From positions 1 through 64,000 of the forward strand of contig JAGWVN010000004.1 of assembly GCA_018970865.1 (NCBI GenBank): a stretch of DNA of 64,000 nucleotides, in the 5' to 3' direction. Shown here one piece after another: positions 1-64,000 of this stretch. Position 1 is the stretch's first letter, and the number at the start of each line of letters is the position of its first letter. The DNA is from Betaproteobacteria bacterium (GTDB lineage Bacteria; Pseudomonadota; Gammaproteobacteria; Burkholderiales; Burkholderiaceae_E). The position numbers were made by a program, and so were the translations under genes. The notes below the pieces were generated by a model. The model did not search any database and was not told the DNA's origin. It saw only the letters and a program-made list of their open reading frames with translations.

Positions 1-339
1 CCGGCCAAGTTCGTGCACAACCAGGATGACCGCCGGGGCACCGCGATCGAGTCGCTGGTGTCGGGCGGGTGCATCGTGTCGGGTCATGTCGAGCGCTCGG
101 TGCTCTACTCCAATGTCCGGGTGCACTCCTTCTCGCGGGTGAACTGGTCGGTGCTGCTGCCCGACGTCTCGGTGGGCCGCGGCGCGCGGATCTCGCGGGC
201 GATCATCGACAGCCGCGTCAGCATTCCCGAGGGCCTGGTGATCGGCGAGGACCCGAACCTCGACGCGGTGCGCTTCTACCGCACCCCCACCGGGGTGACG
301 CTGGTCACGCGCGACATGCTGGCCCGCATCAAGGCCTGA
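1..339 (+). CDS. glgC: Glucose-1-phosphate adenylyltransferase, C-terminal part (first glgC copy)
   Basis: This is the 3' end of a gene that begins before the window; 112 codons are visible with no start. The family makes ADP-glucose from glucose-1-phosphate and ATP, the committed step of bacterial glycogen synthesis in the cytoplasm. The visible part is the C-terminal left-handed beta-helix domain: it has the typical [11 protein letters not shown] stretch, repeated hydrophobic turns ([18 protein letters not shown]) and the ending [17 protein letters not shown]. It lines up clearly with the C-terminus of the second copy at 1847-3250 but differs at many positions, so these are paralogues and not a recent duplication. 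The stop lies only 2 bp before the glgA start, so the two are surely one operon. Confidence 0.93.
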
Positions 340-341
340 GC

Positions 342-1799
342 ATGCGGGTCCTCCATGTGGCGGCGGAGATCTTCCCGCTGGTCAAGACCGGCGGCCTGGC
401 CGATGTGGTCGGCGCGCTGCCGCCGGCGCTCGCCGCGCTCGGCGCCGATGTCCGCCTGCTGCTGCCGGGCCTGCCCGCGATCACCGAGTCGGTGCTGCAT
501 CCGCGGCTGGTCTGGCAGGGCGGTCCGCTGTTCGGCGCGGCGCGCGTGGCGATCCGCCTGGGCCGCATGCCCTACAGCAAGCTGCCGGTGTACATCGTCG
601 ACGCGCCCTGGTTCTTCCGTCGCCCGGGCAGCCCCTACCAGTCCCCGCAGGGCGTGGAGTGGGCCGACAACCTGCAGCGCTTCGCGCTGCTGGGCTGGGC
701 GGGCGCGCACATCGCCGGCGGCGAGCTCGACCCGGCCTGGACGCCGACGGTGGTGCACACCCACGACTGGCACGCGGCGATGACCTGCGCCTATCTCGCC
801 GCCAACCCCGCGGCCACGGCACGCTCGGTGTTCACGGTGCACAACCTCGCCTACCAGGGCCTGTTCAGCCAGGGCGACTTCGGCCAGCTCGGCCTGCCCT
901 CTGCCTTCCTGCACTCCCACGGCATCGAGTACCACGGCCAGCTCTCGTTCATGAAGGCCGGGCTGAAGTACGCGCGACGCATCACCACGGTGAGTCCCAC
1001 CTACTCGGCCGAGATCGCCACCCATGAATTCGGCTGCGGCCTGGACGGCGTGATCCGCGGCCGCCGCAGCGATGTCTCGGGCATCCTGAACGGGGTGGAT
1101 ACCGCGGTCTGGAATCCGGCCACCGATCCCAGCCTGGTGGCGCCCTACGACGCACAGGCGCTCGAGGGCAAGGCGCGCTGCAAGGCCGCGCTGCAGGCCC
1201 AGATGGGGCTGGCCGCCCAGCCCGACGCGCCGCTGTTCGGCGTGGTCAGCCGGCTGACGTCGCAGAAAGGGCTCGACCTGGTTCTGGCGGCGCTGCCGGC
1301 GCTGCTCGCCGGTGGCGCCCAGCTCGCGCTGCAGGGTGCGGGCGACCCGGTGCTCGAGGCCGCCTTCCAGGCCGCCGCCGACGCCCATCCCGGCCGGGTG
1401 GCGGTGCGCATCGGCTACGACGAGACCTTCGCGCACCGGCTGATCGCGGGCGCCGACCTGATCATGGTGCCCTCGCGCTTCGAGCCCTGCGGCCTCACCC
1501 AGCTCTACGGCCTGCGCTACGGCACGCTGCCCCTGGCGCGACGGGTGGGTGGGCTGGCCGACACCGTGACCGACGCCAGCGACGAGGCGCTGCGTCAGGG
1601 CAGCGCCACCGGCTTCCTGTTCGGCGCGGCCACGCCGGCCGCGCTCGAATCGGCGATCGCGCGCGCGCTGGCCCTCTACCGCGAGCCGGCGCGCTGGCGC
1701 GCCGTCATGCACCAGGCCATGGCCCAGGACTTCAGCTGGGCCGGCTCGGCCGCGCGCTACCTCGAGCTCTACCGCGTGATGACCGGCGAGCCGCACTGA
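342..1799 (+). CDS. glgA: Glycogen synthase (ADP-glucose type)
   Basis: A 485-residue GT-B glycosyltransferase (GT5 family) that adds glucosyl units from ADP-glucose to the glycogen chain. The start at MRVLHVAAE puts the ADP-glucose-binding KTGGLADV motif at residues 15-22, as in E. coli GlgA, and gives the usual family length. Downstream are VHTHDWH, the HNLAYQG stretch, [10 protein letters not shown], the [10 protein letters not shown] linker opening the C-terminal Rossmann domain, and the acceptor-site motif [18 protein letters not shown], all expected. An open frame continues upstream to position 69 but overlaps glgC and has no family similarity, so I reject it. A short AAGG lies before the ATG. 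It is co-transcribed with the upstream glgC. Confidence 0.96.
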
Positions 1800-1846
1800 G
1801 CGGCTCGCGGGCAGCGCGCGCCGCGTGACGGCGCACCGCGCGGCCC

Positions 1847-3250
1847 TCAGATCAGGCTGCCGCCGGCCAGCCGGTCCTGGCCGAGCATGGCGGCGGTGAT
1901 CAGGGTCACGCCCCGCTCGGTGACATGGAACCGGGCCGCATCGGCCTGAGGATCGAGCCCCGCCGTGAAGCCGTCGGGCAGCACGCAGTGCTTGTCGACG
2001 ATCGCGCGGCGCAGGGTCACGCCGAGACCGATGCTGACATTGGGCAGCACCACCGAGTCCTCCACCAGACTGCCCTCGGCCACGCGCACCTTCGAGAACA
2101 GGACCGAGCGGCGCACCGTCGCGCCGCTGACGATGCAGCCGCTGGAGACCAGCGAGTCCAGTGACATGCCGCGGCGACCGGCCTCGTCGAACACGAACTT
2201 GGCCGGCGGCAGCTGGCGCTGCAGGCTCAGGATCGGCCACTGGTCGTCATAGAGGTTGAGCTCGGGCACCACCTGGGTGAGGTCGAGGTTGGCCTCCCAG
2301 TAGGCATCGACCGTCCCGACATCGCGCCAGTAGGGGCGATCGCCCACCATGTTCACGCAGCTGCGCTCGAAGCGATGGGCGTGCACATGGTGGCGCGGCA
2401 CGATCCAGGGCAGCAGGTCGCGGCCGAAGTCGTGGCTGGAGCAGGGGTCGGCGGCGTCGCGGGCAAGCTCGCGATACAGGAAGGCTGCGTCGAAGACATA
2501 GATGCCCATGCTGGCCAGCGCCTGGTCGGGCTCGCCGGGAATGGGCTCGGGCCGCTCGGGCTTCTCGGCGAAGGCGGTCACGCGGCTGTCGGCATCCACC
2601 CGCATCACGCCGAAGCCATCGGCCCGATCGATCGGCACCCGCAGGCAGGCCACGGTGGCCTGCGCGCCACTGGCCACATGGTCGGCGACTAGGGTGTAGT
2701 AGTCCATCTTGTAGACATGATCGCCGGCGAGCACCAGCACATGCCGGGGCTCGGCCTCGCGCACGATGTCGAGGTTCTGGTAGACCGCGTTGGCGGTGCC
2801 GCTGTACCACTGGTCGTCGAGCCGCTGCTGGGCCGGCACCACATCGACGAACTCGCCGAGATTGGCCTCCAGGAAGCCCCAGCCGCGCTCGACATGGCGG
2901 ATCAGGCTCTGGGCCTTGTACTGCGTGAGCACGCCGATGCGGCGGATGCCCGAGTTCACGCAGTTCGACAGCGGGAAGTCGATGATCGTGAACTTGCCGG
3001 CGAAGGGCACGGCCGGCTTGGCGCGCCAGTCGGTGAGCTGGTGCAGCCGCGAGCCGCGACCGCCGGCGAGCACCACCGCATAGGTGCGCTGCATCAGGTG
3101 GCTGAAGGCGCCCGCCACCGGCAGCCCCTCGCGGGCGCGGTAGCCGCCGCGCCGGCCGGCGGCCAGGGGCTCGGGCGGCCGACGATGATGGGCCTCGGCA
3201 GGCGCGGCCTGGGTGCGGGCGACGAAGGCGAGCGGATCGGGGTCGGCCAA
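1847..3250 (-). CDS. glgC: Glucose-1-phosphate adenylyltransferase (second glgC copy)
   Basis: A complete ADP-glucose pyrophosphorylase, convergent with glgA. The nucleotidyltransferase domain opens with [10 protein letters not shown] (residues 61-70 from the chosen start) followed by the [12 protein letters not shown] and [13 protein letters not shown] motifs; the C-terminal beta-helix carries [12 protein letters not shown] chose a TTG start at 3250 because a GGAG Shine-Dalgarno sits 6 nt upstream. That gives 467 residues with about 50 residues before the catalytic domain, longer than usual. The first in-frame ATG, at 3094 immediately before QRTYAVVL, gives 415 residues, nearer the E. coli 431. 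Which start is used is open. This copy has its own transcription unit, so it can be regulated apart from glgC-glgA. Confidence 0.93.
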
Positions 3251-3345
3251 GCGACTCTCCTTCGGCCGGCAGTGACGGGGACCGTCATGCTGACCGCGCC
3301 CACACCGGGTCGCATTGAGGGCGCGCAATCGCGCCGGGCGGACGC

Positions 3346-4215
3346 TCAGCCGGCGAGGAAGTCCTCGATGAGGGCCGCCAGCCGCTCGGGCTGGTCATGG
3401 TGGATGTTGTGGCCGGCCTCGGGCACATGCGCGATGCGCAGATCGGCATAGGCGCCCATGCGCTCGTCGAACTCCTGCGGCCTGGCCTGCAGGCGCGCCC
3501 ACAGGCCCGACTGCTCGCCGTCGATCCAGAGCACCGAGGCGGTGGTCTGGCGCCAGCACTCGAGCTGCTCGGCATAGGGCACCGGCAGCGGGTTGATGCG
3601 CTTGTGGGCGGGGTCGGCGCGGCGGACCACCCCGCCCTCGGGCGCCTCGCGACCCCAGTGCTCGACCAGGAAGCGCGCGCGCGCCTCGGTGAGCCGCGGG
3701 TTCTCGGAGCCCATGCGCAGGGCGAACTCCTCGAAGCTGTCGTAGGGCCGCTGCGCGGTGTCTTCGCCAAGCTGCATCAGCCACTTGGCGATGCGCCGCG
3801 GCGCGGGATCCTGCCGGCTGGCGGGCGGGCCGAAGCCGTCGACATTGACGAAGCGGGCCACGCGGTGCGGCGCCACGCCGCTGTAGAGCGCGCCGATGTT
3901 CGCGCCCATGCTGTGGCCGACCAGGCGCACCGGTTCTTCGGGGCTGTGGTGCTCGAGCAGGCCGTGAAGATCGCCGAGGTAATCGGGATACCAGTAGGTG
4001 TCGGCGCCGCTCCAGCCCGACAGCCCGTAGCCGCGCCAGTCGGGAGCGATCACGCGCCAGTCGCGCTGCAGGGCGTCGACCGTGAACTGCCACGAAGCGG
4101 AGACATCCTGGTTGCCGTGCAGCAGGAACAGCCGCGGCGCGCCGGCCGGGCCCCACACGCGGCAGTGCAGGCGCACGCCGCGGATCTCGATGAATTCGGA
4201 CTGGCTGGGTTTCAA
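3346..4215 (-). CDS. Alpha/beta hydrolase
   Basis: A 289-residue cytoplasmic alpha/beta-hydrolase-fold enzyme. The oxyanion-hole HG pair is at residues 33-34 (LLHGNQD), the nucleophile elbow GHSMGA places the catalytic serine at 102, and the catalytic histidine is most likely His269 (PEAGHNIHH). There is no signal peptide. The substrate cannot be told from sequence; family members include esterases, C-C hydrolases and haloalkane-type enzymes, but no family-specific residue is evident. It lies downstream of and parallel to the second glgC with a gap of about 95 bp, and diverges from the acyl-CoA ligase at 4341. A possible -10 element (TATTCT) lies 43 nt before the start. Confidence 0.88.
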   Translation of the reverse strand: MKPSQSEFIEIRGVRLHCRVWGPAGAPRLFLLHGNQDVSASWQFTVDALQRDWRVIAPDWRGYGLSGWSGADTYWYPDYLGDLHGLLEHHSPEEPVRLVGHSMGANIGALYSGVAPHRVARFVNVDGFGPPASRQDPAPRRIAKWLMQLGEDTAQRPYDSFEEFALRMGSENPRLTEARARFLVEHWGREAPEGGVVRRADPAHKRINPLPVPYAEQLECWRQTTASVLWIDGEQSGLWARLQARPQEFDERMGAYADLRIAHVPEAGHNIHHDQPERLAALIEDFLAG

Positions 4216-4258
4216 GGCAGGCGGGCCCGGGCGCGGGCCATGGGCAGGGGGATGGGCC

Positions 4259-4264
4259 AGAATA
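4259..4264 (-). promoter_or_regulatory. Possible -10 element of the alpha/beta hydrolase gene
   Basis: On the minus strand this reads TATTCT, in the only AT-rich spot of the 125-bp intergenic region between the hydrolase and the divergent acyl-CoA ligase. It would give a leader of about 35 nt. No convincing -35 hexamer is visible at 17 bp. Confidence 0.3.
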
Positions 4265-4340
4265 GCAACTCCCGCCAGCCACCGCGGCGGCGCGGCCCCT
4301 GCTTCGAACCGCGGTCGCCGCGGCCATTCCGGAGACCGGC

Positions 4341-5927
4341 ATGCAGACCCTGTACCAGGCCTTCGCGCAGGCCGTCGCCGACGCGCCGAACGCGCCCTTT
4401 CTCGCGCAGCCGCCGTCCCTGGGCGGACGCGTCTGGCGCTACGCGGAGGTCGCCGCCGAGGTCGACCGGCTGAGCGCGCTCTATGCCCGTCGCGGCTGGG
4501 GCGCGGGCCACCGCATCGCGCTGGGGGTGGGCAATGCGCCCGGGCACTTCTTCCACTTCCTCGCGCTCAACCGGCTCGGCGCCTCGATCGTGCCGATGAA
4601 CCCGGATCACCGCGGCGGCGAGATCCGCTATCAGCTCGGCCACTCCGGCGCCGAGCTGGTGGTGGCCAATGCCGAACGCGGCGCGGCCACCCGCGAGGCC
4701 CTGGCCGGCACGGCCGGCCCGCCCATCGTGGCCGGCGATCGGCTGGCCGATGACCTGCCCACGGCGCCGCCCGCGCGCCGCGCGGCGGGCGACCCCTGGC
4801 GCGCCGAGACCGCCATCCTGTACACCTCGGGCACCTCGGGCCTGCCCAAGGGCTGCATCCTGACCAACGAGTATGTGCTCACCGCAAGCGCCTGGTACCG
4901 CGACTGCGGCGGGCTGCTCGCGCTGCGCGAAGGCCAGGACCGGGTCTTCAACCCGCTGCCGGTGTTCCACATGAACTGCGGCATCAACACCCTCGGGGCG
5001 ATGATCCTCACCCGCAACTGCCTGATCATCCCCGACCGCTTCCATGCCAGCACCTGGTGGGCCGATGTCGGCGGCTCGGGCGCCACCGGCATCCACTACC
5101 TCGGGGTCATGCCGCCGGCCCTGATCAAGCATCCGCCTTCGCCGCACGACCGCGCGCATGCGGTTCGCTGGGGCCTGGGCGCGGGCTGCGATCCCACCCT
5201 GCACGCCGAGTTCGAGGCGCGCTTCGGGCTGCCGCTGATCGAGGTCTGGGGCATGACCGAGACCGGCCGCTTCCTGGTCAACCACGAGGAGCCGCGTCAG
5301 GTCGACACCCGCGCCTTCGGCCGCATGCGCGCGCCGCTCGAGACCCGCGTGGTCGACGACCAGGACCGGCCGGTGGCCGCCGGCCAGCCCGGCGAGCTGC
5401 TGGTGCGCTGCGCCGGCGACGATCCGCGCCGCGGATTCTTCAGCGGCTATCTCGACGACCCCGAGGCCACCGAGCGCGCCTGGCGCGGCGGCTGGTTCCA
5501 CACCGGCGACATCGTCAGCGTCGACGACAGCGGCATGCACTACTTCATCGACCGCCGCAAGGACATGATCCGGCGCTCGGGTGAGAACATCTCGGCGGGC
5601 GAGGTGGAGGCGGTGCTCGCCGCCCATCCCCTGGTCCACCGCGTGGCGGTGATGGCGGTGCCCGACGAGATGCGCGACGAGGAAGTGCTGGCGGTGGTGG
5701 TGCCCTCGCCGGGCGTGAACGGCGACGCGGCCTGCGCGCAGGCGCTCACCCGGCACTGCCTGGCGGAGCTGGCCTACTACAAGGCCCCGGCCTGGGTGGT
5801 CTTCCGCGACGAACTGCCGGTGACCTCGACCAACAAGCTGCAGAAGCACCGCATCTTCGGCAGGGACGAAGACCCGCGCGCCTCGGCGATCGACTGCCGC
5901 GGCATCAAGAAGCGGCCCGGGGCCTGA
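4341..5927 (+). CDS. ATP-dependent acyl-CoA ligase (AMP-forming)
   Basis: A 528-residue class I adenylate-forming enzyme that activates a carboxylic acid to its acyl-CoA through an acyl-AMP. The ATP-binding loop YTSGTSGLPKG is at residues 161-171. The A5 motif VWGMTETG, the A7-like WFHTGD, the hinge DRRKDMIRRSGENIS and the C-terminal lysine region TSTNKLQKHR are all present. The closest groups I can name are crotonobetaine/carnitine-CoA ligase-like and general AMP-dependent synthetases, so the substrate is uncertain. A GGAG lies 7-8 nt before the ATG. Its stop is one base from the stop of the convergent SelD-fusion gene. Confidence 0.9.
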   Translation: MQTLYQAFAQAVADAPNAPFLAQPPSLGGRVWRYAEVAAEVDRLSALYARRGWGAGHRIALGVGNAPGHFFHFLALNRLGASIVPMNPDHRGGEIRYQLGHSGAELVVANAERGAATREALAGTAGPPIVAGDRLADDLPTAPPARRAAGDPWRAETAILYTSGTSGLPKGCILTNEYVLTASAWYRDCGGLLALREGQDRVFNPLPVFHMNCGINTLGAMILTRNCLIIPDRFHASTWWADVGGSGATGIHYLGVMPPALIKHPPSPHDRAHAVRWGLGAGCDPTLHAEFEARFGLPLIEVWGMTETGRFLVNHEEPRQVDTRAFGRMRAPLETRVVDDQDRPVAAGQPGELLVRCAGDDPRRGFFSGYLDDPEATERAWRGGWFHTGDIVSVDDSGMHYFIDRRKDMIRRSGENISAGEVEAVLAAHPLVHRVAVMAVPDEMRDEEVLAVVVPSPGVNGDAACAQALTRHCLAELAYYKAPAWVVFRDELPVTSTNKLQKHRIFGRDEDPRASAIDCRGIKKRPGA

Positions 5928-5928
5928 G

Positions 5929-8223
5929 TCAGAGCCGCAGCAGCACCGGGGCGAGCGCATCGCCCTGCGGCAGGATGCGGCCGATCAGCGCGGCCTGCGG
6001 GGCACCGCCGGCGCGCAGCGCACGCAGGCAGTCCTCGGCGCGCCCGGCTGGCACGCTCGCGAGCAGGCCGCCCGCGGTCTGGGGATCGAAGAGCAGCCGG
6101 TAGCGGGGATGCGCGATCGCAGCCTCGGGGTTGCGCACCGCGCGGCGCAGCCGCAGGTTGGCCGGCTGCAGCGAACTCAGGATGCCGGCCGCGGCGGTCT
6201 GCTCGGCGCCGGGCAGCACCGGCAAGGCCTCGAGATCGATCTCGGCGTCCACGCCCGAGGGCCGGGTCATCTCCACCAGGTGGCCGAGCAGACCGAAGCC
6301 GGTGAGATCGGTGCAGGCGGTGGCGCCGTGCTCGCGCAGGCAGCGCGCCGCCTCGCGGTTGGACACGCACATCGAGGCCAGGGCCGCGTCGATCCAGTCA
6401 CCGCGGGCCTGGAGCCGGTCGTGCGCGGCGAACAGCGTGCCGGTGCCGATCGGCTTGGTCAGCACCAGGACATCGCCCGGCTGCATGCCGCCCTTGCGCA
6501 GCACCGTGGAGAGATCGGCGGCCACCAGGCCATTCACGGCGAAGCCCAGCGCCAGCTCGCGCCCCTCGCCGGTGTGCCCGCCCACCAGCGCGCAGCCGGC
6601 CTCGTTGAGCACATCGACCGCGCCGGTCATCATCTGGCGCAGCAGGTCCTCGGTCTTGCTCTCGAGCCCGGGCGGCACGGTGACGATCGCGGTGGCGCTC
6701 TGCGGCTGGCCACCCATCGCCCAGATGTCGCCCAGCGCATGGTTGGCCGCCACCTTGCCGAACAGCCAGGGGTCGTCGATGAAGGCGCGGAAGAAGTCCA
6801 CGGTGTGCACCATGGCCATGCCGGGCGGCACCGCCACCACCGCGGCATCGTCGGGCGCGTTCAGGCCGATGAGCACATCGGCCCGGTCAAGCGGGCGCAG
6901 ATCGGCCAGCGCCCGCGACAGCACGGTGGCGCCCACCTTGGCGCCGCAGCCGCCGCAACGCATGGCGATCGCCGACAGCGCCTGCGCGGCCTCCTCCTCG
7001 CGCAACGCCAGACCCGCGCCCGGCGCCGCGGTGGCCGCGGCCTTGTCCGGCGCGGCGCTCATCGGCGGGAACTCGCTGAAGCGGGCCATGAAGCGGCGGT
7101 CGATCCAGTCCTTCCAGCGCCAGACCCAGTCGCCCCGGAAGCCGATCGCGCCGCGCGAGGCGATGGCATGGCGCTCGCCGGTGCCGATCAGCGCCAGCCA
7201 GCGGCGCTGCGGTCGGTAGGGCCGCAGCGGCTCGCCGGCCAGCGAGCGGCGCAGGTTGGCCGCCAGCGGCCGGCCCTGGCGCACCGCGAACACGCCCGCC
7301 TTCTCGAGCGGATGCCCCTCGATCGCCGCGATGTCGCCGGCGGCGAACACCTCGGGGTCGGTGATCGACTGCAGGGTGGGCCCGACCCGCAGGCAGCCGT
7401 CCTCATCCAGGGCGAGGCCGGTGCCGCGCAGCCAGGGAGCGCCGCCCGCCCGGGTGACCCACATGATCTCGTCGGCGGGCAGCTCGCCGCCGTCGGCCAG
7501 GCAGAGCAGGCCGGCGCGCACCGCGCGCACCTCGGCGCGCTCGTGCACCGTCACACCGCGCTCGCGCAGCAGGCGCGCGAAGCGCTCGCGCACCCAGCGG
7601 TTGTGGGTGGGCATGAGCCCGCCGCGGCCGGTGACGAGATGGAAACTCAGGGCGCCAGGATCGCGCCCGAGCGCGCGCAGTTCGGCGCCGAGCCGGTGCT
7701 GCATGGCGAGCAGCAGCTCGACCCCGCCCGCGCCGCCGCCCACCACCGCCACCCGCCAGTGGCCTTCGCGGCTGCGAACGCGCTCGAGCAGCGCCAGCCA
7801 GCGGGCGTCGAAGCGGCCGATCGGCTTGACCGGCACGGTGTGCTCGGTGGCGCCGGGCACCGGGTCGGTCTGCGGCGTGGAGCCGATGTTGATCGAGACC
7901 CGGTCATAGGCCAGCGGCGGCCGGTCACGGCACAGCACCTGATGGTTGGCGCGATCCAGCCCCACCACCTCGTCGCGCAGGAATCGCGCGCCGGCGAAGC
8001 GGGCCAGTCGGGGCAGGTCGATGTGAACCTCGTCTCGCCGGTACCAGCCGGCGACATAGCCCGGCAGCATGCCGGAGTAGGGCGTGAAGCTGTCCTGGCA
8101 GACCAGGGTGAGCCGCACGCCGGGCATGGGCCGCATCGCGAACCGGCGCAGCACGCCGACATGGCTGTGGCCCCCGCCCACCAGCACGATGTCGCGCAGG
8201 ATGGGCTGATCGGCTGGCTGCAT
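5929..8223 (-). CDS. selD: Fused FAD/NAD(P) oxidoreductase - selenide, water dikinase
   Basis: A 764-residue fusion. Residues 10-385 form a pyridine-nucleotide-disulfide oxidoreductase of the type II NADH dehydrogenase kind: FAD-binding VGGGHSH (15-21), NAD-binding VVGGGAGGVE (160-169) and FAD-contacting FAAGD (293-297). A low-complexity Ala-rich linker (about 390-410) leads to a complete SelD domain, which makes selenophosphate from selenide and ATP for selenocysteine and selenouridine synthesis. The redox Cys and catalytic Lys align as Cys426 and Lys429 (RCGGCGAK); it is the cysteine, not the selenocysteine, form. Motifs APDDAAVV, HTVDFF and LVGGHTGEG follow. This fusion is known from several bacteria; a role of the flavin domain in supplying reduced selenium is inference. 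No other sel gene is nearby. Confidence 0.93.
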   Translation of the reverse strand: MQPADQPILRDIVLVGGGHSHVGVLRRFAMRPMPGVRLTLVCQDSFTPYSGMLPGYVAGWYRRDEVHIDLPRLARFAGARFLRDEVVGLDRANHQVLCRDRPPLAYDRVSINIGSTPQTDPVPGATEHTVPVKPIGRFDARWLALLERVRSREGHWRVAVVGGGAGGVELLLAMQHRLGAELRALGRDPGALSFHLVTGRGGLMPTHNRWVRERFARLLRERGVTVHERAEVRAVRAGLLCLADGGELPADEIMWVTRAGGAPWLRGTGLALDEDGCLRVGPTLQSITDPEVFAAGDIAAIEGHPLEKAGVFAVRQGRPLAANLRRSLAGEPLRPYRPQRRWLALIGTGERHAIASRGAIGFRGDWVWRWKDWIDRRFMARFSEFPPMSAAPDKAAATAAPGAGLALREEEAAQALSAIAMRCGGCGAKVGATVLSRALADLRPLDRADVLIGLNAPDDAAVVAVPPGMAMVHTVDFFRAFIDDPWLFGKVAANHALGDIWAMGGQPQSATAIVTVPPGLESKTEDLLRQMMTGAVDVLNEAGCALVGGHTGEGRELALGFAVNGLVAADLSTVLRKGGMQPGDVLVLTKPIGTGTLFAAHDRLQARGDWIDAALASMCVSNREAARCLREHGATACTDLTGFGLLGHLVEMTRPSGVDAEIDLEALPVLPGAEQTAAAGILSSLQPANLRLRRAVRNPEAAIAHPRYRLLFDPQTAGGLLASVPAGRAEDCLRALRAGGAPQAALIGRILPQGDALAPVLLRL

Positions 8224-8338
8224 GGTCGGGGTGTCCTGGCGGTGAGGCGGCGGCGCGCGTGGCCGCCCGCCTGCGGAGGATAGACCAGAACCGGTACGGC
8301 CCCGGCCGATGGCGGATCCACGCCGGGCGGGCCCTGCC

Positions 8339-8344
8339 TATACT
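8339..8344 (+). promoter_or_regulatory. -10 element predicting a leaderless mRNA for the EamA gene
   Basis: TATACT ends 6 nt before the ATG at 8351, so transcription starting 7 nt downstream of the hexamer would begin on the A of the start codon. No Shine-Dalgarno is present. No clear -35 hexamer can be seen at 16-18 bp. Confidence 0.5.
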
Positions 8345-8350
8345 CGACCG

Positions 8351-9247
8351 ATGAACGCAACCGATCCGGGCAAACCCGGCGCGCGCCAGTTCGCGCCGGT
8401 GCTGCGGGGCATGGCCTGGATGGCCGTCGGCGGCCTCACCCTGTGCACCATGAACGGGGTGATGCGCATCCTCACCCAGCAGCTCGATCCCCTGCAGTCG
8501 CAGTTCCTGCGCTATGTGTTCGGGCTGGCGGTGATGCTGCCCATGATCCTGCGCGACGGGATCGCCGCCTACCGGCCCAACAACCCGCGCGGCCTGTGGT
8601 GGCGCGGCGCGGTCCACACCGCAGGCCTGGGCCTGTTCTTCCTGGCCCTGCCGCATCTGCCGCTCGCCGATGTCACCGCCATGCAGTTCACCAGCCCGAT
8701 CTTCGTGCTGGTGGGCGCGGCCCTGGTGCTGCGCGAGAAGGTGAGCGCCGCACGCTGGCTGGCCGCTGGCGTGGGGCTGGCCGGCGTGCTGATCGTGCTC
8801 GGCCCGCACCTCACCGGAGCCGGTTCGGGCTGGTGGAGCCTGGTGATGCTGGCGGCCTCGCCGCTCTTTGCCGCCTCGTTCCTCATCAACAAGGCGCTCA
8901 CCCGGCACGACTCGCCGAGCGTGATCGTGTTCTGGCAGAACGTGGCGGTGATGCTGCTCACGCTGCCCTTCGCCCTGCCCGGCTGGCGCGATCCCACCGG
9001 CCTGCAGTGGGCGCTGTTCCTGCTGTGCGGGCTGCTGGGCACCGTGGCGCACCTGTGCATGACCCGGGCCTTCAGCCTGGGCGACATCTCGGCGCTGCAG
9101 CCGATCCGCTTCCTCGACCTGATCTGGGCGGCGTTGCTCGGCCTCGCGCTGTTCGGCGACACGCCTTCGCCCACCGCGCTGCTCGGCGGTGCGGTGATCG
9201 TGGCCGCCACCTTCTGGATCGCGCGCCGGGAATCGGCGCGCGGCTGA
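8351..9247 (+). CDS. EamA/DMT-family transporter
   Basis: A 298-residue inner-membrane protein of the drug/metabolite transporter superfamily. About ten hydrophobic segments are visible, arranged as two repeated EamA units (roughly residues 20-145 and 155-290), with the charged LVLREKVSAARW segment typical of the end of the first unit. Substrates in this family range from amino acids and S-adenosylmethionine to nucleotides, and nothing here decides between them. The reading frame is open 42 nt further upstream, but the ATG at 8351 sits just behind a TATACT -10 element; the upstream codons would lie in the promoter. It stands alone, divergent from selD and convergent with the DapC-type gene. 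Confidence 0.88.
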   Translation: MNATDPGKPGARQFAPVLRGMAWMAVGGLTLCTMNGVMRILTQQLDPLQSQFLRYVFGLAVMLPMILRDGIAAYRPNNPRGLWWRGAVHTAGLGLFFLALPHLPLADVTAMQFTSPIFVLVGAALVLREKVSAARWLAAGVGLAGVLIVLGPHLTGAGSGWWSLVMLAASPLFAASFLINKALTRHDSPSVIVFWQNVAVMLLTLPFALPGWRDPTGLQWALFLLCGLLGTVAHLCMTRAFSLGDISALQPIRFLDLIWAALLGLALFGDTPSPTALLGGAVIVAATFWIARRESARG

Positions 9248-9286
9248 GCGCCGGGGCGGACGGCTGCGCGGCCGAAGACCCGGGCG

Positions 9287-10486
9287 TCAGAGCAGCGACG
9301 CCACCCGCGCCAGCCCCTCGTCGGCCACCGGCAGGGGCTGCACCAGCGCCAGCCGGATGAATTCGCGGCCACTGTTGCGGCCATCGGGCGCGGGCTGCGT
9401 GAGGTACTCGCCGGGCAGCACCTTCAGGGCCCGCTCGGCCCACAGCCGCCGGGTGAGCGCGGCGCCGTCAGGCACCCGCAGCCACACGAAGAAGCCGCAG
9501 GGCGGACGCCGGTAGCCGGCGTAGCCGGCGAAGTGGCGATCGGCCAGGTCGAAGCGCGCGGCCAGCCGCTCGCGCATCTGCACCACATGCGCGTCGTCCG
9601 ACCACAGCGCGGCCGCCGCGGCCTGCAGCGGCGCCGGCGTGCAGGCCGTGCCGTTGAGCCGGACCTTGTTCAGCGCGGCCACCACACGGGCATCACCGGC
9701 GACAAAGCCCGAGCGCATGCCCGCCGCGCTCGAGCGCTTGGACAGGGAATGCAGCACCAGCACATTGTCGAGCCAGCCGGCCGAGCCATCGGCCTGGGCC
9801 AGCACCTCGAGCGCCCCCACCGGCGGATGCCCGTCGTGCAGTTCGGCATAGCACTCGTCGAACACCACCAGGAAGCCGTGGCGACGCGCCAGCGCGACCG
9901 CCTGGCGCATGCGCTCGGGCGCCAGGACCTGGCCCTCGGGGTTGGACGGCGAGCAGAGGTAGAGGATGCCGGTGCGGGCCAGGGTGGCCTCGTCGATCGC
10001 GTCGAGGTCGATCTCGAAGCGCGGAAATCCGCTCTGCGGCAGGTAGACCGGGGTGGCGCCCGCCATGATCGCGGCCGCGCGGTAGGTCTGATAGAAGGGA
10101 TTGGGCATCAGCGCCACCGGCTGCGGGCGCGCCTGACCGATCGCCACCGAGGCCGCCAGAAAAAGCGCCTCGCGGGTGCTGGCCACCGAGGACAGCTCCC
10201 GGTCGGGCCGCACGCGGCCGCGCGCGCCGGGGTAGCGGCGATCGAGGTAGCCCGCCACCGCCGCCAGGAAGGCCGGCGTGCCCAGCGAGGGCGGATAGCG
10301 GTTCCAGTCGTGGGCATTGGCGGCCACGGTCTGCGCCAGCAGCGCCGGCGGCTCGTCCTGCGGCTCGCCCACATGCATCAGGATGGGCGTGAGCCCCGGC
10401 GCGGGCTGCAGATCGGCGATCAGCGCATCGAGGCGGCGGAACGGCGACTCGAACTGGTCGATGCGTTCATTCAGGTGCAGGGTCAT
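9287..10486 (-). CDS. dapC: Succinyldiaminopimelate aminotransferase-like PLP enzyme
   Basis: A 399-residue fold-type I class I/II aminotransferase. The PLP-binding lysine is Lys250 in LHSLSKRSSAAGMRSG. MPNPFYQTY, CSPSNPEG (about 178-185) and VFDECYAE (208-215) are the usual cofactor-binding elements, and IRLALVQP carries the substrate-carboxylate arginine near the C-terminus. The opening part with ILMHVGEPQDEPP and the HDWNRYPPSLGTP stretch are features I associate with DapC of the alphaproteobacterial type (lysine/diaminopimelate pathway), which transfers an amino group from glutamate to N-succinyl-2-amino-6-oxopimelate. Substrate assignment inside this family is often wrong, so the DapC role is likely but not proven. 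The start at 10486 follows an AGGATC; an ATG 9 codons upstream is less likely. Confidence 0.82.
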   Translation of the reverse strand: MTLHLNERIDQFESPFRRLDALIADLQPAPGLTPILMHVGEPQDEPPALLAQTVAANAHDWNRYPPSLGTPAFLAAVAGYLDRRYPGARGRVRPDRELSSVASTREALFLAASVAIGQARPQPVALMPNPFYQTYRAAAIMAGATPVYLPQSGFPRFEIDLDAIDEATLARTGILYLCSPSNPEGQVLAPERMRQAVALARRHGFLVVFDECYAELHDGHPPVGALEVLAQADGSAGWLDNVLVLHSLSKRSSAAGMRSGFVAGDARVVAALNKVRLNGTACTPAPLQAAAAALWSDDAHVVQMRERLAARFDLADRHFAGYAGYRRPPCGFFVWLRVPDGAALTRRLWAERALKVLPGEYLTQPAPDGRNSGREFIRLALVQPLPVADEGLARVASLL

Positions 10487-10611
10487 GCGGGGATCCTGGG
10501 AGCGGGCCAGCACCGGCGCGCGGGCTGATCGGGACCGGATTGAGAAAACACAGGGCGTCCGGCCAGGGCCACGGCGATGATCGCACGGCCTGTTGCCTGC
10601 GAGGTGAGTCC

Positions 10612-10995
10612 ATGATCCCGAAAGCCCCGCGGCGGGCGGCGCTGGCCGCCGCGCTGCTGCTGATCGCCGGCGCGCCGGGGGCCGCGCCGGCGCAGCCGGC
10701 CGCCGATCGCGGCGCGCTGCTCTACGACACCCACTGCATCGGCTGTCACGGCGCGCAGGCGCACTGGCGGGATCGCCGGCTGGTCACCGACTGGCCGAGC
10801 CTGAACGCGCAGGTGCGCCGCTGGCAGGAGACGCAGCGCCTGGGCTGGACGCAGGACGACATCGCGGCCGTGGCCGGCTACCTGAACCAGCGCTTCTACC
10901 GCTTCAGGCCGGTGGGCGATGCCGGCCCGGCGGCCAGCGCCTGCTCCGCCACCCGATCGGCCAGCGGCTGCCAGACCGAAGGCGGCAGATCGTGA
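10612..10995 (+). CDS. Small mono-haem cytochrome c
   Basis: A 127-residue exported protein. A positively charged start (MIPKAPRRA) is followed by a hydrophobic signal segment (residues 9-28) and a probable cleavage site after APAQ or near it. One haem-binding CIGCH motif is at 42-46, and the cytochrome fold runs to about residue 103 (YLNQRFYRF). It would act as a periplasmic electron carrier; no partner is adjacent. The start has a good GAGGTGA Shine-Dalgarno. The last 23 or so residues are unlike a cytochrome and lie wholly antisense to the end of the convergent hydrolase gene (100-bp overlap), suggesting that an original stop near 10905 was lost or shifted. Confidence 0.8.
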   Translation: MIPKAPRRAALAAALLLIAGAPGAAPAQPAADRGALLYDTHCIGCHGAQAHWRDRRLVTDWPSLNAQVRRWQETQRLGWTQDDIAAVAGYLNQRFYRFRPVGDAGPAASACSATRSASGCQTEGGRS

Positions 10996-11855
10996 CCCAT
11001 GCCCTCGATCTCGTGCAGCCGCGCCCCGGGGATGGCCGCGGCCAGCGCGCGGCCGTGGGCGGGCGGCAGCAGCGGATCGGCCAGGCCATGCACCACCGTG
11101 ACCGGCAGGCGCAGCCCTGAGAGCGCCGGCGTGCGGTCGCCACCGGCCATGATCGCGGCAAGCTGCCGGGCCGTGCCCTCGGGTCGCCAGGCGCGGGCGG
11201 CCGCCGCGCCGATGCGTTGACGCAGGCCCTCGGCATCGCGCGCGGTCTCGGCGCTGCCCAGCAGGGTGAGCAGACTGGCCAGATGCGTCACCAGGGCCGG
11301 CAGGTCGCGCGGATCGGGCCGGTGCGCGCCGGCCGCGTCGGGCGGCAGGCGGCGCACCGCGGGCGGGCGGGCGAGCATCGCGGCCCGCACGCGGCCGCTC
11401 GGCCCGGGCAGGCCGCGCGCGCCGGGCGTGGACATCACCAGCGTGAGGCCGCGCACCCGCTGCGGCGCGCGCAGCGCCGCCACCTGCGCGATCATGCCGC
11501 CCATCGACGCGCCCACCAGGTGCGCCGCGGGCAGCCCCAGCGCATCGAGCACGCCGAGCGCGTCATCGGCCATGTCGTGCAGGGTGTAGGGCGAGCGCAC
11601 CGGCAGGCGCAGCGAGTGGCGCAGGCCGAGCCAGGCAAGATTGGGCAGGCCATGGGCCGCGAAGTCGGCCGACAGGCCGGCATCCCGGTTGTCGATGCGG
11701 ATCACCCGAAGGCCCTGGCGCGCCAGCATCGCCACGAAGGGCTCGGGCCAGGCCACCAGCTGCATCCCCAGGCCCATCAGCAGCAGCACCGGCGGTCCGC
11801 CGGGCGGGCCCTGGTCGTCGACCTCGATCGGAATGCCGTTGGCGATCACGCGCAT
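10896..11855 (-). CDS. Alpha/beta hydrolase
   Basis: A 319-residue alpha/beta-hydrolase-fold protein with no signal peptide. The nucleophile elbow is VGASMGGMIAQ, with the serine followed by MGG; IDNRDAGLS and the late VHGLADPLLPP (acid) and EGMGHDLPP (histidine) complete the likely triad. The pattern resembles proline-iminopeptidase-like or lactonase-like hydrolases such as those called 3-oxoadipate enol-lactonase by weak homology; the substrate is unknown. The start MRVIANGIPIEV at 11855 lies 13 bp downstream of the RlmN-like gene, so both are probably one operon read from the promoter at 12902. Its 3' end overlaps the cytochrome gene antisense by 100 bp. Confidence 0.85.
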   Translation of the reverse strand: MRVIANGIPIEVDDQGPPGGPPVLLLMGLGMQLVAWPEPFVAMLARQGLRVIRIDNRDAGLSADFAAHGLPNLAWLGLRHSLRLPVRSPYTLHDMADDALGVLDALGLPAAHLVGASMGGMIAQVAALRAPQRVRGLTLVMSTPGARGLPGPSGRVRAAMLARPPAVRRLPPDAAGAHRPDPRDLPALVTHLASLLTLLGSAETARDAEGLRQRIGAAAARAWRPEGTARQLAAIMAGGDRTPALSGLRLPVTVVHGLADPLLPPAHGRALAAAIPGARLHEIEGMGHDLPPSVWQPLADRVAEQALAAGPASPTGLKR

Positions 11856-11868
11856 GGCGAGCCTGCGT

Positions 11869-12891
11869 TCAGACCCAGCGCACCGGCTGCGCCGCCGGCA
11901 GGGCGCGGGCGCGCAGCTGGCCGCAGCCGCCATCCACGCTCTGGCCGGCCGACTGGCGCAGCTTGGTCAGCACGCCGCGCCGGTGCAGGGCCAGGGCCAT
12001 CGCCTCGGCGCGGGCGGGGTCGGGCCGCCGCCAGGGCAGGCCCTCGACCGCGTTCCAGGGGATGAGATTCATGACCGCGTACTGGCCGGCGAGCAGCGCG
12101 GCGATCGCCTCGACCTCGTCGTCGCCGTCGTTCACGCCGGCGAGCAGCGTCCACTGGTACTGCACCGGATAGCCGGTGAGCCGGCCGTAGGCCTGGGCCA
12201 GCGCCACCAGCTCGGCCGGATCGATGGCGGGCGCGCGGGGCAGCAGCCGGGCGCGCAGCTCGGCCCGGGTGGTGTGCAGCGAGAGCGCCAGCGCCGGCCG
12301 CACCGGCCCCAGGGGCAGGCGCTCGAAGGCCCGGCGATCGCCGACCGTGGAGAAGACCAGGTTCTTGTGGCCGATGCCGCCGTCGGTGCCGAGCAGGTGA
12401 ATGGCCTCGAGCACCGCCTCGAGGTTGTGGGCCGGCTCGCCCATGCCCATGAACACCACCTTGCGCACCGGCCTCAGCGACCGCGCCAGGGCCACCTGAG
12501 CCACGATCTCGGCGCTGCCGAGCTGACGCAGCAGACCTTCCCGGCCGGTCTGGCAGAACACGCAGCCCACCGCGCAGCCCACCTGGGTGGACACGCACAG
12601 GCCGCCGCGCGGCAGCAGCACGCTCTCGACGGTCTGGCCGTCGGCCAGCGCCACCAGCAGCCGCTCGGAACCGTCATCGGCGGGATGGCGCGACACCAGG
12701 CGAGCCAGCGCGGCCAGGTCATCGCGCAGCGCCGGCAGGGCCTCGCGCATGGCCAGCGGCAGCCACTGCGCCGGCCGGCGCGGGCCGTGATCGGGCGGCA
12801 AGGCCTGCGACCAGCCCTGCAGCGCCCAGCGCTGGTGGGCGGCGTTCGCGCCACAGGCGCGCAGGCGGTCACGGATCGACTCGATTCGCAT
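11869..12891 (-). CDS. RlmN/Cfr-family radical-SAM RNA methyltransferase
   Basis: A 340-residue radical-SAM protein of the RlmN/Cfr family, which methylates adenine 2503 of 23S rRNA (RlmN at C2, also some tRNAs; Cfr at C8). The cluster cysteines are in CAVGCVFC. The preceding Cys of GGLCVSTQVG and the C-terminal Cys of SVDGGCGQL match E. coli RlmN Cys118 and Cys355, so methyl transfer should be intact. GMGEPAHN and FSTVG, needed for SAM binding, are present. It is shorter than E. coli RlmN (384), mainly at the N-terminus. Context (followed by a hydrolase, not by ndk/pilF-type genes) suggests it may be a second family member beside the housekeeping copy; that copy is not in this window. It is transcribed from a TATAAT element 10 nt before the start. 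Confidence 0.88.
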   Translation of the reverse strand: MRIESIRDRLRACGANAAHQRWALQGWSQALPPDHGPRRPAQWLPLAMREALPALRDDLAALARLVSRHPADDGSERLLVALADGQTVESVLLPRGGLCVSTQVGCAVGCVFCQTGREGLLRQLGSAEIVAQVALARSLRPVRKVVFMGMGEPAHNLEAVLEAIHLLGTDGGIGHKNLVFSTVGDRRAFERLPLGPVRPALALSLHTTRAELRARLLPRAPAIDPAELVALAQAYGRLTGYPVQYQWTLLAGVNDGDDEVEAIAALLAGQYAVMNLIPWNAVEGLPWRRPDPARAEAMALALHRRGVLTKLRQSAGQSVDGGCGQLRARALPAAQPVRWV

Positions 12892-12901
12892 GGCCGGGCC
12901 G

Positions 12902-12907
12902 ATTATA
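12902..12907 (-). promoter_or_regulatory. -10 element (TATAAT) of the RlmN-like gene
   Basis: A perfect consensus TATAAT on the minus strand, ending 10 nt before the ATG at 12891, so the mRNA leader would be only about 3-4 nt. It overlaps a TATAGT on the plus strand (12904-12909). No good -35 is seen 17 bp upstream. Confidence 0.55.
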
Positions 12908-12909
12908 GT
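12904..12909 (+). promoter_or_regulatory. -10-like element facing the small lipoprotein gene
   Basis: TATAGT on the plus strand, sharing four bases with the minus-strand TATAAT. It would start a transcript near 12916 with a leader of about 60 nt for the lipoprotein gene at 12976. The -35 region is not recognisable. Confidence 0.35.
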
Positions 12910-12975
12910 GAGCAGCGGGCACGCTCCCTGCGTGTCCTTCCCGGCCCCTCAACCCGCACTCCAGAAAGCCTTGCC

Positions 12976-13149
12976 ATGCGTCGCCTCTCACGGATTCTCC
13001 TTGCCGCGCTGCTCGTCACCAGCCTGGGCGGCTGCGGTCTGCTGGCCGCGCCCTGCCGGGTCGCCTCGGCGGTGATCAAGATCATCCCGGTGGTCGGCCA
13101 TGCCGCTGCCGTGCCCACCGACGCCTGCGCCGCCGCCCTCGATCCCTGA
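12976..13149 (+). CDS. Small lipoprotein, DUF6726-like
   Basis: A 57-residue protein. It opens with a short basic n-region (MRRLSR), a hydrophobic stretch and a lipobox ending in Cys20 (TSLGGC), so it should be lipidated and membrane-anchored. The mature part contains CGLLAAPCRV, then VIKIIPVVGHAAAVPTDAC. I recognise this pattern (AAPCR, IIPVVGH, PTDAC) as a short family common in Burkholderiales that I recall as DUF6726; its function is unknown. The mature protein has two further cysteines (28 and 51), which could form a disulfide. It is too short to be seen unless the frame is examined directly. Confidence 0.7.
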   Translation: MRRLSRILLAALLVTSLGGCGLLAAPCRVASAVIKIIPVVGHAAAVPTDACAAALDP

Positions 13150-13207
13150 TCCGGCATGACGGGCCTGCCGCCCCGCGGCATCCACGCCTGAACCGACCCG
13201 CGCGCCC

Positions 13208-13960
13208 GTGTCGATCCTGCACCGGCTGCCCGGGCTGCTGATGCTCGCCGGGCTGCTGGCGGTGGGCGGCTCGCTGCATCTGCGCGACCGCCTGCCCGGG
13301 CCGGCCGGGCTGCTGACCGAGATCCACGCCGAGCCCCTCCAGGAGGCCGAGCAGCGCGCGCCCTTCCGTCATCGGGTGGGCGAGGTGGAATACACGGTCA
13401 AGCCGCTGTTCCGCTATGAGCTGAGCGGGCTGGTGGTCAGCCGCCACGATGCCGGCGCGTGGTGGGACATCGTCCATCGCAAGGACTGGCGCGACCACCT
13501 CAATGTGGTCGACCTGTGCGTGATCTGGGGCCGCAATGCCCGCACCGGCGCCTACCAGGGCCTGCGCTTCTGGAACGAGGTCTTCACCTGCAACGCCGCC
13601 ACCGACTCGGGTGAGGCCTGGGCGCGCTTCGACCCGAACGCGCTCTCGAACAACCACCTGCTCGCCAGCGATCCGCGGCTGGTGCGGCTGCTGCGCTCGG
13701 TGCGCCCCGGCGACCAGGTCCGGGTGGAGGGCTACCTCGCCGAGTACTCCCACCAGCACGGCCGCTCCTTCCGGCGCGGCACCTCCACGGTGCGCACCGA
13801 CCGCGGCGATGGCGCCTGCGAGACCATCTGGGTCACCGACGCCCAGGTGCTGCGCGAGGCCAACCGCGGCTGGCGGCTGATGATGCCGATCGGGCTGGGC
13901 GCGATCGCGCTGTCGGTGCTGCTCTGGTGGTTCGTGCCGCTGCCACGACTGAGCGACTGA
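13208..13960 (+). CDS. Uncharacterised membrane-anchored protein with two terminal TM segments
   Basis: A 250-residue protein I cannot name. It has one hydrophobic segment at each end (residues 8-22 and about 225-243) enclosing a soluble, probably periplasmic domain rich in Trp and Tyr, with ending PLPRLSD. The middle has a conserved-looking core (DIVHRKDW, NVVDLCVIWG, FTCNA, VRPGDQVRVEGYLAEY) suggestive of an OB-like or lipocalin-like beta fold; proteins of this outline occur widely as hypotheticals. The start is GTG at 13208 with no Shine-Dalgarno; the ATG at 13241 is an alternative but would shorten the first membrane segment. Confidence 0.7.
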   Translation: MSILHRLPGLLMLAGLLAVGGSLHLRDRLPGPAGLLTEIHAEPLQEAEQRAPFRHRVGEVEYTVKPLFRYELSGLVVSRHDAGAWWDIVHRKDWRDHLNVVDLCVIWGRNARTGAYQGLRFWNEVFTCNAATDSGEAWARFDPNALSNNHLLASDPRLVRLLRSVRPGDQVRVEGYLAEYSHQHGRSFRRGTSTVRTDRGDGACETIWVTDAQVLREANRGWRLMMPIGLGAIALSVLLWWFVPLPRLSD

Positions 13961-14138
13961 CGGACCGGCCGGGCGCATCGTGGGCGGGCCGATCGCGGCC
14001 CGACCACGGCGCCGCAGCCATCGACGCGTCCCTCGGAACGCCTCCGGTTTCACCCTTCGCACTCTTTGCGGCCCCGGCGCGCCCCTGTGGCAGACTGACC
14101 CTGATCACACCCAGGAATTTCATCCTAGGAGACAGGGC

Positions 14139-15695
14139 ATGAGCTGGCAGCCGGAGCTGGACGAACTCGAGCGCCGCAAGGCGTTCGCCCGCGAGATGGG
14201 CGGCGCCGACAAGGTCAAGCGGCAGCACGATGGCGGCCGGCTCACGGTTCGCGAACGCATCGACGGCATGCTCGACACCGGCAGCTTCACCGAGGTCGGG
14301 TCCATCTCCGGCATCGGCGAGTACGACGAGAAGGGCGCGCTGCGCCAGCTCACCCCGGCCAACTGCGTGTTCGGGCGCGGCAAGGTCGACGGCCGTCCGG
14401 TGGTGATCGTGGGCGACGACTTCACGGTGCGCGGCGGCTCGGCCGATGCCTCGATCAGCGCCAAGCCGCTGATGGCCGAGGAGATGGCCGCCGAGTTCCG
14501 TCTGCCCATCATCCGCATCATCGAGGGCTCCGGCGGCGGCGGCTCGGTGAAGACCATCGAGACCAAGGGCGCCTCCAACCTTCCCGGCGGGGTCGGCGGC
14601 ACGCGCGGCTTCTACTACATGACCGCCAACCTTGCGCAGGTGCCGGTGGTGGGACTGGGCCTGGGCTCGGTGGCGGGGCTGGGCGCGGCGCGGCTCGCCT
14701 CCAGCCACTTCTCGATCATGACCCGCGAGTCGGCCATGTTCGTGGCCGGCCCGCCGCTGGTGGCCCGTCTGGGCCAGCCGCTCAGCAAGCAGGAGCTTGG
14801 CGGCGCCGAGCTGCAGGCACGCGCCGGCGGCATCGACAATGTCGCCGAGACCGAGCAGGAGGCCTTCGAACAGGCCCGCCGCTTCCTGTCCTACCTGCCC
14901 TCCTCGGTGCACGGCCTGCCGCCGATCACCGACTGCAGCGACGACCCCGAGCGCGCCGACGACTGGCTGCTCTCGGCCATCCCGCGCAACCGGCGCCAGA
15001 TCTACAAGATGCGGCCGATCATCGAGTCGGTGGTCGACAAGGGCTCCTTCTTCGAGATGGGCCGCCAGTTCGGCCGCTCGATCATCGCCGGCCTGGCCCG
15101 GCTGGGCGGCCACCCGGTGCTGCTGCTGGCCAGCGACCCCTATCACTACGGCGGCAGCTGGAATGCCGAGACCTGCCAGAAGGTGGTTCGCTTCGTCGAC
15201 CTCGCCGAGACCTTTCATCTGCCGGTGGTCTACCTCATGGACTGCCCGGGCTTCCTGATCGGCCTCGATGCCGAGAAGACCGCCACCATCCGCCACGGCG
15301 TGCGCGCCATGGCCGCCATGAACCAGACCACCGTGCCCTGGTGCACGATGATCGTTCGCAACGCCTTCGGGGTGGCCGGCGCCGCCCACCAGCCCGGCGC
15401 GCGCCTGTCGCTGCGCTACGGCTGGCTGTCGGCCTACTGGGGCTCGCTGCCGCTGGAAGGCGGCATCGAGGCGGCGTATCGTGCCGAGATCGACGCCGCG
15501 GCCGACCCCAAGGCCAAGCTCGCCGAGATCGAGGAGCGCCTGAACGCGCTGCGATCGCCCTTCCGCTCGGCCGAGAAGTTCTGGGTCGAGGAGATCATCG
15601 ACCCGCGCAAGACCCGGTCGCTGCTGTGCGAGTTCGCGCGGCTGGCCGAGCCGGTGCGGGTGCCGGGCCGCAGCGGCAATGCCATGCGGCCCTGA
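14139..15695 (+). CDS. Acyl-CoA carboxylase, carboxyltransferase (beta) subunit
   Basis: A 518-residue member of the propionyl-/methylcrotonyl-/geranyl-CoA carboxylase beta family, which transfers CO2 from carboxybiotin to an acyl-CoA. The fused N- and C-terminal crotonase-like carboxyltransferase halves are both present: RLTVRERID, the EGSGGGGSVK and GVGGTRGF oxyanion region in the first, and DCPGFLIG and QPGARLSLRYGW in the second. The start has an AGGAG at good spacing (14128-14132); an open frame to 13980 has no similarity. No biotin carboxylase or biotin-carrier subunit is nearby, so the alpha subunit must come from elsewhere. The acyl group cannot be decided from the sequence. The amidohydrolase follows after 58 bp. 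Confidence 0.88.
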   Translation: MSWQPELDELERRKAFAREMGGADKVKRQHDGGRLTVRERIDGMLDTGSFTEVGSISGIGEYDEKGALRQLTPANCVFGRGKVDGRPVVIVGDDFTVRGGSADASISAKPLMAEEMAAEFRLPIIRIIEGSGGGGSVKTIETKGASNLPGGVGGTRGFYYMTANLAQVPVVGLGLGSVAGLGAARLASSHFSIMTRESAMFVAGPPLVARLGQPLSKQELGGAELQARAGGIDNVAETEQEAFEQARRFLSYLPSSVHGLPPITDCSDDPERADDWLLSAIPRNRRQIYKMRPIIESVVDKGSFFEMGRQFGRSIIAGLARLGGHPVLLLASDPYHYGGSWNAETCQKVVRFVDLAETFHLPVVYLMDCPGFLIGLDAEKTATIRHGVRAMAAMNQTTVPWCTMIVRNAFGVAGAAHQPGARLSLRYGWLSAYWGSLPLEGGIEAAYRAEIDAAADPKAKLAEIEERLNALRSPFRSAEKFWVEEIIDPRKTRSLLCEFARLAEPVRVPGRSGNAMRP

Positions 15696-15753
15696 GTCCC
15701 GTCACCGTTTCCCGCGTCCGCACAACCCACCGAACCCTTCAGGAGCAAGCACC

Positions 15754-17412
15754 ATGGCCCATGATCTCGTCATCCGCGGCGGCAGTCTCGTCGACGGCAC
15801 CGGCAGCGAAGCCGTTCGCGGCGACATCGGCATCGACAACGGCCTGATCACCGCGATCGGCAAGGTCGACGGCAAGGGCCGTCGCGAGATCGACGCGGAA
15901 GGCATGACCGTCACGCCCGGCTTCATCGACATCCACACCCATCTCGACGCGCAGATCGGCTGGGACCCGGACTGCACCCCGGTCAGCTGGCATGGCGTGA
16001 CCACCGCGCTGCTGGGCAACTGCGGCGTGACCTTCGCGCCCTGCAAGCCCACCGACCGCGAGCTGCTCGCCGGCATGATGGAGACCGTGGAGGACATCCC
16101 CCGCAACGCCATCCTCACCGGCCTGCCCTGGAGCTGGGAAGACTACGGCGGCTACCTCGATGCGGTCGAGAAGATCCGCCCCGGCATCAACATCGCCGGC
16201 CTGGTCGGGCACAGCGCCGTGCGCTTCTATGTCATGGGCGAGCGCGCGGTCGAGGAGCAGGCCACGCCGGAAGAGCTGCAGCGCATGGCCGAGGTGGTGG
16301 GCCGATCGATCGACGCCGGCGCGGCCGGCTTCTCGATCAACCGCTTCGCGATGCACACCCTGCCCGATGGCCGCGCGATCCCGGGCACCTTCGCCGACGA
16401 GAGCGAGATCATCGCCATCTCGCGCGAGGTGGCGCGCCGCAACGGTCTGGTGCAGGCCGTGGGCGCCGAGCTCAGCCTGCTGCAGAACATCTCCGACGCC
16501 GCCCGCGCGCGCGTGCTGTGCAGCTACGGCGCCGGCCGCGGCGACCTCGCCGGCGCCACTGAGCGTCGCAACGCCCTCGAGGCGATCTGCGAGGGCCGCG
16601 ACATCACCGCCATCACGCAGGTGCGCAGCTCCGGGATGATCTACGGCCTTCAGGCGGCGCTGCCGGTGCGCGGCCCCACCTGGGGCCGGGTGCAGAAGTT
16701 GCCCACGCTGGCCGAGCGGGTGGCGGCGCTGCGCGACCCCGAGACCTTCGCGGCCATGGTCGAGGAGGGCAAGGCCGGCGGCTTCAAGGCCAACCTCGGC
16801 ACGCCGGTGGAAGACATGTACTACATGGGCGACGCCGACACGCCCGCCTACGCGGCCGACGCCTCGATGAGCGTGGTCAACATGGCGCGCGAGCGCGGCG
16901 AGCACTGGACCGAGACCTTCCTGCGGCTCTCGCGCGACAGCCACGGCAAGGCGCTGTTCACCCTGCGCATGTTCAACCCCAACCTCACCGGGCTGGAGCA
17001 CATGTTCCGCAGCCGTCACTGCTTCCCCAGCCTGGGCGATGCCGGCGCGCATGTCTCGCAGGTGATGGACGCGGGCTGGGCCACCTTCATGCTGTCGTAC
17101 TGGGTGCGCGAGCGCGGCTTCTTCAGCATGGGCGAGGCGGTCGAGCGCATGACCTCGCGGCCCGCCCGGGTGCTCGGGCTGACCGACCGCGGCGTGCTCG
17201 CGGTGGGCAAGCGCGCCGACATCAATGTGTTCGACGCCGCGCGGGTGGCCGAGCGCCATCCCGAGATCGTCAACGATCTGCCCGGCGGGGCGCGCCGCTT
17301 CAACCAGCGCGCGGTGGGCTATCGGGCCACGATCGTCAACGGCGAGGTGAATGTGCTGAACGACGAGCACACCGGCGCGCGCGCCGGCCGCGTGCTGCGG
17401 CACGGTCGCTGA
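15754..17412 (+). CDS. N-acyl-D-amino-acid deacylase-like amidohydrolase
   Basis: A 552-residue metal-dependent amidohydrolase of the D-aminoacylase/dihydroorotase-like group. The N-terminal beta sandwich (DLVIRGGSLVDGTG) is followed by the metal-binding HTHLDAQ (about 68-74), the LGNCGVTFAPC segment, whose Cys corresponds to a metal ligand of D-aminoacylase, and the late SLGDAGAHVSQVMD containing the catalytic Asp. The C-terminal RVLGLTDRGVLAVGKRADINVFD closes the fold. Known members cleave N-acyl-D-amino acids; here the true substrate could be any cyclic or linear amide. It follows the carboxylase beta gene and has a CAGGAG upstream of the ATG. Confidence 0.85.
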   Translation: MAHDLVIRGGSLVDGTGSEAVRGDIGIDNGLITAIGKVDGKGRREIDAEGMTVTPGFIDIHTHLDAQIGWDPDCTPVSWHGVTTALLGNCGVTFAPCKPTDRELLAGMMETVEDIPRNAILTGLPWSWEDYGGYLDAVEKIRPGINIAGLVGHSAVRFYVMGERAVEEQATPEELQRMAEVVGRSIDAGAAGFSINRFAMHTLPDGRAIPGTFADESEIIAISREVARRNGLVQAVGAELSLLQNISDAARARVLCSYGAGRGDLAGATERRNALEAICEGRDITAITQVRSSGMIYGLQAALPVRGPTWGRVQKLPTLAERVAALRDPETFAAMVEEGKAGGFKANLGTPVEDMYYMGDADTPAYAADASMSVVNMARERGEHWTETFLRLSRDSHGKALFTLRMFNPNLTGLEHMFRSRHCFPSLGDAGAHVSQVMDAGWATFMLSYWVRERGFFSMGEAVERMTSRPARVLGLTDRGVLAVGKRADINVFDAARVAERHPEIVNDLPGGARRFNQRAVGYRATIVNGEVNVLNDEHTGARAGRVLRHGR

Positions 17413-17426
17413 GCGTCGTCAGCGGG

Positions 17427-17444
17427 GCCGGCCGCCGCGCCGGC
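17427..17444. terminator. GC-rich hairpin between convergent genes
   Basis: GCCGGC at 17427-17432 and 17439-17444 with a 6-nt spacer can form a 6-bp stem between the amidohydrolase and the TauD gene ends. It lacks a T-tract on either strand, so intrinsic termination here is only a guess. Confidence 0.2.
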
Positions 17445-18305
17445 TCAGGCCGCGAGCGGCTCCTCGCCCTTGATGGTGGTGCGGTGCATCTCGCGGCGAT
17501 GGCCGTGGTAGTCGTTGACCGCCATGTGCTGCACCGCGCGGTTGTCCCAGATGGTGAGCATGCCGGGGCGCCAGACCACCCGGATGATGAACTCCGGGCG
17601 GATCGAGTGCTCGTGCAGGTAATCGAGCAGCCCGGCGCTCTCGGCCTCGGTCATGTCCTCGAGACGGATGGTGTAGCCCCGGTTGGCGAACAGCGCGGTG
17701 CGGCCGGTCTCGCCGTGGCGGCGCGCGATGGGGTGGGCCCGCTCGGCCAGCGCCTCTTCGCCGGTGCGGATCTTCATCGATCGCAGGATGCCCTGGCGGA
17801 ACACGCTCTGCGGGCCGTAGGGGCGACGGGCGCTGTGCATGCCGCGCAGGCCCGAGAGCATGCGCTGCATGCCGGCCGAGAGCGATTCCCAGGCCAGGTA
17901 CTGGTTGGCGAACAGCGTGTCGCCGCCCACCGGCGGGAGTTCGCGCGCATGCAGCAGGGTGAAGCTCGGCGGGGTGTCCTGGAAGCTCCAGTCGCTGTGC
18001 CAGTTGCCGCCGAAATTGAAGCGGGTGGTCTCGTCGGCTTCCTTGACCACCGCGATCACATTCGGATGCGTCTCGGAGCCCTCGACGAAGGGCTCGATCC
18101 CGAAGGGCCCGAGGCGGGCGCTGAACGCGGCCAGCGCGGAATCGTCGAGCGGCTGGTCGGGAATGGTGACCACCAGGTTCTCGAGCAGCGCGCGGCGGAT
18201 CTCGGCCAGGGTCTCGTCATCGACGCCGGCGGCGAGGTTCACGCCGGTGATCTCGCCACCACCCGCGCCGCACATCTGCCTGACCTGGATTCGACGATAG
18301 CGCAT
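17445..18305 (-). CDS. TauD/TfdA-family 2-oxoglutarate-dependent dioxygenase
   Basis: A 286-residue non-haem Fe(II)/2-oxoglutarate oxygenase. The metal triad is His103 and Asp105 (NWHSDWSF) and His260 (WDNRAVQHMA); the 2-oxoglutarate-binding arginine should be Arg271 or a neighbour (DYHGHRR). Relatives hydroxylate taurine, 2,4-D, alkyl sulfates or other small carboxylates, which then fall apart; the substrate here is unknown. The second TauD gene at 25390 is related but not close. The start has an AGGAGA Shine-Dalgarno. It is divergent from the citryl-CoA-lyase-like gene, across 208 bp with no clear regulatory feature. Confidence 0.88.
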   Translation of the reverse strand: MRYRRIQVRQMCGAGGGEITGVNLAAGVDDETLAEIRRALLENLVVTIPDQPLDDSALAAFSARLGPFGIEPFVEGSETHPNVIAVVKEADETTRFNFGGNWHSDWSFQDTPPSFTLLHARELPPVGGDTLFANQYLAWESLSAGMQRMLSGLRGMHSARRPYGPQSVFRQGILRSMKIRTGEEALAERAHPIARRHGETGRTALFANRGYTIRLEDMTEAESAGLLDYLHEHSIRPEFIIRVVWRPGMLTIWDNRAVQHMAVNDYHGHRREMHRTTIKGEEPLAA

Positions 18306-18513
18306 GGGATTCTCCTGAGGGTGCGGTGAGCGTCGATGCTAACGATGAATGCCAGCCCGGGGACGGGCGCCGGCGCCGAAGCGGAACACCGCCCGGCCGC
18401 AGGCCCCGGCTGGCCGCCCGCCCTTCATGGACGGACGCGGTCGCATGCCGCATCCTGTCGCCCATCCCGTCACCGGCGTCGCGCCCGCGACGCCTCCCCC
18501 CGCGAGACCCGCC

Positions 18514-19281
18514 ATGAGCCAGCCCCCGCCCACCACCGCCATCTGCCATGCCACGCCCGAGGCGATCTTCGTGCGCGGTGCCAACCTGGTCGACGAGCTG
18601 ATCGGGCAGGTGAGCTTCACCGAGATGATCCTGTTCCAGATGCTCGGGCAGCGCCCCACCCGGACCCAGACCGTGCTGCTCGACGCCGTGCTGGTGACGC
18701 TGATGGAACACGGCCTCACGCCGAGCGCGATCGCCACCCGGCTGATCTACGACTCCGCGCCCGAGGCGCTGCAATCGGCGGTGGCCGCCGGCGTGCTGGG
18801 CGTGGGCAGCACCTTCATCGGCACCATGGAGGGCTGCTCGGCCATGATCGCCGAGATGCTGGAGGCCCCCGAGGGCGTGCCCGCGCGGGCTGCCGCCATC
18901 GCCGACCGGCTGCGCGCCGAGCGCAAGCCCGCGCACGGCTTCGGCCATCCGCACCACAAGCCCGATGACCCGCGCTCGCCGCGCCTGTTCGAGGTGGCCC
19001 TGCGCGAAGGCGTGCCCGGCCGGCACATCGCGGCGCTGCAGACCCTCTCGCGCGAGATCGATCGGGCCTTCGGCCGGCACCTCACCATCAACGCCACCGG
19101 CGCGATCGCGGCGGTGCTGGGCGAGATCGGCATCCCGCAACCGGTGATGCGCGGCATCGCGGTGATCAGCCGCGCCGCCGGCCTGGTCGGCCACATCTGG
19201 GAGGAGCGCCAGCGGCCCAGCGCGCGCTGGATCTGGAACACCGTGGAGCACGGCATCGCCTACGACGGAGACGCGGCATGA
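18514..19281 (+). CDS. Citryl-CoA lyase-like protein (citrate synthase fold)
   Basis: A 255-residue protein resembling the large/small-domain core of citrate synthase but much shorter (citrate synthase is about 430). Motifs GVGSTFIGTMEGC, AHGFGHPHHKPDDPR and NATGAIAAVLGEIGIP match the short citrate-synthase-like proteins annotated as citryl-CoA lyase, which cleave citryl-CoA to acetyl-CoA and oxaloacetate. The histidine in GHPHHK fits the catalytic position. Related C-C lyase activity on another 3-hydroxyacyl-CoA is possible. The start MSQPPPTTAICH is chosen because upstream codons are low-complexity. It overlaps the following Bug receptor gene by 4 bp (ATGA), so the two are translationally coupled. 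Confidence 0.78.
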   Translation: MSQPPPTTAICHATPEAIFVRGANLVDELIGQVSFTEMILFQMLGQRPTRTQTVLLDAVLVTLMEHGLTPSAIATRLIYDSAPEALQSAVAAGVLGVGSTFIGTMEGCSAMIAEMLEAPEGVPARAAAIADRLRAERKPAHGFGHPHHKPDDPRSPRLFEVALREGVPGRHIAALQTLSREIDRAFGRHLTINATGAIAAVLGEIGIPQPVMRGIAVISRAAGLVGHIWEERQRPSARWIWNTVEHGIAYDGDAA

Positions 19282-20267
19282 GCGCGACCGCCCGCCTCAC
19301 GCGACGCCGTCAGCTGCTCGCCGCCACCGCGGCGGCCGCGTTCGCGCCGCTGGCCGCGCCGGCGCGCGCCCAGACCTTCCCGAGCCGCGGCGTGAAGATC
19401 ATCGTGCCGCAGACCCCGGGCGGCGCCTCCGACACGCTGGCGCGCATCGTCGGCCAGCGTCTGGCCGAGCTCTGGAAGCAGCCGGTGGTGATCGAGAACC
19501 GGCCCGGCGCCGGCGGCAACATCGGCATGGAAGCGGTGGCGCGTTCACCGGCCGACGGCCACACCCTGCTGATGAGCTATGTGGGCACCCATGCCATCAA
19601 CGGCGCGCTCTACCGCAACCTGCCCTTCGATCCCGAGCGTGACTTCGCCGCGGTGGCCACCATCGCCACCGTGCCCTTCGTGATGGCGGTCAACGCGAAG
19701 ACGGGTCCACGCAGCGTGGCCGAGTTCACGGCCCAGGCCCGTGCCCGCCGCATGACCTTCGGCTCGGCCGGCAACGGCTCGGTCAACCATCTCCTGGGCG
19801 AGATGTTCAATGCCGCCGCCGGCGTGCGGGTCGACCATGTGCCCTACCGCGGCGCGGCGCCCGCGCTCAATGACCTGATCGGCGGCCAGATCGATGTGGT
19901 GTTCACCAGCCTGCCCTCGGTGGCCGGCTTCATCGCCAACGGCAGCATCCGGCCGCTGGCGGTCACCAGCCCGAAGCGCTCGCCGGCCTTCCGCGACATC
20001 CCCACGATTACAGAGTCGGGCATCAGCGGCTTCGAGGTCACGCCCTGGTTCGGGCTGTTCGCGCCCGCCGGCACGCCTGCGGCGGTGGTGCGGCAGATCA
20101 ATGCCGATGTGGCCGAGGCGACGCGCACGCCCGAGGTGGCCGAGAAGGTGGCCAAGGCCGGCGCCGACGCCTACCTGATCGCGCCCGAGGAGTTCACGGC
20201 GCTGCTGCGCGCCGACATCGCGAAGTGGGCGAAGGTGGTGCGCGACGCGGGTGCGAAGCTGGACTGA
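19278..20267 (+). CDS. Bug/TctC-family periplasmic solute-binding protein
   Basis: A 329-residue exported receptor of the tripartite tricarboxylate transporter family. A basic n-region with RRRQLL (Tat-like) and an Ala-rich hydrophobic stretch ends at ARAQ (about residue 31-32). The mature part begins FPSRGVKIIVPQTPGGASD, the ligand-loop signature of Bug proteins, and continues with VVIENRPGAGGNIG, VPYRGAAPALNDLIGGQIDV and the closing AKWAKVVRDAG. These bind small carboxylates. No TctA/TctB membrane subunit is adjacent. The 4-bp overlap with the citryl-CoA-lyase-like gene suggests that the ligand feeds that reaction, for example a tricarboxylate. Confidence 0.92.
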   Translation: MSATARLTRRRQLLAATAAAAFAPLAAPARAQTFPSRGVKIIVPQTPGGASDTLARIVGQRLAELWKQPVVIENRPGAGGNIGMEAVARSPADGHTLLMSYVGTHAINGALYRNLPFDPERDFAAVATIATVPFVMAVNAKTGPRSVAEFTAQARARRMTFGSAGNGSVNHLLGEMFNAAAGVRVDHVPYRGAAPALNDLIGGQIDVVFTSLPSVAGFIANGSIRPLAVTSPKRSPAFRDIPTITESGISGFEVTPWFGLFAPAGTPAAVVRQINADVAEATRTPEVAEKVAKAGADAYLIAPEEFTALLRADIAKWAKVVRDAGAKLD

Positions 20268-20299
20268 GCCAGCGGCCTGCCCCGGTAGGTCGCCGCCTG

Positions 20300-20689
20300 C
20301 TAGCAGTCAGCGAGCATGAAACCCTGGGCGGCGGCCGCGGCGGCGAGCCGCTGGTCGTAGGTGGCAAGGGCAGGCTCCAGACCCTGCTCGCGCAGGAAGG
20401 CCAGCGTCGCGAGGTGCAGGGCATCGAGGGTGCGCACCGCCTGCTCGAAAGGCAGCAGCGCCCGATCGAGCACCCGTGGCGAGAGTTCGACCAGATTCAC
20501 CCGCGCGATCAACTCGCGCGCCTGCCGGGCGTGGCTGGGGCCAGCGCCGCGTGCGTGGATGCGGTTGAAAACCTCGTACTCGAGCAGCCGGCTGGCCACC
20601 AGGCGCTGCCCCCAGAAGGCACCCGGCGGCGATCGATCCTCGGCGAACAGCTGGGCGAGCAGCACCGAGGTGTCGAGGTAGACGATCAC
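20300..20689 (-). CDS. vapC: PIN-domain ribonuclease toxin (VapC-like)
   Basis: A 129-residue PIN domain, the fold of VapC toxins that cut RNA. The acidic metal-binding residues are visible: Asp6 (VYLDTS), Glu37 or Glu39 (LLEYEV), Asp89 (TLDALHLA) and Asp112 (ATYDQRL). The gene overlaps the antitoxin gene by 4 bp (ATGA), the standard antitoxin-first arrangement, so toxin translation is coupled to antitoxin translation. The RNA target cannot be read from the sequence. Confidence 0.92.
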   Translation of the reverse strand: MIVYLDTSVLLAQLFAEDRSPPGAFWGQRLVASRLLEYEVFNRIHARGAGPSHARQARELIARVNLVELSPRVLDRALLPFEQAVRTLDALHLATLAFLREQGLEPALATYDQRLAAAAAAQGFMLADC

Positions 20690-20979
20690 CGATCGGACCG
20701 ACCCGCCTCGAGATCGCGCAGGACCTCCGCGAGCCCGACCTGCGGCTTGCGCCGCGGCAGGCGCGCGCGCGGCGACACGCTGGCGGCGACAAGCAGGCCC
20801 TGACGCTCGAGTTCAGCGAGCCGCTGCGCGACGGGCGGGTCGTGGTCCTGCGCACGCGGCGGGATGAGTTCGGCCACCACCCGGCCCCGGTCCGTGACCA
20901 GAACGGTCTCGCCGGCCGCCGCCAATCGCAGGAAGGCGCTGAGCTGATCTTTCAGGACCTTGACGCCCACCACTCGCAT
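20686..20979 (-). CDS. Antitoxin of the Phd/YefM type
   Basis: A 97-residue antitoxin. The N-terminal half (VKVLKDQLSAFLRLAAAGETVLVTDRGRVVAEL) is the DNA-binding, dimerising Phd/YefM-like fold; the C-terminal half is basic and flexible and ends VGLAEVLRDLEAGRSDR, the likely toxin-wrapping helix. The start is the ATG at 20979, because a TTGACA-17-TACTTT promoter places the transcription start on that codon; a GTG 9 codons upstream lies inside the promoter. Antitoxins of this kind repress their own promoter, and an inverted repeat sits in the promoter spacer. Confidence 0.9.
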   Translation of the reverse strand: MRVVGVKVLKDQLSAFLRLAAAGETVLVTDRGRVVAELIPPRAQDHDPPVAQRLAELERQGLLVAASVSPRARLPRRKPQVGLAEVLRDLEAGRSDR

Positions 20980-20985
20980 AGAGGC

Positions 20986-21009
20986 AAAGTAGCCACTGGT
21001 AGCCACTTT
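20986..21009. promoter_or_regulatory. Inverted-repeat operator within the toxin-antitoxin promoter
   Basis: Arms AAAGTAGCCAC and GTAGCCACTTT form an inverted repeat matching at 9 of 11 positions around a 2-bp centre; the same DNA also reads as a direct repeat of TAGCCACT. It fills the spacer between -35 and -10, a place where a bound antitoxin or toxin-antitoxin complex would block transcription. Confidence 0.65.
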
Positions 21010-21014
21010 GTCAA
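20986..21014 (-). promoter_or_regulatory. Promoter of the toxin-antitoxin operon (leaderless)
   Basis: On the minus strand: a consensus -35 TTGACA (plus-strand positions 21009-21014), a 17-bp spacer, then TACTTT (20986-20991), then 6 nt to the ATG at 20979. The predicted transcription start is the A of the start codon. Confidence 0.75.
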
Positions 21015-21046
21015 TCGCACGGCCTCCCTGGACAGCAGCGCGTCGT

Positions 21047-21187
21047 TCAGGCCTCGCGGCGCACCACGAAGGCCGGCGCGGTCACCGGCCCGGCGGGTGT
21101 GGCCGCGCGCACCCAGCGGGCGTGGCAGCCGCGGCCGATCATGAGCTTGGGCCGCTCGCGGGTGGCGCGATGCCGCCACTGCCACAG
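21047..21187 (-). other. 46-codon open frame without a normal start, behind the Rieske gene
   Basis: The frame reads LWQWRHRATRERPK, then LMIGRGCHARWVRAAT, then VTAPAFVVRREA and stops. Its amino-acid mix looks protein-like, and it directly follows the Rieske gene, whose stop overlaps an ATG (ATGA at 21192-21195) lying in a different frame. One extra base between 21187 and 21195 would join that ATG to this frame. I do not recognise the product. It is either a small frameshifted gene or chance. Confidence 0.25.
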
Positions 21188-21191
21188 GCCC

Positions 21192-22274
21192 TCATGACGC
21201 GCCCCGCCAGGCCGCGCGCAGCAGCTCGTGGAAGTGCCACACCCCCTGCTCCTGCGCCGGGTTCAGCCGCCCGGGCGACCAGGAGCCGCTGGCCATGCCG
21301 CGCTGGACGGCGGCGCAGATCGCCGCGTCCTCGGCCTGCACGGTGTCGCTGAAGGCGAGATCGGCGGCCACGCGCTGTGGATCGGCCTGACCGGGCGCAT
21401 AGAAGTAGTCGAACACCACCGTGCAGCGGCCCGGCCCGTCGGGCAGCACCCGGTTGGTCTGCAGCCGACCGGGCAGCAGGTTGATCATGGTGTTGGGGAA
21501 GATGAACCAGTAGAGCGCCTCGCCCGAGCCGTAGAGCGCATCGGCGCTGTCGAGCGGGCTGGCCTGCAGGCTGTGCCAGCGCGACAGCGTGGTGGCATAG
21601 GCCTGGACGTCGAGCAGGCCGCTCAGCCCGGGATGGACGCAGCGGACATGGTAGCCCTCGAGGTAGTTGTCGACATAGAGCTTCCAGTCGCAGTCCACCC
21701 GGTAGACCACCCGGCGCTCGGGACGCATGGCGGCCAGCGACACGCCTGCCAGACGCGCCTCGATGCCCTCGACCACCTCGGCGAACGCCGGCGCGGCCTC
21801 GTCCAGGCAGGCGAAGACCAGCCCCTGCCAGCAGGCCAGCCGGGCCTGCGGCAGCCGGATCTCGCGCGGGTCGAAGCCCGGCACGCGGGCCATGCCGGGC
21901 GCGCCGAGCAGGCGGCCATCCAGGGCATAGGTCCAGCCGTGGTAGCGGCAGCTCAGCCGCTCCAGGCCGCTGCCCGCGCAGGCCGCCAGCGGGCCGGCGC
22001 GATGGCGGCAGACATTGTGGAGGGCGCGCAGCACGCCCTCGCGGTCGCGCACCAGCACCAGCGGCACGCCGGCGACCTCGGCCAGCGCGTGATCGCCCGG
22101 GCGCGCGAGCTCGGATTCGCGGGCCACCAGCTGCCAGCCGCGGGCCAGCACCGCAACCCGATCGCGCTCGCCGGCCTGCGGGTCGGTGTAGCAGTGGGCC
22201 GGCAGGGCGCGGGCCTGCGCGAGGGGCTGGGGCGCGAGCCAGTCAGCGGGCGCTGGCGGCAGCACGGGCGTCAC
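21192..22274 (-). CDS. Rieske-type aromatic-ring-hydroxylating oxygenase, alpha subunit
   Basis: A 360-residue terminal oxygenase. The Rieske [2Fe-2S] ligands are Cys89 and His91 (CRHRAG) and Cys109 and His112 (CRYHGW). The catalytic mononuclear iron is held by His209 and His214 (NYLEGYHVRCVHPGL). The overall length and the NYLEGYH motif resemble the glycine-betaine/choline-type (GbcA-like) monooxygenases more than the naphthalene type, so an N-demethylation or C1-releasing reaction is possible. No ferredoxin reductase gene is adjacent. It overlaps the preceding alkyltransferase gene by 4 bp (ATGA), so it is the third gene of an operon that starts at 24070. Confidence 0.9.
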   Translation of the reverse strand: MTPVLPPAPADWLAPQPLAQARALPAHCYTDPQAGERDRVAVLARGWQLVARESELARPGDHALAEVAGVPLVLVRDREGVLRALHNVCRHRAGPLAACAGSGLERLSCRYHGWTYALDGRLLGAPGMARVPGFDPREIRLPQARLACWQGLVFACLDEAAPAFAEVVEGIEARLAGVSLAAMRPERRVVYRVDCDWKLYVDNYLEGYHVRCVHPGLSGLLDVQAYATTLSRWHSLQASPLDSADALYGSGEALYWFIFPNTMINLLPGRLQTNRVLPDGPGRCTVVFDYFYAPGQADPQRVAADLAFSDTVQAEDAAICAAVQRGMASGSWSPGRLNPAQEQGVWHFHELLRAAWRGAS

Positions 22275-22822
22275 CGCGCGGCCGCCCCGGCGCCGGTCAT
22301 GGCCTCGGCTTCCAGGCGCAGCAGCGCCTGCTTGCGGGCCAGACCCCAGCGATAGCCGGCCAGGGAGCCGTCGCTGCGCACCACCCGGTGACAGGGCACC
22401 CAGACCGCCAGCGGATTGGCCGCGCAGGCGCTGGCCACCGCCCGCACCGCGCGCGGCAGGCCCAGGCTGTGGGCAAGACGGGTGTAGGTGGTGGGCGCGC
22501 CGGGCGGCAGCGCGAGCAGCGCCTGCCAGACCCGCTGCCGGAAGGCGCTGCCGGGCGTGTCCCGCGGCAGGTCGGCGAGCAGGGCCTGCGCGCGGGCCGG
22601 CTGCTCGATCGCGGCGGTCACCCGCGCGAGCAGCGCGCGATCGGTCGGCTCGTCTTCGATCTGCAGGGGCGCGAACGGCCAGCGGTCGCGCATCTCGGCG
22701 AGCAGGTTATCGGCAGCATCGGCCAGCGCGATGGCGCGCACGCCGGCGCCGCCGCGGGCGACCAGCACCCGGCCCAGCGAACACTCGCCGAGCGCGCAGC
22801 GAAGGCGCGGGGCCGGCTGCAA
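22271..22822 (-). CDS. ogt: Methylated-DNA--[protein]-cysteine S-methyltransferase
   Basis: A 183-residue suicide DNA-repair protein that moves alkyl groups from O6-alkylguanine (and O4-alkylthymine) to its own cysteine. The acceptor is Cys144 in WVPCHRVVRSDG. The recognition helix region YTRLAHSLGLPRAVRAVASACAANP contains the expected Arg finger and the Ala-rich AxNP segment. The length matches Ogt/AdaB proteins. It lies 9 bp after the PLP-enzyme gene and overlaps the Rieske gene, an odd place for a repair gene and perhaps a sign that the pathway generates a methylating or formaldehyde-releasing intermediate. Confidence 0.93.
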   Translation of the reverse strand: MQPAPRLRCALGECSLGRVLVARGGAGVRAIALADAADNLLAEMRDRWPFAPLQIEDEPTDRALLARVTAAIEQPARAQALLADLPRDTPGSAFRQRVWQALLALPPGAPTTYTRLAHSLGLPRAVRAVASACAANPLAVWVPCHRVVRSDGSLAGYRWGLARKQALLRLEAEAMTGAGAAAR

Positions 22823-22831
22823 GCGCGCCGC

Positions 22832-24070
22832 TCAGGCCCCCACCCGGGCGAGCGCCTGGGCGAAGTCCGCCTGGAGATCGTCGTAGTCCTCGATGCCCAC
22901 CGACAGCCGGATCAGCGATTCGGCGATGCCCATCTTGGCGCGCTGCGCCGGCCCCATCTCGAAGAAGATGGTGTGGGACACCGGGATCGACAGGGTGCGG
23001 GTGTCGCCGAGATGGCTGGACTTGATCACCACCTGCAGCGCGTCGAGGAAGTCGAAGCAGTCGATGCCCTGGCGCAGCTCGAATGACAGCAGGCCGCCGA
23101 AGCGTCGGAACAGTTCGGCGGCCCGCGCATGCTGCGGATGCCCGGGCAGACCGGGGTAGGCCACGCGGGCCACGCCGGGCTGCGCCTGCAGCCAGCTGGC
23201 CAGGCGCATCGCGTTGTCGCAGGCGCGGTCCATGCGCAGCGCGAGGGTCTCGGCGCCCACCGCCAGCCGGTGCGCGTGCTCGGCCGACAGCGTGGCGCCG
23301 AGGTCGCGCAGGCCCTTCTTGCGGATCTGCTGCAGGCCCCAGTTGGCGGGGTTGCCCTTGCGATAGGGCGCGGCGATGTTCGGGTACGCCGACCAGTCGA
23401 ACAGGCCGGTGTCGGACACCGAGCCACCCAGGGCGTTGCCGTGCCCGCCGATCCACTTGGTGAGCGAGTTGATCGAGAGCGAGGCCTTGACGCTGCGCGG
23501 CAGGAAGAGCCAGGGCGAGGTCATGGTGTTGTCGACCACATAGAGCACGCCGCGCTGCGCGCAGAGCTCGCCGATGCCGGCGAGGTCGGCCACCTGGGTG
23601 GCCGGGTTGGCGATGGTCTCGACGAACACCAGGCGGGTGTTCGGCTGCAGGGCCTGCTCGACCGCATCAGCGTCGGTGGCGTCGACCAGGCTGACCGCCA
23701 CCCCGATCGCCGAAAGGGTCTGCAGCAGGCTGTTGGTGTTGCCGAACAGGTACTGGCTGGACACCACATGGTCGCCGGCGCGCAGCAGCGCCACCATCAT
23801 GGAACCGATGGCGGCCATGCCGGTGGAGAAGCAGACCGTGCCGTGGGCCCGCTCCATGAGCGAGACCTTGGCCTCGAGCGCCGAGGTGGTGGGATTGCCC
23901 TGGCGGCCGTAGACATGGCCGGCCTTCTCGCCCTGGAAGACGGCGGCCAGGTCGCGCGAGGCGGCGTAGCCGAAGGCGACCGCGGCGTGCATCGGCTTGT
24001 GGACCGAGCCATGCTCGATCGGCGACTGCCGATCGGCATGCAGCACGGTGGTGGTCAATCCCCTGGTCAA
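22832..24070 (-). CDS. Cys/Met-metabolism PLP enzyme (cystathionine gamma-synthase family)
   Basis: A 412-residue fold-type I PLP enzyme of the cystathionine gamma-synthase/O-acylhomoserine sulfhydrylase family. It has YGRQGNPTTSALEAK (55-69), STGMAAIGSMM, VVDNTMTSPW and the Schiff-base Lys205 (SLTKWIGGHGN). The start is a TTG at 24070 with GGAG 8 nt upstream; the product then begins LTRGLTTTVLHADRQ, matching how relatives start, whereas the longer frame to 24169 has an unrelated N-terminus. Family reactions are beta/gamma-elimination or replacement at sulfur amino acids. It is the first gene of an operon with ogt and the Rieske oxygenase. Confidence 0.9.
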   Translation of the reverse strand: MTRGLTTTVLHADRQSPIEHGSVHKPMHAAVAFGYAASRDLAAVFQGEKAGHVYGRQGNPTTSALEAKVSLMERAHGTVCFSTGMAAIGSMMVALLRAGDHVVSSQYLFGNTNSLLQTLSAIGVAVSLVDATDADAVEQALQPNTRLVFVETIANPATQVADLAGIGELCAQRGVLYVVDNTMTSPWLFLPRSVKASLSINSLTKWIGGHGNALGGSVSDTGLFDWSAYPNIAAPYRKGNPANWGLQQIRKKGLRDLGATLSAEHAHRLAVGAETLALRMDRACDNAMRLASWLQAQPGVARVAYPGLPGHPQHARAAELFRRFGGLLSFELRQGIDCFDFLDALQVVIKSSHLGDTRTLSIPVSHTIFFEMGPAQRAKMGIAESLIRLSVGIEDYDDLQADFAQALARVGA

Positions 24071-24200
24071 GGCGCGTGCTCCGGTGGGAAAACCCGCAAT
24101 GGAACCACAAGCGGGACCGTCCGTCACCTGCCCGGGGCGCGCCCGACGGCCCCCGAGGCCCAGCGCCACGCCGCCACGACGCCGCCCGGGGGCGTCGCGA

Positions 24201-25190
24201 TCAGTCGATCTTCACGCCGAGCGCTTCGGTCATGCGGATCCAGAGCGGACTCTCCTCGCGCCACTTGCGCTGCATCTCGGCGGCGCTGGTGGGCCTGGCG
24301 TCGATCGCGAAGGCCTCACGCAGGGCGAGCCCCTTGGGCGTGTCGCCCGCCTCGACGCAGAGGTCGCCGAGCCGCTTGACGATCTCGGGCGGCGTGGCCG
24401 CGGGCGCGAGCATGACCAGTCCGCCATCGAGCCGGAAGATCGGCGCGTCGAAACCCATCGAGACCATCGAGCGGATGTTGGGCAGCTTGGGGTTGCGCTC
24501 CACGCCGATGGAGGCCAGGACCTTGACGGTGCCGCGGGCAAGATGGGGCGACATCGCGACATAGCTGCCCACGCCCACCTGCACCACGCCGCCGGCCACA
24601 TCGAGCCACATCGGGCCCTCGCCCTTGTACTGCACCACATTGATGTTCAGGCCGTACTTGGCGTTGAACTCGGTGGCCACCATGTGCGGCACCGAGCCCA
24701 CGTTGTAGCTGGCCATGGCCACCGGACGGGTCTTGGCGTAGTCGAGCAGCTCGCGCACCGAATTCACCGGCAGCGAGGTGGGCACGGCGATGAGCAGCGG
24801 CCCCACCGGCAGGCCCGACACCGAGATGAAGTCCTTGTCGGCGTCGAAGGGCAGCTTGCGGTAGAGCGCCCGGCTGCCCCACACCGAGGTGAAGGTGGTG
24901 ACCCCGATGGTGTGGCCGTCGGCCGGCGAGCGGGCGAGCGCCTCGAGCGCGATGAAGCCGCTGGCGCCCGGGCGGTTCTCGACCACCACCGGCACGCCGA
25001 GCTTCTGGCCCATGTGGTCGCCGATCATGCGGGCATAGGGGTCGCTGGTGCCGCCGGGCGGAAAGCCCACCAGGATGCGGACGGGCTTGCTGGGCCAGGC
25101 CTGAGCCCGGGCCGCGGGCAGGCCGGCGGCGGCAAGGCCGGACACGGTGGCGGCGCGCAGCAGTCGGCGGCGGGGAAGGTCGCGGGTCAT
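24201..25190 (-). CDS. Bug/TctC-family periplasmic solute-binding protein
   Basis: A 329-residue exported receptor. An RRRLLRAATVSG n-region with a twin-arginine look leads to a cleavage site near ARAQ. The mature part shows WPSKPVRILVGFPPGGTSDPYAR and VVVENRPGASG, the usual Bug signatures. The region corresponding to the ligand pocket (YNVGSVPHM, VQYKGEGPMWLDVAGG) is divergent from the two other Bug proteins in the window, so the ligand should differ. It has an AGGAGA Shine-Dalgarno. It stands alone, divergent from the TauD gene at 25390 across 199 bp. Confidence 0.92.
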   Translation of the reverse strand: MTRDLPRRRLLRAATVSGLAAAGLPAARAQAWPSKPVRILVGFPPGGTSDPYARMIGDHMGQKLGVPVVVENRPGASGFIALEALARSPADGHTIGVTTFTSVWGSRALYRKLPFDADKDFISVSGLPVGPLLIAVPTSLPVNSVRELLDYAKTRPVAMASYNVGSVPHMVATEFNAKYGLNINVVQYKGEGPMWLDVAGGVVQVGVGSYVAMSPHLARGTVKVLASIGVERNPKLPNIRSMVSMGFDAPIFRLDGGLVMLAPAATPPEIVKRLGDLCVEAGDTPKGLALREAFAIDARPTSAAEMQRKWREESPLWIRMTEALGVKID

Positions 25191-25389
25191 GCGTGTCTCC
25201 TGGATGTTTCAGGCGTCGAGAGCGATCCGATCATGGCACGCGACCGCGGCGTCGGAAGCGGCGATGCGCACTTTCCGGCACCGGCGCCGCATCGGCCCGC
25301 GGCTCGGCGTTTCCCGGCCCGCCGGCGCTGGGCTACAGTCTTCGGGCAGCCGGCCCGAGCCGGCGCGCCGCCGCCCATGGAGCCCCGTC

Positions 25390-26247
25390 ATGTCCGCCAG
25401 CACCGTCCGCGTGAAACCCTTCTCCACCGCCCTGGGCGCCGAGATCGATGGCGTCGATCTCTCCCGGCCGCTCGCCGATGACGCCTTCGCGCGCATCCGC
25501 CAGGCCTTCCTCGACCACGGCGTGATCTTCTTTCGCGACCAGCAGCTCAGCCCGGAGCAGCATATCGCCTTCGCGAGACGCTGGGCGCCGATCGACATCA
25601 ACCGGTTCTTCAAGCCGGTGCCCGGGCACCCGGAGATCGCCGAGGTGCGCAAGGAGCCCGAGCAGACCAGCAACATCGGCGGCGGGTGGCACACCGACCA
25701 CAGCTACGACGAGGCGCCGGCCATGGGCTCGATCCTGCTGGCGCGCGAGGTGCCGCCCAGCGGCGGCGACACCCTGTTCGCCAGCATGAGCCTGGCGCTC
25801 GAGGCGCTGTCGCCGGGCCTGCAGCGCACGCTGGAAGGACTGCGCGCGGTGCACTCCTCGCGGCATGTGTTCGGCGACAAGAGCGGCTACGCCGCCATTG
25901 CCGACACCGGCGACCGGATCGGCAACCGCGCGGCGGCCACGCAGGATGTGGTGCACCCGGTGATCATCCGCCACCCCGACACCGGCCGGCGCACGCTCTA
26001 TGTGAACCCCGCCTTCACCGTGCGGTTCGAGGGCTGGACCGCGGCCGAGAGCGAGCCGCTGCTGCGCATGCTCTACCAGCACGCCGCGCGCCCGGAGTTC
26101 AGCTGCCGCTTCCAGTGGCGCGCCGGATCGATCGCGTTCTGGGACAACCGGGCCACCTGGCACTACGCCCTCAACGACTACCATGGCCATCGCCGCGTCA
26201 TGCACCGGATCACGGTCCAGGGCACGCCGATCCCGGCCGCGGCCTGA
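25390..26247 (+). CDS. TauD/TfdA-family 2-oxoglutarate-dependent dioxygenase
   Basis: A 285-residue Fe(II)/2-oxoglutarate oxygenase. The iron ligands are His101 and Asp103 (GWHTDHSY) and His258 (WDNRATWHYA), with the 2-oxoglutarate arginine in DYHGHRR. It keeps the TauD length and the PPSGGDTLFASM loop. It is a paralogue of the enzyme at 17445 with a different N-terminal half; FFKPVPGHPEIAEVRKEP resembles alpha-ketoglutarate-dependent taurine or alkylsulfatase relatives. The substrate is unknown. The divergent Bug receptor could supply it. A possible -10 (TACAGT at 25334-25339) lies about 50 nt upstream. Confidence 0.88.
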   Translation: MSASTVRVKPFSTALGAEIDGVDLSRPLADDAFARIRQAFLDHGVIFFRDQQLSPEQHIAFARRWAPIDINRFFKPVPGHPEIAEVRKEPEQTSNIGGGWHTDHSYDEAPAMGSILLAREVPPSGGDTLFASMSLALEALSPGLQRTLEGLRAVHSSRHVFGDKSGYAAIADTGDRIGNRAAATQDVVHPVIIRHPDTGRRTLYVNPAFTVRFEGWTAAESEPLLRMLYQHAARPEFSCRFQWRAGSIAFWDNRATWHYALNDYHGHRRVMHRITVQGTPIPAAA

Positions 26248-26253
26248 GCGGTC

Positions 26254-27852
26254 TCACCAGGGCGGGGGCTGGCGCCGCATGGCGCGAAGTGGCGCCGCAC
26301 AGCGCCGGGCCTGCTCCTCGGCGCGAGCGCTGAGCCAGCCCAGGGCGAACCACGCCCCCGGCTCATCCGACCCGGCCCGCCGGAACGCATCCCGGGCCGC
26401 CAGCAGGTCCGTCAGCTCGCCCAGGGCCGACTGCGCCGGCGCGAGCGCAGCCAGGTAGCGGGCCAGCGGCTTGCGGGGCAGCCAGGGCGCCGAGAGTTCG
26501 GCGGCATACCGCAGGCGCTTGATGCGCTTGCGCAGCCGGTGGCGGGCGGGCTCGTCGAGCGCCTCGAAGCGCCTGGCGTCGCGCATGGCCTGACGGTGCC
26601 AGCGCGCGAGGCGGCGGCGAATGCGTTCCGGGAGCTCGCGGTCGGAGCGCCGTGCGGGTTCGGGTGCGGGTGCCGCAGTCGGCGCGGTCGGCGCAGCAGG
26701 CCGGATGCCCGACGCGGGTGCCGGCGCAGGCGTGCCCGGCGCACCCAGCGAGAAGCCGAGCAGGGACAGCATCAGCCGGGTGACCGACGGCCCGCGCAGA
26801 ACCGTGGCCGGCGACCCCTCATCGGCATCCGGCGCGTCGCCCTCGGGCCAGGCGATGAGCGGCGCGCCAGCCGCCTGCCGCGCCGGCAGGAGGACGAGCG
26901 CCAGCGCATCGCGATCGCGCCGCGCGCCCAGGGCGCGAAAGACCTCGGCCAGCGCCGGCTCCCAGCCCGGATCGATGTCCGCCACCCAGCCCCGGTACAG
27001 GCGAAGCAGCGCGCGCAGCCGGCGCAGACCGACCCGCAGCTGATGCAGGTGCTCCGGCGTGCCGCGCCCGCCGGTGATCTCGCCGGCATTGCCCAGCACC
27101 GGCACGAGACAGACCGCCACCAGCCGCCGCAGCGCCGAGCTCGCGTCGGCGACGGGCGCGAACGCCGGCACCGCCGCCGCGCGCGCCGGCGGCAGGGCCG
27201 GCCATCCCCGCGCCAGGCGCTCGCCCCGCTCGGCCTTGCTGCGCGCGTCGAGCCACAGGCCGTGGCGCGCCGCCCAGCGCGCGGCCACGGCAGTGAGCGC
27301 CCAGGGTCGCCCGCGCAGCAGTTCGATCTCGAGTTCGCACAGCGGCTCGCGCTGACCGCCGGCCTCGAGGCAGCCGATGTCGAGCGCGAGTTCCACCGTC
27401 CCGGCGGCGTCCCGCAAACGGCGATGCAGGCGGACGACATCGGTGCGATAGATCGCGACGAGCTCGGGCGCCGGCTCGCCCGGCGGCACCGCCAGCGCGG
27501 CCGCGAGCCGCAGGCCCACCGGGGTGCCGGCATGGCGCTGCGGGTCGATCGCGGGCGCGAGGGCTGCGCCACGCAGCGCGGGCGCGATGCCCCCGGGCGC
27601 GGGCGCCGACACGACCACCTCGTGCTCGAGCCGCTCGAGCAGGGCGTCCCCCTGGGCCTTGACGGTCTGCACCCAGCGCCGCCCCTCCTGGCGCATCCGG
27701 AGGGCGATGCCCGCGCCGGCGAGCCGTCGATCGGCGGTGTCGACATAGACCGCCCGCAGGCGGGTGCGCTCGACGACGGCGCGACGCATCGCGCGGATGA
27801 GCGCAGACCGCGCCGTGGCGGGCACCTGCAGCTTGAGCTCAGTTTCGGTCAT
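26254..27852 (-). CDS. CYTH-CHAD domain protein (inorganic triphosphatase-like)
   Basis: A 532-residue two-domain protein. The N-terminal CYTH domain opens with the metal-binding ExExK motif at residues 3-7 (TETELKL) and includes RLRAVYVDTADRRL and ALRMRQEG; such domains hydrolyse tripolyphosphate or other triphosphates. From about residue 245 follows a CHAD domain, a helical bundle rich in His/Arg (LHQLRVGLRRLRALLRL, RRFEALDEPARHRLRKRIKRLRYA), known to bind polyphosphate. An Ala/Pro-rich insert of about 35 residues (near 375-410) splits the CHAD domain. Link to glycogen-like or polyphosphate storage is inference. The start overlaps the end of the upstream CoA transferase gene by 14 bp. Confidence 0.88.
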   Translation of the reverse strand: MTETELKLQVPATARSALIRAMRRAVVERTRLRAVYVDTADRRLAGAGIALRMRQEGRRWVQTVKAQGDALLERLEHEVVVSAPAPGGIAPALRGAALAPAIDPQRHAGTPVGLRLAAALAVPPGEPAPELVAIYRTDVVRLHRRLRDAAGTVELALDIGCLEAGGQREPLCELEIELLRGRPWALTAVAARWAARHGLWLDARSKAERGERLARGWPALPPARAAAVPAFAPVADASSALRRLVAVCLVPVLGNAGEITGGRGTPEHLHQLRVGLRRLRALLRLYRGWVADIDPGWEPALAEVFRALGARRDRDALALVLLPARQAAGAPLIAWPEGDAPDADEGSPATVLRGPSVTRLMLSLLGFSLGAPGTPAPAPASGIRPAAPTAPTAAPAPEPARRSDRELPERIRRRLARWHRQAMRDARRFEALDEPARHRLRKRIKRLRYAAELSAPWLPRKPLARYLAALAPAQSALGELTDLLAARDAFRRAGSDEPGAWFALGWLSARAEEQARRCAAPLRAMRRQPPPW

Positions 27853-29149
27853 GGCGCGACAGCGGGACGGACGCGGGCTCGGCGCATGGGCTGGTCAGGG
27901 CGGTCAGCGGGCAGGCTGGGCGGTCAGCCCGGATCGCCGGCACGCCCACCACGCCGGCCGCCACCAGCTCGTCGATGCGCGCGGCGCTCAGGCCGAGCTC
28001 GTCGAGCAGCGCCCGGCTGTCCGCGCCGATGGCGGGCGGGTCGACGCGCACCGGCAGGCGCCGGCCGTCGATGCTGATCGGCAGCAGCGCGGTGAGCGTC
28101 TCCAGCGGCTGGCCGGCACCGCTCGCATCGGCCGGCACCCGCAGCGGCGCCAAGCCGCCGGTGGCCCGCAGATGCGGGTCCTCGAAGAGATCCTGGGGGC
28201 GGGTGATCGGCGCCCAGGGCAGCCCGGCCTGCTCGAAGCGCGCGCCGAGCTCGGCCGCGGCAAAGCCGGCGAAGCGTTCACGCAGCAGGGGGATCAGCCA
28301 GTCGCGGGCGCGCACCCGGTCGTTGTTGGAGCCGAGCCGGGCGTCGGCGATCAGGTCATCGAAGCCGAACTCCCGGCACAGCAGGGCCCACTGCGTGTCG
28401 CTCACCGCGGCCAGAAAGAGCTGCTCGTCGTCCTTCACCGTGAACACATCGTAGAGCGCCCAGGCCGACAGCCGAGCGGGCATCGGCGCGGGCGGCTTGC
28501 CGGTGACCGCCTGCTGCATCATGTGCTGGGCCACCAGCAGCACGGTGTTCTCGAACAGCGCGCTCTGCACCTGCGCGCCGCGGCCGGTGGTCTCACGCTG
28601 GCGCAAGGCCGCCAGCACGCCCACCGCGCCGAACAGCCCGCCCATGATGTCGTTGACGCTCGCGCCGGCGCGCAGGGGCCGGCCGGGCGGGCCGGTCATG
28701 TAGGCGAGGCCGCCCATCATCTGCACCACCTCGTCGAGCGCGGTGCGGTGCTGGTAGGGACCGGGCAGAAAGCCCTTGTGCGAGACATGCACCAGCCGCG
28801 GATTGAGCGCCGAGAGCACCGGCCAGCCCAGCCCGAGGCGCTCGAGCACGCCGGCCTTGAAGTTCTCGCTGAACACATCGGCCCCGCCGACCAGGCGCAG
28901 GACGATCTCGAGACCGCGCGGATCGGCCACATCGAGCGCGAGGCTGCGCTTGTTGCGGTTGAACATCGGAAAGAAGCCGGCGCCCGAGCCGAGCAGGCGC
29001 CGGGTGTTGTCGCCGGCGAGCGGTTCGATCTTGATCACCTCGGCGCCGAGGTCGGCCAGCACCATGCCGCAGGTGGGGCCCATCACCATGTGGGTGAATT
29101 CGACCACGCGGATGCCGGCCAGCGGCAGCGGATCGCCTTGCGGGTTCAT
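27839..29149 (-). CDS. CaiB/BaiF family III CoA transferase
   Basis: A 436-residue CoA transferase. The N-terminal IRVVEFTHMVMGPTCGMVLADLGAEVIKIE signature, the NRNKRSLALDV motif and the catalytic aspartate in GASVNDIMGG identify the family, which moves CoA between carboxylates via a glutamyl/aspartyl-CoA thioester. The substrate is not clear; oxalate, carnitine, arylsuccinate and methylacyl-CoA racemase relatives share these motifs. A strong AAGGGGAGA precedes the ATG at 29149. The C-terminus runs some 30 residues past the usual end (after LDELGLSAARIDELVAAGVV) into a low-complexity tail that overlaps the CYTH-CHAD start. Confidence 0.88.
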   Translation of the reverse strand: MNPQGDPLPLAGIRVVEFTHMVMGPTCGMVLADLGAEVIKIEPLAGDNTRRLLGSGAGFFPMFNRNKRSLALDVADPRGLEIVLRLVGGADVFSENFKAGVLERLGLGWPVLSALNPRLVHVSHKGFLPGPYQHRTALDEVVQMMGGLAYMTGPPGRPLRAGASVNDIMGGLFGAVGVLAALRQRETTGRGAQVQSALFENTVLLVAQHMMQQAVTGKPPAPMPARLSAWALYDVFTVKDDEQLFLAAVSDTQWALLCREFGFDDLIADARLGSNNDRVRARDWLIPLLRERFAGFAAAELGARFEQAGLPWAPITRPQDLFEDPHLRATGGLAPLRVPADASGAGQPLETLTALLPISIDGRRLPVRVDPPAIGADSRALLDELGLSAARIDELVAAGVVGVPAIRADRPACPLTALTSPCAEPASVPLSRHDRN

Positions 29150-29278
29150 CTCGTCTCCCCTTGGGCAGGTCGCGCTCGGCGCGACCGGGTCTGCCACTGT
29201 AACCGCGGCCCGCCGCGGCCGGCGATGTAAGGCTGCGGCGACCCCTTCGGACAGCAAGACGGCATGCCCCCAGCGTGA

Positions 29279-30037
29279 ACCCGACCGCGAACCGCCGGCA
29301 TCTGGCCGCCCGCCCTCGATGTCGGCGCCGGCGGCGGCGAGACGCTGTACCTGATGATCCACGCCGCCGGGCTGCCCGCCGAGGGTCTCGAACCCAACCA
29401 GGGCTACGGCGACCACGCGCGCCAGCGGCTCGGCCTGCCGGTGCGCCAGGGTTTCGTCGAGCGCGATGCCCGATCAGCCGGCGCCTACCGGCTGATCACC
29501 CTCTACCATGTGCTCGAACATCTCGCCGCACCCCGCACGGTCATCGAGGCGCTGCGCGACTGGCTCGCGCCGGGCGGACACCTGGTGATCGAGGTGCCCA
29601 ATGTGGAGGCCACCTGCCAGTCGCCCGCCCACCGCTTTCACCGCGCGCACATCACCACCTGGGGCGTGCCCACATTGTCGCGCCTGGGCATCGCCTGCGG
29701 GCTGTCGGTGGCCTCGACCTGGACCAGCCCTGATGGCGGCAATAACCAGGTGGTGTTCCGCCGCGACGATGCCGCGCCGACGGCGCCGCTGACCGTGCTG
29801 GACGAGATCACCCGCCACTACCCGGCGCGGGTGGCGCAGGTTCTGGCCGGACACACGCCACTGCGCCACTGGGCCTGCGGGCGCCCGCTGACGCGGCTGG
29901 CCGCCCGGCCGGGCCGGCAGATCGGCGAGCGCGCGAGCGCGCGGGGTCAGACCGATCCGAGGGCGATCCTGGATTCGCTGGTGGCGCAATGGCCGCGCAC
30001 CGGCGCGCCGCTCACGACGGACGCACCCGGACGGTGA
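29279..30037 (+). pseudogene. Class I SAM methyltransferase, 5'-truncated
   Basis: The frame is open from a stop at 29276 and encodes ALDVGAGGGETLYL (SAM-binding motif I) from 29312, then LEPNQGYG, the YHVLEHLAAP motif and GGHLVIEVPN, so it is a Methyltransf_11/23-type enzyme. There is no ATG, GTG or TTG before motif I; the first ATG (29354) lies after it and would delete the SAM site. Relatives usually have a further 50-100 residues upstream. I read it as a gene that lost its 5' end. A rescue by frameshift from a GTG at 29275 is conceivable. The 3' end overlaps the P450 gene by 26 bp. Confidence 0.6.
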
Positions 30038-31229
30038 GCGAGTCCATGCCGCGGAACACCAGGGAATTCAGCCAGCGCGGCGGCGGGTCGGCGGGCTCGA
30101 TGTGCGCGAAGCGCCTCAGCACGGCCGGCAGCGCCACCTCGCCCTCGGTGCGGGCGAGCGGGAAACCCAGGCAGATGTGCGGGCCGTAGCCGAAGGCGAG
30201 ATGCGGCACGCCTTCACGACGCAGATCGACCCGATCGGGGTAGGCGTAAGCGCGTGGATCGCGGTTGGCGGCGTTGAGCAGCAGGAACACCCGGTCGCCC
30301 TCGCGCAGGGTGCGGCCGTGGAGCTCGTGGGCCTGCGCCACCACCCGGGCCTGCGCGCCCGAAGGGCCCTCGTAGCGCAGCAGTTCCTCGACGGCGGCCG
30401 GCGCCAGACCGGGCTCATCGCGCAGCGCGGCCAGCTGGTCCGGGAAGCGCATCAGCGCAGCCAGGCCATTGGCGAGGTGATTGGTGGTGGTCTCGTGGCC
30501 GGCGAAGAGCATGAGGATGCAGGTGGCCACCAGTTCATCTTCCGAGAGCCGGTCGTCGCCGTCGCGCACCGCCACCAGCCCGGCGAGCAGGTCGGTGTGC
30601 TCGCGGCGGCGGCGCAGCGCGATCAGCTCGCGGAAGTAGTCGGCCATCTCGCGGGTGGCCGACTGCGCCGCGGCGTACTTGAGCGCCGAGGTGCGCGCCG
30701 AGCCGATGAAGGGCGCGATGTCGTCGGACAGGCGCTTGAGCCGGGCCAGATCCGAGTGCGGCACGCCGAGCATCGACATGATCACCAGGCAGGGCAGCGG
30801 GCCGGCGAACTCGGCGATGAAGTCGAAGCGCTCGCGGCCGGCGAGGCCCTCGAGCAGGTGTGCGGTGATGGCGGTGATCTCGGGGCGCATGCCCTGCATG
30901 GCGCGCGCGGTGAAGACCTTGCCGGCCAGGCGCCGCAGCCGGGTGTGCTCCGGCGGATCCTTGAACACCATCCAGAGCGAGAGGTAGCGGATGATGTCGG
31001 CGATGCGCGCGGCCTCGTCGGCCGGCAGGGCCCCGAAGAACGGGCGCAGCCGATCGGACGAGTAGCGCTCGCGGTCGTGGCAGGCCCGGCGCACATCGTC
31101 ATAGCGGGTGAGCACCCAGCCCTTGAGCCGCGGGCTCCAGTGGCAGGGATCCTCGTCGCGCAGCCGGGCGTAGACGGGGTAGGGATCGGCCAGCGTGGCC
31201 GGGTCTTCGGGATGCCAGTCAAGGCTCAT
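30012..31229 (-). CDS. Cytochrome P450
   Basis: A 405-residue soluble bacterial P450 monooxygenase. The haem-thiolate Cys353 lies in FGYGPHICLG; the I-helix oxygen-activation motif AGHETT is at 243-248 with the acid-alcohol pair intact; the ExxR motif is Glu282-Arg285. The length and lack of a membrane anchor are typical of class I bacterial P450s that need a ferredoxin and its reductase; neither is adjacent. The start MSLDWHPEDPATLADPYPVY at 31229 is canonical. Possible substrates are terpenoids, fatty or aromatic acids. A promoter with TTGTTT-17-TAGACT lies 65-93 bp upstream, divergent from the thiolase. Confidence 0.93.
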   Translation of the reverse strand: MSLDWHPEDPATLADPYPVYARLRDEDPCHWSPRLKGWVLTRYDDVRRACHDRERYSSDRLRPFFGALPADEAARIADIIRYLSLWMVFKDPPEHTRLRRLAGKVFTARAMQGMRPEITAITAHLLEGLAGRERFDFIAEFAGPLPCLVIMSMLGVPHSDLARLKRLSDDIAPFIGSARTSALKYAAAQSATREMADYFRELIALRRRREHTDLLAGLVAVRDGDDRLSEDELVATCILMLFAGHETTTNHLANGLAALMRFPDQLAALRDEPGLAPAAVEELLRYEGPSGAQARVVAQAHELHGRTLREGDRVFLLLNAANRDPRAYAYPDRVDLRREGVPHLAFGYGPHICLGFPLARTEGEVALPAVLRRFAHIEPADPPPRWLNSLVFRGMDSLTVRVRPS

Positions 31230-31293
31230 GCGGGACCTCGCCGGTGACGGCCGCCAGCGCCGCGCGGCGCCCGGTGTTGAACGGTGAGCCGGC

Positions 31294-31322
31294 AGTCTAG
31301 ACCCGAGCGGCAGGGCAAACAA
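31294..31322 (-). promoter_or_regulatory. Candidate promoter of the P450 gene
   Basis: Minus strand: TTGTTT (31317-31322), 17-bp spacer, TAGACT (31294-31299). The leader would be about 58 nt. The -35 overlaps the inverted repeat at 31316-31329. Confidence 0.45.
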
Positions 31323-31329
31323 TCGTTCG
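31316..31329. promoter_or_regulatory. Inverted repeat, candidate operator between P450 and thiolase
   Basis: CAAACAATCGTTCG is an imperfect palindrome (10 of 14 positions symmetric) of the AAC-N-GTT type often bound by TetR-family regulators of acyl-CoA metabolism. It overlaps the P450 -35 element and lies 10 bp before the thiolase -35. The TetR gene at 32574 is a candidate binder; this is inference. Confidence 0.4.
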
Positions 31330-31339
31330 TCTTTCCGGA

Positions 31340-31368
31340 TTGTGCCCGCCACCGGCGCTGCCTATACT
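31340..31368 (+). promoter_or_regulatory. Candidate promoter of the thiolase gene
   Basis: TTGTGC (31340-31345), a 17-bp spacer and TATACT (31363-31368). The leader would be about 25 nt and contains CCGGAGCG before the ATG at 31400. Confidence 0.55.
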
Positions 31369-31399
31369 CGGCCGATCGTCACGCCATCCGGAGCGCGCC

Positions 31400-32596
31400 A
31401 TGAGCCTGTCCCGCATCGTCCTCGCCGCCGGCGCGCGCACGCCCTTCGGCGACTTCGGCCGCTCGCTGCGCGAGGTTCCCCTGTCGTCGCTGGGCACCCA
31501 CGCCGTCCGGGCCAGCCTGGCCCGGGCCGGGGTCGACGCGGCGCAGGTCGACCACCTGGTGTTCGGCGTCACCGCGCCGGTGGACCATGACGGCCTGTTC
31601 ATCAGCCGCAAGGTGGCGCTGCAGGCCGGCCTGCCGGTGGAAAGCGCGGCGCTCGGCGTGGTGCGGGCCTGCGGCACCGGCTCGCAGGCGATCATCAGCG
31701 CCGCCGGGCAGATCCTCACCGGCCACAGCCGGCTCGCGGTGGCCGCCGGCGCCGAGAACTACAGCCGCGTGCCCTATCTTGCGCACAAGGTGCGCTGGGG
31801 CGCGCAGCGCGGCCCCTTCGAGTTCATCGACGGGCTCGACTACATCTACCGCTGCCCCTTCTCCGGCGAGCTGATGGGCGACACCGCCGAGAACCTCGCG
31901 CAGCTGCACGGCCACGGCCGCGAGGCCATGGACGACTGGGGCTGGATGAGCCAGCAGCGCGCCGGCAAGGCGATCGCCTCGGGCTTCCTCGCCCGCCAGA
32001 TCGCGCCCATCGAAGTGCCCGACGGCCGCGGCGGCACCCGGCTGTTCGACACCGATGAATTCCCCCGGCCCGGCGTCACCCGCGAGAAGCTCGCCTCGCT
32101 CAAGCCGGCCTTCCGCAAGCCCGGCGGCGTCATCACCGCCGGCAATTCCAGCGGCGTGACCGACGGCGCGGCCGCGCTGCTGGTGGCCGACCGCGAGCAC
32201 GCCGAGCAGCTGGGCATCCAGCCCGAGGCGCGGCTGATCGACTACGCGGTGGCCGGCGTGCCGCCGCACATCATGGGCGTGGGGCCGGTGCCGGCCATCG
32301 CGCAGCTGCTGCAGCGCACCGGGCTGTCGGTGGCCGACATCGACTACTTCGAGATCAACGAGGCCTTCGCGGTGGTGAACCTGCACGCCGAGCGCGAGCT
32401 GGGCATCCCGCGCGACATCACCAATCTCTACGGCGGCGGCATCTCCATCGGCCACCCGCCCGGGGCCACCGGCCTGCGCATGACCATCACCGCCATGCAG
32501 CACCTGGCCGACACCGGCGGGCGCTACGCGGTGATCAGCATGTGCCTGGGCTCGGGCATGGGCATGGCCACGCTCATCGAGAACCTGCGTCGCTGA
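31400..32596 (+). CDS. Thiolase family protein (acetyl-CoA acetyltransferase)
   Basis: A 398-residue thiolase that condenses or cleaves acyl-CoA with acetyl-CoA. The acyl-accepting nucleophile is Cys91 (VVRACGTGSQAI). YFEINEAFAVV, the GGGISIGHPPGATG loop with the catalytic His and the C-terminal SMCLGSGMGMA with the second Cys are intact. Whether it acts in degradation or biosynthesis is not decided by sequence. The start at 31400 has GGAG upstream, following a good promoter. It is divergent from the P450 gene and its end overlaps the TetR gene antisense by 23 bp. Confidence 0.93.
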   Translation: MSLSRIVLAAGARTPFGDFGRSLREVPLSSLGTHAVRASLARAGVDAAQVDHLVFGVTAPVDHDGLFISRKVALQAGLPVESAALGVVRACGTGSQAIISAAGQILTGHSRLAVAAGAENYSRVPYLAHKVRWGAQRGPFEFIDGLDYIYRCPFSGELMGDTAENLAQLHGHGREAMDDWGWMSQQRAGKAIASGFLARQIAPIEVPDGRGGTRLFDTDEFPRPGVTREKLASLKPAFRKPGGVITAGNSSGVTDGAAALLVADREHAEQLGIQPEARLIDYAVAGVPPHIMGVGPVPAIAQLLQRTGLSVADIDYFEINEAFAVVNLHAERELGIPRDITNLYGGGISIGHPPGATGLRMTITAMQHLADTGGRYAVISMCLGSGMGMATLIENLRR

Positions 32597-33155
32597 GCGC
32601 GGGCTCGCGCAGCAGCCGCACGAAGGCGCGCGCCAGCTGACGCGGGGTGCTGGCGCCGTCGGGCCGGTACCAGACCGGCGCCCAGTTGAGCGCGCCCATC
32701 AGCATCAGCCGCAGGCTGCGCCGACGGCCCCGGCCGGCCAGCGGCAGCGCCGCCACCAGATCGATGAAGCGCCGCTCGTAGCCGTCGCGCAGCGCCCGCA
32801 GCTGCGCGGCCACCGCCGGCACGCTGGCCGGGGTCACGCTGGTGACCACCAGCGCGTAGGCGCTGCGATCGACCAGCGACTCGAGATGCGCGGCGCAGGC
32901 GGCCTCCAGCCGCCGCCAGGGCTCGGTCTGGCGGGCGACCGCGGCATCGACCGCGAGCGTGATCCGGCGCACGCCCTCGGCGTACACCGCGAGCAGCAGC
33001 TCGTCCTTGGTGGCGAAGTGGCAGTAGAGCGAGCCGGGCAGCATGCCCACCGCCTGCACGATGTCGCGCACCGAGGCGGCCTGAAAGCCCTTGAGCGCGA
33101 ACTGCGCGGCCGCCGCGTCGAGCAGCTGCGGCAGCCGGCTGTCGGCGCGGGCCAT
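32574..33155 (-). CDS. TetR-family transcriptional regulator
   Basis: A 193-residue repressor-type protein. The N-terminal helix-turn-helix domain is clear: LLDAAAAQFALKGFQAASVRDIVQAVGMLPGSLYCHFATKDELLLAVYAEG (about 11-61). The C-terminal ligand domain (about 70-190) resembles the regulators of fatty-acid or acyl-CoA degradation (NWAPVWYRPDG) and ends in a low-complexity tail. The ligand is not known. It lies 14 bp downstream of the gamma-glutamyltransferase gene on the same strand and is convergent with the thiolase gene, so both the GGT and the P450/thiolase promoters are possible targets. Confidence 0.9.
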   Translation of the reverse strand: MARADSRLPQLLDAAAAQFALKGFQAASVRDIVQAVGMLPGSLYCHFATKDELLLAVYAEGVRRITLAVDAAVARQTEPWRRLEAACAAHLESLVDRSAYALVVTSVTPASVPAVAAQLRALRDGYERRFIDLVAALPLAGRGRRRSLRLMLMGALNWAPVWYRPDGASTPRQLARAFVRLLREPALSDAGSR

Positions 33156-33169
33156 GCGCGGCGGCCGGC

Positions 33170-34780
33170 TCAGAGGCCCAGGGCCATGCCGTCGCCGGCC
33201 GGGTCGGCGCCGCCGTCGAGGCGGCCGTCAGCCAGGCGGATGGCATGCACCAGCGGCGACATGTAGCTGAAGGGATGCCGCTGCACCGGATAGCCCCGCG
33301 CGCGCAAGGCGGCCTCGGTGCTGCGCAGGATGCGGTTGGTGAGCTCGATGGTGTTCGAGGTGGTGCAGAAGCGCGGCGCGCTGACCGCCTCGTGAGCGCT
33401 CATGCCGAAGTCGACCGCGTTCAGGATGGCCTGCAGGTTGCCCATGGTGATGGTGGTGCCCCCGGGGGCGCCCACCAGGAAGAAGGGCTTGTCGTCGCGG
33501 AACACGATGGTGGGCGACATGGCCGAGAAGCGCGCCTTGCCCGGGGCGAGCGAGCCGGGGCGCCCGGGACGCGGATCGAAGACCATCATGCAGTTGTTGT
33601 ACATGAAGCCCAGCCCTTCGGTGACCACGCCCGAGGACGAGCCCAGCGAGTGGGTCATGGTGACGCTGTTGCCGTCACGGTCGGCGACGCAGACATGGGT
33701 GGTCTCGCGGCTTTCGCGGCCGCCGGGATTGAGCCGGGGCACGGCGGTCTTGTGGCCGCTGCGGATGCGCTCGGCCATGCGCGCCGCGTACTCCTTGGAG
33801 CACAGCTCGGCCAGCGGCACATCGACGAAGCGGGGATCGCCGATGCGGCTGTCCTTGTCGACGGTGGCGATCTTCATCGCCTCGGACACGGTGGCGATGT
33901 ACTCGGGCGAGTTGTGGCCCATGGCCGCCAGATCGAAGTGCTCGAGGATGTTGAGCATCAGCACGATCATCACCCCGCCGCCAGGCAGCGGGTTGGTGGC
34001 CACCCGGTGGCCGCGGTAGTGGGTGACCAGGGGCGCGCCGGTCTCGGTGGCGCAGGTGGCCAGGTCCTGCAGGCCGATCAGGCCGCCGTGCGCGGCCATG
34101 TCATCGGCGATCTCGCGCGCGATCGCGCCCTCGTAGAAGTCGGCCACGCCGTGCTGCGCGATGCGGCGCAGGGTGCGGCCCATGTCGGGATTGCGCAGGA
34201 TGTCGCCCACCCGGTGCGGACGGCCATCGGCGCGCAGGTAGATCTTCGCGGCGGCGGGATGGTCGCGCAGCACACGGATGCGCTCGATGCGGCCGCAGAT
34301 CGCCGGCTGCATCCAGAACTCGTGGACGCGGGGGCGCACCGCGAAGCCCTCCTCGCACCAGGCGATGGCCGGGTCCATCAGGCTGGCCAGCGAGCGGGTG
34401 CCGAAGCGCTGCAGCGCCTCGTCGAAGGCCTTGAGCGAGAGCGGCGTGGTCATGCACTGGTAGCCGATCTCGTTGACCTGCTCGCGCAGCAGGAAGCCGA
34501 AGCCGTCGTCGCACTCGCCCAGGATGCGGTCGGCCCACATCTCGGGCCGGGTGGCCAGCGGCGCGCGGCCGTGGAAGTCGATGACGGTGTGCACGCCGCG
34601 CGAGGGCAGGCAGATGTGCATCGAACCGAAGCCGGCGATGCCGCACATCTGCGGATCGACCACGGTCTGGACCAGCGCCGCGCCGATGGCGGCATCGATC
34701 ACATTGCCGCCCGCCCTGAGCACATCGAGGCCGGCTTCCACCGCCTCGGGTTGCGCTGCGCTGACCATCGCCCGTGTCAT
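33170..34780 (-). CDS. Gamma-glutamyltransferase family protein
   Basis: A 536-residue Ntn-hydrolase precursor. The autoprocessing and catalytic threonine is Thr360 (ETTHVCVADRDGN), matching Thr391 of E. coli GGT. The N-terminal GGNVIDAAIGAALVQTVVDPQ and the late GAPGGTTITMGNLQ are conserved family segments. The enzyme hydrolyses or transfers gamma-glutamyl groups; relatives also include cephalosporin/glutaryl acylases. No signal peptide is visible from the chosen ATG (34780, GGGAGA upstream), unlike the exported GGTs, so a cytoplasmic or unusual role is possible. The open frame continues far upstream, but only as antisense of the cytochrome gene. Confidence 0.9.
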   Translation of the reverse strand: MTRAMVSAAQPEAVEAGLDVLRAGGNVIDAAIGAALVQTVVDPQMCGIAGFGSMHICLPSRGVHTVIDFHGRAPLATRPEMWADRILGECDDGFGFLLREQVNEIGYQCMTTPLSLKAFDEALQRFGTRSLASLMDPAIAWCEEGFAVRPRVHEFWMQPAICGRIERIRVLRDHPAAAKIYLRADGRPHRVGDILRNPDMGRTLRRIAQHGVADFYEGAIAREIADDMAAHGGLIGLQDLATCATETGAPLVTHYRGHRVATNPLPGGGVMIVLMLNILEHFDLAAMGHNSPEYIATVSEAMKIATVDKDSRIGDPRFVDVPLAELCSKEYAARMAERIRSGHKTAVPRLNPGGRESRETTHVCVADRDGNSVTMTHSLGSSSGVVTEGLGFMYNNCMMVFDPRPGRPGSLAPGKARFSAMSPTIVFRDDKPFFLVGAPGGTTITMGNLQAILNAVDFGMSAHEAVSAPRFCTTSNTIELTNRILRSTEAALRARGYPVQRHPFSYMSPLVHAIRLADGRLDGGADPAGDGMALGL

Positions 34781-34806
34781 GCCGTCTCCCGGATTGTCGA
34801 TCCCGC

Positions 34807-34812
34807 TAAGAT
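34807..34812 (+). promoter_or_regulatory. Weak -10-like element before the cytochrome gene
   Basis: TAAGAT, about 50 nt before the ATG at 34862, in the 81-bp gap between the divergent GGT and cytochrome genes. No -35 is recognisable. Confidence 0.25.
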
Positions 34813-34861
34813 GCACGGTTTTGCCGGGGCGGCCAACTCGCGCCGCCACGGGACGGACCCG

Positions 34862-36778
34862 ATGCCCTTCCTGCTGATCGCGCTGCTCGCGGGCGTGCTG
34901 GCCACCGCAGTCGCAAGCGCGCGCGCCGATGACGCCGAGGCCTCGCGCCGGCTGGCCGCCTGCACCGCCTGCCATGGCGCCGAGGGCCGCGCCTCGAGCG
35001 CCGGCTTCCTGCCGCGCATCGCCGGCAAGCCCGCCGATTACCTGTACCGGCAACTGCGCGCCTTTCGCGACGGCCAGCGCCAGCACGCGCCCATGCAATG
35101 GCTGCTTGCGCCGCTGCGCGACGACACGCTGCGCGAGATCGCCGGCCATTTCGCCGCCAGCGACCCGCCCTATCCACCGCCCGCCGTGAGCGGCGCGCCG
35201 GCGGCGCTGATGCGTCAGGGCGAGGCCCTGGCCACCCGTGGCGATCCGGCGCGCGGCATCCCGGCCTGCGCGTCCTGCCATGGTGCCGCCCTCACCGGCG
35301 TGCTCCCGGGCACGCCGGGGCTGCTCGGCCTGCCGCGCGACTACCTCAATGCGCAGATCGGCGCCTGGCGCAACCAGCAGCGCCGCGCCGCCGAACCCGA
35401 CTGCATGGCGCGGATCGCAGCACGGCTCACGCCCGAGGATGTGGGCGCGGTGTCCACCTGGCTGGCCTCGCAGCCGATGCCGGCGGCGCGCGCGCCCGCC
35501 GCGCGCCTGCCCGGCCCCGCGCCGATGGATTGCGGCAGCGCCCATGCCCTGGGCGATGCCCCGGCCGCCCGCGCCGCGAGCGCATCGACCCCGCGCATCC
35601 CGGCAGCGGGCTCCGCCCCGCCCTCGCCCGCGGCCATCGCCGACCCGCTGCTCGCCCGGGGCGCCTATCTGGCCCGGGCCGGCAACTGCGTGAGCTGCCA
35701 CACCGCCCCGGGCGGCGCGCCCCTGGCCGGCGGGCGGGCGATCGAGACGCCCTTCGGCACGGTCTACAGCAGCAATCTCACCCCCGATCCGGACACCGGG
35801 CTGGGGGCATGGCGCGCGCAGGACTTCCGCCGCGCGCTGCATGAAGGTCGCTCCCGCGACGGCCGGCTGCTCTCGCCGGCCTTCCCCTATCCCTACTTCA
35901 CCCGCATGAGCGCGCAGGACGCCGACGCGATCTTCGCCTGGCTGCGCAGCCAGGCACCGGTCCGCCAGCCGGCCCGGCCTCACGAGATGCGCTGGCCATT
36001 CGGCACGCAGTGGGCGCTCACCGTCTGGCGAATGCTCGCGTTTCGCGCCGGCGGTCCACCCCCGGATGCGTCACGCCCGGCGGACTGGCAGCGGGGCGCC
36101 TATCTGGTCGAGGTGGTGGGTCACTGCGGCGCCTGCCATGCGCCGCGCGACCGGCTGGGCGCCACGCGCCCCGAGGGCCCGCTGGCCGGCGGTCCGGTGG
36201 GCACGGGGCGCTGGCTGGCGCCGTCGCTGCTGTCGCCGGGCGAGGCCGGGGTCCAGCGCTGGCCGGCCGGGCAGATCGCGCAGTGGCTGGCCACCGGCCG
36301 TGCGGCCAGCGCCAGCGCCATGGGGCCGATGGCCGAGGTGATCAGCCACGGCACCCGGCACCTGACCGAGGCCGACCGCCTGGCGATCGCGAGCTACCTG
36401 CGGGCGCTGCCGGTGGCCTCGCCCGACCCCATCCGGGCGCCCGCGGCGGCGGTGCCGCCCGGCCCCGTCGGCGCGGCGCTGTACCGCGAGCACTGCGCCG
36501 ACTGCCACGGCGAGCAGGGCCAGGGCCGTGGCGCCTGGCCGGCCCTGGCCGGCAACCGCGCGGTGACCCAGGCGCAGCCCGACAACCTGATCACGGTGGT
36601 GCTGCGCGGCGGCTTCGCCGCCGACATCCCCGGCGAGCCGCGGCCCCACGGCATGCCGCCCTTCGCGCACCGGCTGGACGACAGCCAGGTGGCCGCGCTG
36701 GTCTCGTGGCTGCGGGCCAGCTGGGGTCACCAGGCCACGCCGGTGTCGGTGCCCCAGGTGCAGCAGGCGCGCCGCTGA
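34862..36778 (+). CDS. Penta-haem c-type cytochrome (cytochrome c4-like plus alcohol-dehydrogenase-type tri-haem subunit)
   Basis: A 638-residue exported electron-transfer protein. After a signal peptide (hydrophobic 2-20, cleavage near ARA) there are five CxxCH haem sites: Cys34 (CTACH), Cys136 (CASCH), Cys276 (CVSCH), Cys422 (CGACH) and Cys545 (CADCH). The first two belong to a cytochrome c4/c553-like di-haem domain (to about residue 205). An Ala/Pro-rich linker (205-258) follows, then a three-haem unit with the motifs of the membrane-associated cytochrome subunit of PQQ/flavin alcohol or aldehyde dehydrogenases (TPFGTVYSSNLTPDPDTG, LVEVVGHCGACH, ALYREHCADCHG). No hydrophobic C-terminal anchor is seen. 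No dehydrogenase gene lies next to it, so its electron donor is unknown. Confidence 0.88.
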   Translation: MPFLLIALLAGVLATAVASARADDAEASRRLAACTACHGAEGRASSAGFLPRIAGKPADYLYRQLRAFRDGQRQHAPMQWLLAPLRDDTLREIAGHFAASDPPYPPPAVSGAPAALMRQGEALATRGDPARGIPACASCHGAALTGVLPGTPGLLGLPRDYLNAQIGAWRNQQRRAAEPDCMARIAARLTPEDVGAVSTWLASQPMPAARAPAARLPGPAPMDCGSAHALGDAPAARAASASTPRIPAAGSAPPSPAAIADPLLARGAYLARAGNCVSCHTAPGGAPLAGGRAIETPFGTVYSSNLTPDPDTGLGAWRAQDFRRALHEGRSRDGRLLSPAFPYPYFTRMSAQDADAIFAWLRSQAPVRQPARPHEMRWPFGTQWALTVWRMLAFRAGGPPPDASRPADWQRGAYLVEVVGHCGACHAPRDRLGATRPEGPLAGGPVGTGRWLAPSLLSPGEAGVQRWPAGQIAQWLATGRAASASAMGPMAEVISHGTRHLTEADRLAIASYLRALPVASPDPIRAPAAAVPPGPVGAALYREHCADCHGEQGQGRGAWPALAGNRAVTQAQPDNLITVVLRGGFAADIPGEPRPHGMPPFAHRLDDSQVAALVSWLRASWGHQATPVSVPQVQQARR

Positions 36779-36792
36779 GGCGCGGACGCGCC
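36779..36792. terminator. GC-rich hairpin between convergent genes
   Basis: GGCGC (36779-36783) and GCGCC (36788-36792) with a 4-nt loop can pair between the ends of the cytochrome and ligase genes. The stem is short and no T-tract follows; weak evidence. Confidence 0.2.
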
Positions 36793-36803
36793 GGCCGGCG
36801 TGC

Positions 36804-38675
36804 TCAGTCGATCAGGATGACCTCGGGATCGACCGGCCGGGCATACAGGCGCTCGACCAGCGCGGCCCGCCGCTCGATGGTCACGCGCTGGTTGATGTAG
36901 CCCTTGTCGGTGAGCTCGCGACCGTCGATCGACGGCGGCTCGGCCATCAGCATCACCGCGCGGATCCGGGTGCTGGACCCCGGGAAGGCCCGATTGTGGG
37001 CGGCCAGGCCTTCGCGCACGCGGGCGCGCACCCGCTCGTCGGCGATCACCTGCGCGAAGCTGGCATCGGGCTGACCGATGAGCTGTCGGCAGGCCACCAG
37101 GTTGGGCCAGGCGAGCAGGCCGACCCACTCGCGGTCATGCCCGGTGACCACCGCGTCCTGCATCACCGGCGAGGCCGCGGCCACGCAGGCCACCCGCAGC
37201 GAACCCACCTGCACGAAGGTGCCGGTCATCAGCTTGAAGTCCTCGACCACGCGGCCACGGAACACCAGTCCCTGCGAGGGGTCGGCCGGATCGACGAAGA
37301 CGCCGGCATCGCCGATGCGGTAGAAGCCCTCCTCGTCGAAGGCGGCGGCGGTGAGATCGGGCCGACGGTGGTAGCCGGGCATGACCGTGACCCCGCGCAG
37401 ACGCAGCTCGTACTTGTCGGCGATCGGCACCATCTTGAGTTCCACGCCGGGGAAGGGCAGGCCGATCAGGCCGACGCGCTCGGTGGCCCAGTAGGTGCAG
37501 GTGGCGGTGGGCGCGGTCTCGGTGGAACCCCAGCCGGTGAAGAACACCACCCGCTGCCCGGTGTGCCGCACCGCCAGCCGCTGCATGCGCAGATAGAGGT
37601 CGTCGGGCAGCGTGGCGCCGCCATAGCCCACGATCTGCAGGTCGGCGAAGAAGCGGCGCGCGAGCGCGTCGTCCTTCTCGAGCGCGGCCACCAGCATGGC
37701 GTAGCCGGCCGGCACATTGGCGTAGTAGGTGGGCGAGAGCTCCTGCAGGTTGCGCAAGGACTCGCCGAAGAGCTCGGGCGTGGGCCGGCCGTCGTCGATG
37801 TGCAGCGTGCCGCCGTCGGCGAGCACCGCGTTGAAGCTGGCGTTGCCGCCCATGGTGTGGTTCCAGGGCATCCAGTCGAGCACCACCGGCACCGGGTCGC
37901 CGGGCTGTCGGGGGCGCGCCTGCTGGCCCATGGTGATGTTGGCGCACATCATGCGCTGGGTGTTGATCACCGCCTTGGGCGTGCCGGTGGAGCCCGAGGT
38001 GAGCAGGAACTTGCCGACGGTCTCGGGCCGGATGGCATCGACCGAGGCCTGCACCGCCGGGGTCACCGGCGTGGCGGCCATGTCGGCCCAGGCGCGGCTG
38101 GGCAGATCGGGCAGGGGCTCGTCGACATGCACCAGCGTCACGCCCTCGAGGTTCAGCGCGCGCAGCGCGCGCTCGAACTGACGGGCGTTCTGCACCATCA
38201 CCACCCCGGGCTGCAGCAGCTCGAACACATGGCGCAGCACGCCATGGTCCTGGCTCATCAGCGAGTAACCCGGCGACACCGGCGCGGCCGGCAGGCGGGC
38301 CTGCATCGCGGCCATCGCCATGAGGGCATGCTCGATGGAGTTGCCGCTGAGGATGACCACCGGCCGCGAGTCGGGCACGCGCAGATCGAGCAGGGCCTGG
38401 GTGAGGGCATCGACGGTGGCCTGCGCCTGCCGGTAGCTGACCCGCAGCCACTCCCGCGCCGGGCCGCGGCGCTGCGCGAGCCAGGTGCGCTCGGGCGCCT
38501 CACGGGCCCAGCGCCGCAGCAGCGAGGGCACATGCTCGGCGTAAGGCGCGAGCGGGATGCGCGAACGCAGCACGATGGTGCCATCGGCGCGGCGCTCGGT
38601 CTCGATGTCGCGGGGCAGGAAGCGGACGGGCCGGAACGGAATCGAGGACAGGTCGGTGGGCTCGGGGGCGTTCAA
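36804..38675 (-). CDS. fcs: Feruloyl-CoA synthase-like acyl-CoA ligase
   Basis: A 623-residue adenylate-forming ligase of the feruloyl-CoA synthase type (ferulate or other hydroxycinnamate + CoA + ATP). It has the ATP loop LTSGSTGTPKAV, the WMPWNHTMGGNASFN stretch, FFTGWGSTETAPTA and the lengthened C-terminal part with FRGRVVEDFKLMTGTFV and ELTDKGYINQR, features that distinguish Fcs from general acyl-CoA ligases. The start is TTG at 38675 with GGAG 8 nt upstream; the earlier codons to 38723 are unlikely. No feruloyl-CoA hydratase/aldolase or vanillin dehydrogenase gene lies nearby, so the pathway is not complete here. Confidence 0.85.
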   Translation of the reverse strand: MNAPEPTDLSSIPFRPVRFLPRDIETERRADGTIVLRSRIPLAPYAEHVPSLLRRWAREAPERTWLAQRRGPAREWLRVSYRQAQATVDALTQALLDLRVPDSRPVVILSGNSIEHALMAMAAMQARLPAAPVSPGYSLMSQDHGVLRHVFELLQPGVVMVQNARQFERALRALNLEGVTLVHVDEPLPDLPSRAWADMAATPVTPAVQASVDAIRPETVGKFLLTSGSTGTPKAVINTQRMMCANITMGQQARPRQPGDPVPVVLDWMPWNHTMGGNASFNAVLADGGTLHIDDGRPTPELFGESLRNLQELSPTYYANVPAGYAMLVAALEKDDALARRFFADLQIVGYGGATLPDDLYLRMQRLAVRHTGQRVVFFTGWGSTETAPTATCTYWATERVGLIGLPFPGVELKMVPIADKYELRLRGVTVMPGYHRRPDLTAAAFDEEGFYRIGDAGVFVDPADPSQGLVFRGRVVEDFKLMTGTFVQVGSLRVACVAAASPVMQDAVVTGHDREWVGLLAWPNLVACRQLIGQPDASFAQVIADERVRARVREGLAAHNRAFPGSSTRIRAVMLMAEPPSIDGRELTDKGYINQRVTIERRAALVERLYARPVDPEVILID

Positions 38676-38781
38676 GGCAGGGTCTCCGGGAAGGGGCCGC
38701 GGTGGTCCGCGTGTGCGGCGCATCTTGCCCGAATCGCGGACGGGCAGCGCCCGCCGGGGTTCCGCCGCCGGGGTGATGCCC

Positions 38782-40104
38782 TCAGCGCTGCCACTGCAGG
38801 CGCATCGACGTCACCGAGACCGGCCCGCGATCGGCGTTGTAGCCGGGGTTGGCGATGCGCTGATGCCCCAGGCTCAGCCACGCGCCAGCGCCCAGGGAAA
38901 CCCGGTAGAACGCCTCGAGGATGCGTTCGCCGCCGGGGTTGAGCCGGCCATCGCCCACGAAGAAGCCGAGCCCGCCGGCGGCGAGATAGTCGCGGTGCGC
39001 CGCCGAGATGTCGTGTCGCGCCACCGCGAGGCCCACGCTGTCGGCCGGCCGGCCCCAGCGCCCGCCCTGCAGCAGCAGACCCGCGGAGAGCGAGCGGTCG
39101 ATCTCGGCGAAGGCGTAGACCTCGGTGGCGCCATCGGCCCGCATCGCCCGCGCGAACAGGCCCAGGCCGGGCGCGATCTCCTGTTCCAGGCTGATGCCCA
39201 CGCCACGCTTGTCGCGCCGGCCGGCGCGCACCGCATCGAGCGCGGGGGCGCCGCCCTCGGCCTGGGCGCGGGCAAGCGCATCGCGGTACGAGGCCATCAC
39301 CGCCTGGTTCCGGAACACCAGCAGCCGCAGCCGGCCGGGCCGCTCGCCGAGCCGGTGGCCGCGCTCGAGCTCGATCTGGTCGCCGTAGTGGGTGCCGATG
39401 CGCGGATCGAGGGCCATCTGGTTGGGCTCGCGCGGCTGCGCGAAGCGGCCGGCGCGGATCGCCCAGTCGCCGTCGATGTATTCCACCGCACCGCCCCAGG
39501 AGTAGCCGCGCACATCGGCGGCGAAATCGAAGGCGCCGTGGGTGGTGAAGGCGAGGTTCAGGAACTGGGTTCGGGGATCGTGCGCGTAGGCGTTGTCGTC
39601 GAACAGGTCCATCACCGGCAGCTTGCCCAGGGTGAGCACCACCCGCCGGCGATCAGCGCTGCCGGGAAGCTGGTTGATCTCGGACTCAACGGTCTCGGCG
39701 CCACCGCCCAGGCCCCAGGTGCGGCGCAGGAAGGCGCGGGCCACATAGCTCGCCAGCTGCGGGCTGCCGGCGCGGGTGAGCTCGGCGTTGGTGAAGCCGC
39801 CCAGACCCGAGAGCCCCGACAGCGGCACGCCCTGGCTGAACTCGGGATTGAGGTAGAGCTCGAGGCCCGGCGAGGGCCGCCAGCCGAGGGCTACGGTGGT
39901 GGTGAAGGAGTAGCTCGCCTCGGCCTGCGGCAGCAGGCTGCGCGGGCCGGTGTAGGGTGCGGCAAAGGCGTCCTTGAACTGCCGCACATAGGTGGCCTGC
40001 ACCCACAGGCCGCGATCCTCGGGCGCGGTCTCGGCGCGCGCGCCGGTGGCGCACCACGCGGGCAGCGCGACGGACAAAGCGAAGGCGAAGCGTCGGAAGG
40101 ACAT
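38782..40104 (-). CDS. OprB-like outer-membrane porin
   Basis: A 440-residue exported beta-barrel protein. A signal peptide (MSFRRFAFALSVALPAW, cleavage near ARA) is followed by alternating beta-strand patterns, many Gly/Tyr/Phe residues, and a C-terminus MRLQWQR typical in pattern though without a terminal Phe. Segments such as LWVQATYVRQFKDAF, YLNPEFSQG, FDDNAYAHDPRTQFLN and GDWAIRAGRFAQP match carbohydrate-selective (OprB/DUF-type) porins. It lies 46 bp after the hybrid kinase gene on the same strand and may be the last gene of the tricarballylate unit, allowing the anionic substrate across the outer membrane. Confidence 0.8.
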   Translation of the reverse strand: MSFRRFAFALSVALPAWCATGARAETAPEDRGLWVQATYVRQFKDAFAAPYTGPRSLLPQAEASYSFTTTVALGWRPSPGLELYLNPEFSQGVPLSGLSGLGGFTNAELTRAGSPQLASYVARAFLRRTWGLGGGAETVESEINQLPGSADRRRVVLTLGKLPVMDLFDDNAYAHDPRTQFLNLAFTTHGAFDFAADVRGYSWGGAVEYIDGDWAIRAGRFAQPREPNQMALDPRIGTHYGDQIELERGHRLGERPGRLRLLVFRNQAVMASYRDALARAQAEGGAPALDAVRAGRRDKRGVGISLEQEIAPGLGLFARAMRADGATEVYAFAEIDRSLSAGLLLQGGRWGRPADSVGLAVARHDISAAHRDYLAAGGLGFFVGDGRLNPGGERILEAFYRVSLGAGAWLSLGHQRIANPGYNADRGPVSVTSMRLQWQR

Positions 40105-40150
40105 GGGCGGTGAGCGAAAGCACGCGGCGCCCCAGCATGACCGCGTCATG

Positions 40151-41992
40151 CTACGCGCCGATGTCGGGTGCTGGCGGGGAAAGCAGCACCGACTCCAGGG
40201 ACTCGAGCGACACCGGCTTGACCAGGAATCCGTCCATGCCGGCCTCGACGCAGGCATCGCCGTAATCGGCTGCGGAATTGCCGCTGAGCGCAATCACCCG
40301 GGTGCGGGTCAGGCCTTGCGCGGCTTCGCGCGCCCGCAGGGCGCGGGTGGCGCTGATGCCGTCCATGACCGGCATCTGCAGGTCCATGAGGATGAGATCG
40401 ACCGGGGCCTGCGTGAGCAGGGCCAGCGCCTCGCGCCCGTTCTCGGCCAGGACGACCTCGCAGTCGAGCATGGACAGCATCTCGCCGGCGACCATGCGGT
40501 TGACCGGGTTGTCCTCCACCAGCAGGACACGCTGCGCGGGCCGGGTGGCGCCCGCTGCGGCGGCGGGCCCGTCCGCCCGCTGCGTCACGGTCACGGCCGG
40601 GGTCGGATGCTCGCCAGCGGCCTCGCCGGGCAGGGCCACCGGCAGCCGCAGCACGAAGCGCGAGCCGCGGCCCTCGACGCTGGTGGCGCCCAGCGTGCCG
40701 CCCATGAGTTCGGCAAGCCGACGCGAGATGGCCAGCCCCAGGCCGGTGCCGCCAAAGCGCCGGGTGATCGACGCATCCGCTTGCACGAAGGGCTGGAAGA
40801 CCGCCTCGAGCTTGTCGGCCGGAATGCCGATGCCGGTGTCGGTCACTTCGGCGACCAGGGCCATCGCGCTGCCCGGCAGCGCCGGCTCGTCGGGCGCGGC
40901 CAGGCGCAGGCGCAGCGAGACCGAGCCCGACCCGGTGAACTTGATGGCGTTGGCGAGCAGGTTGATCAGGATGCGCCGCAGCCACATGCGGTCGACCACC
41001 AGCCGCTCCGGCGTGCCGGGTTCGATCTCGAGCGACAGGCGCAGGCCGCGCCGCTGCGCGCGCTCGGCCATCAGCGACGAGAGCGAATCGAGCAGCTCGG
41101 TCAGGCGCAGCGGCGCGAGATCGGTGCTGAACCGCCCGGCGCTCAGCTTGGCGTGATCGAGCATGGCATCGACCACCTCGGCGAGCTCGGCCGCGCTGGA
41201 GGTGATGCCGTCGACCAGGCGCCGCTGGTCCTCCGGCAGATCGGCCGGGCGCAGCAGCGAGACCGCGCCGACCACCCCGGCCAGGGGCGTGCGGATCTCA
41301 TGGGTGAGGTTGGCGAAGAACTCCTCCTTGGCGCGACTGGCGGCAATGGTCTCGTTGCGCGCAGCCTCGGCCTCGGCGCGGGCGGCGCGGGCGTGCTCGA
41401 GCGCCTCGGCGAGCTGGCGGGTGCGCTCGCCGATCTCGACGATCAGCAGATCGCGGGCGCGCAGGATCAGCAGGCCGATCAGCAGCAGCAGGCCCTGGGC
41501 CGCGATCAGGGAGATGGCCAGCTGCAGCTCGCCGTGCGCCAGCGTCACCCGTGGCACGATCCAGCCGAGCTGCTTGCCGATCACCACCAGCAGAACCAGG
41601 CCGATGTTGATCAGCGCGAGGTAGACGCCCAGCGCCCGCATGCCGATCATCATCACCGCGACCGAGGGCACGGCCAGCCACGCGACCGCCGAGTGCATCA
41701 GGTCGCCGATCATCACCATCTGGTAGGCCAGCACGGCCAGGGCAAGATTGACCACCAGGAAGATGGCGAGCCCGGGGTTGGCCGGCGGCCGCAGCGCGAC
41801 CGCCGCCAGCAGCAGGCCCACGACGACATTCACCGGCACGAACTCGGACGGACCGATCAGCCAGTACACCACGCCATAGCCGAGGCTGGCGAGAGAGGCA
41901 TAGGCCGCCCCCAGCCGGTTGCTGCGGGCGGCGATCTCGCGCTCGAAGGCGTGAAGGTGGCTCTGGTCGAAGCGGAAGAGCTGGCGCAGCAT
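40151..41992 (-). CDS. Hybrid histidine kinase with receiver domain
   Basis: A 613-residue membrane sensor. About six transmembrane helices occupy residues 28-178 (MASE-like), followed by a coiled-coil linker (183-222), a HisKA domain with the phosphorylated His231 (LTHEIRTPL), an ATPase domain with N box LLANAIKF, G1 TDTGIGI and G2 GGTGLGL, and a C-terminal receiver with phosphorylated Asp537 ([12 protein letters not shown]) and the conserved Lys in FLVKPVS. There is no HPt domain or DNA-binding output. The stop of tcuB is 11 bp upstream, so the kinase belongs to the tcu transcript and is likely to sense the substrate or the membrane redox state. The ATG at 41992 is the only good start. Confidence 0.9.
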
Positions 41993-42003
41993 GTGCAGGC
42001 CGT

Positions 42004-43170
42004 TCAGTCGCCGGCCAGCCGCAGCCGGTCGGGCAGCCGGCGTTCCAGCGCGTGACGCAGCAGCGCCGCCATCCGGAAGGGCGCGTGGGCGAACTTGCCG
42101 TAGGGCAGCGTGGCGAACAGCGCCAGCACCACGCCGAGGTGCGCCACCAGCAGCAGGGTCATGGCCGAGGTGTCGCGAAACCCGAGCAGGGCCAGACCGG
42201 TCACCGAGGTGAGGAACAGCAGGGCCAGAAAGCCGCGGTCGAGGGCGCGCTGCCGAGGGTCGGACTGGCGCGGATCGGTGCGACGCGCCACCCAGGCCAG
42301 GCCGAGCGGCCCCACCACCAGGCCGATCCCGCCGGCAATGCCGAGCAGCACCGGCAGGCTGGTCACCGGATAGGGCGCCGGCCGGCCGAACCCGTAATGC
42401 AGGACGGTGGCCACCGTGGTGGCGGCGAAGCACAGCATGAAGCCCCAGAAGGTCAGGTGATGCCAGCGCCGCCGCCAGTGGGTGGGGCGGTCGTCGGCAT
42501 CATGGCAGCCCTCGCCGTGGCCGCCGTCGAGATAGCGCAGGCTCAGGGCCTGGACCGCGGCCTCGCCGACCGGGGCCAGGCCCGGGCCGGGCTTTCCGGG
42601 CTCGGGCCGCGGCGAACCCGCCGAGATCTCGCGCCAGCCCTCCCGCCAGAACCGCACGATGCCCAGCGTGAGCGCGAGCAGCGCCCACGCCGAGACCGCG
42701 CCGAACAGGCTGACCAGCGTGCCGTGGCTGAACACCGCGTAGAAGTTGCCGCCATTGGGCGCCCGCCACAGCCCCTGGCCGCCCTGCAGCGCCATCAGCA
42801 GGATGAGCGAGAAGGCCAGCGCGAGCGCCAGCGACAGCGTCAGGCCGCTGCGGCGGTACAGCGCGCCCAGCGGCGCCGGCCAGGCATAGCGCTGGTAGGT
42901 CTCGAGCCGGGTGGCGGCCATGGCCTGCGGCACATTGACCGCGAACTCATGCGGGGGCGCGTACTGGCAGGCATGCAGGCAGGCGCCGCACTGGTGGCAG
43001 AGGTTGGCCAGGAAGTGGATGTCGCCGCGCTCGAAGGCGATGCGACGGGTCATGGCGGGAAAGACCGCGCAGAAGCCCTCGCAGTAGCGGCAGGCATTGC
43101 AGATCTGCAGCACCCGTCCGACCTCGGTCTCGGCGCGGGTGAGTTCGATGGTCTCAAGCAAGCGCTGCAC
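42004..43170 (-). CDS. tcuB: Tricarballylate utilisation protein TcuB (iron-sulfur, membrane)
   Basis: A 388-residue inner-membrane protein with two [4Fe-4S] sites: Cys24/27/30/34 ([11 protein letters not shown]) and Cys58/61/64/68 ([11 protein letters not shown]), followed by about six transmembrane helices. In Salmonella TcuB reoxidises the FADH2 of TcuA and passes electrons to the quinone pool. The N-terminal signature and the membrane part agree. It overlaps tcuA by 17 bp. A His/Asp-rich stretch ([15 protein letters not shown], about 225-240) between helices could bind a metal or haem. The gene is followed closely by the kinase. Confidence 0.92.
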
Positions 43171-44527
43171 GAGCGGCCTCCGCGCCGGCGATGCGGCCGA
43201 AGGCCGTGCCGATGGTCATCCCGATGCCGGCGAGGTAGCCCTTGCCGAGCACATTGCCGGCCATGATCTCGCCGGCGGCAAACAGGTTGGGGCTGGGCTG
43301 CCCGTCGAAGCGCACCCGGGCGGTGGCATCGACCTTCACGCCCAGGTAGGTGAAGGTGATGCCCGGGCGCAGCGCGTACCCCGAAAAGGGCGGGGTGTCG
43401 ATCGGCAGCGCCCAGTGGGTCTTGGCCGGCGCGAGGCCCTCGGTGCGGCAGTCATCGAGCACCGCGTGATCGAATGTCCCGGGGCGGCAGGCCCGGTTGA
43501 AGGCCTCGACGGTGGCCAGCACCCGCTCGCGCGGCAGTCCGAGCTGATCGGCCAGCGCCTCGAGCGTGTCGGCGCGCTCGCCGGGGAACACCGGCGGCAT
43601 GAAGCGGCCGGCGGCCTTGGCGTCGATGATCGAGTAGGCGATCTGATCGGGCTGCTGGGCCACCAGGCGGCCCCAGATCGCGTAGCGCTTCGGCCAGAAG
43701 TCCTCGCCCTCGTCGTAGAAGCGCTCGCCGTCGCGGTTGACCACCACCCCGAGCGACACGCAGTCGACCCGCGTGCAGATGCCGCCGTCGAACTTCGGCG
43801 CACGGGCGTCGATGGCCACGGCGTGGCACTGCGTGGGGTCGCCGATGCGGTCGGCGCCGGCATCGAGCAGCGCGCGCAGCACCACGCCCATGTTGTAGCG
43901 GGTGCCGCGGATGAGGAAGTTGTCGGCCGGCGGCCCCCAGGCCTCGCGCAGCCAGTCGAGGTTGGACTCGAAGCCGCCGCTGGCGATCACGCAGGCGCGG
44001 GCGGTGATCGGCTCGCCCCCGCACAACGCGGCCTCGAATTGGCCGTTGCGCAGGCGCAGCCCGCTCACCTCGGCCTGATAGCGCACCTGCACGCCCAGCG
44101 CCTGCGCGCTGCGGTAGTAGGCATTGACCAGCGCCTTGCCGCCGCCCAGGAAGAAGGCATTGGTGCGGCTCAGGTGCAGCGTGCCCGACAGCGACTCCTG
44201 GAAGCGCACGCCGTGGCGGCGCATCCAGTCGCGGCAGCGCGAGGAATCGCGGATGGCGATGCGGGCCATCGGCTCGTCGGTGAGCCCCCCGGTGACCTTG
44301 AGCAGGTCCTGCCAGTACTCCTCCTCGGGGTAGGCCTCGGTGAGCACATCCTGCGGGGCCTCGTGCATGCAGCGCAGGTTGCGGGTGTGCATGGAATTGC
44401 CGCCCCGCCACTCGCGCGGCGCCGACTCGAGCAGCATCACGCTGGCGCCGGCCTCGCGCGCGGTGATCGCGGCGCACAGGGCGGCATTGCCGCCGCCCAC
44501 CACCAGAACATCGACCGCTGCGCTCAT
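43154..44527 (-). CDS. tcuA: FAD-dependent tricarballylate dehydrogenase
   Basis: A 457-residue flavoprotein of the fumarate reductase/succinate dehydrogenase flavoprotein type. The N-terminal [19 protein letters not shown] binds [13 protein letters not shown], the [17 protein letters not shown] segment near the C-terminus and [31 protein letters not shown] are characteristic. TcuA oxidises tricarballylate to cis-aconitate, so tricarballylate can enter the TCA cycle. It lies 15 bp downstream of the Bug receptor gene and overlaps tcuB. The partner permease TcuC known from Salmonella is not present. Related FAD dehydrogenases act on other acids, so the exact substrate is inferred. Confidence 0.9.
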
Positions 44528-44542
44528 GATCGGTTCACGCCT

Positions 44543-45535
44543 TCAATCGGGCCGGATGCCGGCCCGGCGGATGACTTCCTTCCAGACGACCTGCTCGCGC
44601 GCGATGAACTCCGCGAACTCGCGGGGCGTGCCGGCCAGGGTCTCGGCGCCGTCACCGGCAAAGCGCGCGGTGACCGCGGAGGAACGCAAGGCCTTGCGGC
44701 ACTCCTCGCGCAGGCGCTCGATGATGTCCGCGGGCGTGCCGGCCGGCACGAGCACCCCGTACCACTGCGAGGTCTCGAACTGCGGCCAGCCGAGTTCGGC
44801 CACGGTGGGCACCTCGGGCATGGCGGCGGTGCGCTGCGCGGTGCCCACCGCGATGGCCCGCAGCCGGCCGCTGCGCAGGTAAGGAGCGAGCGCCGGCAGG
44901 CCGGCCGAGGTGGCCTGGATTCGCCCGGCGATCAGGTCGGTGAGCATGGGCCCGGTGCCGCGGTACGGGATGTGGGTGATGAACATCCGCGTGACGAGCT
45001 TCAGGTACTCCATGGCGAGGTGGCCTGCGCTGGCATTGCCGGCCGAGCCGTAATTCAGCCTGCCCGGGTTGGCGCGGACATGCGCCACGAATTCCTTCAG
45101 GGTGGCCGCCGGCACATCGGGGTGGACCACATAGAGGTTGGGCACGCGCGCCAGCAGCGTCACCGGCGCGAAGTCGCGGGCCGCATCGTAGGGCGGATGC
45201 TCGAGCATGAAGGGATTGACCGCCAGCGTGCCGACATGGCCGAGGATGAAGGTGTGGCCGTCGGGAGCGGCGCGGGCCACCTCGACCATGGCCACCGTGC
45301 CGGCGCCGCCCGGCTTGTTCTCGACGAACACCGACTGGCCGAGCTGGCGGGTGAGTTCGGCCGCCACCGAGCGGGCCACGATCTCGGAGGTGCCGCCGGG
45401 CGCGAAGGGCACCACGAAGCGCAGGGGCCGCGAGGGCCAGCCCGACTGGGCGCGGGCCGGCGACCCCACCAGCCCGGACCCCGCCGCACCCGCGAGCGCA
45501 CGCAGCGCGCGTCGTCGTGCAGGGGTGGGGGCCAT
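44543..45535 (-). CDS. Bug/TctC-family periplasmic solute-binding protein, tcu operon
   Basis: A 330-residue exported receptor. The n-region has ARRRALRAL (Tat-like) and a cleavage site near ARAQ. WPSRPLRFVVPFAPGGTSE and VFVENKPGGAGTV are the family signatures. It starts at the ATG 45535 after a GGAGATC Shine-Dalgarno; the frame is open 16 codons further up, but without a site. The tcuA gene follows after 15 bp, which indicates a ligand in the tricarballylate/citrate class. No TctA/TctB subunits are present, so it may work with transporters encoded elsewhere or as the sensory input of the kinase in this operon. Confidence 0.92.
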   Translation of the reverse strand: MAPTPARRRALRALAGAAGSGLVGSPARAQSGWPSRPLRFVVPFAPGGTSEIVARSVAAELTRQLGQSVFVENKPGGAGTVAMVEVARAAPDGHTFILGHVGTLAVNPFMLEHPPYDAARDFAPVTLLARVPNLYVVHPDVPAATLKEFVAHVRANPGRLNYGSAGNASAGHLAMEYLKLVTRMFITHIPYRGTGPMLTDLIAGRIQATSAGLPALAPYLRSGRLRAIAVGTAQRTAAMPEVPTVAELGWPQFETSQWYGVLVPAGTPADIIERLREECRKALRSSAVTARFAGDGAETLAGTPREFAEFIAREQVVWKEVIRRAGIRPD

Positions 45536-45614
45536 GGCGGATCTCCGGCGATGAGGGCGGGCCGACCGGTTCCGGCGCCGCATGAGGCCCCCATGATCCC
45601 ACGCCCGGGGCGAT

Positions 45615-45620
45615 TACACT
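45615..45620 (+). promoter_or_regulatory. -10 element predicting a leaderless mRNA for the amidohydrolase
   Basis: TACACT followed by exactly 6 nt and the ATG at 45627; no Shine-Dalgarno is present. Same arrangement as at 8339-8350. Confidence 0.5.
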
Positions 45621-45626
45621 CGCCGG

Positions 45627-47267
45627 ATGACCATCACCCTGTTCCGCGCCCGTCTCATCCACACCCTCAACCCGGCCCGCCCGCAGGCCACCCATGTGGC
45701 CGTGCGCGACGGCATCGTGCTCGGCGCGGGCACCCCCGGCGAACTCGCCGGCTGGGGCCCTGCCCGGCTCGACGAGCGCTTCGCCGACAAGGTGCTGGTG
45801 CCGGGTTTCGTCGAGGGCCACACCCATCTCATGGAAGGCGCGCTCTGGCGCCATGTCTATGTCGGCTGGCATGACCGCACCGACCCCGACGGCCGCACCT
45901 GGCCGGGCGCGCGCTCCATCGCCGCGGTGATCGAACGGCTGCGCGAGGCGCAACGCGCCCTGCCGCATCCCGACACGCCGCTGGTGGGCTGGGGGCTCGA
46001 CCCGATCTACTTCGGCAACCAGCGCTGCAGCCGGGCCGACCTCGACCAGGTCAGCCGCACCCGGCCGATCGGCGTGGCCCATGCCAGCCTGCACATCCTC
46101 AATGTCAACAGCGCCGCCCTGCAGGCCGCCGGCTGGCTGCGGCCCGGCATCGACCATCCCGGCGTGCCGCTGGGCGCGGATGGCCTGCCCACCGGCGAGA
46201 TGAAGGGCCCCGAGGCGATGGGCGCGGTCGCCGATCGCGTGGGCCTTGACCGCGCCGCCCTGGCCGGCGACGAGGACGCGGTACGCCGCTTCGCGCGGCT
46301 GTGCGTGCGCCAGGGCGTCACCACCGCCACCGACCTGGCCAGCCCGCTGCCCGATGGCGCGCTGGAGATGCTGCAGCGGGTCACGGCCGAAACCGATTTC
46401 CCGGTGCGCCTGGTGCCGCTGCTGCGCCTGATGGACCAGCCCCCCGCGGCCACCATCGCCCGCGCGGCGGCGCTGCGCTCCGTGAGCACCGACCGGCTTC
46501 GGCTGGGTCGGGTGAAGGTGGTGGCCGATGGCAGCATCCAGGGCTTCTCGGCCCGGCTGCGCGCCCCGGGCTATCACAACGGCGCGCCCAACGGCCTGTG
46601 GTACATCGCCCCCGAGCAGCTCGCCCAGGCCTACGAGCTGGCGCTCGCGCAGGGGGTGCAGATCCACACCCACACCAACGGCGACGAGGCCACCGAGCTC
46701 GCCATCGAGACCCTCACCCGCGCGCTTGCCCGCCATCCCAGCCCCGACCACCGCTTCACCCTGCAGCACTGCCAGCTCGCCAGCCAGGCGCAGATGCGGC
46801 GCATGAAGACCCTGGGCATGGCGGTGAACCTGTTCGCCAATCACCACTACTACTGGGGTGACGAACACTACGCCACCACGGTGGGGCCCGAGCGGGCCGA
46901 GCGCATGAACGCCTGCCGCAGCGCGCTCGAGATCGGACTGCCCATGGCCATCCACTCCGATGCGCCGGTCACGCCGATGAGTCCGCTGTTCACCGCCTGG
47001 TGCGCGGTCAACCGGCTGACCGGTTCGGGGCGGGTGCAGGGCAGCCACGAGCGGATCAGCCCCGCGCAGGCCCTGCACGCGGTCACGCTGGGCCCGGCCC
47101 ACACCCTTCACCTCGACGGCGAGGTCGGCTCGATCGAGACCGGCAAGCGCGCCGACTTCGCGGTGCTGCACGACGATCCCCTCGCGGTCGATCCCGCCGC
47201 GATCCGCGAGGTGGCGGTGTGGGGCACGGTGCAGGCCGGCCGGGTGTTCGAGGCGGCGCGGGCATGA
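45627..47267 (+). CDS. Amidohydrolase family 3 protein (YtcJ-like)
   Basis: A 546-residue metal-dependent hydrolase. The first metal-binding motif GHTHLMEGALW follows the N-terminal strand pair. The YtcJ-type pattern is complete: PLVGWGLDP, NVNSAALQAAGW, VKVVADGSIQGFSA, IHTHTNGDEA, LQHCQLAS, HSDAPVTPMSPLF and the C-terminal GSIETGKRADFAVLHDDPL. Such enzymes hydrolyse amides, imides or cyclic ureas; the substrate is unknown. The start ATG follows a -10 element by 6 nt. It overlaps the CobW-type GTPase gene by 4 bp, so both are coupled; metal delivery by that GTPase to this enzyme is a reasonable guess. Confidence 0.9.
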   Translation: MTITLFRARLIHTLNPARPQATHVAVRDGIVLGAGTPGELAGWGPARLDERFADKVLVPGFVEGHTHLMEGALWRHVYVGWHDRTDPDGRTWPGARSIAAVIERLREAQRALPHPDTPLVGWGLDPIYFGNQRCSRADLDQVSRTRPIGVAHASLHILNVNSAALQAAGWLRPGIDHPGVPLGADGLPTGEMKGPEAMGAVADRVGLDRAALAGDEDAVRRFARLCVRQGVTTATDLASPLPDGALEMLQRVTAETDFPVRLVPLLRLMDQPPAATIARAAALRSVSTDRLRLGRVKVVADGSIQGFSARLRAPGYHNGAPNGLWYIAPEQLAQAYELALAQGVQIHTHTNGDEATELAIETLTRALARHPSPDHRFTLQHCQLASQAQMRRMKTLGMAVNLFANHHYYWGDEHYATTVGPERAERMNACRSALEIGLPMAIHSDAPVTPMSPLFTAWCAVNRLTGSGRVQGSHERISPAQALHAVTLGPAHTLHLDGEVGSIETGKRADFAVLHDDPLAVDPAAIREVAVWGTVQAGRVFEAARA

Positions 47268-48310
47268 CCGACGCAGGCGACCTGCCGCTGGTGGTGATCG
47301 GCGGCTACCTCGGCGCGGGCAAGACCACGCTGGTCAACCGCTGGCTGCGAGAGGCCCGCGCCAGCGGCCTGCGGATCGCGGTGCTGGTCAACGACTTCGG
47401 CGAGGTGGGCATCGACGCCGACCTGATCGTCACCCGACGCGACGATGTCATCGAGCTGGCCGGCGGCTGCGTGTGCTGCAGCTTCGGCAGCGACCTGGTG
47501 GCGGCGCTCGGCCGGCTCCATGACCGCCAGCCCCGGCCCGACGCGGTGCTGCTCGAGACCAGCGGCGTGGCCCTGCCCGGCACGGTGGCCGCCACCGCGC
47601 GCCTGGCCCGCGGCTTCGCGGTGGACGAGGTGATCGTGCTCGCCGATCTGAACACCGTGCGCGAACGCGCGGCCGACACCTATGTGGGCGACACCGTGCT
47701 GCGGCAGATCGCGCGGGCCGACCGGCTGCTGCTCACGCGCGATGATCTCGTCGACGGCGGGCGCGAGGCCGCCGTGCGGGCCTGGCTGACCGGCATCGCG
47801 CCCGGCGTGCCGCTGGCATTGGCGCGCGAGGCGCCGCTGCCGTTCGCGCCGGCAGCCCCGCCGGCCGAGCCGACGCCAACGCCAACGCCAACGCCGCGGC
47901 CCGCGCCGATCCGGGGCCGGCCCCGGCGGCCCGGCGCGCGGCCCGCGGGCGATGCCCGCCTCGCCTTCGACAGCGTGTCGGCGCGCTTCGCCGGCCCGGT
48001 CGACCTGGCCGACCTTGCCCATGCGCTCGCCGATCCCGGTCTGGGCCTGGAGCGCGCCAAGGGCATCGTGCAAGGCCCGGGCGATCGCCCGTGGGCGGTG
48101 GAGCTCGCCGGCGGGTCGGTGAGCGTGTCGCCCGCGCCCGCTGCAGAGCCTGGCGATCCCCTCACCGCCACCGACCCGGCCAGCCCTGCCGCCCTCGCCG
48201 ACCCGCCGGCCGCGCCCGCCGGCCGGCTGGTGTTCATCGGCGTGAAGGCGCAGATCAACCGGGCGGCGCTGGTGGCCCTGATCGAACGCCTCGGCGGGCA
48301 GCCGCTCTAG
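47264..48310 (+). CDS. CobW/COG0523-family GTPase (metallochaperone)
   Basis: A 348-residue G3E GTPase. The Walker A loop GYLGAGKTT is at about residues 13-21; the [10 protein letters not shown] switch and the metal-binding GGCVCC (CxCC) motif are intact, as are [11 protein letters not shown] (Walker B) and the TRDD near the NKxD position. These proteins pass Zn, Co or other metals to target enzymes. Between the GTPase domain and the short C-terminal domain ([15 protein letters not shown]) lie two unusual low-complexity Ala/Pro-rich stretches, one made from a PT repeat. The C-terminal CobW_C domain seems reduced. It is coupled to the amidohydrolase, its likely client. Confidence 0.88.
47872..47895 (+). 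repeat. Hexanucleotide tandem repeat in the CobW-type gene
   Basis: Four copies of (A/G)ACGCC in phase with the codons, encoding a Pro-Thr repeat in the linker after the GTPase domain. Slippage would add or remove two residues without changing frame. Confidence 0.8.
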
Positions 48311-50565
48311 GCGAGCGGGCGCCAGCGCCGCAGCAGCAGGGCATTGCCCACCACGCTCACGCTCGAGAGCGCCATCGCGCCGCCGGCGATCACCGGGTCA
48401 AGGTGGCCCATGGCCGCCAGCGGCAGGCCGATCAGGTTGTAGACGAAGGCCCAGAACAGGTTCTGGCGGATCTTGGTCCAGGTGCGGCGCGAGATCGCGA
48501 TCGCATCGGCCACCAGGCCCGGCTCGCCGCGCATCAGCGTGATGCCGGCGGTGTGCATGGCCACATCGGTGCCGCTGGCCATGGCCAGCCCGATGTCGGC
48601 GGCGGCCAGGGCCGGCGCGTCGTTCACGCCGTCACCCACCATCGCCACCACCCGGCCCTCGGCCCGCCAGCCGGCGATCACCGCCGACTTCTGCTCGGGC
48701 AGCAGCTCGGCGCGCACCTCATCGACCCCGAGCTGGCCAGCCACCGCCTCGGCCGCGCCGCGATTGTCGCCGCTCAGCATGGCGGTGCGGATGCCCAGGG
48801 CGCGCAGCCGCGCGATCGCGCGGGCCGAGCCCGGGCGGATGGCATCGCCGAACGCGAGCAGGCCGATCAGCTGCACGGGCGCCTCGGCCGCGAGCGGGCT
48901 GATGCCCACCAGCGAGACGGTGGCGCCCGCCGCGGCGTGGGCCTGGGCGGCCGCCTGCAGTCCGGCATCGGTCACGCCGGCCTCGGTGAACAGGCGCGCG
49001 CTGCCGATCCACACCCGCTGACCATCGACCTCGCCGCACACGCCGCGGCCGGCCAGCGCGCGCACGCCGGCAGCAGCCGGCGCGACGGCGAGTCCGACCG
49101 CTGCGGCCGCCTGGGTGACCGCGCGCGCCAGCGGGTGCTCGCTGCCGGCCTGCACCCGCGCGGCCAGGCCGAGCAGCTGACGGCCGTCGAAACCGGGCGC
49201 GGGCGTGCAGGCGCGCAGGCTCGGTCGGCCCTCGGTGAGGGTGCCGGTCTTGTCGAAGGCGACCAGCGTGACCGCGTGCGCGGTCTCGAGCGCCTGGACA
49301 TCGCTGATCAGGATGCCGTGCCGGGCCGCCACGCCGGTGCCGGCCATGATCGCGGTGGGCGTGGCCAGGCCCAGGGCGCAGGGGCAGGCGATCACCAGCA
49401 CCGCCACCGCATTGAGCACGGCCCGCGACCACTCGCCGGTGCCCAGGCCCCAGCCCAGCAGGGTGAGGGCGGCCACCACCAGCACCGCCGGCACGAAGAC
49501 CCGGCTGACCCGGTCGACCAGCCGCTGGATCGGCGCCTTGCGCGACTGCGCGTCCTCCACCAGGCGGATGATCCGCGCCAGCACCGTCTCGGCGCCGACC
49601 GCGCTCACCCGCACCACGATCAGCGCCTCGCCATTGATCGCCCCGCCCACCACCGCATCGCCGGGCGCGCGCTCGCGCAGCCGGCTCTCGCCGGTGATCA
49701 ACGATTCATCGACCCGCGTCTCGCCCTCGAGGATGAGGCCGTCGAGCGGAATGCGCTCGCCCGGACGCACCACCAGCTCGTCGCCGACGAAGACCGCGTC
49801 CAGCGGCACGCTCACCGTCTGGCCGTCCCGGCGCAGCAGCGCCTGATCGGGACGCAGCGACTGCAGCGCCGAGATCGCATCGGTGGTGCGGCGACGCGCC
49901 CGCGCCTCCAGCCACTTGCCGAACATCACCAGCGTGATCACCACCGCCGCGCCCTCGAAATAGAGATGCGCGCCGTGGCCATCGCCATGCGCCAGCAGCT
50001 GTTGCACCGACAGACCCCAGGCCGCGCTGGTGCCGATCGCCACCAGCAGGTCCATGTTGCCCTCGCCGGCCAGCGCCGCGCGCCAGCCCGCCACATAGAA
50101 GCGCGCGCCGAGCACGAACTGCACCGGGGTGGCCAGGACGAACTGCCACCAGCCCGGCAGCATCGCGTGGATGCCCAGGGGCGCGAGCAGCATCGGCAGC
50201 ACCAGCGGCGCCGAAAGCAGCGCAGCGGCCAGCACCTGCCAGGCGGCGCGCCGGTCGGCAGCCTGCTGCCCGGCCTGCAGCGCGGCGCGCGGCCGGTGCG
50301 GCGCCGCCTGATAGCCGGCCTTGTCGACCGCGGCCACCAGCGCGTCGAGGCCGGGGCCGTCGCCCTCGAAACGCACTTTCGCCACCTCGGTGGCGAGATT
50401 CACGCTGGCATCGCTCACGCCCGGCACCCGGGCCAGCGCCCGCTCGATGCGGCCCGCGCAGGCGGCGCAGGTCATGCCGGTGATGTCGAGTGAGAGCGCC
50501 TGCATGACCGGCGCGGCGGCGGGCGTGGCAATCGGGGGAGAGGTCGCGGCAAGGGCTTCGGTCAT
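48307..50565 (-). CDS. copA: Copper-translocating P-type ATPase
   Basis: A 752-residue P1B-type ATPase that exports Cu(I). One N-terminal metal-binding domain carries Cys33/Cys36 (GMTCAAC). The transport site is CPC at 394-396, the phosphorylated Asp438 lies in DKTGTLT, and TGES, the HP motif in GSEHPLARA and [10 protein letters not shown] are intact. Eight transmembrane helices are expected. The ATG at 50565 lies 6 nt behind a TATGGT -10 element. It is divergent from the small copper chaperone gene, the usual copper pair, and overlaps the end of the CobW gene by 4 bp convergently. Confidence 0.96.
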
Positions 50566-50571
50566 GCTCGC

Positions 50572-50577
50572 ACCATA
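50572..50577 (-). promoter_or_regulatory. -10 element predicting a leaderless copA mRNA
   Basis: Minus-strand TATGGT, then 6 nt to the copA ATG. A poor -35 (TTGGCC) lies 18 bp upstream; a long spacer of this kind would fit activation by a CueR/MerR-type copper sensor, but no clear operator palindrome is seen. Confidence 0.45.
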
Positions 50578-50637
50578 GCGCCAGCGCTCGCGCGCGGCCA
50601 ATGCGGGATGTCAATGCCGCCAGGCAGGCCGGCTCGC

Positions 50638-50643
50638 TATCAT
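50638..50643 (+). promoter_or_regulatory. -10-like element of the copper chaperone gene
   Basis: TATCAT, followed by a leader of about 20 nt containing AAGGAG before the ATG at 50671. No clear -35. Confidence 0.4.
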
Positions 50644-50670
50644 CGCCGCATCCCATCCAAGGAGCTGTCG

Positions 50671-50871
50671 ATGATCAGCATGCAGGTGAAGGGCATGTCG
50701 TGCGGGCACTGCGTGAAGGCGGTGACCGCGGCCATCCATGAGGTCGACCCGGCCGCCCGGGTGAGCGTCACGCTCGCCGATGGCCGGGTCGAGGTCGACA
50801 CCAGCGCCGATGCCGCGCGGGTGAGCCAGGCGATCCGCGAGGCGGGCTACGAGGTGCCCGCGGCCGCCTGA
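50671..50871 (+). CDS. copZ: Heavy-metal-associated (CopZ-like) copper chaperone
   Basis: A 66-residue single HMA domain. The Cu(I)-binding GMSCGHC motif is at residues 8-14, and the fold continues with VTAAIHEVDPAARVSVTLADGRVEVD and the final EAGYEV. It carries copper in the cytoplasm to CopA. The ATG at 50671 has AAGGAG at ideal spacing; an open frame from 50608 is longer but lacks any signal. It shares the intergenic region with copA, and co-regulation by copper is expected. Confidence 0.94.
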   Translation: MISMQVKGMSCGHCVKAVTAAIHEVDPAARVSVTLADGRVEVDTSADAARVSQAIREAGYEVPAAA

Positions 50872-50887
50872 GGCGCGCGCGGCGCGG

Positions 50888-51307
50888 TCAGTTGATGGTC
50901 AGCTTGCGCGCGCCGGTGGCGACCTTCTTGGGCAGCACCAGCGTGAGCACGCCGTTCTCGTAGCGCGCGCTGGCGGCGGCATCGTCCACTTCGCTCGCCA
51001 GCGAGAAGCTGCGCGCCATCGGACCGTAACTGCGCTCGCTGCGCAGCAGCCGCTCGCCCTCGCGGGTGACGGCCTCGCGCCGGGCCTCGGCGGCGATCGA
51101 CACGCGGTTGCCGTCGATCTGCACCTGGATGTCCTCCCGGGTGACGCCCGGCATCTCGGCGCTCACGGTGTAGTCGGCGGCGGTCTCGCGCACATCGACG
51201 CGGATCTCGAGCACCGGGGCGCCGGTGGCGCGCTGCGGCGCAAGAATGCCGCGGAAGAGCTCGGGGAAGACTTCGGCGAACGGGTCGTAGACGGACAGGC
51301 GGGTCAT
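50888..51307 (-). CDS. Hsp20/alpha-crystallin-family small heat-shock protein
   Basis: A 139-residue ATP-independent chaperone. The alpha-crystallin domain spans about residues 38-135: VDVRETAADYTVSAEMPGVTREDIQVQIDGNRVSI, RSERSYGPMARSFSL and the beta9 strand ARYENGVLTLVLPKK. The usual IxI/V tail motif is replaced by the ending RKLTIN. The N-terminal arm (RLSVYDPFAEVFPELFRG) is of the kind seen in soluble Proteobacterial Hsp20s. A GGAG lies 8 nt before the ATG. It is convergent with copZ and follows the SnoaL-like gene on the same strand. Confidence 0.93.
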   Translation of the reverse strand: MTRLSVYDPFAEVFPELFRGILAPQRATGAPVLEIRVDVRETAADYTVSAEMPGVTREDIQVQIDGNRVSIAAEARREAVTREGERLLRSERSYGPMARSFSLASEVDDAAASARYENGVLTLVLPKKVATGARKLTIN

Positions 51308-51366
51308 GTCGGATCTCCTCGGGTGTTGGGTGGGTATCCGGGAGATGGGCATGGCCCGCGGCGCTT

Positions 51367-51858
51367 TCAAGAGGTCTTCGCGCGCGCCTCGCGGGCGGCC
51401 ATGTGCGCCGCGCAGGCCGGGCCGTCGCGCAGCGCCGCGGCATAGCGGTCGATCAGCTTGCGCACCCGCGGCGTGGCGTAGCCGAGCTGCACGAAGGCCA
51501 CGCCGCGATCGAAGAGCTCGGTGTAGTCGTGGATCAGCCCGTCGCGCAGCCGGAAGCGCGCGATGCCGTCGAACATGATCAGCTGGCCGGCGCTCTCGGG
51601 CTCGCGCGAGCGGTAGCTGAAACGGTAGCGCGCGTAGGCAAGATCGCCAGCCTGCAGCGGCTCGAGAAACTCCCAGAAGAAGTCCTCGCCGCCGACATGG
51701 AAGCGCGCGAGCATCGCGGCGATGTCGGCGCGGCCGTGGTGGGCGCCGAAGAAGCCGTCGTCGTAGCAGCCCTCGGGCGTGAACAGCGCCGCAAAGCCCT
51801 CGCAGTCGCGGGCCGCCACGGCGGTGGTGAATCGGTGCAGCAGGGTCGTGAAGTCCAT
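51367..51858 (-). CDS. SnoaL/NTF2-like protein
   Basis: A 163-residue single-domain protein of the NTF2-like (SnoaL) superfamily: a cone-shaped alpha+beta fold with a pocket, used for polyketide cyclases, ketosteroid isomerases and many proteins of unknown role. The N-terminal helix (LLHRFTTAVAARDCEGFAALFTPEGCYDDGFFGAHHG), the following GGEDFFWEF and the strand pattern YARYRFSYRSREP ... IMFDGIARFRLRDGLIHDYTELFD are typical. The function is not known; it stands between the CoA-transferase pair and Hsp20. Confidence 0.78.
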   Translation of the reverse strand: MDFTTLLHRFTTAVAARDCEGFAALFTPEGCYDDGFFGAHHGRADIAAMLARFHVGGEDFFWEFLEPLQAGDLAYARYRFSYRSREPESAGQLIMFDGIARFRLRDGLIHDYTELFDRGVAFVQLGYATPRVRKLIDRYAAALRDGPACAAHMAAREARAKTS

Positions 51859-51913
51859 GGTCGGCTCGATGGGTGGGAGACGGGCAGGCGCGGATGCGGC
51901 CAGCACCGGCCGC

Positions 51914-52552
51914 TCAGGCCCGCCGCAGCGGCGCGCCGGTGAGCGACTGCAGCGCCTCGAAGGACAGCCCCTCGACCCACTCCAGCGCCACCAGCCCCTG
52001 CGGCGTGACATCGACCACCGCGAGGTCGGTGTAGATGCGCGCCACGCAGCCGATGCCGGTGAGCGGATAGGTGCAGCTCGGCACGATGCGGTGCTCTCCG
52101 CGCTTGGTCACATGCTCCATCATCACGAAGGTGCGGCGCGCGCCGATGGCGAGATCCATCGCGCCGCCCACCGCCGGTATCGCGTCGGGTTCGCCGGTGT
52201 GCCAGTTGGCGAGATCGCCGCCGGCCGACACCTGGAAGGCGCCGAGCACGCAGATGTCGAGATGGCCGCCGCGCATCATCGCGAACGAATCGGCATGGTG
52301 GAAGAACGCGCCGCCGGTGAGCAGCGTGACCGGCTGCTTGCCGGCATTGACCAGGTCCCAGTCCTCCTGCCCCCTGGCCGGCGCCGGGCCCATGCCCAGG
52401 ATGCCGTTCTCGCTGTGCAGGAAGATCTCGCGCTCGGCGGGCAGGTGGTTGGCCACGAGGGTGGGCATGCCGATGCCGAGGTTCACATACGCGCCCTCGG
52501 GGATGTCGCGGGCCACGCGGGCGGCCATCTGGTCGCGGCTCAGACGCTGCAT
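51914..52552 (-). CDS. 3-oxoacid CoA-transferase, subunit B
   Basis: A 212-residue beta subunit of a two-component family I CoA transferase (3-oxoadipate, acetoacetate or glutaconate type). The catalytic glutamate is Glu48 in HSENGILG, followed by AGKQPVTLL and GGHLDICVLGAFQVS, all family-typical. It accepts CoA as a glutamyl-CoA thioester. It lies 13 bp after the A subunit gene. Which acid is activated cannot be told; no protocatechuate genes are nearby that would argue for PcaIJ. Confidence 0.92.
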   Translation of the reverse strand: MQRLSRDQMAARVARDIPEGAYVNLGIGMPTLVANHLPAEREIFLHSENGILGMGPAPARGQEDWDLVNAGKQPVTLLTGGAFFHHADSFAMMRGGHLDICVLGAFQVSAGGDLANWHTGEPDAIPAVGGAMDLAIGARRTFVMMEHVTKRGEHRIVPSCTYPLTGIGCVARIYTDLAVVDVTPQGLVALEWVEGLSFEALQSLTGAPLRRA

Positions 52553-52565
52553 GGTCAGGCTCCCT

Positions 52566-53261
52566 TCACGATGCGCTCGGCGCGGGGCGCGCCGTGGTGT
52601 CGCCCACCGCCACCACGCGATGCACGAAGATGCCCGGGGTGACGATGTGCTCGGGATCGAGGTCGCCCAGCGGCACCAGCGCGTCCACCTGCGCCACGGT
52701 GCAGCGCGCGGCCATCGCCATCACCGGACCGAAGTTGCGGGCGGCCTTGCGGTACACCAGGTTGCCCCAGCGGTCGCCGCGCAGCGCCTTGATGAGCGCG
52801 AAGTCGGCGTGCAGCGGCATCTCGAGCACGCAGTCGCGGCCGTCGATGCGCCGGGTCTCCTTGCCGCGGGCCAGTTCGGTGCCGTAGCCGGTGGGCGTGT
52901 AGAAGCCGGCGATGCCCGCGCCCGCGGCGCGGATGCGCTCGGCGAGATTGCCCTGGGGCACGAGCTCGAGCTCGAGCTGGCCGCTGCGGTAGAGCCGGTC
53001 GAAGTGGTGCGAATCGGCCTGGCGCGGAAAAGAGCAGATGATCTTGCGCACCCGGCCCGCCTTGAGCAGCGCCGCCAGGCCGGTCTCGCCGCTGCCGGCG
53101 TTGTTGCTCACCAGGGTGAGCTCGCGCGCGCCCTGCGCGATCAGCGCCTCGATCAGCACATCGGGCATGCCCGCGCCGCCGAAACCGCCGACCAGCACCG
53201 TGGCGCCATCGGGCACATCGGCCAGCGCCTGCGCCGCGCTGGCGAGCGTCTTGTCGATCAT
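52566..53261 (-). CDS. 3-oxoacid CoA-transferase, subunit A
   Basis: A 231-residue alpha subunit. GATVLVGGFGGAGMPDVLIEAL, the LVSNNAGSGETGLAALL stretch, the PQGNLAERIRAAGAGIAGFYTPTGYGTELA loop and the VYRKAARNFGPVMAMAA region are the family signatures; they bind CoA. It overlaps the upstream beta-lactamase-fold gene by 4 bp (ATGA) and precedes the B subunit. The tail after IFVHRVV is short and low in complexity. Confidence 0.92.
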   Translation of the reverse strand: MIDKTLASAAQALADVPDGATVLVGGFGGAGMPDVLIEALIAQGARELTLVSNNAGSGETGLAALLKAGRVRKIICSFPRQADSHHFDRLYRSGQLELELVPQGNLAERIRAAGAGIAGFYTPTGYGTELARGKETRRIDGRDCVLEMPLHADFALIKALRGDRWGNLVYRKAARNFGPVMAMAARCTVAQVDALVPLGDLDPEHIVTPGIFVHRVVAVGDTTARPAPSAS

Positions 53262-54619
53262 GGCCGCCTCGCGATCGCCGACTGGGTCATGGTGCGGAAC
53301 TGGTTGCGCAGCGCGATCCGTTCGCCGTCGTTGACCTGCACCAGATAGAGGGCGATCAGCTGCTCGGCGGGGTCGACCCAGAAGAGCGTGCCGGCATTGC
53401 CCGCCCAGCCGTACTCCCCCACCGAGCCCGGCAGGCCGGCGCGGCCCACGCTGGTGCGCACCTCGAAGCCCAGGCCGAAGCCCAGGCCCGGCGGACGCCC
53501 CGGCAGGCTGCCGACATGATCGGCGGTCATGAAGGCGAGGGTCTGCGGGCTGACCAGGCGCCGCCCGTTCAGCTCGCCGCCGTTGAGCAGCAGGGTCGCG
53601 AAGCGCAGGTAGTCGGCCGCGGTGCCCACCAGCCCGCCGCCACCCGACTCGAAGGCCGGCCGGACCGCGACATCGAAGCGCGGCGTCATCGGCGGGCCGC
53701 CCGGGCGCTGCCAGGGCTGCGCGGCCCGATCGAGCTTGTCGGGGGGCACCCAGAATGCGGTGTCGCGCATGCCCAGGGGCTCGAAGATGCGCAGGCGCAG
53801 GAACTCGCCCAGGCTCTGGCCGGAGATCACCTCGACCAGCCGGCCCAGCACATCGGTGGACACGCCGTACTCCCAGCGGGTGCCCGGCGGGTGGATCAGC
53901 GGCGTGCGGGCCAGCTTCTCCACGAACTGGCGGTTGCTCTCGTCGCGGGCGCCCAGGCCGGCGGCCCGGATCTCGTCGACCACCGCGCCGCTGCTGCGCC
54001 CGGCGTAGGTCAGGCCCGCGGTGTGGCGCAGCAGGTCCTGCACGGTCATCTCGCGCGGCGGCTCGCTGCGCTCGACCACGGCGCGGCCGGCGGCATCGCG
54101 CCGCTCGACGCCGACGGTCATGCCGCGCAGCTCGGGCAGGTGCCGGGAGACCGGATCGGTGATCTGCAGACGGCCCTCCTCGACCAGCATCATCACCGCC
54201 AGGCTGACGATCGGCTTGGTCATGGAGTAGAGGCGGAAGATGGCGTCTTCGCGCATCGGCAGGTCGCGGGCGCGGTCGCGCCAGCCCACGGTGTGCAGCC
54301 AGGCGATCTGGCCGTGGCGCGCCACCAGCATCACCGCGCCCGGCACCGCGCCCGAGGCGACATGGGCGCCGGTGACCTCGGCCACGCGGGCCAGCTGCGC
54401 CGATGACAGCCCCACCGCCTCGGGCGAGGCCGCCCGCGGCAGCACCCAGTCGGGACGGGCCGACGCCGGGGGCGCTGCGCCCGGCGGCGCCCCGGTGAGC
54501 GCGCAGCCGCCGAGCAGGGCGAGAGCCAGCAGGCAGGCGCCCGGCAGACGCGCGCCGAGCCGGCGCGTGAGGACGCGCGTAGGCGCGGGCGGGAGCGGGG
54601 CAGGGTCGGAAGGGGTCAT
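53258..54619 (-). CDS. Serine hydrolase of the beta-lactamase/EstB fold, lipoprotein
   Basis: A 453-residue class C beta-lactamase-like (DUF/EstB) protein. A long n-region is followed by a hydrophobic stretch and a lipobox ending in Cys39 (ALLGGC), so it is lipidated outside the inner membrane. The nucleophile is Ser132 with Lys135 (YSMTK); the tyrosine in WEYGVSTD fits the second catalytic motif. Relatives act as esterases, D-aminopeptidases or transesterases (LovD type) rather than true beta-lactamases. It overlaps the CoA-transferase A gene by 4 bp, which suggests that it releases the acid the transferase then activates. Confidence 0.86.
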   Translation of the reverse strand: MTPSDPAPLPPAPTRVLTRRLGARLPGACLLALALLGGCALTGAPPGAAPPASARPDWVLPRAASPEAVGLSSAQLARVAEVTGAHVASGAVPGAVMLVARHGQIAWLHTVGWRDRARDLPMREDAIFRLYSMTKPIVSLAVMMLVEEGRLQITDPVSRHLPELRGMTVGVERRDAAGRAVVERSEPPREMTVQDLLRHTAGLTYAGRSSGAVVDEIRAAGLGARDESNRQFVEKLARTPLIHPPGTRWEYGVSTDVLGRLVEVISGQSLGEFLRLRIFEPLGMRDTAFWVPPDKLDRAAQPWQRPGGPPMTPRFDVAVRPAFESGGGGLVGTAADYLRFATLLLNGGELNGRRLVSPQTLAFMTADHVGSLPGRPPGLGFGLGFEVRTSVGRAGLPGSVGEYGWAGNAGTLFWVDPAEQLIALYLVQVNDGERIALRNQFRTMTQSAIARRP

Positions 54620-54753
54620 GGCCGCGAGTGTTCCATTCCCTGTCGCCACCCGCGCGAGGCCGTCACGGAATCCGACATGATCGACGCGACCTGCAACCCG
54701 CTGGCCGCGCCGGCGCCCGCCGCGGGTCGCCCGCCATCCCCGGAGACCGTCTC

Positions 54754-56364
54754 ATGCCCAAGACCTGGCACGACCCGCGTGTGCCCGCCCCCGAACAATG
54801 CGTGCTGCGTCCCCTGCTGGAGCGGCACGCCGCGAGCCGGCCCGACGCGGTCTTCGTGCGCTTTGCCGATGGCAGCCAGTGGACCTACGCGCAGACCCTC
54901 GACATCGTCCAGCGCACCGCCGCCGGGCTTCAGTCCCTGGGGGTGCAGCAGGGCGAGAATGTCCATGCGTGGCTGCCCAACGGGCCCGACGCGCTGCGGG
55001 TGTGGTTCGGCATCAACTACCTGGGCGCGGTCTATGTGCCGATCAACCTCGCCTACCGCGGCAGCATCCTCGCCCATGCCATCCGGCTGTCGGGCGCCCG
55101 CCTGATCGTGGCCCACGGCGGACTGGTCGACCGGCTGGCCGACATCGACCGCTCCAGGCTCACCGATCTGGTGGTGCTCGGCGGCGAGGCCGACGCCCCC
55201 GCGGTGCCAGGCCTCACCCGGCACCCCTCGGCCGTGCTCTCGCCGGCCAGCGCCCGGCCGCAGCCGCCGGCGCGCGAGATCATGCCCTGGGACACCCAGT
55301 GCATCATCTATACCTCGGGCACCACCGGGCCCTCGAAGGGCGTGATGTCCTCGTACCTGCATCTGTACGAGTCGGTGGCCGCCTGGAACTACCACATCGA
55401 GACCGACCGGCACCTGGTGCTGCTGCCGATGTTCCATGTCGGCGGCACCGCGGCGGTGTATTCCATGCTGGTGCTGGGCGCCTCGATCGCCATCGTCGAT
55501 GCCTTCCAGACCGACCGCTTCTGGGATGTCATCGAGGAGACCGGCACCACCTCGGTGATCCTGCTCGGCGGCATGGCCACCCTGCTCAACAAGCGCCCGC
55601 CCGACCCGCGCGACCGCCAGCACGGCCTGCGGGTGGCCACCATGGTGCCGCTGCTGGAAGACGCGCCGGCCTTCTCCGAGCGCTTCGGCTGTGAGGTCTA
55701 CACCGTCTTCAACATGACCGAGATCTCCTGCCCGCTGGTGTCGGGCCTGAACCCGGGGCCGCAGGCGAGCTGCGGCGGGCCCCGGCCCGGCGTCGAGGTG
55801 CGCATCGTCGACGACAACGACTGCGAGGTCGCCACCGGCGAGGTGGGCGAGCTGATCGTGCGCACCGACACGCCCTGGGCGATGAACTCCGGCTACTACG
55901 GCAACCCCGAGGCCACCGCGCGGGCCTGGCGCAACGGCTGGTTCCACACCGGCGACGCCTTCCGCCAGGACGAGGCCGGCAACTACTTCTTCGTCGATCG
56001 CATGAAGGACGCGATCCGCCGGCGCGGCGAGAACATCTCGTCCTTCGAGGTGGAGGCCGAGGTCAACAGCCACCCGCAGGTGCAGGAGGCGGCCGCGGTG
56101 GCCGTGCCCAGCGAGCACGGCGAGGACGAGGTGCTGGTGGCGGTGGTGCCGCAGCCCGGCGGCTGCGACCCGCGGGCGCTGGTGGAATACCTGATCCCGC
56201 GCATGCCGCACTTCATGGTGCCGCGCTATGTGCGCCTGATGGCCGAGCTGCCCAAGACGCCCACCCAGAAGGTGCAGAAGCACCTGATCCGCAGCGAGGG
56301 CATCACCGCCGACACCTGGGATCGCGAAAAGGCCGGGCTGGTGGTGAAGCGCCAGAAGCTCTGA
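54754..56364 (+). CDS. Acyl-CoA ligase, CaiC-like
   Basis: A 536-residue AMP-forming ligase. The ATP loop IIYTSGTTGPSKGV, the VFNMTEISCPL A5 motif, WFHTGDAFR, DRMKDAIRRRGENIS and the lysine-bearing PTQKVQKH are all intact. The outline matches the crotonobetaine/carnitine-CoA ligase-type group. The start at 54754 has GGAG upstream (CGGAGACC). Its position directly before mcd- and mct-like genes suggests that it activates a C5 dicarboxylate such as methylsuccinate or mesaconate; that is inference. It is about 35% like the ligase at 4341 by eye, not a duplicate. Confidence 0.88.
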   Translation: MPKTWHDPRVPAPEQCVLRPLLERHAASRPDAVFVRFADGSQWTYAQTLDIVQRTAAGLQSLGVQQGENVHAWLPNGPDALRVWFGINYLGAVYVPINLAYRGSILAHAIRLSGARLIVAHGGLVDRLADIDRSRLTDLVVLGGEADAPAVPGLTRHPSAVLSPASARPQPPAREIMPWDTQCIIYTSGTTGPSKGVMSSYLHLYESVAAWNYHIETDRHLVLLPMFHVGGTAAVYSMLVLGASIAIVDAFQTDRFWDVIEETGTTSVILLGGMATLLNKRPPDPRDRQHGLRVATMVPLLEDAPAFSERFGCEVYTVFNMTEISCPLVSGLNPGPQASCGGPRPGVEVRIVDDNDCEVATGEVGELIVRTDTPWAMNSGYYGNPEATARAWRNGWFHTGDAFRQDEAGNYFFVDRMKDAIRRRGENISSFEVEAEVNSHPQVQEAAAVAVPSEHGEDEVLVAVVPQPGGCDPRALVEYLIPRMPHFMVPRYVRLMAELPKTPTQKVQKHLIRSEGITADTWDREKAGLVVKRQKL

Positions 56365-56425
56365 AGGGCGCGGCAAACGGCACCACGGCGAGCCCGCCCA
56401 CACCGGCCCGGGCCGGCGGCCTCGC

Positions 56426-56431
56426 TAGAAT
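56426..56431 (+). promoter_or_regulatory. -10-like element before the mcd-like gene
   Basis: TAGAAT, 49 nt before the ATG at 56481. If real, it gives the dehydrogenase-transferase pair its own promoter inside the cluster, and it excludes the ATG at 56430 as the start. No clear -35. Confidence 0.35.
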
Positions 56432-56480
56432 GCGCCATGCCCTGGGAGAGGCGCTCTCCCGTCCGTCGATCGAATCCGCC

Positions 56481-58151
56481 ATGACCGCCACCGCGCAAGC
56501 CACGCCCTCGTCCGCCGAAACCTCCGCCGCCGACCTCCTCTCGCTGAGCGCCCGCGCGCTCGGCCAGGCCTGCGCCTACCGCGACGCGGTGCTTGCCGCC
56601 TGCCGGGCCGCGGTCGCGGCCGGCGCCGCCCGCGGCGACGACGCCGAGGCTGAACAGCGCGCCCTGCACGGCTATGCCTGGGTGGCCAGCTATGTCGAGT
56701 CCCTCGCCCAGCTGCATGACTGGGCCGCGCGCCTGAACGCGCGCGGCGCACTCGGCGGGCTGGCCGCCGATTACCTCGCGATCGGCTTTGCCGAATACCT
56801 GCAGCAGCTGCGCGGCGGGCTGCCGATGTCGCAGTGCGAGATCCTGCGGCCGCTGGACTTCGGCCTGCGCGGCGCGCAGCTCGCCATGCTCGATGACCCC
56901 GATGTCATCCGCCTCATCGAGGCCGGCAACACCCCGGCACGCCGGGCGTCGGTGGTCACCCAGGCCGCGGCCGGCCGCTGGCCCGATCCCCTGCTCGACA
57001 ACGACGCGATCAGCGCCTTCCAGGAGCAGGTGCGCCGCTTCAGCGACGAGCGCATCGCCCCCTTCGCCAACGACTGGCACCGCCAGGACATCCTGATCCC
57101 CGACGATGTGGTGCGCCAGATGGGCGAACTCGGCATCTTCGGGCTCACCATCGGCGAGCAGTGGGGCGGCAGCGACATGGGCAAGCTCGCCATGACCGTG
57201 GTCTCCGAGGAGCTCTCGCGCGGCTACATCGGCACCGGTTCCCTGGGCACCCGCTCCGAGATCGCCGGCGAGCTGATCAGCACCGGCGGCACGCCGCAGC
57301 AGAAGGAGCGATACCTGCGCGGGCTGGCCGAAGGCAGCATCCTGCCCACCGCGGTCTTCACCGAGCCCGGCTCGGGTTCGGATCTGGCCTCGCTCAAGAC
57401 CCGCGCGGTGCGCGACGGCGAGGTCTGGCGGGTCACCGGCGCCAAGACCTGGATCACCCATGCCTCGCGCAGCGACCTGATGACCATGCTGGTGCGCACC
57501 GAGGCCGATGTGCCCGGCGCGCGCGGCATCTCGCTGCTGCTGGCCGACAAGCCGCGCGGCGAACCCGGCAACCCCTTCCCGGCGCCAGGCATGCGCGGCA
57601 GCGAGATCCAGGTGCTCGGCTACCGCGGCATGAAGGAATACGAGCTCGCCTTCGACGGCTTCACGGTGCCGGCCTCGGCGCTGCTCGGCGGGGTGCCCGG
57701 CCAGGGCTTTCGCCAGCTGATGGCCACCTTCGAGAGCGCCCGCATCCAGACCGCGGCGCGGGCCATCGGCGTGGGTCAGAACGCGCTCGAGCTCGCCCTG
57801 GCCTATGCCCAGGAGCGGCGCCAGTTCGGCCGGCCGATCATCGAGTTCCCGCGGGTGCGCGACAAGCTCGCGATCATGGCGGTGGAAACCATGCTCGCGC
57901 GCCAGCTCACCTACTTCGCGGCCCGCCGCAAGGACACCGGCAAGCGCTGCGATGTCGAGGCCGGCATGGCCAAGCTGGTGGCCGCGCGGGTGGCCTGGTC
58001 CAACGCCGACAACGCGCTGCAGGTGCACGGCGGCAACGGCTACGCGCTCGAGTACCCGGTCTCGCGGCTGCTGTGCGACGCCCGGATCCTGAACATCTTC
58101 GAGGGGGCCGGCGAGATCCAGGCCCACATCATCGCCCGCGGCCTGATCTGA
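56481..58151 (+). CDS. mcd: (2S)-methylsuccinyl-CoA dehydrogenase-like acyl-CoA dehydrogenase
   Basis: A 556-residue flavoprotein, longer than ordinary acyl-CoA dehydrogenases (about 380) by an N-terminal helical domain of some 150 residues (HGYAWVASYVESLAQLHDW, FAEYLQQLRGGLPMSQCEILRP). The catalytic part contains GTGSLGTRSEIAGELI, TAVFTEPGSGSDLASLKTRA, KTWITHASRSDLMTML, MRGSEIQVLGYRGMKEYEL and FEGAGEIQAHIIARGL. That extension and the RGMKEYEL motif match (2S)-methylsuccinyl-CoA dehydrogenase of the ethylmalonyl-CoA pathway, which forms mesaconyl-(C1)-CoA. The next gene encodes a mesaconyl-CoA transferase-like protein, which supports the call. The rest of the ethylmalonyl-CoA pathway is not in the window. 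Confidence 0.85.
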   Translation: MTATAQATPSSAETSAADLLSLSARALGQACAYRDAVLAACRAAVAAGAARGDDAEAEQRALHGYAWVASYVESLAQLHDWAARLNARGALGGLAADYLAIGFAEYLQQLRGGLPMSQCEILRPLDFGLRGAQLAMLDDPDVIRLIEAGNTPARRASVVTQAAAGRWPDPLLDNDAISAFQEQVRRFSDERIAPFANDWHRQDILIPDDVVRQMGELGIFGLTIGEQWGGSDMGKLAMTVVSEELSRGYIGTGSLGTRSEIAGELISTGGTPQQKERYLRGLAEGSILPTAVFTEPGSGSDLASLKTRAVRDGEVWRVTGAKTWITHASRSDLMTMLVRTEADVPGARGISLLLADKPRGEPGNPFPAPGMRGSEIQVLGYRGMKEYELAFDGFTVPASALLGGVPGQGFRQLMATFESARIQTAARAIGVGQNALELALAYAQERRQFGRPIIEFPRVRDKLAIMAVETMLARQLTYFAARRKDTGKRCDVEAGMAKLVAARVAWSNADNALQVHGGNGYALEYPVSRLLCDARILNIFEGAGEIQAHIIARGLI

Positions 58152-58164
58152 AGGAGACCGTCCC

Positions 58165-59379
58165 GTGTTCCAGGTGCTCAATGACCTTCGGGTCGTGGAA
58201 ATGGCCGCCTTCGTGGCCGGCCCCCTCGCCGGCATGACGCTGGCGCAGCTCGGCGCGCGCGTCATCCGCGTCGACGATGTCGGCGGCAATGCCGACATCG
58301 GCCGCTGGCCGATCGCCGCCAACGGCCGCAGCCTCTACTGGGCCGGCCTGAACAAGGCCAAGCAGTCGCTGTGCGTGGACCTCGGCGACGAGCGCGGACA
58401 GGCGCTGGTGGCCGACCTGATCTGCGACGACGCCCCGGGCGGCGGCATCCTGATCACCAACTTCCCCATGAAGGGCTGGCTGGCCTACGACAAGCTGGCG
58501 GCGCGTCGCCCCGACCTGATCGTGGTGCAGATCACCGGCGACTGGCAGGGCCGCACCGCGCTCGACTACACCGTGAATGCCGGCGCGGGCTTCCCCTTCA
58601 TCACCGGCAACGGCGGCCCCACCCAGCCGGTCAACAATGTCACCCCGGCCTGGGACCTGATGTGCGGCTCGCATGTGGCCATCGCGGTGCTGGCCGCCGA
58701 GCGCCGGCGGCGCGACACCGGCCGCGGCAGCCATGTGCGCATCGCGCTGCAGGACATGGGCCTGGCCACCATCGGCAGCCTGGGCTATCTCGCCGAGGTG
58801 CAGGTCAACGGCGAAGACCGGCAGGGCTACGGCAACCACATCTTCGGCACCTTCGGCCATGACTTCGGCACCCGCGACGACCGCCGGGTGATGATCATGG
58901 CGATCTCGGTGCGGCAGTGGCGCGGCCTGCAGAAGGCGCTGGGCTTCGCCGAGGCGGTGAGCGCCTGGGAGAAGGCCAACGGCGTCGACCTCAATGACGA
59001 GGGCGCGCGCTTTCGCCATCGCGACCAGCTGGTGGCCTGGATCGAGCCGGGCGTGCGGGCCCGCAGCCTCGCCGAGATCGGGCCGCTCTTCGATGCCAAC
59101 GGGGTGTGCTGGGGGGTGTACCGCAGCCCGCGCCAGGCGCTGGCCGAAGACCCCAACTGCTCCACCGCCAACCCGCTGTTCCAGGAGATCGAGCAGCCCG
59201 GCATCGGCCGCTATCTGGCGGCCGGCTCGCCGATGCGCTTTGGCGATCTGCCGCCGCAACCGGTGACGCCCGCGCCCACCCTGGGCGAGCACGGCCCGGC
59301 CATCGTCGGCGGCGATCTCGGGCGCAGCGCCGAGGAAGTGGCGGCCCTGCGCGCCGCCGGGGTGCTGTCGGCGCCCTGA
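58165..59379 (+). CDS. mct: Mesaconyl-CoA C1:C4 CoA transferase-like (2-methylfumaryl-CoA isomerase)
   Basis: A 404-residue CaiB/BaiF-family protein. Its opening VVEMAAFVAGPLAGMTLAQLGARVIRVDDVGG, SLYWAGLNKAKQSL, ITNFPMKGWLAYDKL, VNNVTPAWDLMCGSHVA and the final EQPGIGRYLAAGSPMRF are the pattern of mesaconyl-CoA C1:C4 CoA transferase from the 3-hydroxypropionate bi-cycle (also called 2-methylfumaryl-CoA isomerase). That enzyme moves CoA intramolecularly between the two carboxyls of mesaconate. The catalytic aspartate should be in the ALQDMGLA segment. The gene is 13 bp after the mcd-like gene, with AAGGAGA before the ATG. From recall of the family, not alignment, so substrate is probable only. 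Confidence 0.82.
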   Translation: MFQVLNDLRVVEMAAFVAGPLAGMTLAQLGARVIRVDDVGGNADIGRWPIAANGRSLYWAGLNKAKQSLCVDLGDERGQALVADLICDDAPGGGILITNFPMKGWLAYDKLAARRPDLIVVQITGDWQGRTALDYTVNAGAGFPFITGNGGPTQPVNNVTPAWDLMCGSHVAIAVLAAERRRRDTGRGSHVRIALQDMGLATIGSLGYLAEVQVNGEDRQGYGNHIFGTFGHDFGTRDDRRVMIMAISVRQWRGLQKALGFAEAVSAWEKANGVDLNDEGARFRHRDQLVAWIEPGVRARSLAEIGPLFDANGVCWGVYRSPRQALAEDPNCSTANPLFQEIEQPGIGRYLAAGSPMRFGDLPPQPVTPAPTLGEHGPAIVGGDLGRSAEEVAALRAAGVLSAP

Positions 59380-59397
59380 ACGCCGCGCCCGCGAGGG

Positions 59398-60756
59398 TCA
59401 GTCGAGCGCGCGCAGCACCCGGCCGAGGCGCTCGACCATCTGGTCGATCTGGTCCTTCTGGACGATCAGCGGCGGCGACAGCGCGATGATGTCGCCGGTG
59501 AAGCGCACCATCAGGTCTTCCTCGAAGAAGGCCTTCACATGGGCCTCGAAGGCCCGCGCGCCCGCCGCGCCGGCGCGCGGCTCGAGCTCGACGGCGCCCA
59601 TCAGGCCGATGTTGCGGATGTCGATCACATGGCGGGTGCCGCGCAGGCAGTGCAGCGCGTTCTCCCAGTGCGCGGCGAGCTCGTCGGCGCGCTCGAGCAG
59701 GCCTTCCTGCTGGTAGATGTCGAGCGCGGCCATGGCCGAGGCGCAGGCCAGCGGGTGGGCCGAGTAGGTGTAGCCGTGGAAGAACTCGATCGCGGTGGCC
59801 GGCCCCTGCATGAAGGCGTCGTAGATGCCTTCGCGGGCGAAGACCGCGCCCATGGGCACGGTGGCGCTGTTGATGCCCTTGGCCACGGTGAAGAGATCGG
59901 GCACCACGCCGAGCTTCTGGAAGCCGAAGGGCTTGCCGATGCGGCCGAAGGCGGTGATCACCTCGTCGAAGATCAGCAGGATGCCGTGACGGGCGGTGAT
60001 CTCGCGCAGCCGCTCCAGGTAGCCCACCGGCGGCACCAGCACCCCGGTGGAGCCGGCTACCGGCTCGACGATGACCGCGGCCACGGTGGAGGGGTCGTGC
60101 AGGGCGAGGATGCGCTCGAGCTCGTCGGCGAGGTGGGCGCCCCACTGCGGCTGGCCGCGGCTGAACGCGTTGTGCGCCAGGCTGTGGGTGTGCGGCAGGT
60201 GGTCGACCGCCGGCAGCAGCGCGCCGGAGAACACCTTGCGGTTGCCGGCGATGCCGCCCACCGACATGCCGCCGAAGCCCACGCCGTGATAGCCGCGCTC
60301 GCGGCCGATGATGCGGGTGCGCTGGGCTTCGCCGCGAACCCGGTGGTAGCCGATCGCGATCTTGAGCGCGGTGTCGACCGCCTCGGATCCGGAGTTGGTG
60401 TAGAAGACCTGGCTGAAGGGCTTGCCGGCCAGCGCCACCAGCCGGCTGGAGAGCTCGAAGGCCGCCGGATGGCCCATCTGGAAGGCCGGGGCGAAGTCGA
60501 GCGAGGCGGCGGCGCGCGCGATGGCGTCGACGATCGGCTGGCGGCAGTGGCCGGCATTCACGCACCACAGGCCGGCGGTGCCGTCGAGAATGGCGCGGCC
60601 TTCCGGGGTGTAGTAGTGCATGCCCTCGGCGCGGGCGAGCAGCCGGGGCTGGGCCTTGAACTGCCGGTTGGCGGTGAAGGGCATCCAGAAGGCCGACAGG
60701 GCCGGATCGGCTTCGGTCTGGGGTGCGAGGGCGCTGAGCCGGGTGAGGTCGTTCAT
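59398..60756 (-). CDS. Class III omega-aminotransferase (beta-alanine--pyruvate type)
   Basis: A 452-residue PLP enzyme. FWMPFTANRQFKAQPRLL at the N-terminus, DGTAGLWCVNAGHC, YTNSGSEAVDTALK, GVGFGGMSVGGIAGNRK, IVEPVAGSTGVLVPP and the PLP-binding FDEVITAFGR and VAKGINSA (Lys) are the marks of omega-amino acid:pyruvate aminotransferases such as beta-alanine--pyruvate transaminase. It turns an omega-amino acid and pyruvate into a semialdehyde and alanine. A methylmalonate-semialdehyde dehydrogenase, often beside it, is not here. It overlaps the AmpG-like gene by 4 bp (ATGA). The open frame extends much further upstream but only antisense to other genes. Confidence 0.9.
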   Translation of the reverse strand: MNDLTRLSALAPQTEADPALSAFWMPFTANRQFKAQPRLLARAEGMHYYTPEGRAILDGTAGLWCVNAGHCRQPIVDAIARAAASLDFAPAFQMGHPAAFELSSRLVALAGKPFSQVFYTNSGSEAVDTALKIAIGYHRVRGEAQRTRIIGRERGYHGVGFGGMSVGGIAGNRKVFSGALLPAVDHLPHTHSLAHNAFSRGQPQWGAHLADELERILALHDPSTVAAVIVEPVAGSTGVLVPPVGYLERLREITARHGILLIFDEVITAFGRIGKPFGFQKLGVVPDLFTVAKGINSATVPMGAVFAREGIYDAFMQGPATAIEFFHGYTYSAHPLACASAMAALDIYQQEGLLERADELAAHWENALHCLRGTRHVIDIRNIGLMGAVELEPRAGAAGARAFEAHVKAFFEEDLMVRFTGDIIALSPPLIVQKDQIDQMVERLGRVLRALD

Positions 60757-62192
60757 GGCGGTTTCTCCGTCTGCAATCCGGTGATTGTCGGCTTTAGCAG
60801 CGCCAGCAGCAACAGCCCGGGCAGCGCGGCCACGGTGGAAAAGAGGAAGAACGCCGGCCAGCCGATCGCCTCGACCATCACGCCGGCCGTGGGTCCGACA
60901 TACACCCGGCCGACCGCGGCCAGGGCCGAGAGCAGCGCGAACTGGGCCGCCGAGAAGCGCCGGTCGGTGAGCGCCATGAGCAGGGCCACGAAGGCCGCGG
61001 TGCCCATGCCGCCGCAGAGATTCTCCAGACCGACCGCCGCGGCCATCAGCGCCGGATGCGGGGGCAGCACGGCCAGGCCCCAGTAGCCGAGGTTGGACAC
61101 CGCCTGAAGCAGGCCGAAGGCCATCAGGGCCCGATACAGGCTGACGCGGGTCAGCCAGGCGCCACCGGCCAGGGCGCCGAGCAGCGTGGCGATCAGGCCG
61201 AAGACCTTGTTGACCGCGCCGACCTCGGTCTGGGTGAAGCCCGCGCCGCGGATCAGGAAGGCGGTGGAGAGGCTGCCGGCGAAGGCGTCGCCGAGCTTGT
61301 AGAGCACGATCAGGAGCAACAGCGCGATCGCCCGGTCGCGGCTGAAGAAGTGGTCCCAGGGCTCGGTGAAGGAAGCGAAGCCCGCCAGCCGGGCCACCCG
61401 GATCGCGGCCGTGAACGCGGCCAGCAGCGAGACGCTGAGCACCAGCAGGCGCCCGAAGCGGTCGGTCTCGAGCGCGCCCCAGGGCAGGGCCCGCAGCCCG
61501 AACCAGACCGCCAGCCCGGCGGCCAGCATGGCGGCGAAACCGAGCAGTTCGCGCCGGGCCGGCAGGCGCGGCCCCTCGGCGGCGGACACGCCCGGCGCGA
61601 ACAGCGACACCAGCGCGAAGGCCGCGATCAGCCCGCCCATCAGGCGATAGGTGGCCGGCCAGCCCAGCCACTGGTCGGCCAGGATGAGCGCCAGGCCGCC
61701 CGACACCAGCATGGCCAGGCGGTAGCCGAGCACCGACACCGCCGCCCCGGCGCCGCGCTCGCGCTCGCCGAGCAGATCGGCGCGGTAGGCATCGAAGACC
61801 ACATCCTGCGAGGCCGACAGGAAGGCGATGGCCAGGGCGGTGACGCCCATCAGGGCGATGTCGGCCGAGGGATCGAGCTGGGCCATCAGCAGACAGGCCG
61901 CGCCCAGCGCGAGCTGGCTGATCGCCAGCCAGCCGCGGCGCCGACCGGCCAGCGGCGGCTCGAAGCGGTCGAGCAGCGGCGCCCAGATGAACTTGAAGGT
62001 GTAAGGCAGGCCGGCCAGGGCGAACAGACCGATGGTGCGGATGTCCACCCCCGAGACCGTGAGCCAGGCCTGCAGGCTGCCCGCCGAGAGCGCCAGCGGC
62101 AGCCCGCTGGCAAAGCCGAGCAGCAGCATCACGCCCACCCGACGATTGGCGAAGGCCTGCAGGAGGGCCGGTGGCGGGGAGGCGGGGGCCAT
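60753..62192 (-). CDS. ampG: AmpG-like MFS permease
   Basis: A 479-residue inner-membrane protein with about 12-14 transmembrane segments. The first part (GVMLLLGFASGLPLALSAGSLQAWL, TFKFIWAPLLDRF, FLSASQDVVFDAYRADLL) is the AmpG signature; AmpG imports anhydromuropeptides for cell-wall recycling and beta-lactamase induction. The downstream half is typical MFS. A TACACT -10 element lies 11 nt before the ATG at 62192. It heads an operon with the aminotransferase by a 4-bp overlap, an unexpected pairing. Confidence 0.9.
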   Translation of the reverse strand: MAPASPPPALLQAFANRRVGVMLLLGFASGLPLALSAGSLQAWLTVSGVDIRTIGLFALAGLPYTFKFIWAPLLDRFEPPLAGRRRGWLAISQLALGAACLLMAQLDPSADIALMGVTALAIAFLSASQDVVFDAYRADLLGERERGAGAAVSVLGYRLAMLVSGGLALILADQWLGWPATYRLMGGLIAAFALVSLFAPGVSAAEGPRLPARRELLGFAAMLAAGLAVWFGLRALPWGALETDRFGRLLVLSVSLLAAFTAAIRVARLAGFASFTEPWDHFFSRDRAIALLLLIVLYKLGDAFAGSLSTAFLIRGAGFTQTEVGAVNKVFGLIATLLGALAGGAWLTRVSLYRALMAFGLLQAVSNLGYWGLAVLPPHPALMAAAVGLENLCGGMGTAAFVALLMALTDRRFSAAQFALLSALAAVGRVYVGPTAGVMVEAIGWPAFFLFSTVAALPGLLLLALLKPTITGLQTEKPP

Positions 62193-62203
62193 GACAGCGG
62201 GCC

Positions 62204-62209
62204 AGTGTA
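62204..62209 (-). promoter_or_regulatory. -10 element of the AmpG-like gene
   Basis: Minus-strand TACACT ending 11 nt before the ATG, giving a leader of about 4-5 nt. Divergent from the M48 gene promoter at 62277. Confidence 0.4.
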
Positions 62210-62276
62210 GCAGCGGCCGGACAGTCGCCGACCAAGCCCGCACGGCCGCGCCGCCAACGGACATGGCGGCATCCGA

Positions 62277-62282
62277 TACCAT
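62277..62282 (+). promoter_or_regulatory. -10 element predicting a leaderless M48 protease mRNA
   Basis: TACCAT (in GATACCAT) followed by 7 nt and the ATG at 62290; no Shine-Dalgarno. Confidence 0.4.
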
Positions 62283-62289
62283 CCTCACC

Positions 62290-63240
62290 ATGAGCGAATC
62301 CGCCTTTTCCCCCACCCTCACCCGAACCGGCGACCGCCTGCACGGCGGCGTCCGCCCGACCCGGGCGGCGGGCCTGCGCCGGCTGGCGGCCGCGGGCCTG
62401 CTGGCCGCCTTCGCGAGCCTGCCCGCGGGCGCCCAGCCGCAGGCGCAGCAGGACGGGGTTCGGGTGGGCAACCCCAGCAGCCTGGCCAAGCTGGTGCCGG
62501 CCGAGCAGCTCGAACGGGTGGCCGGCGAGCAGTACGGCCAGATGATGCGCGCCGCCGCCGCCAAGGGCGCGCTGCTGCCCCCGGAGCATCCGCAGGTGCA
62601 GCGGGCGCGGCGCATCGCGCGGGCGATCATCGAGCAGGCCGGCCGCTTCAACGCACGGGCGGGCCAGTGGCGCTGGGAGGTCAATGTGCTGGCCGACGGC
62701 CAGATCAACGCCTTCTGCATGCCTGGCGGCAAGATCGGCGTGTACACCGGCATCCTCGACAAGCTCAAGCTCACCGACGACGAGCTCGCCATGGTCATGG
62801 GCCACGAGGTCGCGCACGCGCTGCGCGAGCATGCCCGCGAGCGGGCCGCCAAGGGCAGCCTCACCGAGATGGGCGCGGGCCTGGTCACCAGCCTCTTCGG
62901 CATGGGCGATCTCGGCCGGATGGCGGTGGGCGCCGGCGCGCAACTGCTCACCCTGAGCTTCTCGCGCGACAACGAGACCGACGCCGATCTGGTGGGCCTT
63001 GATCTCGCCGCCCGCGCGGGCTTCGATCCGCGCGCCGCGGTGCGGGTCTGGGAGAAGATGAGCGCCGCGGCCAAGGGGGCACCGCCGCAGTGGCTGTCCA
63101 CCCACCCGGCGAGCACTACCCGCATCAACGAGATCCGCCGCCACCTCGGCGAGACCCTGCCGCTCTACGCGAGGGCGCGCGGCACCTCGGTGGCCAGCCT
63201 GCCGCCCTACACCTCCAACTGGGGCGAGCCCATTCCCTGA
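62290..63240 (+). CDS. M48-family metalloprotease
   Basis: A 316-residue exported zinc protease. The n-region is long (about 28 residues) and precedes the hydrophobic signal segment (29-46); cleavage is likely near AGAQP. The zinc site HEVAH has His172 and His176 with catalytic Glu173, and the third ligand is Glu229 ([11 protein letters not shown]). The group resembles the periplasmic LoiP/YcaL/BepA-like proteases that guard outer-membrane assembly. There is no TPR domain. The gene's end overlaps the convergent EAL-domain gene by 34 bp. Confidence 0.9.
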
Positions 63241-64000
63241 AGCCCGCCGAGCACGCCGGCGCGCAGCTGCGCCGCGAACTCGTCGGCCGGCCGGGCCCGG
63301 CCGAACAGGAACCCCTGGCCGATGTCGCAGCCCTCGGCGCGCAGCCAGGCGAGCTGACCCTCGGTCTCGACGCCCTCGGCCACCGTGGCCAGCCCCAGCG
63401 TGCGCGCCATGGCGATGATCGCCCGCACGATCGCCGCGTCGTTGGGGTCATCGACCACATCGCGCACGAAGGACTGGTCGATCTTGAGGGTGGCCACCGG
63501 CAGCCGCTTGAGGCGCGAAAGCGAGGAGTAGCCGGTGCCGAAGTCGTCGATCGCCAGCGTGAGGCCGAGATCGCGCAGGGCGTTCATGCGCTGCACGGTC
63601 TCGTCGCGGGTGGAATCCCGCATGATCAGCGTCTCGGTGATCTCGATCTGCAGCCGACCCGGCGCGACACCGACCTCGCGCAGGGTGTCGCGGATGTGCT
63701 GGAGGAAGTCGCCGCGCCAGACCTGCGGGCCAGCGACATTGACCGCCACATGGGCCAGGGGCAGGCCTTCCCGGTCCCAGCGCTTCATCTGGGCGGCAGT
63801 CTCCTGGAAGACCCAGCGGCCGAGCTCGGCGATCAGGCCGGCGCTCTCGGCCACCGGCACGAAGCGCGCCGGCGCGATCGGTCCCTCCTCGGGATGCTCC
63901 CAGCGCACCAGCGCCTCGGCGCCCACCAGCCGGCCCGTGGCCAGCTCGATCTTGGGCTGGTAGTGCACCCGGAACTCGCCGCGAGCCAGGCCGGCGCGGA
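63207..64000 (-). CDS. EAL-domain cyclic-di-GMP phosphodiesterase, C-terminal part
   Basis: The gene starts beyond the window; about 264 codons are seen. The EAL domain is nearly complete: [25 protein letters not shown] (with the EAL signature), [49 protein letters not shown] and the final [11 protein letters not shown]. The metal-binding and catalytic residues (Glu of EAL, Asn, Glu of EITET, DD, Lys, Glu of AEGVET) are all present, so it should be active in degrading c-di-GMP. The upstream part (GGDEF, PAS or membrane domains) cannot be seen. Confidence 0.93.

Follow-up and report, generated by a model that had tools for sequence, protein, structure and literature searches.

A three-gene cluster from a betaproteobacterium, encoding an acyl-CoA ligase, a (2S)-methylsuccinyl-C1-CoA dehydrogenase (Mcd), and a member of the mesaconyl-CoA C1:C4 transferase (Mct) family, likely provides the central steps of a naturally occurring route by which methylsuccinyl-C1-CoA is dissimilated. 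It is concluded that this route would lead to acetyl-CoA and pyruvate and would represent a new variant assembled from known enzymes. Because Mcd and Mct are paired again in numerous unrelated bacteria, in some cases within an operon that also encodes the remaining steps, a natural breakdown route for five-carbon methylsuccinyl-CoA probably exists. The evidence comprises gene order, family and clade membership, active-site residues, the absence of the parent pathways, recurrence of the pair, and complete operons elsewhere, all read directly from sequence. An earlier note on this DNA had proposed such a hybrid route, and the proposal is supported by the placement of both enzymes inside their expected clades and by operons in other bacteria that hold all downstream steps.

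Organization of the locus

The window analyzed is a 64,000-nucleotide stretch, in which the ligase, dehydrogenase, and transferase genes follow one another on one strand as originally described (Table 1). The intergenic gaps of 116 and 13 bp also agree with that description, taking the dehydrogenase ATG at 56481. Mcd and Mct are normally assigned to different pathways, and in this bacterium they are neighbors. All three frames carry a coding-type codon-position GC signature, an RBS-like GGAGA precedes the ligase ATG, and a like motif lies within the 13 bp between the Mcd stop and the Mct-family gene. Promoter and terminator scans of the locus found nothing and are uninformative at its GC content of 73%. 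The Mcd-Mct pair is 84-91% conserved, and also adjacent, in another species of the same genus; together with its recurrence in unrelated lineages, this indicates that the adjacency is more than chance.

Table 1. Genes of the Mcd-Mct cluster and its divergent neighbors (positions in the window)
Product	Position	Strand	Remarks
3-Oxoacid CoA-transferase subunit B (PcaJ/ScoB family)	51914-52552	-	TIGR02428
3-Oxoacid CoA-transferase subunit A (PcaI/ScoA family)	52566-53261	-	TIGR02429
Lipoprotein-type serine hydrolase (beta-lactamase fold esterase)	53258-54619	-	Divergent from ligase; PF00144
AMP-forming acyl-CoA ligase (CaiC/PRK06155-like)	54754-56364	+	Open frame begins 54628, ATG 54754
(2S)-Methylsuccinyl-C1-CoA dehydrogenase (Mcd), by clade and active site	56481-58151	+	Alternative earlier ATG possible at 56430
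CaiB-family protein, Mct family	58165-59379	+	8APQ/7XKG matches, tree, catalytic residues

Dehydrogenase and transferase

Sequence identity, clade, and active site all mark the dehydrogenase as a genuine (2S)-methylsuccinyl-C1-CoA dehydrogenase. It matches Mcd of Paracoccus denitrificans (6ES9) at 622 bits, with the next match at 268 bits, and the alignment starts at query residue 29 and chain residue 9, spans the N-terminal extension, and reaches the C-terminus, with 57% identity overall and 66% in the core. The RGMKEYEL motif and the N-terminal extension reported previously are both present; the latter, at ~190 residues, can be aligned with its counterpart in Paracoccus Mcd and falls within the ~170-190 residues expected of Mcd enzymes. 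Marker residues of Mcd include three carboxylate-binding arginines (Arg252, Arg376, and Arg421), the Ala285/Phe287 methyl pocket, and the catalytic base Glu535 (PMC5798300), and all are shared by the window enzyme as R275, R399, R444, A308, F310, and E558. Fifteen of 16 inspected active-site residues are kept relative to Paracoccus Mcd, the sole change being Ser283 to Pro, and the two enzymes agree at all 10 positions tabulated for the tree set. Phylogeny places the enzyme in a 37-member clade containing the Paracoccus enzyme, with support of 97.

The transferase belongs to the Mct family on the basis of its tree position and catalytic residues. Among solved structures it best matches Mct of Chloroflexus and Mct of Roseiflexus (8APQ/7XKG; 423 and 420 bits, with full-length alignment), and the next class III transferase structure scores 81 bits. 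Trees recovered it as monophyletic with these two enzymes, to the exclusion of nine CaiB paralogues encoded in its own genome (node support 75-85 and stem 1.36-1.38 in two trees), in keeping with the initial assignment; the tree and the bit gap to the next solved structure rule out that it is merely one of the 25 class III transferases of the genome. An early tree had it branching first in the Mct family, a position that moved inside the family once more homologues were added, and because of this shift no weight is placed on its position within the family. The catalytic Asp165 and Arg47 are kept as D164 and R47, conserved in 90 of 90 alignment rows, and the family signature SLYWAGLNK is shared. 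The window enzyme differs from the Chloroflexus and Roseiflexus proteins in having no Mch or Mcl beside it and in scoring 448 bits against TIGR04253, below the cut-off of 725. Of 399 genomes from the order, seven gave a match to this model, and all seven fell short of the cut-off. The transferase also differs in the cork residues that confine Chloroflexus Mct to intramolecular transfer (PMC9813914). These positions hold A43 (Leu43), G74 (Arg75), F100 (Phe101), and K103 (Arg104), so that only Phe101 is kept and Arg104 is conservatively replaced; the Arg314 equivalent is Gly, and several Mcd-linked homologues have Pro at position 43. With several cork residues lost, transfer may not be strictly intramolecular.

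Parent pathways and downstream enzymes in the genome

The genome, which is 99.6% complete, lacks key enzymes of both pathways from which Mcd and Mct are known. A search for crotonyl-CoA carboxylase/reductase (Ccr), recommended in the earlier note, found none (best match 72 bits against a cut-off of 379), no PF19315 match to the mesaconyl-C1-CoA hydratase Mch was present, and the sole mutase is a fused IcmF-type enzyme, with no separate ethylmalonyl-CoA mutase (Ecm). Neither Mcl nor Meh, nor any hydratase or CitE-type lyase, is encoded in the window. The ethylmalonyl-CoA pathway (Ccr, Ecm, and Mch) is ruled out by these absences, and the 3-hydroxypropionate bi-cycle (Mct with Mch, Mcl, and Meh) by that of Mch. 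With Ccr, Mch, and a separate Ecm all missing from so complete a genome, Mcd would serve neither parent pathway.

A search for mesaconyl-C4-CoA hydratase and citramalyl-CoA lyase, likewise suggested beforehand, returned candidates that are distant, unlinked to the cluster, and located elsewhere in the genome. The hydratase candidate (C68:99342-100190) is related to itaconyl-CoA hydratase 8khg (185 bits), and the lyase candidate (C166, about 1051-1941) is a generic CitE relative next to an arginase; they are ~35-40% identical to the enzymes of complete operons in other bacteria. Within the genus, the hydratase candidate does not track the presence of Mct, as members without Mcd and Mct also carry it, and it may therefore serve another role.

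Recurrence in other genomes

Mcd and Mct are found together in at least eight other lineages, in both orders. Within the genus, every Mcd with an assembled flank adjoins Mct (six genomes, two gene orders), and among plasmid records with Mcd, Mct lies on the same strand no more than 2.2 kb away in 13 of 23. A marine alphaproteobacterium has the order Mct-hydratase-Mcd, and a plasmid of Sphingobium herbicidovorans encodes Mct-Mcd-hydratase-lyase in one operon. The plasmid operon of Sinorhizobium mexicanum reads ligase-thiolase-(2-hydroxyacid dehydrogenase)-Mcd-Mct-hydratase-lyase-EtfBA. The MCPA plasmid pCADAB1 (PMC3877037) carries Mct and Mcd as well as PcaIJ. In the literature searched, the Mcd-Mct junction was found only as an artificial design (PMC10521678).

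Proposed route and source of methylsuccinyl-CoA

In the proposed route, Mcd would oxidize (2S)-methylsuccinyl-C1-CoA to mesaconyl-C1-CoA, passing electrons to ETF, and the Mct-family enzyme would shift CoA from C1 to C4 via an aspartyl anhydride on Asp164. As no mesaconyl-C1-CoA hydratase was found in the genome, mesaconyl-C1-CoA would exit through the Mct-family enzyme. A MaoC-type mesaconyl-C4-CoA hydratase and then a CitE-type citramalyl-CoA lyase would yield acetyl-CoA and pyruvate. All of these activities, the regiochemistry of activation, and the choice of genomic hydratase and lyase are predictions from sequence.

The ligase is presumed to activate a methylsuccinate-type acid, most likely by forming the CoA thioester of the free acid. 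It scores 490 bits against NCBIfam NF004808, under the cut-off of 722, and also matches Pfam AMP-binding; a 76% identical homologue lies upstream of Mcd-Mct in a sister genome (G210), and Mcd-Mct pairs elsewhere do not always include a ligase. The divergent serine hydrolase (PF00144, 235 bits; closest NCBIfam model AcmB, 176 bits, under cut-off) has the lipobox LLGGC and could possibly catalyze a first step, freeing the acid from an ester. Subunits A and B of the 3-oxoacid CoA-transferase exceed their model cut-offs at 378 and 301 bits, respectively. They are 86% and 88% identical to their G210 homologues, and 74% identical to PcaI and 74% to PcaJ of pCADAB1. This transferase could possibly supply a methyl-3-oxoadipyl-CoA.

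Such a supply is the basis of the main alternative, in which the same Mcd-Mct module receives methylsuccinyl-CoA from thiolysis of methyl-3-oxoadipyl-CoA, derived from methylated aromatics or similar compounds and made by the PcaIJ-type CoA-transferase, instead of from the ligase. Thiolysis of 4-methyl-3-oxoadipyl-CoA should yield exactly methylsuccinyl-C1-CoA, and the 4-methyl-3-oxoadipate route is described as producing methylsuccinyl-CoA (PMC6449761). Conservation of the divergent subunits in the sister genome and their similarity to PcaIJ on a plasmid with Mct and Mcd, the operon of the herbicide degrader S. herbicidovorans, and the thiolase within the S. mexicanum operon all point the same way. 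However, the family models do not separate pcaIJ from scoAB, the scan of window genes revealed no catechol or muconate gene, and the thiolase encoded there (31340-32596) is BktB-like and under the PcaF cut-off; moreover, 5-methyl-3-oxoadipate, expected from MCPA, would yield the C4-CoA ester instead. Thiolytic supply is on balance a minority prospect, at roughly one chance in four.

The remaining alternatives concern the enzymes themselves. In the window clade, the counterparts of Leu43, Arg75, and Arg314 are lost, which would suit an open-entrance, mainly intermolecular transferase. Such an enzyme would prime free methylsuccinate (or a different dicarboxylate) as substrate with CoA taken from mesaconyl-CoA, leaving free mesaconate to a fumarase-type mesaconase; mesaconase activity is known among class I fumarases (PMC9875883). 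This mode of action is unlikely, given that the enzyme lies in the Mct family, which a long branch divides from the other class III transferases, and that position 43 varies (Pro, Ile) even in Mcd-linked homologues with a C4 hydratase and lyase in the operon. Action of the pair on a larger 2-substituted succinyl-CoA is more improbable still: long dehydrogenases of a sister clade, whose methyl pocket differs, also occur in linkage with Mct, but the window enzyme keeps the Ala285/Phe287 pocket, all three carboxylate arginines, and 10 of 10 tabulated residues of Paracoccus Mcd. It is scarcely credible that Mcd is part of an ethylmalonyl-CoA pathway, ordinary or broken, and has Mct nearby incidentally; the closest characterized Mcd enzymes do belong to that pathway, yet Ccr, Mch, and a separate Ecm are missing and the pairing recurs independently. 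Dissimilation of methylsuccinyl-C1-CoA through Mcd and Mct is the preferred explanation.

Relation to known systems and implications

The genome differs from the Paracoccus-type pathway in lacking Ccr, Mch, and a separate Ecm and in linking Mcd to Mct instead. The itaconate/methylsuccinate cluster of Cupriavidus and Pseudomonas (Ict, Ich, Ccl, methylsuccinyl-C4-CoA dehydrogenase, and an isomerase; PMC12290011) likewise turns methylsuccinate into acetyl-CoA and pyruvate, with mesaconyl-C4-CoA and citramalyl-CoA as intermediates, but uses C4-CoA esters throughout, whereas the C1-type dehydrogenase and Mct of the window would make the C1 ester usable. The window genome does not hold Ict-Ich-Ccl, a C4-specific dehydrogenase, and an MmgE/PrpD isomerase together; its dehydrogenase falls in the C1 (EMC) clade, and its one MmgE/PrpD protein, at most a putative isomerase, is encoded away from the window. 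The partial 3-hydroxypropionate bi-cycle of Accumulibacter and sulfur-oxidizing symbionts (PMC6593406) also employs Mct and a C4 hydratase outside autotrophy, but there Mct occurs with Mch and Mcl (the glyoxylate plus propionyl-CoA side) and no C1-type Mcd. In contrast to the reductive citramalyl-CoA cycle (PMC10521678), an artificial CO2-fixing cycle on paper, the window holds a natural, apparently catabolic gene set.

Chances are about even that a widespread, partly plasmid-borne natural catabolic route (ligase or thiolase, Mcd, Mct, C4 hydratase, and lyase) converts methylsuccinyl-C1-CoA to acetyl-CoA and pyruvate and is the lower pathway in the breakdown of methyl-branched dicarboxylates or of methylated aromatics, MCPA-type herbicides among them. 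A natural Mcd-Mct-hydratase-lyase operon, if true, would remove the dead end that methylsuccinyl-C1-CoA was called for C. necator (PMC12290011) and would mean that Mct has a catabolic function beyond the 3-hydroxypropionate bi-cycle. It would also suggest a fate for the C5 fragment from methylated aromatics and supply synthetic cycles requiring the Mcd-Mct junction with natural sets of enzymes.

Gene arrangement in the window

The three same-strand genes described in the earlier note, with gaps of 116 and 13 bp, are present in the window (72.8% GC), and the gaps hold when the dehydrogenase is read from the later of its two possible start codons. GGAGA motifs resembling ribosome-binding sites lie upstream of the ligase and transferase starts. 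An AptA-type omega-aminotransferase gene also follows the transferase gene in comparison genome G404.

Features of the window, the window genome and compared stretches (L-numbers)
Feature	Position	Strand	Remarks
AMP-forming acyl-CoA ligase (P0001)	first in 54754-59379	+	start ATG 54754
Long acyl-CoA dehydrogenase (P0002)	second in 54754-59379	+	start ATG 56481; in-frame ATG 56430 also possible
Class III CoA transferase (P0003)	third in 54754-59379	+	start GTG 58165
Omega-aminotransferase, AptA-type	59398-60756	-	706 bits (cut-off 500); next gene after the transferase, in convergent orientation
Beta-lactamase-fold serine hydrolase, lipoprotein-type		-	divergent from trio
PcaIJ/ScoAB-type CoA transferase		-	divergent from trio
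SnoaL-like protein		-	divergent from trio
FAD-dependent tricarballylate dehydrogenase TcuA	43154-44527	-	759 bits (cut-off 369)
TctC receptor	44543-45583		adjoins TcuA gene
Hydratase candidate	contig C68:99342-100190		itaconyl-CoA-hydratase-like; 8khg, 185 bits; 40% to Chloroploca Meh
Sister-genome operon	L114:7754-12963		includes biotin-dependent carboxyltransferase-like and Abhydrolase_10 proteins
Thiolase-like fragment, 82 aa	L200:10197-10445		in pCADAB1 Mct-Mcd operon
Larger cluster	L069:1534-15000		Marinobacter litoralis
Larger cluster	L167:3000-18000		G634
Larger cluster	L198:1369-11119		Sphingomonas paeninsulae

Identity of the dehydrogenase and the transferase

The earlier note likened P0002 to (2S)-methylsuccinyl-CoA dehydrogenase (Mcd) and P0003 to mesaconyl-CoA C1:C4 transferase (Mct), and phylogeny supports both family placements. 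By sequence, P0002 is a true Mcd: its top solved relative is the Paracoccus denitrificans enzyme 6ES9 (622 bits over the full length; identity 66% in the core, 57% overall), the next structures match the core only (268 and 265 bits), and it falls in the Mcd clade of a 48-sequence tree (support 97, 37 members). Fifteen of 16 active-site and neighbouring residues named for Mcd (PMC5798300) are conserved, including the catalytic Glu, the Ala/Phe methyl pocket and three carboxylate arginines, the exception being Ser283, replaced by Pro; ten tabulated active-site positions are invariant across all 37 clade members. A sister clade of long dehydrogenases (~560 aa), encoded beside or near Mct in Accumulibacter, Marinobacter and Comamonadaceae (L059, L069, L097, L116, L038, L055, L203), keeps the three arginines and carries Ile for Ala285 and Val, Ile or Leu for Phe287. 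Because these methyl-pocket residues are replaced, its substrate is probably another dicarboxylyl-CoA.

Membership of P0003 in the Mct family is supported by its top solved relatives, the Chloroflexus and Roseiflexus enzymes (423 and 420 bits; next 81), which it joins in the tree (support 75-85, stem about 1.37), separate from the nine other class III transferases of the window genome in the comparison set. The catalytic Asp165 and Arg47 (PMC9196870) occur in 90/90 aligned rows, and P0003 scores below the TIGR04253 cut-off, as does every Mct found in the order. Relative to Chloroflexus Mct, P0003 has Ala for Leu43, Gly for Arg75 and Arg314, and Lys for Arg104; a 'corked' intramolecular mechanism has been linked to Leu43, Arg75, Phe101 and Arg104 (PMC9813914). 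The entrance is thus predicted to be looser, and strictly intramolecular transfer is not assured. Within that alignment Ala43 is confined to the window genus, and sphingomonads, Ancylobacter and G634 have Pro. The window genome (3.9 Mb) encodes 25 class III CoA transferases (PF02515).

A predicted route from methylsuccinyl-CoA

Judging by enzyme family, the most likely sequence of reactions would begin with methylsuccinyl-C1-CoA, supplied by the ligase or another source; Mcd would oxidize it to mesaconyl-C1-CoA with reduction of ETF, Mct would form mesaconyl-C4-CoA, a hydratase would yield citramalyl-CoA, and a lyase would release acetyl-CoA and pyruvate. The strongest evidence for this reading comes from operons that appear to encode the whole sequence, electron acceptor included. 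On Sphingobium herbicidovorans MH plasmid pSHV1, Mct, Mcd, a hydratase of the mesaconyl-C4-CoA hydratase (Meh) family and a CitE-family lyase lie head to tail; on Sinorhizobium mexicanum pEmeITTGR7c, an alpha/beta hydrolase, AMP ligase, thiolase and 2-hydroxyacid dehydrogenase precede Mcd, Mct, Meh-family hydratase, CitE-family lyase, EtfB and EtfA. Both Mcd proteins conserve the ten active-site residues.

By gene content, the window genome (3.91 Mb, 99.6% complete) has neither the ethylmalonyl-CoA pathway nor the 3-hydroxypropionate bi-cycle. Genome-wide, the ethylmalonyl-CoA-pathway carboxylase (Ccr) was not found (top profile match 72 bits, cut-off 379), nor was mesaconyl-C1-CoA hydratase (Mch; no PF19315 match). 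With no Ccr, and a sole B12 mutase that reads as a fused, IcmF-type protein, ethylmalonyl-CoA is not an expected source of methylsuccinyl-CoA; with no Mch, Mct would be the only recognised exit for mesaconyl-C1-CoA. The hydratase and lyase searches proposed in the earlier note gave one candidate each, the latter a CitE-like protein on contig C166; both are weak: neither is linked to Mcd-Mct, and genus members without either gene carry the hydratase too.

The source of methylsuccinyl-CoA is the weakest point. Activation of free methylsuccinate by the ligase is the simplest reading; its rival is thiolysis of 4-methyl-3-oxoadipyl-CoA, which, to judge from the structure, would directly give the C1 thioester. 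The 4-methyl-3-oxoadipate route yields methylsuccinyl-CoA (PMC6449761). Thiolysis is favoured by the presence of Mct-Mcd on plasmids of MCPA degraders (PMC3877037) and by the PcaIJ-type transferase divergent from the trio; it is disfavoured in that none of the window genes scanned was recognised as encoding ring cleavage. The pCADAB1 Mct-Mcd region is flanked by IS5-family transposases (L200, L206), and neither a hydratase nor a lyase gene was found next to its operon.

Distribution of the Mcd-Mct pair

Mct occurs in five of ten genomes of the genus, adjoining Mcd in all five, and a sixth has Mcd beside an Mct cut by a contig end. The order is Mcd-Mct in the window genome, its sister G210 and G404, and Mct-Mcd in G399, G400 and G402; the two versions share only about 50-60% identity. 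G210 also has the ligase (76%); an alpha/beta hydrolase gene separates it from Mcd, and a carboxyltransferase gene lies upstream. Outside the genus, Mcd and Mct adjoin each other in a different family of the order (L115) and in a genome from further away in the phylum (L163/L167), and lie nearby (7 kb) in a Rhodospirillales MAG (L027); a marine alphaproteobacterium MAG (L086) has the consecutive order Mct, hydratase, Mcd. Among 23 Mcd-bearing plasmid records, 13 have a same-strand Mct within 2.2 kb (eight Azospirillum, Sphingomonas paeninsulae, Sphingobium herbicidovorans, Sphingomonas ERG5, Ancylobacter polymorphus and Sinorhizobium mexicanum); Paracoccus and Novosphingobium records have no Mct. 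Because Mcd-linked transferases fall in no single clade, the association appears to have arisen repeatedly, although horizontal transfer complicates counting.

Relation to known routes

The Cupriavidus/Pseudomonas methylsuccinate route uses C4-CoA esters, and for C. necator the C1 ester has been described as a dead end (PMC12290011), whereas the window route would use the C1 ester. The junction from Mcd through Mct to citramalyl-CoA is known from a designed, artificial cycle (PMC10521678). No description of a natural Mcd-Mct pairing was found in the literature searched, which covered few subscription papers, and an earlier one is possible.

A larger cluster recurs (Table), with an HMG-CoA-synthase-like or OB-fold protein, thiolase, SDR, MaoC, dehydrogenases, Mct, Mcd or Mcd-like protein and Meh, and suggests an upstream pathway feeding the Mct module. 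Elsewhere Mct lies beside a Meh-family hydratase, in some cases with a CitE/Mcl-like lyase (L090, L100, L101, L073, L075, L026, L056, L078). With no Mch within these compared stretches, Mct may have further uses beyond the 3-hydroxypropionate bi-cycle.
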